This document shows positions 1 to 39,344 of a stretch of DNA of 39,344 nucleotides, piece by piece. A program made the position numbers and the translations under genes. Positions within the stretch are counted from its first letter, which is position 1. Every line of letters starts with the position of its first letter. Origin of the DNA: a virus; IMG/VR virus record IMGVR_UViG_3300035189_000042, positions 1-39,344 of that record; one strand, 5' to 3'. The notes beneath the pieces were generated by a model. That model was not told where the DNA came from. It saw nothing but the letters and a program-made list of their open reading frames with translations, and searched no databases.

Positions 1-126
1 CAACGGCATCGCCGAGTGGATCGTCTTCACCTTGCCGACGTGGCCCTCCACCACGGCGCGGCGTACATGCAGGATCGAGCCGGCGAAGTCGAAGTCGCCC
101 CACTTCAGCGCCAGCAGCTCCGAGAC
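1..126. repeat. Terminal direct repeat, left copy
   Basis: These 126 bases are identical to 39218-39343; the next base differs (C at 127, A at 39344). The integrase frame is uninterrupted across the join, so the repeat is best explained as the overlap of a circular or circularly permuted sequence and not as two biological copies. The non-redundant unit is about 39,217 bp. Confidence 0.93.
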
Positions 127-771
127 CCGCAGCCCGAGACACATCACGGCCAGCAGCATCAGGCGGAAGTTCTCGGCCGGAACCCGCGCGAGGATCTGCT
201 GGAACTGGACGACATCGATGACGCCGGGCGTGGCCTGGCGCTTGGTCGAGCCTTCGAGCGAGAAGAGCGACATGGGATTGGTCTGGGCCGGCACCCACTC
301 CCACAGCATGCCGAAGCGGAAGAGCAGCCGCATCATGTTGTGGATGTGGCCGCGATAGCGCGGGCTGCACTCCAGCTCCTTCAGCCAGGTGCGGACATCC
401 TGCGCCTTGACCTTGGCGATCGGGACTTCGCCCCAGCGCGGCCGGATGTGGCAGCGGATCAGCTTCTGGTACCCGCGGCGCGTGCTGTGACGCTCCGGAA
501 TCTCCTCGTCGATGTAACGGTCGATCAGGTCGCCGAAGGTGCGGCGATCGGCGAGCAGATGGTTGGGCCTGGAGTTGAAGGTGTCGCGGATCGGCTGGGC
601 GGCGCGGCTGGCGGAGGCCTTGGTCGGATACTGGCTCAGCAGCCCGACGCGGAAGCGCGGGCGCGACGGGTTACCTGGGGTGTGATCGGTGAAGCGGATC
701 TCCCAGTAGAGGCCGTCGGCCGAGTTACATTTTGTAATAGTGCCTTGCTGGTGGCGGCGCTTCCTCTGCAT
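1..771 (-). CDS. int: Phage integrase (tyrosine recombinase), N-terminal 257 residues; gene continues at 39217-38849
   Basis: First part of a 379-residue site-specific tyrosine recombinase that would insert and, with an excisionase, remove the phage genome at an attachment site. Translation starts at ATG 771 (MQRKRRHQQG) and runs off base 1 exactly at a codon boundary; joining it to 39217 keeps the frame to the stop at 38849. This part holds the basic N-terminus, the SAM-like core-binding domain (about residues 75-165), the catalytic arginine R215 in GLRVSELL and the beta-hairpin lysine K249. The start overlaps the end of the excisionase-like gene (725-985) by 47 bases, so the two are probably cotranscribed leftward. 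A short start at the 5' Met is favoured because the frame is open directly upstream of the first conserved segment. Function is secure; the attachment site was not identified. Confidence 0.93.
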   Translation of the reverse strand, partial: MQRKRRHQQGTITKCNSADGLYWEIRFTDHTPGNPSRPRFRVGLLSQYPTKASASRAAQPIRDTFNSRPNHLLADRRTFGDLIDRYIDEEIPERHSTRRGYQKLIRCHIRPRWGEVPIAKVKAQDVRTWLKELECSPRYRGHIHNMMRLLFRFGMLWEWVPAQTNPMSLFSLEGSTKRQATPGVIDVVQFQQILARVPAENFRLMLLAVMCLGLRVSELLALKWGDFDFAGSILHVRRAVVEGHVGKVKTIHSAMPL

Positions 772-985
772 CGTGGATCTCCGAGAGCAGTGTATGCGAA
801 CCGGTCGACGGGGCGATGGTGGGGACGCCACGCAGCTCGTCGAGGTAGGACGCGCGGCAGCGCCAGACGGAGCCAATCTTGAAGGCGGGAATGGAGCCAT
901 CCTTGACGCGGCGGTAAGCCGTGCGCTCCGAGATCTGGAGCTCGTCGGCGATCTGCTGGAGCGTGACTGTCGCGGGACGAGACAT
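725..985 (-). CDS. xis: Excisionase-like helix-turn-helix DNA-binding protein
   Basis: An 86-residue protein whose first 55 residues match the MerR-like/excisionase HTH_17 pattern: LQQIADELQISERTAYRRVK forms the helix-turn-helix and is followed by the wing GSIPAFKIGSVWRC and YLDELRG. Proteins of this type bind attachment-site arms and steer the integrase towards excision; some act as repressors instead. It lies directly upstream of int and overlaps it by 47 bases, which fits a xis-int operon on the minus strand. The C-terminal 30 residues (rich in Pro, Glu and His) are not conserved in the family. Directionality control is inferred from fold and position. Confidence 0.8.
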   Translation of the reverse strand: MSRPATVTLQQIADELQISERTAYRRVKDGSIPAFKIGSVWRCRASYLDELRGVPTIAPSTGSHTLLSEIHDAEEAPPPARHYYKM

Positions 986-1017
986 GAGGCTATCCTCGTT
1001 GCAGCGAGGTTGAGGGA

Positions 1018-1308
1018 ATGTCCGAAGAGCAGATCAATGCGGTGAAAGTAGAGACCATTGACCGCATAATCAATTTGAAGCGGCGCAGCGCGGCAATCGA
1101 ACTGGCGCTGAACTCCACGGCACGGACCGCTCGCAATATCGCCGACTGTCTCGAATCGCGGCCGCGCAGACATCCTGGGGCAACCGTGCTGGGGCAGCTA
1201 AGGAGCGGTCCCGAGATCGGCGACCTGCTGAAGGAGCTGATGGAGGTCGAGCGGGATCTCGGCGACGACCGGAAGCTGCTGCGCCTTATGGGCGTCGATC
1301 TCGAATAA
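1018..1308 (+). CDS. Small helical protein of unknown function
   Basis: A 96-residue, largely helical, charged protein, divergent from the excisionase gene (32-bp gap) and convergent with the XRE gene at 1329-1589. The start at ATG 1018 is preceded by GAGG and AGGGA at suitable distance. The sequence (repeated Glu/Leu/Arg heptad-like segments such as IGDLLKELMEVERDL) suggests a coiled coil or small dimer. The antisense reading frame here is rich in Ser/Arg and looks like a shadow. I do not recognise the family; position between repressor and integrase genes suggests a small early regulator, which is only inference. Confidence 0.6.
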   Translation: MSEEQINAVKVETIDRIINLKRRSAAIELALNSTARTARNIADCLESRPRRHPGATVLGQLRSGPEIGDLLKELMEVERDLGDDRKLLRLMGVDLE

Positions 1309-1328
1309 CGCATCACCGTCGGCATTGG

Positions 1329-1589
1329 CTAGCTCGCTTCCTGGAGAAGCTGCTGATCGGAGTGGGCGTGCTTGCGCTCCGGCAAGACGTAATACTCGGG
1401 ATAGAGAACCTGGTCCCGCGTGAGCGGCTCGCCGAAGTACCTCGCGAGACGATCAGCCAGAGCGGGCGATGCCTTAGACACGCCGTTCTCAACTCGCGTG
1501 AGTTGCGGTTGAGCGACGTCGACAGCCGAAGCGACCTCGGCTACTGTCTCCCCGCGCTTCATCCGCAGTCTTTTCAAAGGTGTGTTCAT
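1329..1589 (-). CDS. XRE-family HTH regulator (Cro-like)
   Basis: An 86-residue protein with a lambda-repressor-type HTH across residues 5-60: LKRLRMKRGETVAEVASAVD, then QPQLTRVENGVSKASP and a following helix. It lacks any cleavage or oligomerisation domain, as expected for a Cro-type repressor. ATG 1589 is chosen over upstream in-frame Met codons because GAGGGG sits 5 bases before it and the HTH starts immediately. It is divergent from the CI-like gene (start 1679) and has its own promoter at 1636-1664, the classic genetic-switch geometry. Its mRNA would extend leftward towards xis and int, so it may control their timing. Which protein favours lysis is inferred. Confidence 0.82.
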   Translation of the reverse strand: MNTPLKRLRMKRGETVAEVASAVDVAQPQLTRVENGVSKASPALADRLARYFGEPLTRDQVLYPEYYVLPERKHAHSDQQLLQEAS

Positions 1590-1635
1590 CTGTGCCCCTC
1601 GCTCCTTGCTAACAGGTAACTGGACTTCGATTGCT

Positions 1636-1664
1636 ATTATGCAATGCATTGGACGTATGAGCAA
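1636..1664 (-). promoter_or_regulatory. Leftward promoter for the Cro-like gene
   Basis: Read on the minus strand: -35 TTGCTC (1664-1659), a 17-base spacer, -10 CATAAT (1641-1636). The spacer holds the perfect 10-bp palindrome CAATGCATTG at 1642-1651, a good operator candidate for CI or Cro. Confidence 0.6.
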
Positions 1665-1665
1665 G

Positions 1666-1680
1666 TAAAATTAGATGCAT
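1666..1680 (+). promoter_or_regulatory. Repressor promoter -10 with leaderless start
   Basis: TAAAAT at 1666-1671 lies 7 bases before the CI start at 1679, with no Shine-Dalgarno between. This matches the leaderless PRM transcript of lambda cI. No good -35 is present at the right distance (AATGCA at 1643), as expected for a promoter needing activation. ATGCAT at 1675-1680 repeats the core of the 1642-1651 palindrome. Confidence 0.5.
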
Positions 1681-2752
1681 GACGGGAATCGGTCCACGGA
1701 TAAGGGCACGCAGGGAGCGCCTGGGTTGGACGGTTCAGAAGCTGGCGACACTCGCCGGCATCTCGGGCGGGTTCCTTTCCAGGCTGGAGACTGGCAAAAG
1801 CTACTACAGCGCCGAAACGATCACAAAACTCGCGGGTGCGCTGGGCGTCTCAGTGGACGTGCTCTTTGCCAATAAGAGCAACGTGGTGGACACGGCAGCC
1901 GACTGGCGCCGTATCCCGCTGCCGGATTACGTGCAGGCTGGGCAGTGGACCGGCGTCAACCCTGCTCTTGGCGATGAAGAGATGCGCGAGACGGTGATGA
2001 CCGACCTCGAACATCCGCCTAGCTCATTCGCGTTGCGTATCCGGGGCAGCTCGATGGAGCCGGAGTTCAAGGCCGGCGACGTGGTGGTCATCGACCCGAC
2101 TATCCAGCCGCGGCCGGGCGACTTCGTGGTTGCGACCGATGACGGCGGCGAGGCGACGTTCAAGCAGTATCGCAGCGCAGGGATCAACGAACACAGTGTG
2201 GATGTGTTCGAGTTGATCCCGCTGAACCCGCTGTACGCTCCCATGCGCAGCGACCGGCAGCAGATCGCGATCGTGGGCGTGATGGTGGAGCACCGGCGGT
2301 ACCGGCAGCCTAGCTTAGACTGGAGCCGGGGGTCGGTATGGAAAAGTGCAGCGGAACGGGATGTCAGCTTCCCGCAATCGGGTCGCATCGAGAGTATCGA
2401 GAGATTCCGACATGGCGACGACCGGACGACAGACCAGCCGACCACGAGGTGTATGAGGTCGCCGCAGTGTCCTTCTATTGTGCGGAGCACGAGGAAGACG
2501 CTAAAGCTGTTCTCTCCGTACCTCTTCCGCAGTAAGAAATCTCCCGCCCGCGAGGCCGCGACTCTCCTGCTGCTCGTGCTCTTTGCACCACAGCTTCTTC
2601 CTCCCAGGCAGAGTCCGGTCTGGGTCATCTGTTGTGCCCGCTTTGACACGCCGTTGAAAGCCGCCGACCACTTTCCCGGTGCAGCCGTCGATACAACACT
2701 TCGCCATTCCCGACCTCGCGTGCTGAGTGTACAGCTAGGTTCGTGCGAGTAA
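1679..2752 (+). CDS. CI-like repressor with S24/LexA-type self-cleavage domain; reading frame abnormally extended
   Basis: Master repressor of lysogeny. Residues 5-62 are an XRE HTH (RIRARRERLGWTVQKLATLA, then a second helix around FLSRLETGK). Residues 80-205 are a LexA/CI peptidase: cleavage site A87-G88 (YVQAGQW), nucleophile S125 in RGSSMEP and general base K162 in ATFKQYR. RecA-stimulated self-cleavage after DNA damage is therefore expected. The family normally ends after the strand IAIVGVMVEHRRY (about residue 208). Here the frame runs another 147 residues of Ser/Arg-rich, non-conserved sequence and overlaps two likely genes (2338-2535 plus, 2501-2707 minus). Both other frames stop at once (TAG at 2311 and 2316), so a single-base change near 2290-2310, or an assembly error, probably created the extension. 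The first 210 residues are secure; the tail is doubtful. Confidence 0.85.
   Translation: MTGIGPRIRARRERLGWTVQKLATLAGISGGFLSRLETGKSYYSAETITKLAGALGVSVDVLFANKSNVVDTAADWRRIPLPDYVQAGQWTGVNPALGDEEMRETVMTDLEHPPSSFALRIRGSSMEPEFKAGDVVVIDPTIQPRPGDFVVATDDGGEATFKQYRSAGINEHSVDVFELIPLNPLYAPMRSDRQQIAIVGVMVEHRRYRQPSLDWSRGSVWKSAAERDVSFPQSGRIESIERFRHGDDRTTDQPTTRCMRSPQCPSIVRSTRKTLKLFSPYLFRSKKSPAREAATLLLLVLFAPQLLPPRQSPVWVICCARFDTPLKAADHFPGAAVDTTLRHSRPRVLSVQLGSCE
2338..2535 (+). CDS. Small Cys/His protein, probable zinc-binding
   Basis: A 65-residue protein opening MEKCSGTGC and carrying FYCAEHEED near residue 50. The CxxxxC ... CxxH layout suggests one structural zinc site. It resembles the next gene on the opposite strand (MAKCCIDGC ... 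LWCKEHE), so the pair are probably diverged paralogues in convergent orientation, overlapping at their 3' ends by 35 bases. It overlaps the extended frame of the repressor gene, which is why that extension is suspected. GGGGG/GGAG upstream could serve as ribosome binding site. Function unknown. Confidence 0.55.
   Translation: MEKCSGTGCQLPAIGSHREYREIPTWRRPDDRPADHEVYEVAAVSFYCAEHEEDAKAVLSVPLPQ
2501..2707 (-). CDS. Small Cys/His protein, probable zinc-binding
   Basis: A 68-residue minus-strand protein beginning MAKCCIDGC and containing LWCKEHEQQ around residue 40, followed by a short helical tail (FLTAEEVRREQL). The spaced Cys pair and CxxH motif suggest a single zinc finger. It is antisense to the unexplained C-terminal extension of the repressor frame and converges with 2338-2535, to which it looks related. 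No function can be assigned; such proteins occur among phage early genes and sometimes bind host factors or nucleic acid. Confidence 0.55.
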   Translation of the reverse strand: MAKCCIDGCTGKVVGGFQRRVKAGTTDDPDRTLPGRKKLWCKEHEQQESRGLAGGRFLTAEEVRREQL

Positions 2753-2765
2753 ACTAGAATTCTTG

Positions 2766-2810
2766 TTGACATGATGCGTATTATGTATCAGGATTGTGAT
2801 GCATAAGAGG
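2766..2810 (+). promoter_or_regulatory. Early rightward promoter and ribosome binding site
   Basis: A perfect -35 TTGACA at 2766-2771 is followed after 17 bases by a weak -10 CAGGAT (2789-2794). GATGCGTA (2773) and GATGCATA (2798) form a direct repeat that echoes the ATGCAT boxes of the repressor region, so repressor control is possible. AAGAGG at 2805-2810 is the ribosome binding site for ATG 2818. Confidence 0.5.
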
Positions 2811-2817
2811 TATCTCA

Positions 2818-3066
2818 ATGTCTTCCATCGCACCGAGCACTTCGCGCCTTGTCCTGATTCCCTACCCTTCGGCCGCGGTTTCGGTCCGGACTGTGGTTGT
2901 CGTGCGGCCGGTTTACGTCCGCAAGCCTGCGCCGGTTCACTGGATACTTCGCGCCCGGCGGATCTGTCGCTGGCTCGAACATCCGATCCGCCGCACGGCG
3001 CGCATCGTGAAGTTCGCCGCGATCGTGATGTGCTTCTATGCGCTGGTCGTGCTGGTGATGCTATGA
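2818..3066 (+). CDS. Small membrane protein of unknown function
   Basis: An 82-residue protein with a Val/Pro-rich N-terminal half (RTVVVVRPVYVRKP), a basic centre (RARRICRWLEHPIRRTAR) and a C-terminal hydrophobic segment (FAAIVMCFYALVVLVML) that should span the inner membrane, leaving the basic part in the cytoplasm. AAGAGG lies 7 bases before the ATG. Its stop overlaps the next start in ATGA (3063-3066), so it heads the early operon. Role unknown; superinfection exclusion or host interaction would be plausible for an early phage membrane protein, without direct support. Confidence 0.65.
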   Translation: MSSIAPSTSRLVLIPYPSAAVSVRTVVVVRPVYVRKPAPVHWILRARRICRWLEHPIRRTARIVKFAAIVMCFYALVVLVML

Positions 3067-3377
3067 GCTGGCTGGTGGAGTTCTACGGCGAGGTCGAGAT
3101 CCTGGCCTCCGAGGCCGAGACCGCGGAGGCCGCGGCCGAGGTCGCGATCGCGCGGGTTCGGGAAGACGGAATTCACCTTCACATTTTTACCGAGGCGAAG
3201 ATCGAGTCCGGCTTGTGCCGGTACTGCGGCTGCACCGATCTGTTTGCGTGCGCGGAGGGCTGCTCGTGGCTCGATCCGGAACATACGGTCTGCTCGAACC
3301 TCGTCTGCTGGGGGAAATATCTCGGGGACCAGGCGAAAGCGATGCCGGTCAAAATTCCCGTCCAGAGGGTCTGCTGA
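3063..3377 (+). CDS. Zinc-finger-like phage protein
   Basis: A 104-residue protein. The N-terminal half is a short alpha/beta region (MSWLVEFYGEVEILASEAET); the C-terminal half holds a dense Cys cluster: CRYCGCTDLFACAEGC, then SWLDPEHTVCSNLVC. This layout (C-GCT-x-C-x3-C-W...CS-x2-C) is a recurrent phage small-protein motif and probably binds one zinc ion. The frame is open upstream to 2796, but the ATG at 3063 overlapping the preceding stop is the sensible start. It is coupled to 2818-3066 (ATGA) and to 3377-3571 (TGATG). Function unknown. Confidence 0.75.
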   Translation: MSWLVEFYGEVEILASEAETAEAAAEVAIARVREDGIHLHIFTEAKIESGLCRYCGCTDLFACAEGCSWLDPEHTVCSNLVCWGKYLGDQAKAMPVKIPVQRVC

Positions 3378-3571
3378 TGGCGAAGAAGAAACCCTCCCCC
3401 GAAGAGTTGAAGGCGTTGCAGGACGCGATCGCCACGCAGCTCGCCTACGACCGCGCGAAGGCCTGGGCGTTGAGCGTTCCCGGCACACCCTACGGCAGTA
3501 CAACCCCAAACCGCAGCGCGGAGATGACCGCGTATCAAAGCGGCCATCGCCACGAATACCCGAACTGCTGA
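3377..3571 (+). CDS. Small hypothetical early protein
   Basis: A 64-residue protein starting MAKKKPSPEELKALQDAIA, with a helical, charged first half and a polar C-terminus (SGHRHEYPNC). The start overlaps the previous stop by one base (TGATG), and AGAGGG precedes it by 8 bases, so it belongs to the same early operon. The longer upstream frame is a shadow of the zinc-finger gene. No family is recognised. Confidence 0.65.
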   Translation: MAKKKPSPEELKALQDAIATQLAYDRAKAWALSVPGTPYGSTTPNRSAEMTAYQSGHRHEYPNC

Positions 3572-3597
3572 AGCACGAAGAAAGCGAAGGAACCGAT

Positions 3598-5430
3598 TTG
3601 GCGAACGAGAAGAAAAGGCCGGTGCGAGGACTGCGTAAGGCGCGGCATGGCTGGTTTGACTACGAGGTTCTCGACGTCTTCGGCGATGAGTTGGGGCCGT
3701 TCGGGCTGACCGTGTACATGGTGCTGGCGCGGCTTTGCTATGGGGGCACGCGGGTGTGCAGGAGCCCGCGGGAGCTGGAGAACGATTGTCGTATGAAGAA
3801 GTCGAAGCTGGCCGAGTGCATCAACACCCTGGTGCGGCTGAATTTGATCTTTGAGGTCAAAGGGCGCACGACTCTATCTCGGAGATGCTTCGATCTGCTG
3901 GATGTGAAGGATTTAATCGAGCAGATGCTTGGCTGGGGGATTGCAGTGCGACAGAGTGATGGAACTGTCCGTGTGGCGGACAGTTACAAGGAGCGCTTCC
4001 CTGTGGGCTGGAGGGAGGCTCTGGAAGCATCCTTGGGCTCAAATCATCCTGTAACTATTGGCGATGCGCCCAGCAGTCTGCAATCGCCGGGAGACGGTAT
4101 TGAGGATTTGGAGGCGTTCGAGATGGATGGGTTGGCGGAGGGCAACTGTCCGCCACACGGACAGATGGAGGGTTTCGGCCGCGCAGACGGTTTTGAGGGT
4201 GATTTTGCTGCCGACCTTGCCGCCACACGGACAGATGGAGCCGCCACACGGACAGATCTGTCCGCCACACGGACGGGGTTTAATTATAAGAAAGAAGAAA
4301 TAGAAAAGAACAACACTCCCCCAACCCCCGCAAGCGGGGGCTCCGGGGACGAGTTGATTTTTCCGAACGAGATTCGCAGACGCGGCGACCCGAACTTCGT
4401 GTTTTGCCGAACGATGGCGGCGGCGTGGGTGAGGCGGCGGTGCGGGTTCTCGGATCGGCGCTACGAGCGATTCATTGGGGAGGCGCTGGAGTTGGAATTG
4501 GACCGGGCCGCGGGCGGGATGACGCTCGACGACCTGGCGAGGACGGCGGCTTCGGAGTATACCGAGCATCGCCGCATGCACACGGACGGGCTGCTGAAAT
4601 TCAACATTCCGACGCGCCAGTTCTTCGCCGAGGGCGCATGCTTCGATCGCAACAAGTGGGGCATCGACGCCAGGCAGGCGCGGGCGATGAGCGCGGCGGC
4701 CGTGGGGATGCGGACGAACGGCGAGAGCCATGCCGAGCCGGCCGGCGATCAGCGCTTGGCGGCGTGGATCGACGCCAACGCGCGGATGATTGCGAGTGCC
4801 TATCCGGATCTGGCGCAGAGGGTGCGGTTGGAGGCAAACTTCGCCGCGACGGGCACGAAGGAGTTGACGCAGATCGACGCGGCGTTGCAGGCGATCGAGG
4901 ATGAGCTGGTCGCGAAGATGCTGGCATCAGCACCCGGCGGCGTGCTCAACGAGTTGCGCGAAAAGGCGGCGCAGGATCTCGGCCAGGCGCGGGTGCGGAT
5001 GACCGATGTTCAGCAGGCCGAGGTCATTCAGCAGCACATCGAACGGGCGCTAGTGAAGGCTCGCGGACTTCCCCGCCTGAGCGTGTTTTACATGCCGGCG
5101 AACTTCACACCTGGCAACGGCCACGACGTGACTGTTCAGCCCGATCCATGGAAGGCGGTGAAGGCGGAGCTGGAGCGCCAATTGGAGCGGCTGCCGGCGA
5201 AGCAGCGGGCTAAGGCGGTGGTGTTGTACAGCAAGTGGGTTGAGCCGGTGGTGCTGGCGGCGATCGAGATGGACGGCGATGCGCCGGTGTGGAAGCTGGC
5301 GTCGCCCTACCGCAACAAGACCGAGCAGGTGCTGAGCAAGTTTCGCCGCGTGGTCGCGCCGCTGATCCGGAAGGTGGCGAAGGCCGAGGTGCAGTTGGTG
5401 GTCGTGAATGCAGCGGAGGTTGAGCCATGA
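3598..5430 (+). CDS. Replication initiator (lambda O-like) with winged-helix N-terminus
   Basis: Probable origin-binding initiator of 610 residues. TTG 3598 is preferred as start because AAGGA lies 7 bases upstream and similarity-like sequence begins there (ANEKKRPVRGL). Residues about 18-105 form a winged-helix domain (GPFGLTVYMVLARLCY, then RSPRELENDCRMKKSKLAEC and RLNLIFEVKGR). Residues 120-240 are a low-complexity linker encoded by the iterons of the origin (4146-4274), with peptide echoes ATRTDG, ATRTDL and SATRTG. The C-terminal 360 residues are helical and charged and may recruit the host helicase; they match nothing I recognise. An origin inside the gene of its own initiator is the lambda O arrangement. 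The length is about twice lambda O (299 residues). It overlaps the next gene by ATGA. Confidence 0.78.
   Translation: MANEKKRPVRGLRKARHGWFDYEVLDVFGDELGPFGLTVYMVLARLCYGGTRVCRSPRELENDCRMKKSKLAECINTLVRLNLIFEVKGRTTLSRRCFDLLDVKDLIEQMLGWGIAVRQSDGTVRVADSYKERFPVGWREALEASLGSNHPVTIGDAPSSLQSPGDGIEDLEAFEMDGLAEGNCPPHGQMEGFGRADGFEGDFAADLAATRTDGAATRTDLSATRTGFNYKKEEIEKNNTPPTPASGGSGDELIFPNEIRRRGDPNFVFCRTMAAAWVRRRCGFSDRRYERFIGEALELELDRAAGGMTLDDLARTAASEYTEHRRMHTDGLLKFNIPTRQFFAEGACFDRNKWGIDARQARAMSAAAVGMRTNGESHAEPAGDQRLAAWIDANARMIASAYPDLAQRVRLEANFAATGTKELTQIDAALQAIEDELVAKMLASAPGGVLNELREKAAQDLGQARVRMTDVQQAEVIQQHIERALVKARGLPRLSVFYMPANFTPGNGHDVTVQPDPWKAVKAELERQLERLPAKQRAKAVVLYSKWVEPVVLAAIEMDGDAPVWKLASPYRNKTEQVLSKFRRVVAPLIRKVAKAEVQLVVVNAAEVEP
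3963..3985. repeat. Outlying origin iteron, reverse orientation
   Basis: A 23-base inverted repeat with 8-base perfect arms AACTGTCC and GGACAGTT around GTGTGGC. Its 19-base core (3965-3983) is the exact reverse complement of the iteron at 4146-4164. It lies about 160 bases upstream of the main group. Confidence 0.8.
4146..4274 (+). repeat. Origin iterons (four direct copies)
   Basis: The core CCGCCACACGG occurs at 4150, 4220, 4241 and 4262. The last three are exactly 21 bases apart (two helical turns). The first copy is the complete 19-base element CTGTCCGCCACACGGACAG (4146-4164); later copies keep most of the flanking GACAG or CTGT. Copies 4 and 5 share the palindrome GACAGATCTGTC (4251-4262). 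These are likely initiator-binding sites. Confidence 0.82.
4276..4340. other. Candidate unwinding element and hairpin of the origin
   Basis: Directly after the last iteron, about 40 bases (4278-4315) are roughly three-quarters A/T in otherwise GC-rich DNA, with a purine-rich top strand. They are followed by a perfect hairpin CCCCCGC-AA-GCGGGGG at 4325-4340. Iterons, AT-rich region and stem-loop in this order resemble ori-lambda. Confidence 0.72.
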
Positions 5431-5684
5431 TCCTCGGGAAAGCAAAGCACCCCGATGACTGCCCGCCCTGGGCAATGTGCTGTGACAAAACGCGCGACAA
5501 AATGCGCGAAACACACACAAACCGCATCGTGCGCTTCAAGGGCAAACCATTCCTCGCTGAGATTAAATGTCCTTGGTGTGGGCGAATTGAAGCCAATGTG
5601 CCGACGATGCGCCTTGTCGGGAGAGGCAGGCGCGCCGCTGCAGCGCTACCGCTGTTTGAGTTGGATGAAGGCGAGGAGCTATGA
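5427..5684 (+). CDS. Small zinc-ribbon-like protein
   Basis: An 85-residue protein with a first Cys group (DDCPPWAMCCDK) and a second (IKCPWCGRIEA), consistent with a zinc ribbon of the CxxxxxxC ... CPxCG type. The last 25 residues are basic then acidic. The start overlaps the initiator stop (ATGA at 5427-5430) and the stop overlaps the next start (ATGA at 5681-5684), so it is translationally coupled between the initiator and the receiver protein. Function unknown; nucleic-acid binding is plausible. Confidence 0.7.
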   Translation: MILGKAKHPDDCPPWAMCCDKTRDKMRETHTNRIVRFKGKPFLAEIKCPWCGRIEANVPTMRLVGRGRRAAAALPLFELDEGEEL

Positions 5685-6103
5685 GACCAAAGAAAGTCAT
5701 TTTGTGCGTTGACGACAATGAGCAGGCGCTGTCTGTGCGGCGGTTCCTTTTGGACACGCGCGGCTATCGCGTCATCACCGCCTCGACCTCGCAGGCGGCG
5801 CTGGAGATTCTCGAACGCACAGTGCCAGGGACGCTCGATCTGCTGATCGCGGATCTCTTGATGCCAGGGATGGATGGCAACGAGCTGGTGCGCCGGGCCA
5901 AGCAGATGCATCCTTCCCTTCCCTGCCTGATCACCAGCGGGACGGTTGCGAGCTACGACCGCGCGCCCACGTCGAGCGAGCTACTGGAGCGGATACGTGT
6001 GCTGGTCGCGCGCAAACGCGGGCCGAAGCCGCATAGTCCGCCACCGTTTTATGCGCCGCAGCGTGAGGTTGCGGATGTTTTGCCGGAGCGCTTGAGGGCT
6101 TAG
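5681..6103 (+). CDS. Stand-alone response-regulator receiver domain (CheY-like)
   Basis: A 140-residue protein whose first 115 residues are a receiver domain: acidic pair D11-D12 in ILCVDDNE, phospho-acceptor D58 in IADLLMPGMDG, and T85 in LITSGT. The usual lysine after strand beta-5 (KPF) is replaced (RAPTSSELLERI), so phosphorylation switching may be altered. There is no DNA-binding output domain; the C-terminal 25 residues are Pro-rich and basic. Receivers are common in bacteria but rare in phage genomes. It is coupled to the genes before it and its last codons form the first units of a repeat array (6083-6144) upstream of parA, so a link to partition or host signalling is possible but unproven. 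Confidence 0.85.
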   Translation: MRPKKVILCVDDNEQALSVRRFLLDTRGYRVITASTSQAALEILERTVPGTLDLLIADLLMPGMDGNELVRRAKQMHPSLPCLITSGTVASYDRAPTSSELLERIRVLVARKRGPKPHSPPPFYAPQREVADVLPERLRA

Positions 6104-6144
6104 GCACCTAAGCACCTAGAGTCTTACGAACCTGAGAACCGAGG
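6083..6144. repeat. Partition-type repeat array 1 (8 hexamers, 8-bp period)
   Basis: Eight hexamers start every 8 bases: CCGGAG 6083, CTTGAG 6091, CTTAGG 6099, CCTAAG 6107, CCTAGA 6115, CTTACG 6123, CCTGAG 6131, CCGAGG 6139. Most fit CYTRRG in one orientation or the other, separated by 2-base linkers. The array covers the end of the receiver gene and the leader of parA, with the parA start 7 bases beyond. Likely operator and/or centromere for the RHH protein. Confidence 0.72.
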
Positions 6145-6151
6145 AGACGGA

Positions 6152-6748
6152 ATGATTGTAACGGTGATGAATTGCAAGGGTGGAGTGGGCAAGACGACGA
6201 CGGCCGGACACCTGGCGGCGTATCTGAACCGGCACGCGCCGACGCTGCTGCTGGATAGCGACGAGAGCCGCAACGCGATCACCTGGGCGGGCAACGGCAA
6301 AGGCCTGGGCTTCAAGGTGATGCCGATGGCGGCCGGCGCGATGTTCGCGCGGGATTACGTCCACACGGTGATCGACAGCGCGCAGGCGCCCAGCGAGCGG
6401 GACCTGGAGGCCGCGGCGCAGGGCTCGCACCTGCTGGTGATTCCGGCGGTGCCGAAGGAGATGGACACGGCCGGCCTGGTGGCAACGATCAAGCTGCTGC
6501 AGAAGACGGGCTCGACCAACTACCGGGTGTTGTTGACGCGCGTGGCTCACCACATGGCGGGCGCGGCGAAGGTGCTGCGCGAGGAGCTATGGGTGGTCGG
6601 CGCACCGGTATTCGAAGCGGAGATCCCGGAGCTGAAGGTATTCGACACGGCGGTGGGCGCGGGGCAGATCGTGTGCTGTGTCAAAGACCCGCAGGCGGCG
6701 CGGGCCTGGGCGGCGTATGAAGCGGCCGGCAAGGAGCTGGGAGTATGA
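6152..6748 (+). CDS. parA: ParA-family partition ATPase
   Basis: A 198-residue P-loop ATPase that should move or position the genome on the nucleoid. The deviant Walker A motif CKGGVGKTTTAGHLA covers residues 8-22, LLLDSDESRNA follows at about 33, and the Walker B-like HTVIDSAQAPSERDL at about 71. The short length and absence of an N-terminal HTH fit type Ib ParA, which work with small ribbon-helix-helix centromere-binding proteins, as found directly downstream (overlap of 4 bases at ATGA). The leader contains an 8-unit repeat array that could bind that partner. The sequence after the motifs is degenerate compared with chromosomal ParA, usual for plasmid and phage forms. GGAGACGG precedes the ATG. 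Confidence 0.9.
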   Translation: MIVTVMNCKGGVGKTTTAGHLAAYLNRHAPTLLLDSDESRNAITWAGNGKGLGFKVMPMAAGAMFARDYVHTVIDSAQAPSERDLEAAAQGSHLLVIPAVPKEMDTAGLVATIKLLQKTGSTNYRVLLTRVAHHMAGAAKVLREELWVVGAPVFEAEIPELKVFDTAVGAGQIVCCVKDPQAARAWAAYEAAGKELGV

Positions 6749-7074
6749 GCGGACTAGCGAATCATTTCGCGGTGCTGAAGGCGGGTGCAGAGCCCGAGGC
6801 ACCTAAGAGCCTAAGCACCCCGGTTCGCGTCCGCGACCTGGGACAGGGCGAGGGCGAGGGAAAGACACCGAAGCGCGCGGCGCGCGTCCCGGCCGTGACC
6901 AGGACGGCAGCGTCGCCGGCTACCGGCAAGAGCAGCCATCCGGAGTATGAGCCGGTGAAGATCTACGTGCGCAAGCAGACTCGCAAGGCGGCGTGGCGGA
7001 AGTGGGAAGACGCTGAGGGCGGCGACTTCTCTGACCTGGTGCAGCATTTGCTGACGGAGTACCTGAGCGCTTGA
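6745..7074 (+). CDS. ParB-type ribbon-helix-helix centromere-binding protein (ParG-like)
   Basis: A 109-residue partner of ParA. Residues 1-65 are polar, Pro/Ala/Lys-rich and probably disordered, like the flexible ParG N-terminus. Residues 68-109 fit a ribbon-helix-helix: strand VKIYVRKQ, helix TRKAAWRKWEDAEGG and helix DFSDLVQHLLTEYLS. The gene starts within parA (ATGA) and both of its ends carry 8-bp-register repeats (6794-6823 and 7054-7115), the expected binding sites. ParG and omega proteins likewise bind iterated short boxes and also repress their operon. Fold assignment is from pattern only; no sequence comparison was run. Confidence 0.72.
   Translation: MSGLANHFAVLKAGAEPEAPKSLSTPVRVRDLGQGEGEGKTPKRAARVPAVTRTAASPATGKSSHPEYEPVKIYVRKQTRKAAWRKWEDAEGGDFSDLVQHLLTEYLSA
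6794..6823. repeat. Partition-type repeat array 2 (4 hexamers)
   Basis: CCGAGG 6794, CCTAAG 6802, CCTAAG 6810 and CCCCGG 6818 keep the same 8-base register. They lie inside the 5' part of the RHH gene, encoding part of its disordered N-terminus. Confidence 0.6.
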
Positions 7075-7115
7075 GTGCGCGAGAGCTTAGGCGCTTAGGT
7101 GCCTGAGAGCCGGAG
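7054..7115. repeat. Partition-type repeat array 3 (8 hexamers, 8-bp period)
   Basis: ACGGAG 7054, CCTGAG 7062, CTTGAG 7070, CGCGAG 7078, CTTAGG 7086, CTTAGG 7094, CCTGAG 7102, CCGGAG 7110. It has the same length (62 bp), unit number and register as array 1, and spans the end of the RHH gene and the gap to the next gene. Candidate centromere. Confidence 0.72.
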
Positions 7116-7119
7116 GGTT

Positions 7120-7536
7120 ATGAAGACGAGCGTGATTCTCACATTGCCGGAGCTGCACGATTTTCTGGATGCGGTCTACGAACGCGATGACGATCCATCG
7201 TCCGGAACCTGTCTGATGTTCGCGCGCTGGCATGAAGCGCGGGGCGAAGGGCCGGATATGGTGTTCGAGTACAGTCCCGAGGCAGAAGGCACGGTGCGGC
7301 TGCTGATTCCCATGCGGGACGGTCCGGAGATATTTCCGTTGAGGGTTACGGTCGGCGAGCCGGTCATCTGCAACCACGCGATCGAGGCGTTTCAGATGCG
7401 GAGGATCTGCGCCGGTGTGTGGGCAATGGCTCCGTCGCTGAATATTCCGGGAGTGATCCACGCGTTTGTCGTTTTGCACGGCGTTCCGGAGCCGGCGCCG
7501 TGGGAGCAGTTGGTGATTCTGGTGAAGGCGTTCTGA
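7120..7536 (+). CDS. Hypothetical early protein
   Basis: A 138-residue protein of mixed alpha/beta character beginning MKTSVILTLPELHDFLDAVY. ATG 7120 is chosen because GGAGGG lies 4-9 bases upstream and directly abuts repeat array 3, so the gene may fall under control of the partition proteins. It has no recognisable motif, signal peptide or membrane segment. The next gene follows after 10 bases with its own GGAGGG site, which suggests one operon continuing to 8646. Unknown function. Confidence 0.7.
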   Translation: MKTSVILTLPELHDFLDAVYERDDDPSSGTCLMFARWHEARGEGPDMVFEYSPEAEGTVRLLIPMRDGPEIFPLRVTVGEPVICNHAIEAFQMRRICAGVWAMAPSLNIPGVIHAFVVLHGVPEPAPWEQLVILVKAF

Positions 7537-7546
7537 GGGAGGGCTG

Positions 7547-7759
7547 ATGAAGATCACGATTGAATCGACGGGCATATTCACCGAAGTGGCAGGGATGCCG
7601 TGCAGGATCTGGCGCGGGGTCACAGAGCAAGGCGTCGGGTGCGATCTGGCGATCGCGCTGATCCGTGTCGGTGACGGCGCCAATCTCGCCCAAATGGAAG
7701 CTGAGTTGAAGACGATGCCGCCACCGCTGATGTTAGTCAGCATGAGGGACGTGTTCTGA
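7547..7759 (+). CDS. Small hypothetical protein
   Basis: A 70-residue protein (MKITIESTGIFTEVAGMPCR...) with alternating beta-like stretches and a helical AQMEAELKT segment. GGAGGG lies about 6 bases before the start. The stop overlaps the next start (TGATG at 7757-7761). Its reading frame uses the same GC-rich codon pattern as its neighbours. No family recognised. Confidence 0.65.
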   Translation: MKITIESTGIFTEVAGMPCRIWRGVTEQGVGCDLAIALIRVGDGANLAQMEAELKTMPPPLMLVSMRDVF

Positions 7760-8187
7760 TGGGAATTCTCAATTACCGCACGCGCGTCGCCCCGCAGAAG
7801 ACCATCTCCGAGCTGATGCAGAAGCTGGCGTCGAAGGGCGCGCAGAGCATCACGGCCGGCTACGACTCCGCCGGCAAGCAGTCGCGGCTGAGCTTCGCGA
7901 TGAAGGTCGGCGGCATCGAAGTCAGCTTCTCGCTGCCGGTGAATGTGAAGGGCGTCGCCGTGGCTCTTGCCGATGGAAGGCAGCCGACGAAGACGCAGCT
8001 TGAACATGCCGAATGGGTGGCGTGGCGAATCCTGAAGGACTGGGTGGAGGCGCAGATCGCGCTGATCGAATCCGGCCAGGCCGAGATGGGCCAGGTCTTT
8101 ATGCCGTACGCCGAGGCGCCGGACGGCCGCACGATGTACGAGCTCTTCGTGGAGAACAACCAGAGGCAGCTCGGGAAAGGGAAGTGA
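7759..8187 (+). CDS. Conserved-looking phage protein of unknown function
   Basis: A 142-residue protein starting MGILNYRTRVAPQKTISELMQKLASKGA. Residues 30-70 look like beta-hairpins (SRLSFAMKVGGIEVSFSLPV) and residues 80-120 like a long helix (QLEHAEWVAWRILKDWVEAQIALIESGQ) followed by EMGQVFMPYAEAPDGRTMYELF. Proteins with this type of opening and layout recur in temperate phage early regions, but no biochemical role is known to me. It is coupled at both ends by one-base stop/start overlaps. Confidence 0.72.
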   Translation: MGILNYRTRVAPQKTISELMQKLASKGAQSITAGYDSAGKQSRLSFAMKVGGIEVSFSLPVNVKGVAVALADGRQPTKTQLEHAEWVAWRILKDWVEAQIALIESGQAEMGQVFMPYAEAPDGRTMYELFVENNQRQLGKGK

Positions 8188-8387
8188 TGCCAAACCTGAT
8201 TGAAGGTATCCAGGCGGAGTGCAACCGCTGTCGCGAGCTGGTGAAGCAGTACGACGAGATCGGGCAGGCCGGCGCGTTCGTCAAGGTTGTGCTGGAGCAG
8301 GCGATCCGCGATGGCGAGACTGCGATCGCGAGCAGCGATGCCGTCGACATGGTGCATGCGCTGGTCGCGCTGAGGGAGTGCCAGTGA
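8187..8387 (+). CDS. Small helical hypothetical protein
   Basis: A 66-residue, almost entirely helical protein (MPNLIEGIQAECNRCRELVK...). ATG 8187 overlaps the previous stop (TGATG), and GGGAAGTG precedes it. The frame is open further upstream but that part is a shadow of the preceding gene. The stop overlaps a GTG start for the next small membrane peptide. No family recognised. Confidence 0.65.
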   Translation: MPNLIEGIQAECNRCRELVKQYDEIGQAGAFVKVVLEQAIRDGETAIASSDAVDMVHALVALRECQ

Positions 8388-8470
8388 GGCTCCTGAAGGG
8401 CGTTCTGGTCGTGCTGGCCATGCTCGCGGCGTTTTACGGGTACCTGCAGTTCATCTCGGGAGGGCAGTGA
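8384..8470 (+). CDS. Tiny single-span membrane peptide
   Basis: A 28-residue peptide from GTG 8384 (overlapping the previous TGA): a basic VRLLKG start, a hydrophobic helix VLVVLAMLAAFYGYLQFI and a short SGGQ end. The tight stop/start overlaps on both sides (GTGA and TGATG) support translation. It would insert in the inner membrane with the N-terminus inside. Role unknown. Confidence 0.5.
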   Translation: MRLLKGVLVVLAMLAAFYGYLQFISGGQ

Positions 8471-8646
8471 TGTCCGAACATCAGAATAAAGCGTGCGTGG
8501 CGGCGACCTACTGGTGCGCCAAGTGCCACGCGGCAACGCTGCACAACGTGGCCGATGGACGCAAGGCAGGCTGCCAGGTCTGCATCGCGAAGCTCCAGCC
8601 CGAGCAGAAGCCGGCGCCGGCGCAGCAGGAGAGTTTGTTCAGATAG
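8470..8646 (+). CDS. Small four-cysteine zinc-ribbon protein
   Basis: A 58-residue protein with CAKC and CQVC pairs 18 residues apart (WCAKCHAATLHNVAD and GCQVC), the pattern of a minimal zinc ribbon, and a Pro/Gln-rich tail ending SLFR. ATG 8470 overlaps the preceding stop. It closes the chain of overlapping early genes; a gap of 65 bases follows. Role unknown. Confidence 0.65.
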   Translation: MSEHQNKACVAATYWCAKCHAATLHNVADGRKAGCQVCIAKLQPEQKPAPAQQESLFR

Positions 8647-8711
8647 ATGGCTTATGTGCGCTAGCCTACATACTCTTCCGTATGTTTAGCTCATCATTGT
8701 GGTTACGACCG

Positions 8712-9314
8712 ATGGCTTACCACGAGCTTTCAACCGCACGCAAATTCTGTCGATCCCAGGAAGTCATCCAGCGCAAAGAACAGCTGCAAGCCGATCCGCG
8801 GCTGCTGTTGTGGCGCCGGATGATCGAATTTTCCGTTGCCGAAGCCAAGAAAACGCTCGATGGACTGCCGACCGATCTGGCCATCCTGGCGCGTTGGTGG
8901 GTGGCTGAATTTCAGCCCAAAGAGACAGATAAAGACGAGTGGGAACGCAGCTTCGAGTGTGCGTGTCACTGGCTCGAACTGGATGTGGTCAAGGAACGCA
9001 GGCGGTTGGTGATGGAGATCGATGCGGCGCTGCTGACGAGTTGTGTGGCTGTGATGCACGCCGACCTCTACCGCAGGCGAGCTATGGTGCTGAGCTGCGC
9101 AGGGGTGACGACGGCGATCGCCAGACAGTTCGTGCTGCCGTTGGTGGCTCCGATGACGTATGACGACGTGGCGGGAGTGGAGACGATGGATATCTTTCCG
9201 ATCGACATCGACACCCACAAGCCTGACGAGGCAAGCAAGCGCTGCGATGGTCGGCCGACGAAGTGGTCGGGACCGAACGCGCGGGGAAGAATAAGGCATA
9301 ATCCGCAGGCTTGA
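8712..9314 (+). CDS. Helical protein of unknown function at the early/late boundary
   Basis: A 200-residue protein, mostly helical, with the acidic/aromatic segment KDEWERSFECACHWLELD near the centre. ATG 8712 (MAYHELSTARK) is the chosen start; ATG 8682 in the same frame is also possible, and neither has a clear ribosome binding site. It is the last gene before the late block and its stop lies within the -35 box of a promoter-like sequence (9311-9340). Position corresponds to lambda Q, so a late-gene regulator is a reasonable guess, but no DNA-binding motif is visible. Confidence 0.65.
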   Translation: MAYHELSTARKFCRSQEVIQRKEQLQADPRLLLWRRMIEFSVAEAKKTLDGLPTDLAILARWWVAEFQPKETDKDEWERSFECACHWLELDVVKERRRLVMEIDAALLTSCVAVMHADLYRRRAMVLSCAGVTTAIARQFVLPLVAPMTYDDVAGVETMDIFPIDIDTHKPDEASKRCDGRPTKWSGPNARGRIRHNPQA

Positions 9315-9340
9315 CGTGTCGCAAGGGTGCGTTGCATAAC
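9311..9340 (+). promoter_or_regulatory. Candidate late promoter upstream of terminase
   Basis: TTGACG (9311-9316), an 18-base spacer and CATAAC (9335-9340). The 18-base spacing and ending AC match the minus-strand promoter at 31436-31465 (TTGACC-18-TATGAC). Confidence 0.5.
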
Positions 9341-9546
9341 ACTGTCGACCACCCGCCGCGAGACTGTCGTCAACCACTTCGAGGAGCGCAGCCGGCGCGG
9401 TGGTCACCTCCAAGCACGATGCAAGGAGGGACCTTACAGGGGCCAGGCATCGCGGGTCCTTCCGGGACATTGCCGAATGCGGGTGACGCGCTACCGCCAG
9501 CCCTGCCTAGTTACAAAAATTTTTAGAGGTCCTTTCCGTTTCCGCC
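9341..9546 (+). other. Untranslated leader before terminase
   Basis: About 205 bases without a convincing gene. GGGACC (around 9430) and GGTCC (around 9459) could pair in a weak hairpin, and an A/T run (ACAAAAATTTTTA) precedes the terminase start at a distance too great for an ordinary ribosome binding site. A packaging (cos or pac) site would be expected near here but none can be proved by eye. Confidence 0.35.
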
Positions 9547-10092
9547 ATGGCAAAGCCCTCCTCCTCCCCCGATTTCGACATCCTGGAGACCGACGACGTC
9601 GCCGAGCTGCTGCTCGTCACCGACCGCACGATACGTAACTGGTTGAAATCGCGCAACATGCCCTCGATCTCCGACGACCGTGGCCGGCGCTTCCAGTGGT
9701 CGGCGGTCCTCCCCTGGTACGTGAAGATGATGGCTGAAGCGGACGGAAATCGGCGGAATCCGCCCCAGGTCATCCGCCACGATTACCCTTCCGAGGATCT
9801 CGTCGCCGGCGAAGACATCGATGCCGCGCTCCTACGTAAGACCATCGCCGAGGCAGACCTGAAGGAGCTCGAGCTCGCCACCCGCCGCGCCCAGGTCGTC
9901 GCGATCGACGACGTCACCCGCACCGTGCAGGATCTCGCCACCAGTCTCCGCACTGAGCTGACGGGCTGGCCCACCCTCATGATCGGCCGGATCTTCGGCA
10001 TGCGCGATCGCAACCAGCTCTTCGCGGTCCTCACCTCCTCGGCGCGCGAGCTCTGCACCCGGCTCGCCGGCGTCGGGGCCCCCGATGCCTAG
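9547..10092 (+). CDS. Terminase small subunit (Nu1-like)
   Basis: A 181-residue DNA-recognition subunit of the packaging motor. Residues 12-60 form a Nu1/excisionase-type winged HTH (DILETDDVAELLLVTDRTIR, NWLKSRNMP, then the wing RRFQWS and LPWYV). Residues 85-175 are helical (DAALLRKTIAEADLKELELA...) and would assemble the ring and contact the large subunit. The length equals lambda Nu1 (181). It lies directly upstream of the large subunit with an 8-base overlap (ATGCCTAG). It should bind the phage packaging site near 9.3-9.5 kb. Confidence 0.82.
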   Translation: MAKPSSSPDFDILETDDVAELLLVTDRTIRNWLKSRNMPSISDDRGRRFQWSAVLPWYVKMMAEADGNRRNPPQVIRHDYPSEDLVAGEDIDAALLRKTIAEADLKELELATRRAQVVAIDDVTRTVQDLATSLRTELTGWPTLMIGRIFGMRDRNQLFAVLTSSARELCTRLAGVGAPDA

Positions 10093-12073
10093 CCCGTTCG
10101 CATCTTCCGTTGAAAGCCTCAAAGCTCTCGCCCTCGCCGTCCGTTCCGCCCTGCAGATCTTCATCCCGCCGCCCGAGCTGACTGTCTCGCAGTGGGCCGA
10201 CCTCCACGCCCGCCTGCCCCGTGAGGGTTCGCCCGAGCCCGGCCAGTGGCGCACCGACCGCGCGCCCTACCAGCGCGAGATGATGGACGTCGTCAACGAG
10301 CCTGGCATCCAGACCATCGTCTACATGCTCGCCTCCCAGCTCGGCAAGACCGCGTCATTCCTCAACGTCCTCTGGTACTTCATCGCGCACGATCCCAGCC
10401 CGATCTTGTTCGTAATGCCGTCCGAGAAGAACGCCAAGGACATCTCCCGCGAGCGCATCGCCACCGCGATCCGCGACACGCCGCTCCTCACCGACCTCTT
10501 CGGCAACCCCAAGACGCGCGACGCCGGCAACACGGTGCTCAACAAGAAATTCCCCGGCGGCTTCCTGGCTCTCGCCGGCGCCAACGCGCCCCGCGGCCTG
10601 GCCAGCCGGCCGATCCGCATCCTGGCCATGGACGAGGTCGACGGCTACCCCGCCTCCGCCGGCACCGAGGGCGATCCGATCGGGATCGCCGAAGCCCGCA
10701 CCACTAACTTCTGGAACCGCGTCAAGCTCTTCAGCTCGACGCCCGGCATCAAGAACGCCAGCCGCATCGAGAAGCTCGAGAGTCTATCCGATCAGCGCCG
10801 CTACAACGTCCCCTGCCCGCACTGCGGCACCTTCCAGACGTTGGAGTGGGAGTCTCTGAAGTGGCCCAGCCCCAAATCCGGCGCCGCCAAGCCCGAGCCC
10901 GAGAAGTGCTACTACGTCTGCGTCAGCGGCTGCGAGATCCTCGAGGTCGAGAAGCCCGACATGCTCCGCGCCGGCCACTGGGTCAAAACCAACCCGGGCG
11001 GCGGCGACGGCAAGACGGCCGGCTTCCAGCTCAGCGCCATCTATTCCCCGTGGATCACCTGGCCGGAGCTGATCGAAGCCTGGCTCAAGGCGTACAAACA
11101 CCCCAAGCAGCGCCAGGCCTTCATCAACACCAAGCTCGGCCGCACCTACGAGGTCGCCGGCGAATCCGTCGACGATGGCTCCCTCATGAAACGCCGCATC
11201 GTCTACGAGGCCGAGGTCCCCGCCGCGGCCCTGGTGCTGACGTGCGGCATGGACGTCCAGGCCAATCGTGTCGAGTGCGAGATCGTCGGCTGGGGCAAGG
11301 ACGATCAGTCCTGGTCGATCGACTATCTGATCTTCCCCGGCAATCCCGCACTGCCGGAGTTCTGGGCCGAGATCCGCCTCATGCTCACCGGCCGCAAATT
11401 CCGCCACGCCTCCGGAGCGCGCCTGGGCATCGCCTGCACCTTCATCGATTCCGGCTACCACGCGGCCATGGTTTATAAGTTTTGCCGCCCACTCCAGGTC
11501 AAGAGGATCTTCGCCTGCAAGGGGCAGGCCGGCCCCGCGGTCCCGCTCACCAAGCCCCGCGCCAATCGCACGCACAAATCGCGCGTCGACCTCCGCATCG
11601 TCGGCGTCGACACCGCCAAAGAGTCGCTCTACGCCAATCTCAAGGTCGAATCGATCGGCCCCGGCTTCTGCCACTATCCGTCCGGATTTCTGAACGAGCA
11701 GGGCGCCACCGTCGAGCGTCGCACTTACGATCGCGATTACTTCGGCCAGGTCACCTCCGAGAAGCTCGTCACCGAGATGGACGGGATGACGCCGGTTCGC
11801 CGCTGGGAGAAAAAGCAGGAGCGCAACGAAGCTCTCGACTGCCGCGTCTACGCCATGGCCGCGCTCGACGACCTCAACATCAAGGACTGGGAAAAGCTCG
11901 CCGCCAACCTGGCCAGCCTGGCAGACGCGCCGATCAAGACGCCCGCAGCCGTCGCGCCCCCCGCTCCCGAAGTGCCCGACGACGGCATCCTCACCATCAC
12001 CGGCAAGCCGAAGCCCGTGCGCAAAGAGGGGCCAAAGACCAGCTGGGCGGGATCCTGGGATCGCAGTAACTAA
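10085..12073 (+). CDS. Terminase large subunit (lambda GpA family)
   Basis: A 662-residue packaging ATPase and nuclease. The N-terminal region has WADLHARLP, RTDRAPYQREMMD, and a deviant Walker A at about residue 82 (ASQLGKTASFLNVL). Walker B is LAMDEVDGYP, and the motif FSSTPGIKNASRIE follows. CPHCG and CYYVCVSGC form a zinc-knuckle-like insertion around residues 240-280. The nuclease half begins at LTCGMDVQANRVECEIVGWG and includes TFIDSGYHAAMVYKFC and the GxxxRRWEKKQERNEALDCRVYA ending, a hallmark of GpA proteins. Length and motif order match lambda GpA (641). This implies packaging by the lambda-type motor, although cos cutting is not proved. Confidence 0.95.
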   Translation: MPSPFASSVESLKALALAVRSALQIFIPPPELTVSQWADLHARLPREGSPEPGQWRTDRAPYQREMMDVVNEPGIQTIVYMLASQLGKTASFLNVLWYFIAHDPSPILFVMPSEKNAKDISRERIATAIRDTPLLTDLFGNPKTRDAGNTVLNKKFPGGFLALAGANAPRGLASRPIRILAMDEVDGYPASAGTEGDPIGIAEARTTNFWNRVKLFSSTPGIKNASRIEKLESLSDQRRYNVPCPHCGTFQTLEWESLKWPSPKSGAAKPEPEKCYYVCVSGCEILEVEKPDMLRAGHWVKTNPGGGDGKTAGFQLSAIYSPWITWPELIEAWLKAYKHPKQRQAFINTKLGRTYEVAGESVDDGSLMKRRIVYEAEVPAAALVLTCGMDVQANRVECEIVGWGKDDQSWSIDYLIFPGNPALPEFWAEIRLMLTGRKFRHASGARLGIACTFIDSGYHAAMVYKFCRPLQVKRIFACKGQAGPAVPLTKPRANRTHKSRVDLRIVGVDTAKESLYANLKVESIGPGFCHYPSGFLNEQGATVERRTYDRDYFGQVTSEKLVTEMDGMTPVRRWEKKQERNEALDCRVYAMAALDDLNIKDWEKLAANLASLADAPIKTPAAVAPPAPEVPDDGILTITGKPKPVRKEGPKTSWAGSWDRSN

Positions 12074-12102
12074 CCAGGGAACTTTGCAGGTAAAACGTGG
12101 TA

Positions 12103-12132
12103 ATGCGCGGTTTGAAGCTCAAAAACGCGCAT
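12103..12132 (+). other. Intergenic hairpin
   Basis: ATGCGCG (12103-12109) pairs with CGCGCAT (12126-12132) across a 16-base A/T-rich loop. T6 lies 10 bases beyond, too far for a standard terminator. It may dampen readthrough from terminase into the next promoter. Confidence 0.4.
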
Positions 12133-12134
12133 CC

Positions 12135-12164
12135 TTGACCATTTTTTCAGGTAACAGCTACACC
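12135..12164 (+). promoter_or_regulatory. Candidate promoter with near-leaderless start
   Basis: TTGACC (12135-12140), then 18 bases to TACACC (12159-12164), with ATG 12171 only 6 bases further and no Shine-Dalgarno. The -35 TTGACC is shared with 14325, 26766 (minus) and 31465 (minus). Confidence 0.45.
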
Positions 12165-12170
12165 CTCTGC

Positions 12171-12782
12171 ATGCCGATTCCGATCATTCCGGGCCTCGTC
12201 GAGTTCTCCAACGAGCCATATTCGCCCGAGCCCACCAACATGATCGCCGGCGACACCCTCGCCTGGCAGCGCTCCTTCGAAGACTACCCCGCCTCCGCCG
12301 GCTGGACCCTCGCCTACGTCCTCAACTCGTCGACGGTGCGGATCGTCGTCAACTCGGCCGACATCACTGCCCTTGGCGACACCTTCGTCATCGCGATCCC
12401 GTCCACCGAGACCAAGGTGTGGACACCCGGCAGCTACCAATGGCTCTGCGTCGCGCAGCTCCCCGCCGCCGGCGCCGTTCCCGCCCAGCGCTTCACCGTC
12501 GCCCTCGGCCGAGTCGTCATCGCGATCGATCTGCTCGACGCCACCGCGCCCCAGGACACGCGCTCCCCCAACGAGCTGAACCTCGCCAACGTGGAGCTGA
12601 TGCTCGCCGGCCGCGGCGGCGACGGCGTCCAGGAGTACACCATCAACGGCCGCATGTTGCGTCGCTTCAGTCTCACGGAGCTGATGCAGCTGCGCAGCCT
12701 CTACAAGGCCCTCGTCCGGCAGGAAAGGGCGGATCGCGGCGAGTACCAGCTCCCCACCACCGTCGCGGTGCACTTCGCATGA
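12171..12782 (+). CDS. gpW-like head-tail joiner fused to a beta-rich N-terminal domain
   Basis: A 203-residue protein. The last 60 residues (LANVELMLAGRGGDGVQEYT, then RRFSLTELMQLRSLYKALVRQE) resemble lambda gpW: an N-terminal helix, a beta-hairpin and a C-terminal helix, needed to complete the head after packaging. Residues 1-135 form a separate beta-rich region (AGDTLAWQRSFEDYPASAGW, WTLAYVLN, YQWLCVAQLP) not present in gpW, which is only 68 residues. The position between terminase and portal is the lambda W position. The frame is also open from TTG 12084 with AGGGA upstream, so a 232-residue form is possible. The stop overlaps the portal start (ATGA). Confidence 0.72.
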   Translation: MPIPIIPGLVEFSNEPYSPEPTNMIAGDTLAWQRSFEDYPASAGWTLAYVLNSSTVRIVVNSADITALGDTFVIAIPSTETKVWTPGSYQWLCVAQLPAAGAVPAQRFTVALGRVVIAIDLLDATAPQDTRSPNELNLANVELMLAGRGGDGVQEYTINGRMLRRFSLTELMQLRSLYKALVRQERADRGEYQLPTTVAVHFA

Positions 12783-14317
12783 TCGAATCCTTAGACCTCT
12801 CTGAAGCGCGCAGCGCGCTGATGTCCGAACGCAACACCATCGCGCCGGCCGTCAAGGCGCGCTCCAACTTCGCCGCCGCCCGCATGACCCGCACCACCGA
12901 GGATTGGGGCGTCTCCAACAGCTCCGCCGACCTCGACCTCTGGGCGAATCTTTACGCGCTGCGCGGACGAGCGCGCCGCCTGTCGACTAACAACGCCCTG
13001 GTCCGCAAGTACCTCCGCATGTGCCAGAAGAACATCGTCGGCGACAAGGGCATCAAGCTGCAGATGAAGGTCCCGATGAAAAAGGGGAAGAAGCTCAATA
13101 AGAAGCTGAACCTCGAAATCGAAGCTGCCTTCACCCGCTGGTGCCGCAAGGAATTCTGCACCGTCACCGGCAAGCTGTCGTGGGCCATGGCCCAGCGCTT
13201 CGCGGTCGAGCAGTGGAAGCGCGACGGCGAATGCCTGATCCGCATGGTCACCTACGATCGCGGCAACCCGTTCAACTTCTCGCTGCAATTCTTCGATCCC
13301 GACCAGCTCGACCTCAACTACTTCAACTACCTGATGCCCAACGGCAACCAGATCCGCATGGGCGTCGAGACCGATCCCTACGGCAAGCCCGTCGCCTACC
13401 ACCTCTGGAAGCGCCACCCGGCGGAGTACTCGACGGCGCCGCAGTTCCGCATCCGCGTCCCGGCGGAGGAGCTCGTAATGCTCTACAGCGAGCAGCGCGT
13501 CGGCCAGACCCGCGGCTATCCCGAGTTCGCACCGTCCATGATCTCCGTCCACATGATCGGCAAGTACGCCGAGAGCGAGGTCATCGCCGCCCGCATCGCG
13601 ACCGAGAAGATGGGCTTCTTCGAGTCCACCGCCGGCGAAGAGGGTTACACCGGGCCCCGCGACGAAGAGAAGAACCTGGTCATGGAGTCGTCGCCTGGAA
13701 AATTCGAGCAGCTCCCCCAGGGCCTCAGCTTCAAGCCCTGGGACCCGCAGCACCCCACCCAGGCCTTCCCGTTCTTCATGAAGTCGCTGATCCGCATGGC
13801 CGGCGCCGGCATGGACGTGAGCTACGAGGCGCTGGCCAACGATCGCGAAGGCGTCAACTACTCGTCGATCCGCGCCGGGCTGCTCGACGAGCGCGACACC
13901 TGGCGCCTGGAGCAGGACGTCGTCAAGACCGTCTTCTGCCGCGCCATCTTCGAGCGCTGGCTGGAGCACGCCTGGCTCGCCGGCGAGATCAAGCTCGACG
14001 GTTTGCCTTCGGACTATTCCGAGTACGCGTTCTTCCACGCCCGTGGCTGGCCGTGGATCGATCCGCTCAAGGATGCGCAGGCCGCGGTCCTCAACGTCGA
14101 GAACGGCTACGAATCGCAGTCCGAGCAGATGGCTGAGAGCGGCAACGACTTCGAAGAGACGATCGACATGATCAAGTACGAGCAGGATTACGTCGCCGCC
14201 TCCGGAGTCAAGCTCGGCACCGACACCAAGGGCATCGCCGACACCGCAACCGACACCGAGGCCGATGATGCCGCGGCCGCGAGCGGCGGGAAGAAGCCAG
14301 AGACGGGCGGGAATTAG
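12779..14317 (+). CDS. Portal protein (lambda gpB family)
   Basis: A 512-residue protein that forms the dodecameric DNA gate at one capsid vertex. Characteristic stretches include ARMTRTTEDWG, RGRARRLSTNNALVRKYLRM, NIVGDKGIKLQ, ERRW-like WKRDGECLIRMV, FFDPDQLDLNY, IRMGVETDPYGKPVAYHLWK, the VPAEELVMLYSEQRVGQTRG loop and YSSIRAGLLDERDTWR. The length is near lambda gpB (533). The start at 12779 overlaps the gpW-like stop; the long open frame upstream is a shadow. The C-terminal 40 residues are acidic and Ala/Thr-rich and probably disordered. Confidence 0.94.
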   Translation: MIESLDLSEARSALMSERNTIAPAVKARSNFAAARMTRTTEDWGVSNSSADLDLWANLYALRGRARRLSTNNALVRKYLRMCQKNIVGDKGIKLQMKVPMKKGKKLNKKLNLEIEAAFTRWCRKEFCTVTGKLSWAMAQRFAVEQWKRDGECLIRMVTYDRGNPFNFSLQFFDPDQLDLNYFNYLMPNGNQIRMGVETDPYGKPVAYHLWKRHPAEYSTAPQFRIRVPAEELVMLYSEQRVGQTRGYPEFAPSMISVHMIGKYAESEVIAARIATEKMGFFESTAGEEGYTGPRDEEKNLVMESSPGKFEQLPQGLSFKPWDPQHPTQAFPFFMKSLIRMAGAGMDVSYEALANDREGVNYSSIRAGLLDERDTWRLEQDVVKTVFCRAIFERWLEHAWLAGEIKLDGLPSDYSEYAFFHARGWPWIDPLKDAQAAVLNVENGYESQSEQMAESGNDFEETIDMIKYEQDYVAASGVKLGTDTKGIADTATDTEADDAAAASGGKKPETGGN

Positions 14318-14324
14318 CGGAGGT

Positions 14325-14352
14325 TTGACCGCTTTTCCCGTTTACCTCTAAT
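14325..14352 (+). promoter_or_regulatory. Candidate promoter for the protease-capsid gene
   Basis: TTGACC (14325-14330), 16 bases, TCTAAT (14347-14352). The start codon follows 12 bases after the -10 box with no Shine-Dalgarno, so the message would be leaderless or nearly so. It lies in the gap between portal and capsid genes. Confidence 0.55.
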
Positions 14353-14364
14353 CATCACTGCGAC

Positions 14365-16344
14365 ATGCCAGAAGTCGTCGCAGCTCCGGCCACCAACACG
14401 AAGAGGGAACTCCCCGCCCGTCTGCCCATACAGCACCGGGCCTTCGACATGCGCGCCGCGAAGGCCGCCGACGACACCGATCAGGGTCTGGTCGCCATCA
14501 CCTTCAGCTCCAAGAACCCCGTCAAGCGCATGACCTGGGGCTCGATGTGGTGGTACGAGGTCCTGAACCACTCCAAGGGCGCCGTCAACACCGACCGCCT
14601 CACGCAGGGGATTTCGGTGCTCGTCAACCACGACGCCAACCAGCGCGCCGGCATCCTGCAGGACGGAGTCATCGATGAAGGTACAGGCCGCGGCAATATC
14701 CGCTTCAACACAACTCAATTCGGGAAGGATGTCGCTACCGAAGTCCGCGAGGGTACTCTCCCCTTCATCTCCGTCGGCTACATCGTTCACAGCGAAAAAC
14801 GCGCCGAGGACATCGACCCCGCCGACGACGAGGACCCGGACTATCTAGGCACCTACGAAGCCGATTCGTGGGAGCCGATCGAAGTCTCGCTCGTCGCCAT
14901 CCCGGCCGACCCCTCCGTGGGCGTGGGCCGCGACCTATCCCATCTTCCGCAATATCCGGTGCGCTTCGCAGGCGCGCCGGCAGATCCACCGGCTACGGCC
15001 GTAGTCCGCACCAAGGAGCCAACAATGGAACCCACCGCCGTCGTCGTCGTTGCCGATCACACCGAAGTCATCAAGTCCGAGCGCGAGCGCACTCAGGGCA
15101 TCGCCCTCTTGCAGCGCCAGTTTCCTGACATCCTCACCCGCGAGCTCGCCGAGAAGGCTATCGGCGAGGGCCACACCCGCGACGCCGTCGCCGCTCTCGT
15201 GCTCGAAAAGAAGCGCGAGAAGGAAGCCACGCTGAACGCCGGCGGAGCCAACCTCGGCCTCAGCGGCAAAGAGCGCAGCGAGTACAGCTTCATGCGCGTC
15301 ATGCGCGGCGAGCCCGGCATCGAGCGCGAGATCTCGCAGACCATCGCGAAGAGCCTCGGCCGCGAAGCCGCCGGCATCTTCGTCCCCACCAACGAGCCCA
15401 TCTTCCGCCTCACCTCGGCGGAGCAGGCCTCCGGCAAGTACGGCACCCGCGCGCTGGCCACCTCCAGCTCCGGAGCCGGCGGCGCGACCGTCGCGACTGA
15501 ACTGATCGGCTTCCTCGATCTGCTCCGTCCGGCCCTCCGCCTCCCCGGCCTCGGCGCCGAGTTCATGGGCGGCTGCACCAGCAACTTCTCGCTCCCCAAG
15601 ATGACCGGCGACGTCGGCTTCAACTGGGTCGGTGAGAACCCGGGCGCGGACAACACCGACGTCGATCCCACCTTCGGCCAGGTGCAGTTCGCACCGCTCG
15701 GCGCGACGGCATCGACCAGCTGGTCCCGCCAGTTGCTCATCCAGTCCTCGGTCGACGTCGAGGCGAAGGTCCGCAACGCGCTCATCCTCAAGGCTGCGAT
15801 CGGCATTGAGACGGCCGCGCTGCAGGGCTCCGGAGGCACCCAGCCCACCGGTCTGCTCTCCACCACCGGCGTCCACCTGATCGCGCTCGGTACCAACGGC
15901 GCGACTCCCACCAAGCAGAACTTCATCGACATGCTGACGGCGTGCTTCACGGCCAACGCAGTCCTCGGCGACCAGAAGTATCTGCTCACCCCGGAGATCG
16001 CGGGCTACCTCGCCGGTCTGCCGGAGCTGGGCAACACCATCGCGCTCCCGACCTACACCTACCAGGGCAGCGGTGGAATGGGACGCATCAACGGCCACGA
16101 CGCTCCCTGGTCCAACCTGCTGCCCAAGAACCTCGTCAAGGGGACCTCGGGCGCGAACTGCCACGCCGTCGTCGGCGGTTCCTTCAACGCTCTCACGATC
16201 GCGGAGTGGGGCGCGATGGACATCATCCTCGATCCCTACACCAAGTCCAAGCAGAGCCTGATCCAGATCGTCGCGAACTTCCTGATCGACTCCAACTGCA
16301 CCTATCCCCAGGCCTTCTCCACCATCCTGGATGCCCTTGTCTAG
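14365..16344 (+). CDS. Fused prohead protease and HK97-type major capsid protein
   Basis: A 659-residue polyprotein. Residues 20-200 are a caudoviral prohead protease: FSSKNPVKRM, catalytic H89 in SVLVNHDANQR, catalytic S136 in FISVGYIV, and the WEPIEVSLVAIPADPSVGVG ending. Residues 220-315 are helical and charged (ERERTQGIALLQRQFPDIL) like a scaffolding delta domain. Residues 330-659 are an HK97-fold capsid protein (PALRLPGLGAEFMGG, NWVGENPGADNTDVDPTFGQ, SWSRQLLIQSSVD, and a C-terminal YTKSKQSLIQIVANFLIDS). The protease would cut itself and the delta domain away during maturation. A strong internal start at 15025 (see separate entry) would give unfused capsid protein of 439 residues. Fusions of this kind are known in other phages. 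Confidence 0.93.
   Translation: MPEVVAAPATNTKRELPARLPIQHRAFDMRAAKAADDTDQGLVAITFSSKNPVKRMTWGSMWWYEVLNHSKGAVNTDRLTQGISVLVNHDANQRAGILQDGVIDEGTGRGNIRFNTTQFGKDVATEVREGTLPFISVGYIVHSEKRAEDIDPADDEDPDYLGTYEADSWEPIEVSLVAIPADPSVGVGRDLSHLPQYPVRFAGAPADPPATAVVRTKEPTMEPTAVVVVADHTEVIKSERERTQGIALLQRQFPDILTRELAEKAIGEGHTRDAVAALVLEKKREKEATLNAGGANLGLSGKERSEYSFMRVMRGEPGIEREISQTIAKSLGREAAGIFVPTNEPIFRLTSAEQASGKYGTRALATSSSGAGGATVATELIGFLDLLRPALRLPGLGAEFMGGCTSNFSLPKMTGDVGFNWVGENPGADNTDVDPTFGQVQFAPLGATASTSWSRQLLIQSSVDVEAKVRNALILKAAIGIETAALQGSGGTQPTGLLSTTGVHLIALGTNGATPTKQNFIDMLTACFTANAVLGDQKYLLTPEIAGYLAGLPELGNTIALPTYTYQGSGGMGRINGHDAPWSNLLPKNLVKGTSGANCHAVVGGSFNALTIAEWGAMDIILDPYTKSKQSLIQIVANFLIDSNCTYPQAFSTILDALV
15013..15027 (+). 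promoter_or_regulatory. Internal ribosome binding site for unfused capsid protein
   Basis: AAGGAG at 15013-15018 lies 6 bases before the in-frame ATG 15025 (residue 221, MEPTAVVVV), precisely between protease and delta/capsid parts. The upstream start at 14365 has no such site. This would let capsid protein be made in excess over protease, as internal starts do in lambda C/Nu3. Confidence 0.6.
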
Positions 16345-16410
16345 CTAGACGCGTAGCCGGCGGCCGAGGCGAAACTGCCCGGCCGCTACTCACCCACCAA
16401 GTTTTGTCAT

Positions 16411-16429
16411 CCTTCGCCGCAGGCGGAGG
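16411..16429 (+). other. Intergenic hairpin after the capsid gene
   Basis: CCTTCGCC (16411-16418) pairs with GGCGGAGG (16422-16429) with one G-T pair and loop GCA. No T-run follows. A second GC-rich fold around 16355-16390 (GGCCG/CGGCC) lies just before it. Together they could stabilise or attenuate the capsid mRNA. CACAGGAG at 16438-16445 then serves the next gene. Confidence 0.4.
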
Positions 16430-16449
16430 ACCTGCTTCACAGGAGTCTC

Positions 16450-16653
16450 ATGGCAATCCAGCAGATTCAGGGCGGCAGCAAAAAGCTCCGCACCGTCACC
16501 ATCAAGAAATCGGTCCTCGGCCCCGGCGGCGTCCCGCTGCACAAGGGTATGACCGTCCGCATCCCCGAGAACGACGCTTACACCCTCGTCAGCGGCGAAC
16601 AGGCCGGGTACCTCAACACCGAGCAGGAAGCTCGCGCGGCGGCGGCCAAGTAG
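16450..16653 (+). CDS. Small hypothetical head protein
   Basis: A 67-residue protein, beta-rich in the middle (LRTVTIKKSVLGPGGVPLHKGMTVRI is its core, described here by parts) with a helical Glu/Ala C-terminus. AGGAG stands before the ATG. It sits between the capsid gene and a gpFII-like joiner and abuts the latter (stop TAG then ATG), so it is likely a minor head or joining component. No family recognised with certainty. Confidence 0.7.
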   Translation: MAIQQIQGGSKKLRTVTIKKSVLGPGGVPLHKGMTVRIPENDAYTLVSGEQAGYLNTEQEARAAAAK

Positions 16654-16950
16654 ATGTTCGGCGACAGCGATCTGCCCACATTCTTCGGAGACATGGGCGT
16701 CGCCGTCAAGTTCAGCGGCAATAACGGGATGGGCCTCTTCGATCGACCCATCGCCATCAAGCTGGCCGATATGGGCTACGGCGGCATCGAGGCCCAGGCG
16801 CCGATGGTCCGGATCGCGTACAACGCGTTCCCGAACAAGCCCCGTACCGGCGACACGATCTTCGTCGACGGCACGCAGTACACGATTGCTTCGGTCGAGA
16901 CCGAGGGAGATGGAGCGGTGGTGGCGTATGAACTCAAGGCGGTGTCGTAA
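16654..16950 (+). CDS. Head-tail joining protein (gpFII-like)
   Basis: A 98-residue protein with a beta-barrel-like C-terminal half (RTGDTIFVDGTQYTIASVE, then GDGAVVAYELK), which resembles lambda gpFII and related connector proteins that cap the portal complex and receive the tail. Length (lambda FII is 117) and position between capsid and tail terminator agree. It begins directly after the preceding stop and its own stop overlaps the next start (TAATG). Assignment rests on pattern and gene order. Confidence 0.65.
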   Translation: MFGDSDLPTFFGDMGVAVKFSGNNGMGLFDRPIAIKLADMGYGGIEAQAPMVRIAYNAFPNKPRTGDTIFVDGTQYTIASVETEGDGAVVAYELKAVS

Positions 16951-17405
16951 TGCCTCTGAACCCCGGCCCGAGCGTCCCGCCCAGCATCCAGTCGCAGGTC
17001 ATGGCGCGGGTGAAGACGCTTCTCGACGGGGCTGGATTCTGTGCCGCGTACCGCTGCCGGATGACGGCTTTCGATCCTTCGCAGCTGCCGGCGACCAACA
17101 TCTTGCCCGAGGACGGGGAACCGGACTATCTGGACACCGACTCGATCGACCGGATATTTCGCTTCAAGGCTCGCCACATTGCCGTGGCAGTCGACGAGGT
17201 CGACGCCGCGGTGGACTGTCTCTATGTCGCCGGCCAGCGAGCCCTGTTTGCCGATCCCACCCTGGGAGGCCTCGTCCGCATCATCCGCGAGCGCAGCCAG
17301 AAGTGGGAGATGGAAAAGGGTAGCTACGATTCAGTCGCCCTCGCCGTGATCTACGAAGTTGAGTTCGACACCAGCAAGAAAGACCCGAGCATAGCCGGGA
17401 CGTAA
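16950..17405 (+). CDS. Tail terminator / minor tail protein (gpU-like)
   Basis: A 151-residue protein with the alpha/beta layout of tail-completion proteins: an N-terminal helix (PSIQSQVMARVKTLLDG), PATNILPEDGEPDYLD, the strand IFRFKARHIAVAV, LYVAGQRALFADPTLGGLVRI, and the C-terminal strand VALAVIYEVEF. This matches gpU and HK97 gp10-like tail terminators, which cap the tail tube before joining the head. It sits directly before the tail-tube gene, as U does before V. Functional naming is by order and pattern. Confidence 0.7.
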   Translation: MPLNPGPSVPPSIQSQVMARVKTLLDGAGFCAAYRCRMTAFDPSQLPATNILPEDGEPDYLDTDSIDRIFRFKARHIAVAVDEVDAAVDCLYVAGQRALFADPTLGGLVRIIRERSQKWEMEKGSYDSVALAVIYEVEFDTSKKDPSIAGT

Positions 17406-17417
17406 AGGAGCTTCACC

Positions 17418-18089
17418 ATGGCAACGAAAAAGCGGACCGGCGACTTCGCCCAGACCTCAGTCACCAACACCGCCGCCACCACCGGCACAACCGTCAGCGC
17501 CACTGCCACGGTTACGGTGACATCCGCGGCCGGCCTCGCCGTGGGCATGACCGTCGCCGGCAACGGCATCCCCGCGTTGACGACGATCCTCTCCATCGCC
17601 AGCCTGGTGCTCACGCTTTCGGCCAACGCCACGGCTTCGGCTTCCGGCGTCGCGCTCACCTTCACCGGTGAGACGCAGGTCCTCGGCTTGCAGGACTGGT
17701 CGATCAGCTGGAAGCGCAAGACCGTCGATTCCACCACCACCGACGACGGCGACTACGAGGATTCGCTCGAATCGACCAAGAGCTGGACCGTCAAGGCGAA
17801 GTACGCCTACCTGATGGGCGACGCTTCGCAGCAGGCCTACACCCGGGCTGTGCTGGCGCGCGGCGCATCCGGCACCATGGTCTGGAATTTCTTCCCCACC
17901 GACCAGATCGGCGACGACGCCCTCACCGGCACCTGCATCATGGACGGCCTCGAAATCACCGGCGCCGGCACGGGCAAGCTCATCTCCCAGGATGTCTCGC
18001 TCAAGGGCAAGGGCGCGCTGGTTGTCACCCCGCAGCTCGCACCCGTCGCGACCACCACCACCCTCGCCGGCTTCCAGGCGGAGGATTAG
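17418..18089 (+). CDS. Major tail (tube) protein with Ig-like inserted module
   Basis: A 223-residue tail-tube protein. Residues 85-205 are the conserved tube fold (LGLQDWSISWKRKTVDSTTT, SLESTKSWTVKAKYAY, DQIGDDALTGTCIMDGLEIT). Residues 28-83 form a Thr/Ala/Val-rich module (VTVTSAAGLAVGMTVAGNGI, then a TLSANATASASGVALTF end) whose pattern recurs in the fibre at 26775-29258 and the gpL-like protein at 36449-37396. The module would project from the tube surface as lambda gpV's Ig-like domain does, though here it is N-terminal. AGGAGC lies 7 bases before the ATG. A strong hairpin follows the gene. Confidence 0.85.
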   Translation: MATKKRTGDFAQTSVTNTAATTGTTVSATATVTVTSAAGLAVGMTVAGNGIPALTTILSIASLVLTLSANATASASGVALTFTGETQVLGLQDWSISWKRKTVDSTTTDDGDYEDSLESTKSWTVKAKYAYLMGDASQQAYTRAVLARGASGTMVWNFFPTDQIGDDALTGTCIMDGLEITGAGTGKLISQDVSLKGKGALVVTPQLAPVATTTTLAGFQAED

Positions 18090-18114
18090 AAGTCTGGAAG
18101 TTTAGCAGTCTGAC

Positions 18115-18139
18115 GGGCTGGACTTCGGTCCAGCCCTTT
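18115..18139 (+). terminator. UUCG-capped hairpin after the tail-tube gene
   Basis: Perfect 9-base stem GGGCTGGAC (18115-18123) and GTCCAGCCC (18128-18136) around TTCG, followed by TTTC. The cUUCGg tetraloop makes it very stable. The short T-run suggests a leaky terminator or mRNA 3' protection that keeps tube protein in excess over the downstream chaperones. Confidence 0.7.
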
Positions 18140-18156
18140 CAGGCAAAAGGGACCTC

Positions 18157-18615
18157 ATGGATCACAAGCTGCAACGCGGCGCGCACCCGATCACACTCGA
18201 CGGCCGCGAACGCATTCTCTTTTTCGACCTCGCCGCCACCTGGCTGCTCGTGGAGAAATACGGCGTCCACTTCAACACCGCGCTCTACGGCGTCGAGCGC
18301 AATGAGGGAACCACCTCGCTGAAGCTCAAGAGCCTCACCGCGCTGCAATTCTTCCTCTGGGCTGGGCTGCAATCCGACCTGGAGGAAGGCGAGGTCCTCA
18401 CCCTCGAACAAGCCGGCGACTTCATGCGGCCGTGGCTGCTGATCGAGATCTTCAACAAAACCGTCCTCGCGCTTACCGGCCAGATGGTGACTCCGGATCT
18501 TCCACCGGGAAAAACCGACGCGGCCGGCGAACGGTCGACGCCGATCGCGAGGAGCCGGCCGAGTCAAAAGGCTTCAACTTCGAGGAAGCCCAGAGGTTCG
18601 CGCTCGGCGCGTTAG
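18157..18615 (+). CDS. Tail assembly chaperone, short form (gpG-like)
   Basis: A 152-residue protein made by normal decoding. Its conserved part is residues 1-120 (ITLDGRERILFFDLAATWLL, then SLTALQFFLWAGLQSDLEEGE). It would coat the tape measure during tail assembly with the frameshifted form. AAAAGGGA precedes the ATG. The last 33 residues after the slip site are Ser/Arg-rich and without obvious structure, as expected if only the frameshift form uses the other frame. Position between tube and tape-measure genes is the lambda G position. Confidence 0.83.
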   Translation: MDHKLQRGAHPITLDGRERILFFDLAATWLLVEKYGVHFNTALYGVERNEGTTSLKLKSLTALQFFLWAGLQSDLEEGEVLTLEQAGDFMRPWLLIEIFNKTVLALTGQMVTPDLPPGKTDAAGERSTPIARSRPSQKASTSRKPRGSRSAR

Positions 18616-18863
18616 CCTGGTCGATCGCGCAGTTCTGGACGGCGACCGTTCGCGAGTACCACCTGGCGCGCCAGGGCTTCGAGCGCCAGCAGGAGAACCG
18701 GCTGCGCACCGAGGCTAACTGGATGTCCATGATCCTCAGCTCGCAGTCGTCGGAAGGGCCGATCACCGTCGCCGAGCTGCTCGGCGAAGAGGAAGAGACC
18801 GAAGCGCTGGACGAGGCTGAGCGGCGCTGGAATGCAACGCTCGCAAAGAGGGGACTGAACTAG
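18157..18863 (+). CDS. Tail assembly chaperone, -1 frameshift product (gpGT-like)
   Basis: Joining the gpG frame to the -1 frame at the GGGAAAA site (18507-18513) gives a 235-residue protein: 119 residues of G followed by NRRGRRTVDADREEP and a helical T domain (FNFEEAQRFALGALAWSIAQ, then REYHLARQGFERQQENRL) to the stop at 18861-18863. In lambda the GT form binds the tape measure through T while the G part recruits tube subunits. The T frame has no good independent start. The stop abuts the tape-measure ATG at 18864. Confidence 0.8.
18507..18513 (+). promoter_or_regulatory. -1 ribosomal frameshift slippery site
   Basis: GGGAAAA is read in the G frame as G GGA AAA, the canonical X-XXY-YYZ heptamer; lambda uses GGGAAAG at the same place. 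After slippage the next codon is AAC (18513-18515). Confidence 0.82.
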
Positions 18864-21551
18864 ATGGCAACCGGCAGAGGCATCCAGATCGTGATTCAGG
18901 GCGACGGCGATAGCGCAAAAAAAGCGCTCGAAATGGTGCGCGAAAATCTGAAGGAGACCGGCGAGGTAGCTAAACACGAGGCCTCGCAGATCTCCGAGTC
19001 GATGGAAATGGTCACGCACGCCCTGGAGCGTGTCGGCCTGTACATGGGCATCCGCGAGGCGATCGACCTGATGAAGGAGATGGTCGCGGGTTCGGTCGAG
19101 CTCGGCATGGAGATCGGCCACCTGTCGCAGCAGACCGGGATCTCGGCCGAGAACCTCAGCGTGTTGAAGTTTGCCAGCGATGAAACCGGCGTCTCCTTCG
19201 AATCGTTGACCAAGGGGTTCAAGCGCCTATCGACCGAGTATGCCAATGCGAACGCGGGCAACAAAGAGGCGCAGGCCAACTTTCACAAATTGGGCATTTC
19301 CATGGAGGAGGTCCGCTCTCTCGGTCTCGACACGTACGGTCTACTCGCCCTGATGGCCGACAAGTTCAAGGCGATGCCGGACGGCATGGAGAAGAGCGCG
19401 CTGGCCATCACGTTCTTCGGCAAGGCCGGAATGCAGCTCATCCCCTTTCTAAACAAGGGCTCGGACGGTATCACAGAGCTCACGCAAAAGGCCGAGGAAC
19501 TGGGCGTCAAACTCAACGGCGAGATGGTCGAGAGTCTGGAGAATGTCCACTCCGCCGGCATCGAGGCGACTACGGCGTGGCACGGGTTCGCACTCGAACT
19601 CACCGAGACTGCATCGCCCGCCATCGTGGCCGCGACAAATTACATGAAGGATTTGCTGGAGGCCATGCGCGGCCATCCCGGCGCCCTGCTCGCGCCCGAC
19701 GATTCCGAGATCGGGAAATGGACGAAGGACCAGGAAGCGCGCATCAGCGAGATGTACCACCGAGCGGTCGACAAGGGACTGAAGTTGCTTCCTCCCGGCT
19801 GGGAAAAGCTGGTCAACGGGAATGACGATCATGCGCCGCAGGAAGCACCGAAGCCCGCGCCCGTGGCCGATCCGAAGTCGCTGGCGGAAGCTCAGATGGA
19901 TTCCGCCGAGACCCACCTTCTGCAGGCACGCGTCGCCTTCGCTACGAAGTCCAACGCCGCATCCCTGGCGCTGGTGAAGAAAGCCAGCGCAGAGATGTTG
20001 GCCGCGCTCGAAGCTGAGCACGCCTCCGGACTGATCGACGAACAGAAGTACCTCGAAAAGAAGCTGCAACTCATTGAGGCATCCAACCGCGACACCAAGG
20101 CCGCCAATAAGCCGGAGAAGATCAATGACGGCGCCGCGCGTGCCGCGGCTGAGCTCGCCGAGGAGAAAGCCACGGCGCAGGCCGCGGCGATCAAATCGGG
20201 CAACGCGCTGCTACTCGCGCAGATCGAGGCCGGCCACAAGATGTTCCTGATCTCCGACCATGACCTTTACGAGGACCAGGCAATTCTGGCGAAGGCGAAC
20301 GCCGATGCGGAGATCGCCGCTGACGAGTCGAAGGCTGCAACGCTGAGGGCACAGAAAGCCACGCAGCACGCCGCGCTGCTGAAGGCCAAGACTCCCGAAG
20401 CAAAGGACCATGCCGGCGCCGAAGAGTTGCACACTGAAACCGAGCTGCTCAAGGTCGAGGAGAAAATCACCGAGGCGAAGAACAAGCGCGCCGCCATCGA
20501 TCCAGCCCGCGCCGCCGCCGACCAGGAGCGCGCCGCTAATGTGGAACTCGCCACCGCGAAGATGGCGGCCGAGATCGAAGCCGAGACCAACACCAGCATC
20601 TCGGCGCGCCTGGCGCTGCTCCGCCTCGAACTCCAGATCGAGCAGCAGAAGATCGCCGCCACCGCCGGCACCCACTCGCCCGAGTTCGCGCAGGCCGCCG
20701 CGCTCGAAAAGATCAAGGAGACCAAGCTCCAGATTGCCGACGTCGACCGCCAGATCATCGCGATCGAGCAGGACAACACCCGGGCCGTCAGGGAACTCGC
20801 CGACGCCGCGGCCAAGGATCCTCGCTTCAAAGATGCCGCGCAGAAACAGATCAACGCGCTCAACAAGCAGGAGGCGCAGGACCTGAAGGCGCTAGTGGCG
20901 CAGTACGACGCGCTGGCCCAGGAGCTCGGCGGCCCGTTCACCCAGAAGGCCAAGGATCTGCACGCAGAGCTCGACAAGCTGAACCGGCCCACCGACAAAG
21001 ATCCGGCGCAGTTCGCCAAGACCCTCACCGAAGGCATCGAGTCCATGGCGACGCAGATGGCTGAGGCCACGGGGCGCGGCAAGGATTCGTTTCACCAGAT
21101 GGCGCAGTCGATCGAGCAGGACATCATCCGGCTGGCCGCGAAGCTCGCGATGCAGAAGTGGCTCACGCCGCTGCTGATGGGGATCGGCGGCAAAGGCGGC
21201 GGCGCGCCGGCGTCCACCAACGATAACTACGACTTCACCAGCGTGCTCGGATTCGCCGACGGCGGAGATCCTCCGACCGACCGGCCGTCCATGGTCGGCG
21301 AAAACGGTCCCGAGCTCTTCTTCCCGAAGGGGCCCGGAACCGTCACGCCGAATTCCATGCTGTCACAGATCTCCGAGGGCGGGGGAGGCAAGGCGCCCAA
21401 CGTCACCCTGAACGTCACCAACGCCAGCTCGCAGCCGGTCACCGCGCGCACCACCGGCACCAGCTTCGATTCCGACATGAAGCAATTCATCATCCACACG
21501 GTGCTCGAAGACCACGCCTCCGGAGGCCCGATCTCCCAGGCTAACCAGTAA
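18864..21551 (+). CDS. Tape measure protein (gpH-like)
   Basis: An 895-residue protein that sets tail length and probably enters the host envelope during DNA injection. It opens GRGIQIVIQGDGDSAKKALE, a frequent start of tape measures, followed by helical segments with VGLYMGIREAIDLMKEMVAGS and a conserved block LSQQTGISAENLSVLKFAS. Residues 330-730 are long Ala/Glu/Lys coiled coil. The C-terminal part holds the compact LGFADGGDPPTDRPSMVGENG motif typical of lambda-like tape measures. By the lambda ratio (853 residues for about 135 nm) the tail would be of similar length (inference). GAGGGG lies 9 bases before the ATG. Confidence 0.92.
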   Translation: MATGRGIQIVIQGDGDSAKKALEMVRENLKETGEVAKHEASQISESMEMVTHALERVGLYMGIREAIDLMKEMVAGSVELGMEIGHLSQQTGISAENLSVLKFASDETGVSFESLTKGFKRLSTEYANANAGNKEAQANFHKLGISMEEVRSLGLDTYGLLALMADKFKAMPDGMEKSALAITFFGKAGMQLIPFLNKGSDGITELTQKAEELGVKLNGEMVESLENVHSAGIEATTAWHGFALELTETASPAIVAATNYMKDLLEAMRGHPGALLAPDDSEIGKWTKDQEARISEMYHRAVDKGLKLLPPGWEKLVNGNDDHAPQEAPKPAPVADPKSLAEAQMDSAETHLLQARVAFATKSNAASLALVKKASAEMLAALEAEHASGLIDEQKYLEKKLQLIEASNRDTKAANKPEKINDGAARAAAELAEEKATAQAAAIKSGNALLLAQIEAGHKMFLISDHDLYEDQAILAKANADAEIAADESKAATLRAQKATQHAALLKAKTPEAKDHAGAEELHTETELLKVEEKITEAKNKRAAIDPARAAADQERAANVELATAKMAAEIEAETNTSISARLALLRLELQIEQQKIAATAGTHSPEFAQAAALEKIKETKLQIADVDRQIIAIEQDNTRAVRELADAAAKDPRFKDAAQKQINALNKQEAQDLKALVAQYDALAQELGGPFTQKAKDLHAELDKLNRPTDKDPAQFAKTLTEGIESMATQMAEATGRGKDSFHQMAQSIEQDIIRLAAKLAMQKWLTPLLMGIGGKGGGAPASTNDNYDFTSVLGFADGGDPPTDRPSMVGENGPELFFPKGPGTVTPNSMLSQISEGGGGKAPNVTLNVTNASSQPVTARTTGTSFDSDMKQFIIHTVLEDHASGGPISQANQ

Positions 21552-21750
21552 AGCCGGTCAGCTTCTGTGCCTGCCGAAGAGCATCGAAATGTCCAGGCGG
21601 TGCCGAGTCGTCGGCCTTCAGGAGCGTCGTACAAGGCGAGCAATAGACGCTGTTGCGCGCCGCGCACGCCTTGTGGGAGCAGTCGGCCGTCTGGCAATTT
21701 GGCCATGCCACCAACAGCTCAGGATAGTCGTATAGGTGCATGCACACCAT
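21541..21750 (-). CDS. Small Cys-rich ORF, convergent with tape measure
   Basis: A 69-residue minus-strand frame with a plausible zinc-finger pattern: CQTADCSHKAC then VYCSPC, preceded by HLYDYPELLVAWPN and ending in a helical DALRQAQKL. It overlaps the tape-measure 3' end by 11 bases and otherwise fills the gap to 21800. The composition is unlike a random antisense frame and resembles the other small Cys proteins of this phage. No ribosome binding site is obvious, so it is only moderately supported. Confidence 0.5.
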   Translation of the reverse strand: MVCMHLYDYPELLVAWPNCQTADCSHKACAARNSVYCSPCTTLLKADDSAPPGHFDALRQAQKLTGFTG

Positions 21751-21800
21751 CGTAATGCGGCCATTTGCCCGAATCCACGGCGCGGGGCCATAACCTTCGC

Positions 21801-22322
21801 ATGAGCACAGAAGCCGCCGCCCCCGAACTCGTACTCCCCACCACGCCCGAAGCCGTCGACAAAGTCATCGAGGAGTATGAGACCGCGCTCGCGGATCTCG
21901 AAGTACTCCAGAAGCGCGCCGCCAAGCTCAAGAAAGACCTGCTCGCCATCGTCGGCATGTGCGGCGTGATGCCGCCCACCGCGAAGTCGATGAAGCGGAT
22001 CGAGGGCCTCGTCTATAAAGCCAGCGTCACCTATGGCAGCTCCACCTCGCTCGACGAGGAAGCGATCGCGAAACTCCACGCATATCTTGTCGACAAAGAG
22101 ATGCCGGAGATCTTCGAGAAGTTCTACGCTCTCCAGGTCCCGGCCGTGTACGTTCCGCCTCCGCCGCGGCACATGCGGGTTGGTGGCGTTGCCGAGGTCT
22201 TCGAGGGGTTGAAGATCGGTGCGTTGATCAAGATCAAGATCCTCGCCCTCTACGCGCTCACGCAGCGCTCTTCGCCGAACGCTCCTTCGCTGAAGATCGA
22301 GCTGGTGAAGGCTCCGAAGTAA
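21801..22322 (+). CDS. Conserved-looking hypothetical protein
   Basis: A 173-residue protein. The first 60 residues are helical with a coiled-coil segment (VDKVIEEYETALADLEVLQK), then a beta-like block KRIEGLVYKASVTYGSSTSLD, a helix LDEEAIAKLHAYLVDKEMPE, and IKIKILALYALTQ with a PSLKIE ending. ATG 21801 is chosen over an in-frame Met at 21765 because the conserved-looking part begins there. No function or family can be named. It follows the tape-measure region on the plus strand but its style suggests an accessory rather than a structural protein. Confidence 0.7.
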   Translation: MSTEAAAPELVLPTTPEAVDKVIEEYETALADLEVLQKRAAKLKKDLLAIVGMCGVMPPTAKSMKRIEGLVYKASVTYGSSTSLDEEAIAKLHAYLVDKEMPEIFEKFYALQVPAVYVPPPPRHMRVGGVAEVFEGLKIGALIKIKILALYALTQRSSPNAPSLKIELVKAPK

Positions 22323-22327
22323 CAGGC

Positions 22328-22978
22328 TCAAGTTCTCAGCCTCCGTTGCTCATGCGCGGGGATCTCTTCGCCCCAGCTGCGATGCCGTAAAAACTCCCGC
22401 CATCCGCCGGGCCCCCGGATGATCCGCTCAGCCTCTTCGTCGCTGAGCGGCGGCAGATATTCGAGCTCGTGCGCTGCTTCCGCCACAGCCGGCGGCGCTG
22501 GCTCATACAGCCTGCAGAATTCCAGAATCCGGGCATCGTGAAGGCAGCAGCGGAACAGAAATATTATCCCCTCGACGAGTTGCGCCACCGTCTCGAAACG
22601 GATCTCGACGCACCCAGGAGACAACCTCACCCAATTGGGAAGCGATCCCATCGGCAGCGGTTCATGGTCGTCGCGCACCAGGTACCTCGGCTTCTTGCGC
22701 GAGATGTTTTCCTTTTCCTCGCGCAGCCGGGCATAGAGTGCTGGAACGTCCTCCGCCAACCTCACCTGCTCCAGAAAATCGACCAGGCTATCCCGCGTCA
22801 CCGCCTGTGCGCCCCACATGGCCACCAACGGCATCAGGTCCAGCAGATCCCCGGCGGCTCGTGGCTGCAACTCAAAGACCCGCTGAAAATCGGCGCGGCC
22901 GTAGTGCGATTGTTGCGAGTTTTCGACCATCCGGCGGATGTTGGAGAGCCGCCCGATCCAGGAGGGAGGACGCGCCAT
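22328..22978 (-). CDS. Helical protein of unknown function, possible DNA-binding regulator
   Basis: A 216-residue protein starting MARPPSWIGRLSNIRRMVEN with SHYGRADFQRVFELQPRAAG next, a helix-turn-helix-like layout. The C-terminal part has PNWVRLSPGCVEIRFE and an EYLPPLSDEEAERII motif. Proteins with this opening occur as multicopy hypotheticals in soil bacteria, to my recollection in Acidobacteriota. AGAGGTG stands before ATG 22978. It is driven by a strong divergent promoter (23052-23080), with a 22-bp palindrome in its leader, so autoregulation at that operator is attractive but unproven. It converges with 21801-22322 (5 bases apart). Confidence 0.7.
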   Translation of the reverse strand: MARPPSWIGRLSNIRRMVENSQQSHYGRADFQRVFELQPRAAGDLLDLMPLVAMWGAQAVTRDSLVDFLEQVRLAEDVPALYARLREEKENISRKKPRYLVRDDHEPLPMGSLPNWVRLSPGCVEIRFETVAQLVEGIIFLFRCCLHDARILEFCRLYEPAPPAVAEAAHELEYLPPLSDEEAERIIRGPGGWREFLRHRSWGEEIPAHEQRRLRT

Positions 22979-23014
22979 AAACACCTCTAAAGCCGTGCTT
23001 TTAGGCGAGGGGGA

Positions 23015-23036
23015 TTACCGCCAAATTTGGCGGTAA
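23015..23036. promoter_or_regulatory. Perfect 22-bp palindrome, candidate operator
   Basis: TTACCGCCAAA followed by its exact reverse complement (11 + 11 bases, no spacer). It lies in the divergent region between 22978 (minus) and 23091 (plus), just downstream of the predicted minus-strand start site. It could be a repressor operator or a recombinase site. Confidence 0.7.
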
Positions 23037-23051
23037 CTCGACTTTTACCTT

Positions 23052-23080
23052 GTTATACCTATAACCGAATCCTATGTAAA
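23052..23080 (-). promoter_or_regulatory. Strong leftward promoter of the accessory cassette
   Basis: On the minus strand: -35 TTTACA (23080-23075), exactly 17 bases, -10 TATAAC (23057-23052); each box has five of six consensus bases. The inverted repeat GTTATA-CC-TATAAC (23052-23065) overlaps the -10. Confidence 0.62.
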
Positions 23081-23090
23081 ATGACCTGCT
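23077..23090 (+). promoter_or_regulatory. Leaderless -10 element of the recombinase gene
   Basis: TAAAAT at 23077-23082 lies 8 bases before ATG 23091, with no Shine-Dalgarno, as at the repressor gene. It overlaps the -35 box of the opposite promoter, so the two promoters should compete. Confidence 0.45.
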
Positions 23091-24095
23091 ATGAGCACCC
23101 GTCGCGGCAAACCCGCGCCCTCACCGCTGACCCTCGGAAGCAACACAACCTCCCTGGTCAAATTGGTTCTGGCAGAGCTTCCGTCCCCCGAGACCCGGCG
23201 CAGCTATGCCCGGTCGATCACTGCTTTGGACACCTACGCGGAGGGTCGCCCGCTCACACTCACCCTGCTCCTGGAATGGCGCGCGGTGCTGGCAGCCAAG
23301 TTCTGCAGCGGCGGCGTGAACGTGCGAATTGCAGCCATAAAGAAGCTGATCCGCACGGCGCGGCGTACCGGCCTGATCGATGCCGAGACAGCCTCGGAAT
23401 TGCTCGAACTCAAGGGCATGCCCTATCGCGGCACACCGACAGGGAACTGGCTCAGCCTGGAGCAGGCCCGTGCACTGCTCGCCGCCCCCAACCGCAAGAC
23501 GCTTCGCGGCCGGCGCAACTATTGCATCCTGGCGATTATGATCGGCTGCGGCTTGCGTCGCTCTGAAGTTGCAAGCCTGACCATGAAGCATATCCAGGAG
23601 CGCGAAGGTCGGCCCGTCATCCTCAACCTCGTGAGTAAGGCTGGAAGAGTTCGCACCGTGCCTATCCCAGACTTTGTGAAGGTGGCGATCGATGAGTGGA
23701 TTGCCGTCGCGAAGATCAATTCCGGCCTCCTTATCCGGAGGACTACGCTGGCGCCCGAAGGTCTCAGCACCTACGCCCTTTGGCATATCGTTCACCAGAC
23801 CGCAGCGAAGATCGGGATCGAAAACCTTGGACCCCACGATCTCCGGCGTACCTGCGCCGGACTCTGCTTCAAAAACGGCGGTGAGATCCAGCAGATCCAG
23901 TTCATGCTCGGCCACGCCAGCATCGTCACCACCCAGAGATACCTGGGATCGATCCAAGGCTTATACGTTGCCGTGAACGACTTTCTGGGGCTCGATATTC
24001 CGGAGTTGCAACGGACGCCGGAGGAGCGCCGCGCCATAGAAGAGCTTAAGGCCCTGATAGCCTCACGCGCGGAAAAGCCGCCTTCGAATTTGTAA
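23091..24095 (+). CDS. Second tyrosine recombinase (XerC/D-like)
   Basis: A 334-residue recombinase with a phage_int_SAM-like N-terminal domain (SLVKLVLAELPSPETRRSYA and VNVRIAAIKKLIRTARRTGL) and a complete catalytic set: R156 in GCGLRRSEV, K183 in SKAGR, H249-R252 in HDLRRT, H275 in MLGHASIVTT and Y284 in QRYLG. It is unrelated in detail to the junction integrase and nearer to Xer/insertion-element recombinases. It might resolve genome dimers, act on the nearby palindrome, or belong to a mobile cassette. It sits exactly where gene orientation changes from rightward tail genes to leftward tail genes. The C-terminal 45 residues extend beyond the catalytic core. Confidence 0.9.
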   Translation: MSTRRGKPAPSPLTLGSNTTSLVKLVLAELPSPETRRSYARSITALDTYAEGRPLTLTLLLEWRAVLAAKFCSGGVNVRIAAIKKLIRTARRTGLIDAETASELLELKGMPYRGTPTGNWLSLEQARALLAAPNRKTLRGRRNYCILAIMIGCGLRRSEVASLTMKHIQEREGRPVILNLVSKAGRVRTVPIPDFVKVAIDEWIAVAKINSGLLIRRTTLAPEGLSTYALWHIVHQTAAKIGIENLGPHDLRRTCAGLCFKNGGEIQQIQFMLGHASIVTTQRYLGSIQGLYVAVNDFLGLDIPELQRTPEERRAIEELKALIASRAEKPPSNL

Positions 24096-24140
24096 CTATC
24101 AAGGTTACATAAGATGCGTTATCAGACTTTAGACTTGCGC

Positions 24141-24174
24141 CAAAAAGAAGGCCGCCTCTCGGTAGGAGGCGGCC
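24141..24174 (-). terminator. Intrinsic terminator of the leftward late operon
   Basis: A perfect 9-base stem GGCCGCCTC (24150-24158) with GAGGCGGCC (24166-24174). On the minus strand it is followed by TTCTTTTT, so it ends the transcript coming from the lysis and tail-tip genes. The rest of 24096-24225 holds only a short stem (CATGCT/AGCATG, 24189-24205) and no gene. Confidence 0.8.
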
Positions 24175-24225
24175 CAGATTCCGAACAAGCATGCTCTCGT
24201 AGCATGGTGCAGAGAGTGTAGCCGA

Positions 24226-24696
24226 TCAGGCGAAGGCGACCTTGATCGAGGAGAGGACCTGCGGCGGCGGCGGCGTGACCGGGATCGCTACCGTGACAGT
24301 CTCGGTGTCGGTGAGGGAGAGACCTTCGGCTATGGTCAGGGACCCGGTAATGTTGGCCACGCCGTTCGCGACGGCAGTCACTTTACCGGTGGAGGGGTCG
24401 AGGGTTGCGATCGCGCCGGCGGTGTCGTCGGACGAGAGTGTGGGGACGGGCATCGGGCCGAGGAAGGGCTGGCCGAACTGGTCGAAGCCGACGATGGATG
24501 CGGTTGCTGTCGCGCCGACAGCGACGAGGGTGATGGGGCCGATTTTCATAATTGGTCCTTTCGAGAACCGTACTTTGATGGTGGTGAGTCTGGGGGGGTG
24601 GTGGCGAAGCTCGCGTCGAACCCAGCGCAACTCGCCTTCGAGCTCACCTTCGAGTATTTCTTCGAGGACTTCGAGGAAGGGTTCTTCGCGGGGCAT
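24226..24696 (-). CDS. Ig-like (BIG2-type) small protein
   Basis: A 156-residue frame. Residues 1-49 are helical and charged (PREEPFLEVLEEILEGELEG, then WVRRELRHHPPRLTTIKV). Residues 50-156 are a bacterial Ig-like domain: TATASIVGFDQFGQPFLGPM, TLDPSTGKVTAVANGVANIT and ETVTVAIPVTP. An internal ATG at 24549 (MKIGPITLV) has AAGGA 6-7 bases upstream, so the Ig domain may also be made alone (107 residues). Such domains decorate virions or aid adhesion to surface sugars. It is the last gene of the leftward operon, next to the terminator. Confidence 0.65.
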   Translation of the reverse strand: MPREEPFLEVLEEILEGELEGELRWVRRELRHHPPRLTTIKVRFSKGPIMKIGPITLVAVGATATASIVGFDQFGQPFLGPMPVPTLSSDDTAGAIATLDPSTGKVTAVANGVANITGSLTIAEGLSLTDTETVTVAIPVTPPPPQVLSSIKVAFA

Positions 24697-24722
24697 GGGC
24701 GTCTCTGCCTTCAGAGTACGCC

Positions 24723-24953
24723 TTACAGCTTGGACTTGAGGATCGCTGCGTCCGTCTCGACAGCGGTGACGAATTCCCTGCCCTTGGCTTCCGAGGTCTT
24801 CAGCGCGGCGGCGGTGTAAGCCTCGACCTTGGCTGCGTCGTTCTCGGCGTCGACGACGTAGGGAGCGACCTGGGCCTGGAAGTGACGATGGACGAAATAT
24901 CCGGCGAGGACGATCAGGATGGCGATAGCGACAACGATCAAGAATGCGTGCAT
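24723..24953 (-). CDS. Small membrane-anchored protein of the lysis block
   Basis: A 76-residue protein with an N-terminal membrane span (FLIVVAIAILIVLAGYFVH) and a helical, Ala/Glu-rich remainder (VEAYTAAALKTSEAKGREFV) that would lie in the periplasm. AGGAG stands 5 bases before the ATG, and the start overlaps the end of the preceding holin-like gene. Shape and position fit a small spanin-like or holin-accessory protein; not certain. Confidence 0.65.
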   Translation of the reverse strand: MHAFLIVVAIAILIVLAGYFVHRHFQAQVAPYVVDAENDAAKVEAYTAAALKTSEAKGREFVTAVETDAAILKSKL

Positions 24954-25201
24954 GGGGGCTCCTGTGCTGCGGGTTGAGTTGCGTCTTTGTCGACGAAGGC
25001 GGCGGCGGCCTTGCCGACGGCATAGGGTGCGACCATGAAAGCGCCCATGCCGGCGAGAGCGCCGCCGTCCGGAAGAGCGTGGGTGCCGATGACCACCTTC
25101 AGGACCGAGAAGATTCCGGTCGCGATGGTGCAGGCGGTGGCGTAGCGCGAGAAGCTGGCGGCCGAGTCGGAGCTGAAGATCGATTTGATGTACGAGAGCA
25201 T
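24938..25201 (-). CDS. Probable holin
   Basis: An 87-residue protein, MLSYIKSIFSSDSAAS, with two hydrophobic helices (YATACTIATGIFSVLKVVIG and ALAGMGAFMVAPYAVGKAAA) and a short polar C-terminus. Size, topology and location beside the endolysin fit a class II-type holin, which would permeabilise the inner membrane to time lysis. ATG 25201 has AGAGGGAA just upstream. A competing holin candidate is the protein at 26381-26710. Confidence 0.6.
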   Translation of the reverse strand: MLSYIKSIFSSDSAASFSRYATACTIATGIFSVLKVVIGTHALPDGGALAGMGAFMVAPYAVGKAAAAFVDKDATQPAAQEPPCTHS

Positions 25202-25212
25202 CGCTTCCCTCT

Positions 25213-25911
25213 TTAGAAAAGTGAGCAGGCCCCGACAGCGGCCGCGCCGCCGATCGCGCTCCCCACGGTCGGAGACTGTTTGTCGGCTAAGTGACCGATG
25301 AGCGCTCCGCCGGCCGCGCACCCTGCAAACTTCGCGACCGTCAGGAAGCGGTGCCATTTCGTTCCGCCCTTGGCCGCGACTTCCCAGGCTGCGGACTCCT
25401 TGAGCGCGGCGGCGAGCTGCGCGGCCTGGTCGAGTTTGTCGGCCTGGCAGGCGGTGAGTGTGTGGGTGGCGGCGTCGCAGGTCAGTTCCAGGCTGGCCAC
25501 CGATTCCGCCTGGGCTGGCGTCAACACCATGTACGTCGGCGAATCCGGAAGTTTTGCCTGCTCGGCGGCCGAAAGGTCGGTTTTTTGGATGATTGCCGGG
25601 GCCTGGGCGGGCGCTGGCGCCCCTGCTGGCGATTCCAGCGTGGGTAAGTACCTCGAAATCGTCTGTGCGGCCTGCTGCGGCGTGCGGATCGCGGCGGCCT
25701 GGTCGGTGAGCGATTTTGCATAGACCTGGGCGGCGGCGTCGCGGGAGACTATCGCAGCGGCGTCATGGGCGATGATCTGGGTCTGCGCCGCGGCCGTCGC
25801 CTCGGCCTGATTGCGCGCGTCGCGTTCGAGTATCCAGCCGCGCGCAAAGCATCCCAGCACCAGGAGTACGAAGATGAATCCGGCGATTTCGATCTTGCGC
25901 TGTGTCGTCAT
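25213..25911 (-). CDS. Rz-like inner-membrane spanin candidate
   Basis: A 232-residue protein with an N-terminal span (IEIAGFIFVLLVLGCFARGW), a periplasmic helical Ala/Gln-rich segment (ARNQAEATAAAQTQIIAHDA), and a TYMVLTPAQAESVASLE part. A pair of Cys (ELTCDAATHTLTACQAD) precedes a glycine-zipper-like hydrophobic end (AGCAAGGALIGHLA ... GSAIGGAAAVGACSLF). The family role would be fusing inner and outer membranes at the end of lysis. The start overlaps the endolysin stop (ATGA), the Rz position. The extra C-terminal hydrophobic part is unusual for Rz. Confidence 0.6.
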   Translation of the reverse strand: MTTQRKIEIAGFIFVLLVLGCFARGWILERDARNQAEATAAAQTQIIAHDAAAIVSRDAAAQVYAKSLTDQAAAIRTPQQAAQTISRYLPTLESPAGAPAPAQAPAIIQKTDLSAAEQAKLPDSPTYMVLTPAQAESVASLELTCDAATHTLTACQADKLDQAAQLAAALKESAAWEVAAKGGTKWHRFLTVAKFAGCAAGGALIGHLADKQSPTVGSAIGGAAAVGACSLF

Positions 25912-26381
25912 GCTGCTCCTGCCGTGGAGTACTGGGCCCACACTGCGTCGAGTCCACCTGCTGCAAACGCTGCCCGATCGGCGTCGGTGGGAGTGACTGG
26001 CACGCCGGCCAGCTGGAAGTGCGGCGGATCGACGATCGAATGCCAGTCGCCGCCCCAGACCAGACCCTGATCCTTGAGCGCCGTCACCATCGCCTGGAAC
26101 TCGGCCGAGTGCGGGGCCCAGTTGAGATCTCCGGAGCTGCCGTTCAGGAACGGGTAGCAGTCGACCGCCATCCCGAAGTTGTGGTTGCTCCAGCCGCCGC
26201 AGGCCTTGGTCACATGCGGGACCTGGCGGAAGAGCGCGTCCTGCTCGGCATACGTCCGCAGCCCCTGCGCGACGCGGAAGTATCTTCCCTGCCCTTGCAG
26301 CACATCGGCGGCGAGGTTGACGCGGCGAGCGAGATCCGGGTGCACCAGGGCGAGGCGGATGTTTGAAACGGGATCTGTCAT
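25908..26381 (-). CDS. Endolysin, M15-family D-Ala peptidase
   Basis: A 157-residue cytoplasmic enzyme that would cut peptide cross-links of murein (VanY/L-alanyl-D-glutamate type, peptidase M15). Zinc ligands H67 and D74 lie in SNHNFGMAVDCYP, catalytic D118 and zinc ligand H121 in WHSIVDPPHFQL; the preceding RVAQGLRTYAEQDALF holds the family R and E-Q. There is no signal peptide, so it needs a holin. AGGGAAGTG precedes ATG 26381, and the start coincides with the stop of the gene upstream (TGATG). Confidence 0.92.
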   Translation of the reverse strand: MTDPVSNIRLALVHPDLARRVNLAADVLQGQGRYFRVAQGLRTYAEQDALFRQVPHVTKACGGWSNHNFGMAVDCYPFLNGSSGDLNWAPHSAEFQAMVTALKDQGLVWGGDWHSIVDPPHFQLAGVPVTPTDADRAAFAAGGLDAVWAQYSTAGAA

Positions 26382-26710
26382 CACTTCCCTTTCTGGTTGG
26401 CAGCGACCAGATATCCCAGGATGCGGTCCTGGCTCTCGCGGATGGCGGTGAGCTGCAATTCGAGGTTTTGCTGATCGATGTTGTAACGGTTGATGTCGAC
26501 GAAGTCCTTGTGCATCAGGTCGATCGCGACCCGGTTGGCTGTGACCTGTTCGCGCAGACCCGGCACGGTTTGCTCGACGACGGTGACGCGGTTGGATACG
26601 GCGTAGTGGCTGGCGACGATCAGGATGGCCAGCGGGATCACTGTCTTGGGGTTCACCCAGGCGAGGATCGCGTTCAGCGTTCCGGGATCGTCTGGTTTGC
26701 GCATGGTCAT
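26381..26710 (-). CDS. Small membrane protein with coiled coil, alternative holin
   Basis: A 109-residue protein with a membrane helix near the N-terminus (TVIPLAILIVASHYAVSN) followed by a periplasmic or cytoplasmic coiled coil (VVEQTVPGLREQVTANRVAI, then NLELQLTAIRESQDRILGYL). This is the reverse of XhlA-type proteins but fits several phage lysis accessories. It is the first gene of the lysis block, preceded by the promoter-like element at 26754-26779 and by AGGAAAG. A start at 26704 (MRKPDD) is equally possible. Confidence 0.68.
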   Translation of the reverse strand: MTMRKPDDPGTLNAILAWVNPKTVIPLAILIVASHYAVSNRVTVVEQTVPGLREQVTANRVAIDLMHKDFVDINRYNIDQQNLELQLTAIRESQDRILGYLVAANQKGK

Positions 26711-26753
26711 GGTTGTGCTTTCCTCGCGGCACTCCTGAGATACAGCCCGACCG

Positions 26754-26779
26754 TCTAAACGGTCAAAAGTCCGGTTAGA
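26754..26779 (-). promoter_or_regulatory. Inverted-repeat promoter element of the lysis block
   Basis: Plus-strand arms TCTAAACGG (26754-26762) and CCGGTTAGA (26771-26779) match 8 of 9 around the centre TCAAAAGT. On the minus strand it provides -35 TTGACC, with a weak -10 (TGTATC) 16 bases on, before the gene starting at 26710. CGGTCAAAAGTCCG is identical to 31459-31472. Confidence 0.5.
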
Positions 26780-29258
26780 TCCACTGCTGCAGAAACTGCG
26801 CGATCGCGGGGCCGTCGACGTTGGCGAAGTTCCAGTCGCTGGGGTGGGTGCCCATGCCGCTGAGCGTCGTCCCCGACGTGTTGAAGGTTGCCGTCGGCGA
26901 GCTGGAGTCGCGGGTATAGCTGGAGTTGGTGATGATGTTGTTGCCGCCGCGCTTGAGCAGGCTGAGGTAGGGCAGTGAGTAGTAATCTGCGATGGCCTGC
27001 TCGGCCGCGTCGACGGCTTGAATCTGCGCCATCGTTCCCTGTCCGTTGAGCGCGGGGCCGACCATGACCAGTCGCACCTCGGGCGCCGCCGTCAACAGCT
27101 CCTCGATGACCCAGCGCATATTTCCATAGAGCGAGCCGGAGCTGATGGAATCGCCGAGCGTGCCAACTGTGACTCCCATGTCGTTGGTGCCGAGCCGCAG
27201 GATCAGTGCCCCGCCGGCGAGTGCAGCCAGCGATGCCGACAAAGACTGGCCCGACGTGATTCCAGTGTTGAGGTAGGTTGTCGCGTTGCCGCCGACGCCG
27301 GGATAGGTGTACGAGGTGCTGTAGTTTCCGGGCGCGCTGCCAACCGCCGGAGTACTCCAGTCCTCGAGCGCCGTCGAGAAGGCCCGACCGGGCCTCGCGC
27401 TCTGCCAGGCGAGATGCATTCCCAGCCGTGCGATGACGACGTTCTGCCACTTGTTCGAGAAGATCGACGAGATGCTGTCGCCCAGCACTCCCACGGGCCG
27501 CCCCAGGCCAGGCGAGACTGTCGCCTCGGTAATAACCTGCGCACGCGGCATGAATGGCACATAGCTGCTCGGAGCGACGTTCCCCTGCGTGAACATCTGC
27601 GTCTGGTTGCCCAGATTCGAGAGCTCATCGCTGAACCGGAAGAATCCGCTTTGCGTCGGAGTGAAGTTCTGCGGCGTGCCATAGCCGACTGGGAAGGTCT
27701 GCAGCAGGTTGCCGCTGACATCGTAATTAGCGGCGCAGTAGACACCGCCAGCCGCGCCGAAGATCTCGCGCAGGTTGTAAGTGCGGCCGGCGATGACCGG
27801 CATCGGGCCGGAGACATAGTACCCTGCGACGGCGGGAAACGAGCCATCCGAGGTCAGGATCAGGTGACCCGACATGATCTGCGTCTCGTCGAACATGTTC
27901 GAGCCCGCCGGCAGATGCGCCTCGACGATCCGTTCCGCGATCGCAAACTGGCTGGCAACCGCTGCAGCGATCGCCGTCGTCATCTCGGTCGGAGTCACTT
28001 CGTGATAGTCGACGAAGGTCGACGGAGCAGTCGCGCCAAAGTACACCATCGGTGTCGTGTAGACCGAGTGATCATAGGGCACCTGCACGAAGCCTTCATC
28101 CGATAGGCAGCTCCAGGTGCCATTTGCGGCGACGGTTCCGGTCGTATCTCGCAGCCAGGTCATATTGGCGTCGAAGTGCGCGACGACGGAGCTGCCCCCC
28201 AGAAGTGCCACCGACGTCCCCATCACGCCGCCGGCATTGGCGGGGATCGGCGCGCTCATCCCATAGCTGGCTCCAGACGAAGCCAGTGTGTGCCCATCGT
28301 AACCACCCTGCGGAGTGTTCCCCGCAGAAAGATACCCGTTCAGCGTCGTCGCCTTGTTGTAAATATTGCGCCCGTTATAAAGCGCGGCCAGCATCCCAGA
28401 GAGGCCGTCGAGCGTCACCATGCCGGTGGTGCTGCCCGCGGGACCGGCGGGGAGGCCGAGGTTGAGAATAGCTGCCGTCGAGCTGCCGACGTTGACGACC
28501 GTGGGCGTGGCTCCGGTGGCGAGGCCGGTGACGGTGCCGATCGCAAGAGTGACGGCGGGGACAGGAATTCCAAACTGTAGATCCGCCGCGCTGGACGTGC
28601 CGAGGTTGACGACAGTCGGCGTGGATCCAGCGGCGAGCGAGGTCACGCCGGCGACGGCAATGGATGCGGATGGCCCGGCCTGGATGATAGCCTGCGGCGC
28701 GACGAGGATGGGCTGGTAGGTATCGAGGTTGAGCGACGCGGCCTGCGGCTGAACTCCCTTCCAGGCGAAGAGCGGCGTGCCGTTGGGCGAGAAGAATGTG
28801 AAGCGGTAGCTCGTCCACGGGTTGGTGGTGATCGAGCTGTCGGGGACCACGGCGTAGGCCTGGAGAACGCCAACCGCGAAGCTGAAGATGGCCGCGGCGG
28901 CGATCGGGCCGCCCGCTCCGCCGGCAACAGCCGCGACGGGCAGATCGTTGCCGTCGGTGGGCAGAACCTGCAGCGTGCCGGTCAGGAGATTGCCGCCCGC
29001 ATCCTGGATGCGGTTGGCGAGCAGCGCGGTGAAGCCGGGGAGGGCCACGGTGAGTGTAACGCCGGATGCCGTTGCGGTGGCCGCGTGGGCCGAATCGAGC
29101 GTGAGTCCGCCCGTGACGATGGCGGCGATGGACGCGCCCGCGGGGATGCCCGCGCCGCTGATCGCCAGGCCCGGCGCAAGCGGCGCGATCGCGGTGATGC
29201 CGGTGACGTTGACGCTGGCGGCGGTGGTGCTGCCGAGGAAGATGAGATTGACGGACAT
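26775..29258 (-). CDS. Tail fibre/spike with C-terminal SGNH hydrolase
   Basis: An 827-residue receptor-binding protein. Residues 10-75 are the Ig-like module shared with the tube protein; residues 75-185 are an attachment domain shared with the next fibre (PGFTALLANRIQDAGGNLLT ... NLDTYQP). Residues 200-275 contain two repeats of GTxTGLATGATPTVVNVGSS type. The C-terminal 240 residues are an SGNH/GDSL hydrolase: S595 in GVLGDSIS, N692 in RLGTNDMG and H805 in GTHPSDWN. Such domains deacetylate or de-esterify surface polysaccharide, so this is likely the host-specificity depolymerase. GAGGAA precedes the start. Confidence 0.85.
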   Translation of the reverse strand: MSVNLIFLGSTTAASVNVTGITAIAPLAPGLAISGAGIPAGASIAAIVTGGLTLDSAHAATATASGVTLTVALPGFTALLANRIQDAGGNLLTGTLQVLPTDGNDLPVAAVAGGAGGPIAAAAIFSFAVGVLQAYAVVPDSSITTNPWTSYRFTFFSPNGTPLFAWKGVQPQAASLNLDTYQPILVAPQAIIQAGPSASIAVAGVTSLAAGSTPTVVNLGTSSAADLQFGIPVPAVTLAIGTVTGLATGATPTVVNVGSSTAAILNLGLPAGPAGSTTGMVTLDGLSGMLAALYNGRNIYNKATTLNGYLSAGNTPQGGYDGHTLASSGASYGMSAPIPANAGGVMGTSVALLGGSSVVAHFDANMTWLRDTTGTVAANGTWSCLSDEGFVQVPYDHSVYTTPMVYFGATAPSTFVDYHEVTPTEMTTAIAAAVASQFAIAERIVEAHLPAGSNMFDETQIMSGHLILTSDGSFPAVAGYYVSGPMPVIAGRTYNLREIFGAAGGVYCAANYDVSGNLLQTFPVGYGTPQNFTPTQSGFFRFSDELSNLGNQTQMFTQGNVAPSSYVPFMPRAQVITEATVSPGLGRPVGVLGDSISSIFSNKWQNVVIARLGMHLAWQSARPGRAFSTALEDWSTPAVGSAPGNYSTSYTYPGVGGNATTYLNTGITSGQSLSASLAALAGGALILRLGTNDMGVTVGTLGDSISSGSLYGNMRWVIEELLTAAPEVRLVMVGPALNGQGTMAQIQAVDAAEQAIADYYSLPYLSLLKRGGNNIITNSSYTRDSSSPTATFNTSGTTLSGMGTHPSDWNFANVDGPAIAQFLQQWI

Positions 29259-29271
29259 GCGGGGCTTCCTC

Positions 29272-31428
29272 TTAGTTGATGATGGTGTACATCACGTTGA
29301 CCGGATGGCCGGTGGGCGCGACGGGCAGGGTGATGGAGAAGCTGGTGCCGGCCGTGATCGCGGAGAGATACGGCGGGATCAGCGAGGCGATGTTGGTGGG
29401 GGCCGTAATTCCGACGACGGAGAAGGTGAGCTGAATCTGGCTGTTCGCGGTCACTGCCGTGGTGTTGATCGTTAGGGTGGTCGCGCTGGTCGCAACCTGC
29501 ACCACGCCGGAAGCGGCAGATCCGCACACCGCCGGCGACGCCGTGGAGTTGCCGTTCGTCGCCGTGGCCAAAGTCGTGGTGTTCAGTCCGGCCATGAAGT
29601 AGGTGAGCTGGTGCAGATAGCTCAGGCCGACGCCGCCCGCGGCCCCGATGACGTACTCGAAGATGGTGGTCGCGTTGACGAAGTCCCAGAGATAGAAGTG
29701 GTAGGCGTTGTAGGTCGTTCCGGCGACCGCGACGAGGGCGCCGCTCGAGTTCATGCCGCCTTCGCAACCCATCGAAAAGACCGTGGTGTTGTGGGCGCCG
29801 TTAGTGAAATTGAAGCGCGTCACCGGGTTGTTGTAGTTGGTGGAGTCGGACTGCGAGTGGTACTCCACGCACATCTGTCCGAGCCCGGCGGCGACGCCTC
29901 CGCCCTGCCCGTTGCTGAGGACGACGTAACCCTTGGGGTTGGAGCTATTGGGTACCAGCGTGACGGTGTTGCTGCTGGTACTGGAGCCCGAGCCGCCAGT
30001 GATCGAGACGGTGCCGTTGGCGCCCCCGAATGCGCCGGAGAGTCCGAGGAAGCCGGTGCCGGCGGTGCCGCTATTGCCGATGAGCGCAAGGATCCCGCTG
30101 CCGGAGCTGAGAGTGCTGCAGCCGGTGATTGAGGTGGTCCCGGCTGTGCCGGTCGCGATGCCCTGGATCGTCGGGATGATCGCCGTGCCGGTGAGCGTCG
30201 GCGAGGCCGTCGGCGCCTTGGCGTTGAGCTGCGTCTGGATGGAGCTGGTCGCGTCGACGAACGCCATCGTCGCGGGCGTGACGCCGTCGACGGTCTTGTT
30301 GGTGAGCGTCTGGGTGTCGGTGGTGCCGACGATCGTCCCGGCCGGCGCGGAGGCCGCCGGAATGGACGCGGCGATCGCGGCGGCCTGCGCGGCGGTTGCA
30401 GCACCGGATGCGTCGTAGACTCCGGAGCCGATGGTGGTCTGGACCTGCGCCGAGGTGGCGAGAGCTGCCACGCCGGAGTTGCTGGCGACGATGCCGGTGC
30501 CGGCGGGCGCGGGACCTGCCGGGCCGGTTGCGCCCGTGCTTCCGTTGCTGCCATTCGTCCCGTTGGTGCCCGCGGCTCCGGTCGCGCCCGTTGCGCCAGT
30601 GGGGCCAGTTGCTCCGGTCGGTCCTGTGGCGCCGGTTGCACCCGCGCTGCCGGCCGCGCCGGTGGTTCCCGTGGCTCCAGTTGCCCCGACCAGCGAGGCG
30701 AGCCACGCGGTGAGGTTGCCGGAAAATCCGTTGAGCACCGCCTGCGCGTAGGCAGAGAGGCCCGTCGCGCCGGTGGCTCCAGCCGCGCCCGTGCTGCCGT
30801 TGCTGCCATTCGTCCCGTTGGTGCCCGCAGCTCCAGTCGCGCCGGTTGGGCCGGTGGCTCCGGTCGGTCCTGTCGCACCGGTTGCGCCCGTGGCACCGGT
30901 TGCACCCGCGCTTCCGGGCGCTCCCGCTGCTCCGGCTGGTCCGGTGGCCCCAACCAGCGAGGCCAGCCACGCCGTCAGATTGCCGGAAAATCCGTTGAGC
31001 ACCGCTTCGCCGTAAGCGGAGATTCCCGGAATGCCCTGCACGAAGGGAGCGAGGACCTGTGAATTTGGCTGGTAGGTGTCGAGGTTGAAGCTCGCGGTCG
31101 CCGTGGGAGCGGCGGCGAACTGCACGCCCTTGATCGTCGAGATCGCCGCGCCGTTGTTGTCGCGGATGACGAACCGGTAAGAGATGTTGGGTGGCTTGGT
31201 GAGTGCCGTGTCCGCCACCCAGGAGGTGCTCGCGGGAATTGCGCCGGCGGCGATCGGGAAGGTTGCGAGGTCCGAGATCTGGCCGCCGTTGCCGCCCGCG
31301 CTGGCCGTGATCAGGCAGTCGTTTTCATCGGTCGGCGTGACGCACAGAGTTCCCAGAGCCAGCAGCTTGCCGCTTGCGTCCTGGCACAATGTGGCGACGA
31401 GCGCGGTGAATCCTGCCGGCGTGGACAT
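29272..31428 (-). CDS. Collagen-like tail fibre
   Basis: A 718-residue fibre. Residues 1-125 are an attachment domain paralogous to that of the next gene ([20 protein letters not shown] ... SFNLDTYQP). Residues 136-306 are two copies of an 83-88 residue unit, each starting SAY-x2[15 protein letters not shown] and continuing as Gly-X-Y repeats ([10 protein letters not shown]), which should form a collagen-like triple helix. The middle part holds [19 protein letters not shown], typical of tail fibres, and the C-terminal 200 residues form the distal head. ATG 31428 is 7 bases from a -10 box (31436-31441). Confidence 0.85.
30511..31023 (-). repeat. Tandem duplication with Gly-X-Y coding repeats
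   Basis: Two in-frame units at 31023-30760 and 30759-30511 encode [20 protein letters not shown] plus collagen-like triplets. The short GC-rich internal repeats are prone to slippage, so unit number may vary between isolates. Confidence 0.8.
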
Positions 31429-31435
31429 GCGTCAG

Positions 31436-31475
31436 GTCATAGCGGCAATTCGGGGAAGCGGTCAAAAGTCCGCTT
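31436..31475 (-). promoter_or_regulatory. Inverted-repeat promoter element before the collagen-like fibre
   Basis: Plus strand AAGCGG (31456-31461), TCAAAAGT, CCGCTT (31470-31475). On the minus strand: -35 TTGACC (31465-31460), 18 bases, -10 TATGAC (31441-31436), then 7 bases to ATG 31428, so the message would be leaderless. CGGTCAAAAGTCCG is shared with 26760-26773. Confidence 0.58.
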
Positions 31476-34400
31476 ACTCGGTGAACAACAAAGGCGGATA
31501 TGGATCGCCGCCGCCCAGACCGGTGCCCGAGCCGCCGCCGCCGGTGCCGCTGCCCGTCCCGCCGAAGATCGTGGTGGTTATAGCCAAGCCGCCGGCCGCC
31601 AGCGCCACCCGGTTATCCAGCCTCGTCTGCGCATCAGAGACCGGATCGACCGTCGTGGTCAGGATCGCCGGCGTCCCGAACGCCGTCGCCGGCAGCACAA
31701 ACTTGACCCCGCCATTCACGATGTCGAAGTAGGGGTAAGCCTGATACAACGTGCTCGCCGTCAGCCCCGTGATCGCCAGCGAGTTGTCCTGGATGTAGGT
31801 GAAAGCGCCGTCCGGCCACAAGATAACCAGCGACGTCCAGGAGATCGTGATCGTCGTATCCGTCAGCGCGAAGCTGAAGCCACCGGTAAAGCTCGGCAGC
31901 AGCGACCCTTGGGTGCGCAGCGCCGACGAACTCCCCGCGCCGAACAGATCGAGGATGTTCCCCGCGGCGTCGATGTCCGCCCACTCGCTCGGCAGCGTCT
32001 GACCCGAGGTCGAGATCTCCAGCAGCAGATGGCTCACCGTCAGGACGCTTCCCACCGGAATGCTCAGACCGGTGCCCGCCACGCCGATCTGGACGGCGAT
32101 CGACGCCGTCAGCAGCGGAATCACCGTCGAAGCCGTGTTGACCAGCGTCAGCACCGGCGCGATGCCGCTCAGCGCGCATGTCGCCGAGACCCCGCTGATC
32201 AGCGTGCCGGATGCGTCGATGAACGCGATCGTCGCGACCAGGTCCCCCACGTTCGGGGCTCCGGAGCTAAGGCAAGAATCTTCAAAATAAGCAGAAAGCA
32301 TCAGAAACTCGCCGATCGCCCACTTCGCCGGCTGCACGAGCTGGAAGAGTAGGGTCTGCGCCACCGTTAGCGCTGTGCCGGCGACGGTGTAAGTCGCTTG
32401 CCCATCGTCGTCGAAGGTCGCGACCAGCGCGTCGCCGGCGCGCGGCGTCAGATTCCAGTAGGTGAAGCCGCTCACGAAATTCGAGCCCAGCAGCAGGTTC
32501 TTTGTGATGCCGACTACGATGATCGTCAGGCTCGGCGCCGTCGAGAAGGCCGCGTAGCTGTTGTTCACGTCGAAGCCGACGACGGTGTACTTCCAGGTCA
32601 CGCCCGGATAGACCTGCTGCTTCCAACTCGTCGTCTGATTTGTAAGTCGCGCGACGAGCTGAGGCAGCCCGTTGTTGGCGTTCGATCCAGCCAGGGTGCC
32701 GACGAGCTGCGCGTAGATGCCCACGCCCACGGTGTCCGGCCCGTTCTGCCAGAACAGGTTCGCGAAGCTCAAGTAGCTCCCGCTCTGCAGCTGGAAACTC
32801 TCGCCGCCGCGCAACTTTGTAACTCCCGGATTAGTCGCGATCTGCGCGCTGGTAGATCCGACGACGGGCGTCCCGATGTCATAGCTTCTCGCGTCGTAGT
32901 CGATCCACTCGATCTGCGCGCGGAACTCGCTGGCCTTTTTCACCGTCGCAATCCGCACCAGCTTCTGCGAGCCAGTAACTCCATAGAAGTAAGTCGAATA
33001 ATCGGCGGGGATCATGCTAAGTGGTGAGCTGAGCATCACCGCGCCAGTTACAGCGGAGATGCCGGAGACCGCCCTGGTCTCCATCACATCGGTGTCGAAG
33101 AGCTGGTAAGTCTGCGCCGCCGCCGGCGTGAAGCCTGGGATCGGAGCTATAACTACCAGGTTCACTCCGGAGCTGAGGATCGGACAGTCGTGCCCGTTCA
33201 CGATCGCGCGAGTAACTCGACTTACATTGTCGAAGCTCGAAAGCGTGAGCTGCGTCCCGGTGACCTGGCTAGTTACATCGGTGAGGACCGCGACCGCCGA
33301 GACCGTGCCCGAGTAGCGCAAAAGCGCCGCATGCAGCACAATGACGCTATAGCTAGTGCCGCTGACAAACGGAATGTCGTCGCGATCGAGCAGAATCGCT
33401 GAGGCGGACGAGCCAGGCAGCGTCCGGCCACCCCAGCCCCACTGCGGAACATCGTGTTGCAGGATGACTACGTTGCCTGGGCGGCTGGCCACCGAGTCGA
33501 GATCGCACTTGAAAGTCCCGGTGCGCAGCAGGAACTGATTCTGCCGCTCCTTGAACCGCGCCAGGTGCCAGGCCTGCGCCGGAACTGTAACTCCCCTCCC
33601 GTCGACGCGCACGTTCTTGATCGCGACGCCGGCGTCCTGGTTGGCGGGATCCATGTACACCAGCGGGTTGTCCTGCTTGTAAAAGCGCGTCGAGTCGGCG
33701 AACTGAAGCTCGACCTGGTTGGCGCGCGAGTCGATATCCAGCCAGGTCTCGTTGAAGCTGTCGGCCAGGATGTTGCCCACGGTAAACATCTGCACCGGCA
33801 CGTCGATCTGCTCCACGAAGACGCCATAGTCGCGGCCGAGCGGGATCAGTTGCGCGCGCGACATGCGCCCCACGGCCGTGAGCTGGTCCCAGAGATTCGA
33901 TTCATTGTCGAAGACGCCGTTGAAGACGTGCAGCCGGATATCGCCGCCGTTGCCGTCCGGAACCAGAGTGTCGTTCAACTCCGCCCAGTTCAGCCACTCG
34001 TCGATGAAGCGATCGATGTTCGGCGCCGTAACTCCCGGCCACTGCCCTCCGCCGTACAGCCCGTCGAGCATCATGTCGGCCGAGACCGCCGCCGGATTGT
34101 CTTCCTCGTAGGCCTGCAGCGCGCCGGGCAGGATGTTGTTATCCAGCGAGCGCAGCCCGTATTCGACCAGCGCCGTGATGTTCACGTTCGCGCCGCCGAT
34201 CTGGTTGGTGGCCAGCGCGCGCACCCCGACCAGAATCATGTTGGGGTAAGCGAGGTCCAGCAGCGAGATCTCGTTGACCGAGTGGATCCACAACTCCTGC
34301 CCCACATTCGGCGAGTTGTTATCGCCGGGCGTCGCAGGGCCAGCCCCTTGATTCCAGCGGCCCGACCCGTACTTGGTCACCCGCACGTCGTACTTGCCCG

Positions 34401-35721
34401 GCGCCAGCCCATAGATCGAGGTGCGCTGGTAGAGCTCCTGCGTGCCGAACTGCGAATCCGATTGATAGCCCGCGGTCCAGCTGGAGACCTGCACCAGGTT
34501 CATGGTGATGTCGACCGGCTGCCACTCGCCCTGGAAGGTCTTGGTATAGCTGCCGGTGGTCGAATCGGGGTTGACCGTTGTGACCGTCTGGCTTCCACTC
34601 CACAAATCGCCGGGCGTATGGGGCCCGTTGTCCGAGTAGTAGACGACGCCCGAGCCGGCCGGCAGATCGGTCGCCATGACCACCCACGAGTTGTAAGGGT
34701 TGGGCAGGCCGGTGATCGGGTCGAAGGTGATGACGTCGTAGGTGTTCAGCGGCTGGATCACCGGCTGCCAGATGCCCGCGCCCGCGACCGAGTACTCCAC
34801 CAGGTAGGTGATCACCAGCGGGATGTAATTGCCGTCTTTGGTCAGGACGAAGAGCCCGGTGGGAAACGCCACGTCGACCTGGAGGATCTGCGTCAGCGTC
34901 CCGGTACCAGGAACAACGACGGGAACGCCAGCGAGGCACTGCGTATTCTGCGGATAGCCGTTGACCACGCGGTTGAAGTTGGGCAGTGGCCCCTGATCGT
35001 TCAGCCCGTAGCGCACGTAGTACTGGACATTCTGGTAGGTCGCGATGTCCTTGCCGTTGATCTGAATCTGCGAGATCGAGCGCGCCGGCCCGAAGCCGTA
35101 ACAGACCAGGCAGTTGAGGAACTGATCCGAGCCCTCCACGTCGACGAAGCTGGCGATGATGTTGCCGCCCGAGCGAAACGTCCCGTAGCCCTTGGGGATG
35201 ACGGTGCCCGATTGCGCCAGCGACTTCGGTCCGTCGAAGGCATAGCTTGGGGTTTGATTCGGCGCGCTGGGCTTGTTGGTGAGCGCGGAGATCAGCAGGT
35301 TGCCCGCGATCGAGATCGCGCCCGCGACGACACCGGTCAACACCGACCCCGACATGCCGAGGAACACGGCCCCACCGGGGATGAGCGCAGCTCCGGCGAT
35401 AGCCGCCGCCATCACCGCGACCGAGGCCAGCGTGCGCAGCAGCGTCCCGTTGCCAAGCTTCGGCGCGATGACGATGGAATCGCCGTCGACCGGGTAGGTC
35501 TCGCGCCACTCCGCATACTCGATGACGTTGCCGTTCAGCGAGACCACAGGCCGCGTCTCCGCGAGCGAGACTTCCCCGACCGGGTCCTCATCCTGGCTAA
35601 CCCGCAGAATGGTGAGCACGTCGTCGAGCGAGCGGCTTCCACCTGGGAAAAACTCCTGCTCGTAGCTCTGGCGGCCGACGCTGGGCTGCAGCGGATTGTT
35701 GACCCGCACAATGTGGATCAT
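31474..35721 (-). CDS. Tail tip attachment protein (gpJ-like)
   Basis: A 1415-residue central tail-tip protein (lambda J is 1132). The N-terminus has the J-type SRSLDDVLTIL and GNVIEYAEW segments, hydrophobic stretches (VAVMAAAIAGAALIPGG and GVVAGAISIAGNLLIS), then IPKGYGTFRSGGNIIASFVD. The centre has hub-like domains (NIDRFIDEWLNWAEL, MSRAQLIPLGRDYGVFVE), and the C-terminal third is fibronectin/Ig-like with DTTITISWTSLVILWPDG. The Gly/Ser-rich end may be flexible. ATG 35721 overlaps the stop of the NlpC gene (ATGA). It should contact the host receptor and anchor the fibres. Confidence 0.92.
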   Translation of the reverse strand: MIHIVRVNNPLQPSVGRQSYEQEFFPGGSRSLDDVLTILRVSQDEDPVGEVSLAETRPVVSLNGNVIEYAEWRETYPVDGDSIVIAPKLGNGTLLRTLASVAVMAAAIAGAALIPGGAVFLGMSGSVLTGVVAGAISIAGNLLISALTNKPSAPNQTPSYAFDGPKSLAQSGTVIPKGYGTFRSGGNIIASFVDVEGSDQFLNCLVCYGFGPARSISQIQINGKDIATYQNVQYYVRYGLNDQGPLPNFNRVVNGYPQNTQCLAGVPVVVPGTGTLTQILQVDVAFPTGLFVLTKDGNYIPLVITYLVEYSVAGAGIWQPVIQPLNTYDVITFDPITGLPNPYNSWVVMATDLPAGSGVVYYSDNGPHTPGDLWSGSQTVTTVNPDSTTGSYTKTFQGEWQPVDITMNLVQVSSWTAGYQSDSQFGTQELYQRTSIYGLAPGKYDVRVTKYGSGRWNQGAGPATPGDNNSPNVGQELWIHSVNEISLLDLAYPNMILVGVRALATNQIGGANVNITALVEYGLRSLDNNILPGALQAYEEDNPAAVSADMMLDGLYGGGQWPGVTAPNIDRFIDEWLNWAELNDTLVPDGNGGDIRLHVFNGVFDNESNLWDQLTAVGRMSRAQLIPLGRDYGVFVEQIDVPVQMFTVGNILADSFNETWLDIDSRANQVELQFADSTRFYKQDNPLVYMDPANQDAGVAIKNVRVDGRGVTVPAQAWHLARFKERQNQFLLRTGTFKCDLDSVASRPGNVVILQHDVPQWGWGGRTLPGSSASAILLDRDDIPFVSGTSYSVIVLHAALLRYSGTVSAVAVLTDVTSQVTGTQLTLSSFDNVSRVTRAIVNGHDCPILSSGVNLVVIAPIPGFTPAAAQTYQLFDTDVMETRAVSGISAVTGAVMLSSPLSMIPADYSTYFYGVTGSQKLVRIATVKKASEFRAQIEWIDYDARSYDIGTPVVGSTSAQIATNPGVTKLRGGESFQLQSGSYLSFANLFWQNGPDTVGVGIYAQLVGTLAGSNANNGLPQLVARLTNQTTSWKQQVYPGVTWKYTVVGFDVNNSYAAFSTAPSLTIIVVGITKNLLLGSNFVSGFTYWNLTPRAGDALVATFDDDGQATYTVAGTALTVAQTLLFQLVQPAKWAIGEFLMLSAYFEDSCLSSGAPNVGDLVATIAFIDASGTLISGVSATCALSGIAPVLTLVNTASTVIPLLTASIAVQIGVAGTGLSIPVGSVLTVSHLLLEISTSGQTLPSEWADIDAAGNILDLFGAGSSSALRTQGSLLPSFTGGFSFALTDTTITISWTSLVILWPDGAFTYIQDNSLAITGLTASTLYQAYPYFDIVNGGVKFVLPATAFGTPAILTTTVDPVSDAQTRLDNRVALAAGGLAITTTIFGGTGSGTGGGGSGTGLGGGDPYPPLLFTE

Positions 35722-36119
35722 CGCGAACCCTCCAGCTTGTAGAAGCCGACGATGCGCCGCTGCCAAAGGTGCGAGAGGATGCGCTCAACGACGACGCCTT
35801 TGGTCTGCGCCGTGGTGTGCAGCACTTTGTAGGCGTCGACCATCACGCCCAGGTGGCGCTCGTTCAGCCCCATCCGGATCAGCGCCACGCAGCCGGGTAC
35901 GGGTAATTGCACTTTTATGCAGTTATGCAGCAAGCCTCCGGCCGCCAGCTGCCGGTGCAGCTCCGCCTGGCTCGAAACGAAATCCGGTACCGTCAGACCG
36001 CGCCGGCGCTGAACTTCGATCGCCAGCCCGACACAGTCGTAAGCGTCAGGACCGCGGCCTCCGTCGACGAAGGGCTTGCCCAGTAGATCCGCGTAGAGAC
36101 GTGGCGAGAGCGCGGTCAT
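35718..36119 (-). CDS. NlpC/P60-type tail-tip peptidase (gpK-like)
   Basis: A 133-residue protein with NlpC/P60 catalytic residues: C29 in AYDCVGLA, H89 in ERHLGVMV and H101 in YKVLHTTAQ. In lambda gpK this domain follows a JAMM domain; here only the NlpC part exists. Its role is local murein digestion or tip maturation. It is flanked by overlapping genes (ATGA on both sides) and lies directly before J. No gpI homologue lies between it and J, unlike lambda. Confidence 0.85.
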   Translation of the reverse strand: MTALSPRLYADLLGKPFVDGGRGPDAYDCVGLAIEVQRRRGLTVPDFVSSQAELHRQLAAGGLLHNCIKVQLPVPGCVALIRMGLNERHLGVMVDAYKVLHTTAQTKGVVVERILSHLWQRRIVGFYKLEGSR

Positions 36120-36448
36120 GGCAGCAGCTCCGCGATCGCTTCCGCGAGTCCGGTGGCCCGCCGCGAGAGTTCGTGCAGCAGCGCCAGTCGCGAGGCCGAG
36201 GGCGTGCCCTGCAGCGCCGCGATCCGCGCGCGCAGCTCGTCGACCTCAAGGCGGTGGAAGTAGCACGCCAGCTCCAGCGACGTGGACATCCCCACCTTGT
36301 CCATGATGTTGCTGAGGTGGCGCTTCACCGTCTCGGTCGAGTTGCCCATGATCGCCGCGATGTCGGCGTTGCTGCATCCGTTGACCCGGTTCTCGACGAC
36401 GACCTTTTCACAGGGGGTGAAGTGAATGTGGGGAGGAATAATCAGCAC
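36116..36448 (-). CDS. LuxR/GerE-type helix-turn-helix protein inside the tail operon
   Basis: A 110-residue protein whose residues 10-62 fit the LuxR output domain: FTPCEKVVVENRVNGCSNAD, IAAIMGNSTETVKRHLSNIM, DKVGMS. The remainder is helical (ELRARIAALQGTPSASRLAL) and may dimerise. No receiver or ligand domain is present. It starts with GTG straight after the stop of the gpL-like gene and ends in the gpK start (ATGA), so it is made with the tail-tip proteins. It could regulate late genes or host genes; a transcription factor in this position is unusual. Confidence 0.85.
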   Translation of the reverse strand: MLIIPPHIHFTPCEKVVVENRVNGCSNADIAAIMGNSTETVKRHLSNIMDKVGMSTSLELACYFHRLEVDELRARIAALQGTPSASRLALLHELSRRATGLAEAIAELLP

Positions 36449-37396
36449 TTAGGCCACCGTCCCGACGACCGCGCCGTTGGTGTCGATGCCGGGAAAGGTC
36501 CCGATCCGGATCAGGTTGTTGTGCGCGATGCAGCCCGTCGGGCCGTCGATGGTGTGGCTGCACGTCGTCATCGCGGCGTGCAGGCTTACGCCCGTCGCTG
36601 TCGGCGTCGACGAGCTCGCGACCGATAGCGTCACAGCACTGCCGACGATCGTGGAGATGGTCGCGCCCGCTGCCAGGCCTCCGCCCCACACCGCATCGCC
36701 GAGGTGAAGGAGTGCCAGGCCCGCCGTCACCGTCAGCGCGTTCGAGCCGGCCGTGGTGTTCGCGGTGATTGTCACACCCAGGTAGCCACACTGGATCCCC
36801 GGCGCGTCCTTCAGCGGGGTCATGGCGGCGATCGCCGCGGCCGTCGCCTGGATCAGCGTTGGGGAGTTGTACTGCCAGATGCAGAAGTTCGGCCGGTACA
36901 TGTGAATCGGAAACAGCCGGCGCAGCGGCGAGCTCGAGCCCAGCTTGAAGTGCACCAGCTTCGAATCGGAGATCGTCTGCTTGACGGTGAAGCTCAAAGT
37001 GAGATCCGGCTCGCCGGCGGGATTAGCCGCGTTGACTGCGTAGAGATCCAGCGACGCGCCTACCACGCCGGCGTACTGCTCGATGGTCTGCTGCAACGCG
37101 CGCATCACGTTCGAGGCCTGTATCTCGCAATCCGGAACGCTGCCGTTCGACGAGACCGACATGTCGCCCATCATGAAGTTGAAGGGTGTGTAGAGCTGCG
37201 GGCCGTTGCCGTCGCCGGCGTCGAAGGTGATCGGATTCAGGTCGCGCACGAAGCGGACATGCTGATCGGTGAGCGGGTTGGTTCCCGGCCAGGCGAGATC
37301 CAGCAGCAGCAGAAAGGGCTCGCCGCTGGCGATCTTGTGGCGCTCGATGTTGGAGACGACGGACAGCAGATTGAAGGGCGGGCGCGCGGTCGGCAA
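36449..37396 (-). CDS. Minor tail protein (gpL-like) with Ig-like module inside its Cys motif
   Basis: A 315-residue tail-tip protein. Residues 1-165 follow gpL (HVRFVRDLNPITFDAG, PDCEIQASNVMRALQQTIEQ, DLYAVNAANP, PDLTLSFTVKQTISD). The C-terminal part keeps the four-cysteine pattern that binds an iron-sulfur cluster in lambda gpL: C172 (NFCIW), C203 (QCGYLG), C279 (TTCSH) and C289 (TGCIAH). Between C203 and C279 about 70 residues of Ig-like module replace the usual short loop (NALTVTAGLALLHLG, TISTIVGSAVTLSV, TATGVSLH). Position between M and K supports the assignment. It is overlapped at neither end. Confidence 0.8.
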   Translation of the reverse strand: MPTARPPFNLLSVVSNIERHKIASGEPFLLLLDLAWPGTNPLTDQHVRFVRDLNPITFDAGDGNGPQLYTPFNFMMGDMSVSSNGSVPDCEIQASNVMRALQQTIEQYAGVVGASLDLYAVNAANPAGEPDLTLSFTVKQTISDSKLVHFKLGSSSPLRRLFPIHMYRPNFCIWQYNSPTLIQATAAAIAAMTPLKDAPGIQCGYLGVTITANTTAGSNALTVTAGLALLHLGDAVWGGGLAAGATISTIVGSAVTLSVASSSTPTATGVSLHAAMTTCSHTIDGPTGCIAHNNLIRIGTFPGIDTNGAVVGTVA

Positions 37397-37397
37397 G

Positions 37398-37772
37398 CTA
37401 CACCTCCCGCAGTTCGAAGCTCGCGTTCTGGCGGAATGAGTCCACGATCCAGCCCGCGTCGGTGTACGACGGCAGCACCGAGAAGCGCACCTTCAGCCAC
37501 ACCGGGTTGTGCGGGTCGCGTTTGTCGGGGAAGAGAAAGATCACGGCGCCGTAGACCGAGACGTTGACCATGAAGCTGTCGAGTACGATCACATCGGCGG
37601 GTGTGAGGAAGTCGACCGCGACGGTCCATTGCCGGCGGCGCCGGGTGAACTTCGCGCGCGTCGACTCCATGCCGTTCTCCATCGAGTCCCGGAGGGTGGG
37701 ATCGAGGGTGGTCCCTTTGGTTCGCAGCGCGGGCGCGCGCGAGAGTTCGGGGAAGGTAGGGTTGGCGCTCAC
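37398..37772 (-). CDS. Minor tail protein (gpM-like)
   Basis: A 124-residue protein similar in size to lambda gpM (109). It has FTRRRRQWTVAVDFLTPADV, VYGAVIFLFPDKRDPHNPVW and VRFSVLPSYTDAGWI. GTG 37772 is preferred as start; the frame is open upstream but overlaps the divergent gene at 37828. It is the first gene of the leftward tail-tip operon (M, L, LuxR, K, J) and would help attach the tip to the tape measure. The 55-base gap 37773-37827 must hold promoters for both directions; a TTGACC on the minus strand lies there without a clear -10. Confidence 0.75.
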   Translation of the reverse strand: MSANPTFPELSRAPALRTKGTTLDPTLRDSMENGMESTRAKFTRRRRQWTVAVDFLTPADVIVLDSFMVNVSVYGAVIFLFPDKRDPHNPVWLKVRFSVLPSYTDAGWIVDSFRQNASFELREV

Positions 37773-37827
37773 CCTCAGGTTTTCCGCCCATTGGCCGGAT
37801 GTGGTCAAAAAGCCGCACAATCCAGCC

Positions 37828-38568
37828 GTGCCTAACCTGATCGGACTCTCGGCTGACTTCGACAATGCAGTCCGCGCCGTCACGGAACTCAAGGATGTGC
37901 AGCTTCCTTTTGCGATCGCCCGCACCCTGACGTTTCTCGCTCAAGACGGACAGGCGGCCAGCCTGGGTGAGATCGAGAGCGGGGTTTTCAAGCTCCGGAA
38001 CGACTGGACCACGCGCAACACGAAGATCACGCCAGCGACGAAGCAGACCATGCAGTCCGAGGTCTACACCGACACCGGCAACCGCAGCACTGGTGCGCCG
38101 GACTACATGGAGCGCCAGGAGGATGGCGGCGAGCGCGTGCCGGTCAACGGCCGCAGGCACATCGCAATCCCGACGAAGTATCTCCGCCAGATGACCGGCA
38201 ACGGTCCAATCCCCGCCGAGCTCCGGCCGAAGGCGATGCTCGCCTACGCGCAGCAGGGTGGCAAGCGCCTGACCAAAGGCGGTAAGCTGCGCGGGGTCTC
38301 GGGGACCATCCATGGCATGTACTTTTTTCTGGTGCCGCTGAAGTCAGGCGGTCTGGCAATCCTCGCCCGCCAGGCGAACGACGCCCGCGAGAACGCTTAC
38401 CCCATGTACATCCTGGTCACCAAGGCGAGCGTGCGGAAGCGGATCCACCTCGACGACGACGTGGAGGAAGCGATCCGAAAGAACCTCGATCGCCGCTTCC
38501 AGATGGCCGCTGCCGAAACCATGATGAACGACGCCCTGCGCGGAAGTGGCCTCAGCGTGAAGTTCTAG
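37828..38568 (+). CDS. Conserved phage virion-type protein of unknown function
   Basis: A 246-residue protein starting at GTG 37828 (VPNLIGLSADFDNAVRAV). It has an N-terminal LPFAIARTLTFLAQD helix, a central IPTKYLRQMTGNGPIPAEL and AYAQQGGKRLTKGGKLR, and a helical end (VEEAIRKNLDRRFQMAAAET). Similar layouts occur in proteins coded near tail genes of lambda- and Mu-like phages, but their role is not established. It is divergent from gpM and thus isolated from other plus-strand late genes. The long upstream open frame is a shadow of gpM. Confidence 0.72.
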   Translation: MPNLIGLSADFDNAVRAVTELKDVQLPFAIARTLTFLAQDGQAASLGEIESGVFKLRNDWTTRNTKITPATKQTMQSEVYTDTGNRSTGAPDYMERQEDGGERVPVNGRRHIAIPTKYLRQMTGNGPIPAELRPKAMLAYAQQGGKRLTKGGKLRGVSGTIHGMYFFLVPLKSGGLAILARQANDARENAYPMYILVTKASVRKRIHLDDDVEEAIRKNLDRRFQMAAAETMMNDALRGSGLSVKF

Positions 38569-38623
38569 CGTGTGTAGGCTGCGATACAGACGGGCACCTG
38601 GCCGCCGCGTAAGGTTGCCACAC

Positions 38624-38902
38624 ATGAAAATCAGAGATCTGTCCCTCGCCATTCTTGGATGCATTGCCCTGTTTGCACCCGTCGCCCCCGCCCAGAACGC
38701 CCCTCACGTCGTTTTCGTTGTCGACAAGATCCAGACCGTCGGCCGAGCCAACGCCAACAGCTACGGCATCTTCGGCACCAACGCAACGAGCACAAGCACC
38801 GAGTTCCACACAGGGCCGAACGTCACCGTGGCGCTGATATCGGGCATTTCAGTTTCCCTTCCCCATCGCTTGCGAAACCACATCCGAGTTGGCTTCGCGT
38901 AG
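38624..38902 (+). CDS. Small secreted protein beside integrase, possible moron or truncated gene
   Basis: A 92-residue protein with a clear Sec signal peptide (KIRDLSLAILGCIALFAPVA, cleavage after PAQ/NA). The mature part is about 68 residues, Thr/Asn/Ser-rich, without recognised motif (VVFVVDKIQTVGRANAN, NATSTSTEFHTGPN). Its last 18 codons overlap the 3' end of int on the other strand, and the final residues (HRLRNHIRVGFA) look like shadow sequence. It may be a lysogenic-conversion gene, or a host gene cut short at the attachment site, which usually lies beside int. Start ATG 38624 has AAGG 11 bases upstream. Confidence 0.55.
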   Translation: MKIRDLSLAILGCIALFAPVAPAQNAPHVVFVVDKIQTVGRANANSYGIFGTNATSTSTEFHTGPNVTVALISGISVSLPHRLRNHIRVGFA

Positions 38903-39344
38903 ATCCTCCAGGCGGACCTGGCCGTAGACCTGCGCCGTGGTGCGGATGTCGGCGTGCCGCATCAGGTCGCGCTGCACCGTCAGCGGGACTTTGTCGGCGT
39001 CCATCCACGATTTGTAACTGTGTCTGAACGTGTGCCAGCCCAGCGAGAACGGCAGCCCGATCGCCTGGCCCAGCGGGATCAGCACCCGCGTCTGGACGGT
39101 CGAGGCGGAGTACGGGTGCTCGCCGGCACTGGTCGGGAAGACCCAGTCGTCGTCGAGCGCGTAGGGCGTGTGCGCGCGCCAGCGCAGGAAGTGCTGGGCC
39201 AGCAGCGAGTCGAGCGGCAACGGCATCGCCGAGTGGATCGTCTTCACCTTGCCGACGTGGCCCTCCACCACGGCGCGGCGTACATGCAGGATCGAGCCGG
39301 CGAAGTCGAAGTCGCCCCACTTCAGCGCCAGCAGCTCCGAGACA
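38849..39344 (-). CDS. int: Phage integrase, C-terminal part (continues at 771-1)
   Basis: Completes the 379-residue integrase begun at 771. Read from 39217 to 38849 it adds residues 258-379, with the box II motif H319-T-F-R322 (LGWHTFRHS), H345 in MRHADIRTT and the nucleophile Y355 in QVYGQVR. Bases 39218-39344 repeat the codons already present at 1-126. The stop at 38849 lies 54 bases inside the opposing small secreted gene. An attachment site is expected next to one end of this gene; none could be recognised. Confidence 0.93.
   Translation of the reverse strand, partial: VSELLALKWGDFDFAGSILHVRRAVVEGHVGKVKTIHSAMPLPLDSLLAQHFLRWRAHTPYALDDDWVFPTSAGEHPYSASTVQTRVLIPLGQAIGLPFSLGWHTFRHSYKSWMDADKVPLTVQRDLMRHADIRTTAQVYGQVRLEDLREANSDVVSQAMGKGN
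39218..39343. repeat. Terminal direct repeat, right copy
   Basis: Identical to 1-126 (see left copy). Confidence 0.93.

Follow-up and report, generated by a model that had tools for sequence, protein, structure and literature searches.

A putative type Ib partition cassette with hexamer arrays in 8-bp register in a soil phage genome

The window, by which the whole analysed stretch of 39,344 bases of the soil phage record IMGVR_UViG_3300035189_000042 is meant, carries a parA gene followed by a gene for a small protein that is proposed to belong to the ribbon-helix-helix (RHH) type. Hexamers repeated every 8 bp form one array upstream of the two genes, one inside the RHH gene and one at its 3′ end. 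The features are as follows.

3445–5430, plus strand: putative replication/initiation (Rep-like) gene; approximate start, presumed function
5681–6103, plus strand: stand-alone response-regulator receiver domain (PF00072, E 4.3e-14)
6083–6144: upstream array, 62 bp, eight hexamers in 8-bp register; proposed parS-L and operator
6152–6748, plus strand: ParA-type Walker ATPase, 198 aa, without N-terminal HTH extension
6745–7074, plus strand: proposed RHH centromere-binding protein (ParB/ParG analogue), 109 aa
6794–6823: internal array, four hexamers within the part of the RHH gene that encodes the N-terminal tail
7054–7115: downstream array, 62 bp, eight register positions; proposed parS-R
23091–24095: tyrosine integrase

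Comparison of the window ends revealed an identical direct repeat of 126 bp at positions 1–126 and 39218–39343. Because of these identical ends, the genome of about 39.2 kb is probably complete and either circular or terminally redundant. Genes for a terminase, a capsid protein, a tape-measure protein, a CI/S24-like repressor and a tyrosine integrase are present, and the 126-bp ends, the CI-like repressor and the integrase are consistent with a temperate phage with a circular genome. The record ends split a second tyrosine recombinase gene or integrase fragment (38915–39343 plus 40–201, minus strand). With two integrase genes, the phage may integrate instead of living as a plasmid. The Rep-like gene lies 0.7 kb upstream and is followed by the par genes. 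It has no match in Pfam or PHROG, and six of the nine phage records with par genes contain a similar gene. The phage also encodes the stand-alone receiver domain directly before the upstream array; this gene is regarded as a neighbour outside the mechanism proposed below.

The product of the parA gene matches PF01656 (E 1.4e-10) and phrog_164, “ParA-like partition protein” (E 5.6e-18). The nearest solved structure by sequence is the Synechocystis plasmid ParA, PDB 3cwq (E 3.4e-39), and the fold predicted by AlphaFold is confident (pLDDT 88). Alignment and model agree on a small ParA with the deviant Walker A motif KGGVGKT, intact nucleotide-binding motifs and no N-terminal DNA-binding domain, as in type Ib partition systems. 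The other type Ib features, a small RHH protein encoded just downstream of parA and an array of short direct and inverted repeats at the operon, are also found. In the ParA tree the protein sits on a long branch (0.86) relative to its clade.

The start of the RHH gene overlaps the stop of parA (ATGA). The model of the 109-aa product consists of a low-confidence, probably disordered N-terminal tail and two C-terminal helices, the strand not being formed in the monomer. We propose a beta-alpha-alpha C-terminus in which Lys72, within VKIYV, is the base-reading residue. The protein alone matches none of the RHH Pfam models, including ParG (PF09274), and its assignment as a putative RHH protein rests on its relatives. 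The C-terminal part aligns with small proteins encoded after parA in plasmids, and several of these match the Omega_Repress (4e-5), RHH_1 and ParG models. Significance was not reached with the ParG model, to which one of 14 family members matches with an E of 0.023. The family profile matches RHH/ParG weakly (ParG E 0.29) and mycobacteriophage ParB with an E of 1.1e-5 and a probability of 82%. A Foldseek search with the monomer model gave no usable fold match, as expected because RHH proteins are obligate dimers.

The upstream array is composed of the units CCGGAG, CTTGAG, CTTAGG, CCTAAG, CCTAGA, CTTACG, CCTGAG and CCGAGG and ends 7 bp before the parA start. The units of the internal array are CCGAGG, CCTAAG, CCTAAG and CCCCGG, and those of the downstream array are ACGGAG, CCTGAG, CTTGAG, CGCGAG, CTTAGG, CTTAGG, CCTGAG and CCGGAG. 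Re-scoring of the sequence reproduced the coordinates, the 62-bp lengths and the strict 8-bp spacing given in the first-pass annotation. Its claim that the units fit CYTRRG in either orientation applies exactly to 11 of the 20 units (4/8 upstream, counting CYTRRG and CYYARG, 2/4 internal and 5/8 downstream) and does not apply to the other nine, of which seven, including the remaining two internal units, deviate in one position and two in two positions. The latter are ACGGAG and CGCGAG of the downstream array, for which 7062–7115 is the safer extent because these units are poor. The arrays run across stop codons and coding sequence as originally described: the upstream array begins within the receiver-domain gene, whose TAG stop lies inside a CTTAGG box, and the TGA stop of the RHH gene falls within a CTTGAG box of the downstream array. 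None of the three arrays extends in register on either side, and no fourth hexamer array in 8-bp register with a comparable score is present in the whole window. A sigma-70-like promoter was not found near the array.

For scoring, each hexamer was compared with CYTRRG and with its reverse complement, CYYARG, and the mismatches were summed over eight units. The score is 4 at 6083 and 5 at 7054, while the best of 100 Markov-simulated windows reached 13 and the best eight-unit scores in the same window at steps of 6, 7 and 9–13 bp were 12–16. With 2 mismatches, the four-unit array at 6794 is also better than the best of 100 simulated windows, which has 3. The 8-bp periodicity thus stands out from simulated sequence and from other spacings. 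For the upstream and downstream arrays, the shortfall of shuffles and other spacings refutes the idea that coding or base composition produced the register, which could otherwise draw on the GC-rich genome and on the internal array being entirely, and the other two arrays partly, coding. The same idea is contradicted by the occurrence of 8-bp arrays in AT-rich cyanobacterial plasmids and in intergenic DNA, and by internal arrays of relatives that exceed synonymous re-coding; its chance of being correct is negligible. A match at a 7-bp step was also noticed at 13716. It lies inside the structural-gene region and looks like a chance match.

A set of 61 loci with a related ParA and an RHH gene was assembled from plasmids, viral contigs and whole genomes, the last from the phyla to which the two entry genomes, one acidobacterial and one cyanobacterial, belong. 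A scan of genome contigs returned an excess of generic KGGVGKTT ATPases and was used only for loci serving as entry points of the phylum search. Scanning of the viral contigs with the window ParA or RHH as single proteins gave no matches, and an alignment query was needed. Relatives in which parA is followed by a small RHH-type gene belong to Acidobacteriota, Pseudomonadota, Cyanobacteriota, Thermus and Deinococcus or are phages. An earlier array score was so strict that it did not detect even the window; the scores used instead were calibrated on shuffles, with NYYRRN as the family motif, in which the YYRR core counts and the outer bases are ignored. Arrays with this core in 8-bp register are present in 44 of the 61 loci, compared with 5.6% of Markov shuffles. 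Steps of 5, 6, 7, 9, 10, 11, 12 and 13 bp gave arrays in 4, 4, 3, 3, 2, 0, 4 and 0 loci, respectively, and a motif-free lag scan agrees with the motif-based one. The arrays precede parA in 36 loci, follow the RHH gene in 19 and are contained in it in 9, and 17 loci have no array under the score used. Loss of the periodicity in relatives that keep both proteins, named by the first-pass annotation as evidence against its own reading, is therefore not seen at the level of the family. The CYTRRG box is one variant of the family-wide NYYRRN box, and the closest phage clade (L098, L099, L100, L103, L107 and L112) has CYYRRG boxes like the window. In L104, L105 and L106, boxes of a similar kind are spaced by 9 bp and not by 8 bp at all three positions; in L104 they are found upstream of 5001, at about 5700–5750 and from 5945 onward.

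RHH dimers such as Arc, MetJ, CopG and omega read the major groove with residues of their beta-strands. The beta-strands of the family were aligned and the share of C:G in the outer base pair of the boxes was scored. In the nine loci with a lysine two residues before the conserved aromatic residue (Lys72 in the window), this share is 0.77–1.00. In the 35 loci with other residues in this position it is 0–0.50 (p 5e-6). The lysine column is the best predictor among 15 columns of the beta region, the next one reaching p 0.008. The separation persists with one representative per ParA cluster at 70% (p 5e-5) and 60% (p 0.001); clustering at 50% leaves a single lysine representative. An effect of GC content is ruled out by twelve non-lysine loci with a GC of at least 0.55, which show 0–40% C:G. 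The lysine label changes three times on the ParA tree: in the acidobacterial-phage clade, in Thermus and in a reversal to threonine in L108, where the C:G share is down to 0.40. By eye, boxes of the sequences CCTAAG, CCGGAG and CTTAGG can be recognised on both sides in L141, a lysine locus below the array threshold. Lysine is not necessary for C:G, because C:G boxes also occur without it in the mycobacteriophage RedRock (GTCGAG/CTCGAG) and in L196 (0.50). RedRock ParB has a glycine near the lysine column, and its boxes have G on one side. Since RHH beta-strands read the major groove, such covariation is the signature expected of an RHH protein that binds the arrays. It appears to tie the RHH protein to the arrays, and one beta-strand residue probably reads the repeats.

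The internal array of the window exceeds synonymous re-codings of the RHH tail with the CYTRRG motif (p 0.009) and not with the looser YYRR score (p 0.47). It is short, weak and moderately supported. Longer internal arrays were found in relatives. The RHH gene of L098 contains 16 consecutive CYYRRG-type boxes (1806–1931), and its tail is made of octad repeats such as LGAQAPRS; the eight-residue repeat arises because 24 bp equal both three box steps (3 × 8) and eight codons. Seven units are present in L099 and nine in L011, a Bryobacterales plasmid, and the phage relatives range from 7 to 16. In the cyanobacterial locus L161, 48 consecutive register positions with full and near NYYRRN matches lie inside the RHH gene. 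This array occupies 2179–2560 (genome G493, reverse complement of the stored locus), and the RHH tail is unusually long, about 170 aa. The internal arrays of L098, L099, L011 and L161 exceed 1000 synonymous re-codings (p<0.001), the values for L011 and L161 being approximate as the codon usage of the phage clade was applied throughout. The excess is weaker in L107 (p 0.009) and L103 (p 0.046), and L108 and L112 have no internal array. The simplest reading is selection on the DNA and not on the protein alone. The internal array had been put forward as new; no precedent was found and the relatives support it, although it is weak in the window itself.

We propose that the segment 6083–7115 is a type Ib (ParA plus RHH) partition cassette, which would pass the prophage on to both daughter cells, and that the prophage is maintained at least for some of the time as a low-copy circular plasmid (probability about 0.88). 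The interpretation of the arrays as parS and operator, made in the first-pass annotation, is supported by the gene order and the ParA homology, and the recurrence of arrays in 44 of 61 relatives and the covariation of box and beta-strand also point to it. By analogy with omega of pSM19035 and ParG of TP228, RHH dimers would bind consecutive hexamers in 8-bp steps, a single dimer occupying each box and placing its beta-strands in the major groove, where Lys72 would favour C:G at both outer positions of the box. The dimers are expected to line up along the array without spreading past it. The coated upstream and downstream arrays would form the centromere, which would be captured and moved by nucleoid-bound ParA-ATP. 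RHH tails would be presented to this ParA from the coated arrays, and the N-terminal tail is expected to stimulate the ParA ATPase. By binding the upstream array, situated at the junction of the preceding gene and parA, the RHH protein would also repress parA–RHH transcription, this array doubling as the operator.

That the arrays are operators only, the RHH protein being an autorepressor and ParA acting elsewhere or partition having been lost, would agree with the upstream array abutting parA, with the frequent role of RHH proteins as repressors, with the long ParA branch and with the weak internal array. However, this leaves unexplained why arrays follow the RHH gene in 19 of 61 loci, and does not account for the intact nucleotide-binding motifs of ParA or for RedRock, in which an equal two-sided layout is an active partition cassette (PMC7157519). 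We consider it improbable. Still less probable is that the arrays are replication iterons of the upstream Rep-like protein, to which the short distance to its gene and the homologues in six related phage records could point. The 8-bp arrays occur together with parA and the RHH gene, their box covaries with the RHH beta-strand, and several relatives contain, apart from the 8-bp arrays, separate repeats of 22–23 bp, a usual length of iterons. These repeats, which are probably replication iterons, are located at 3954 in L007, 4971 in L008, 4061 in L010, 4348 in L012 and 3609 in L016.

The partition cassette proposed for the window can be compared with several known systems. The original study of parABS of RedRock, which belongs with the cluster A actinobacteriophages, is reportedly that of Dedrick et al. 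2016. In RedRock, parS-L and parS-R, each with eight copies of an 8-bp motif, flank parAB, and the parABS system stabilises plasmids experimentally (PMC7157519). In our reading of the RedRock DNA, the 8-bp periodicity was 39/48 on the upstream side of parAB and 37/48 on the downstream side. A parAB pair flanked by two eight-unit arrays with 8-bp spacing is thus already known. Both phages are temperate and have a small ParA, an RHH-type ParB, a YYRR core (TCGA in RedRock) and a right array that overlaps the stop of the parB or RHH gene. Unlike the window, RedRock has direct GTCGAG/CTCGAG repeats followed by TA, and its parB has no internal array. It also lacks an integrase, whereas the window phage carries integrases and so differs from an integrase-free extrachromosomal prophage. 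The divergence is deep: the ParA proteins share 32.6% identity (E 2e-7), RedRock ParB matches the RHH protein at the profile level only, with the E of 1.1e-5 given above, and no direct match to the window RHH was found in phage records. The window cassette probably works like RedRock parABS, and close family membership has support at the profile level only.

A two-sided layout is also known from par2 of pB171, arranged as parC1-parA-parB-parC2 with centromere sites on both sides of parAB (PMC4270457). The flanking symmetric layout, which had been thought new, therefore has precedents in RedRock (PMC7157519) and pB171; in other respects the first-pass reading appears correct, and the cassette is real and looks like a functional type Ib system. 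The Synechocystis ParA (3cwq) and its downstream partner have the gene order of the window, with RHH C-termini that are 47–49% identical, and pSYLA (L002) has an 8-bp array upstream of parA as in the window. In the Synechocystis system the outer pair is mostly not C:G, and the beta position is occupied by serine instead of lysine. ParF-ParG-parH of TP228 combines a small ParA, an RHH protein with a disordered N-terminal tail and short degenerate boxes with spacers (PMC7308502), and ParG has both operator and centromere roles (PMC5016525, PMC7308502). It differs in its tetramer boxes, AT-rich spacers and a centromere located upstream only, and the similarity of ParG to the RHH family is weak (E 0.29). 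In the delta/omega system of pSM19035, an RHH protein binds contiguous short repeats in mixed orientation, with 7–10 units per site; ParB needs at least four contiguous boxes and activation of the ATPase at least four repeats (PMC9499535). Its repeats are non-palindromic 7-bp WATCACW heptads, its genes are transcribed separately and its sites lie at promoters.

Beyond these systems, the analysis adds an 8-bp rule that applies across the family, a residue likely to determine specificity and, in relatives, probable centromere arrays within coding sequence. A readable cis signal is thereby linked to a large group of small, hardly annotated “hypothetical proteins” whose genes come after parA in soil phages and on plasmids of Cyanobacteriota, Acidobacteriota, Thermus and Deinococcus. 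This could allow the prediction of centromeres and incompatibility groups from sequence data. A specificity hypothesis based on one residue is offered as well. The family may encode its centromere in the gene for the RHH tail, and a switch between lysine and serine, threonine or glycine may change the outer pair between C:G and other pairs and thereby set incompatibility groups; we put this forward tentatively, at slightly less than even odds. If true, the same DNA would be translated by ribosomes into the ParA-activating tail and would then be bound by the completed protein, a possible natural case of a centromere array doubling as the coding sequence of its own binding protein. Elsewhere in the window, a putative tail or fibre gene contains a 250-bp tandem duplication with 73% identity (30515–31028).
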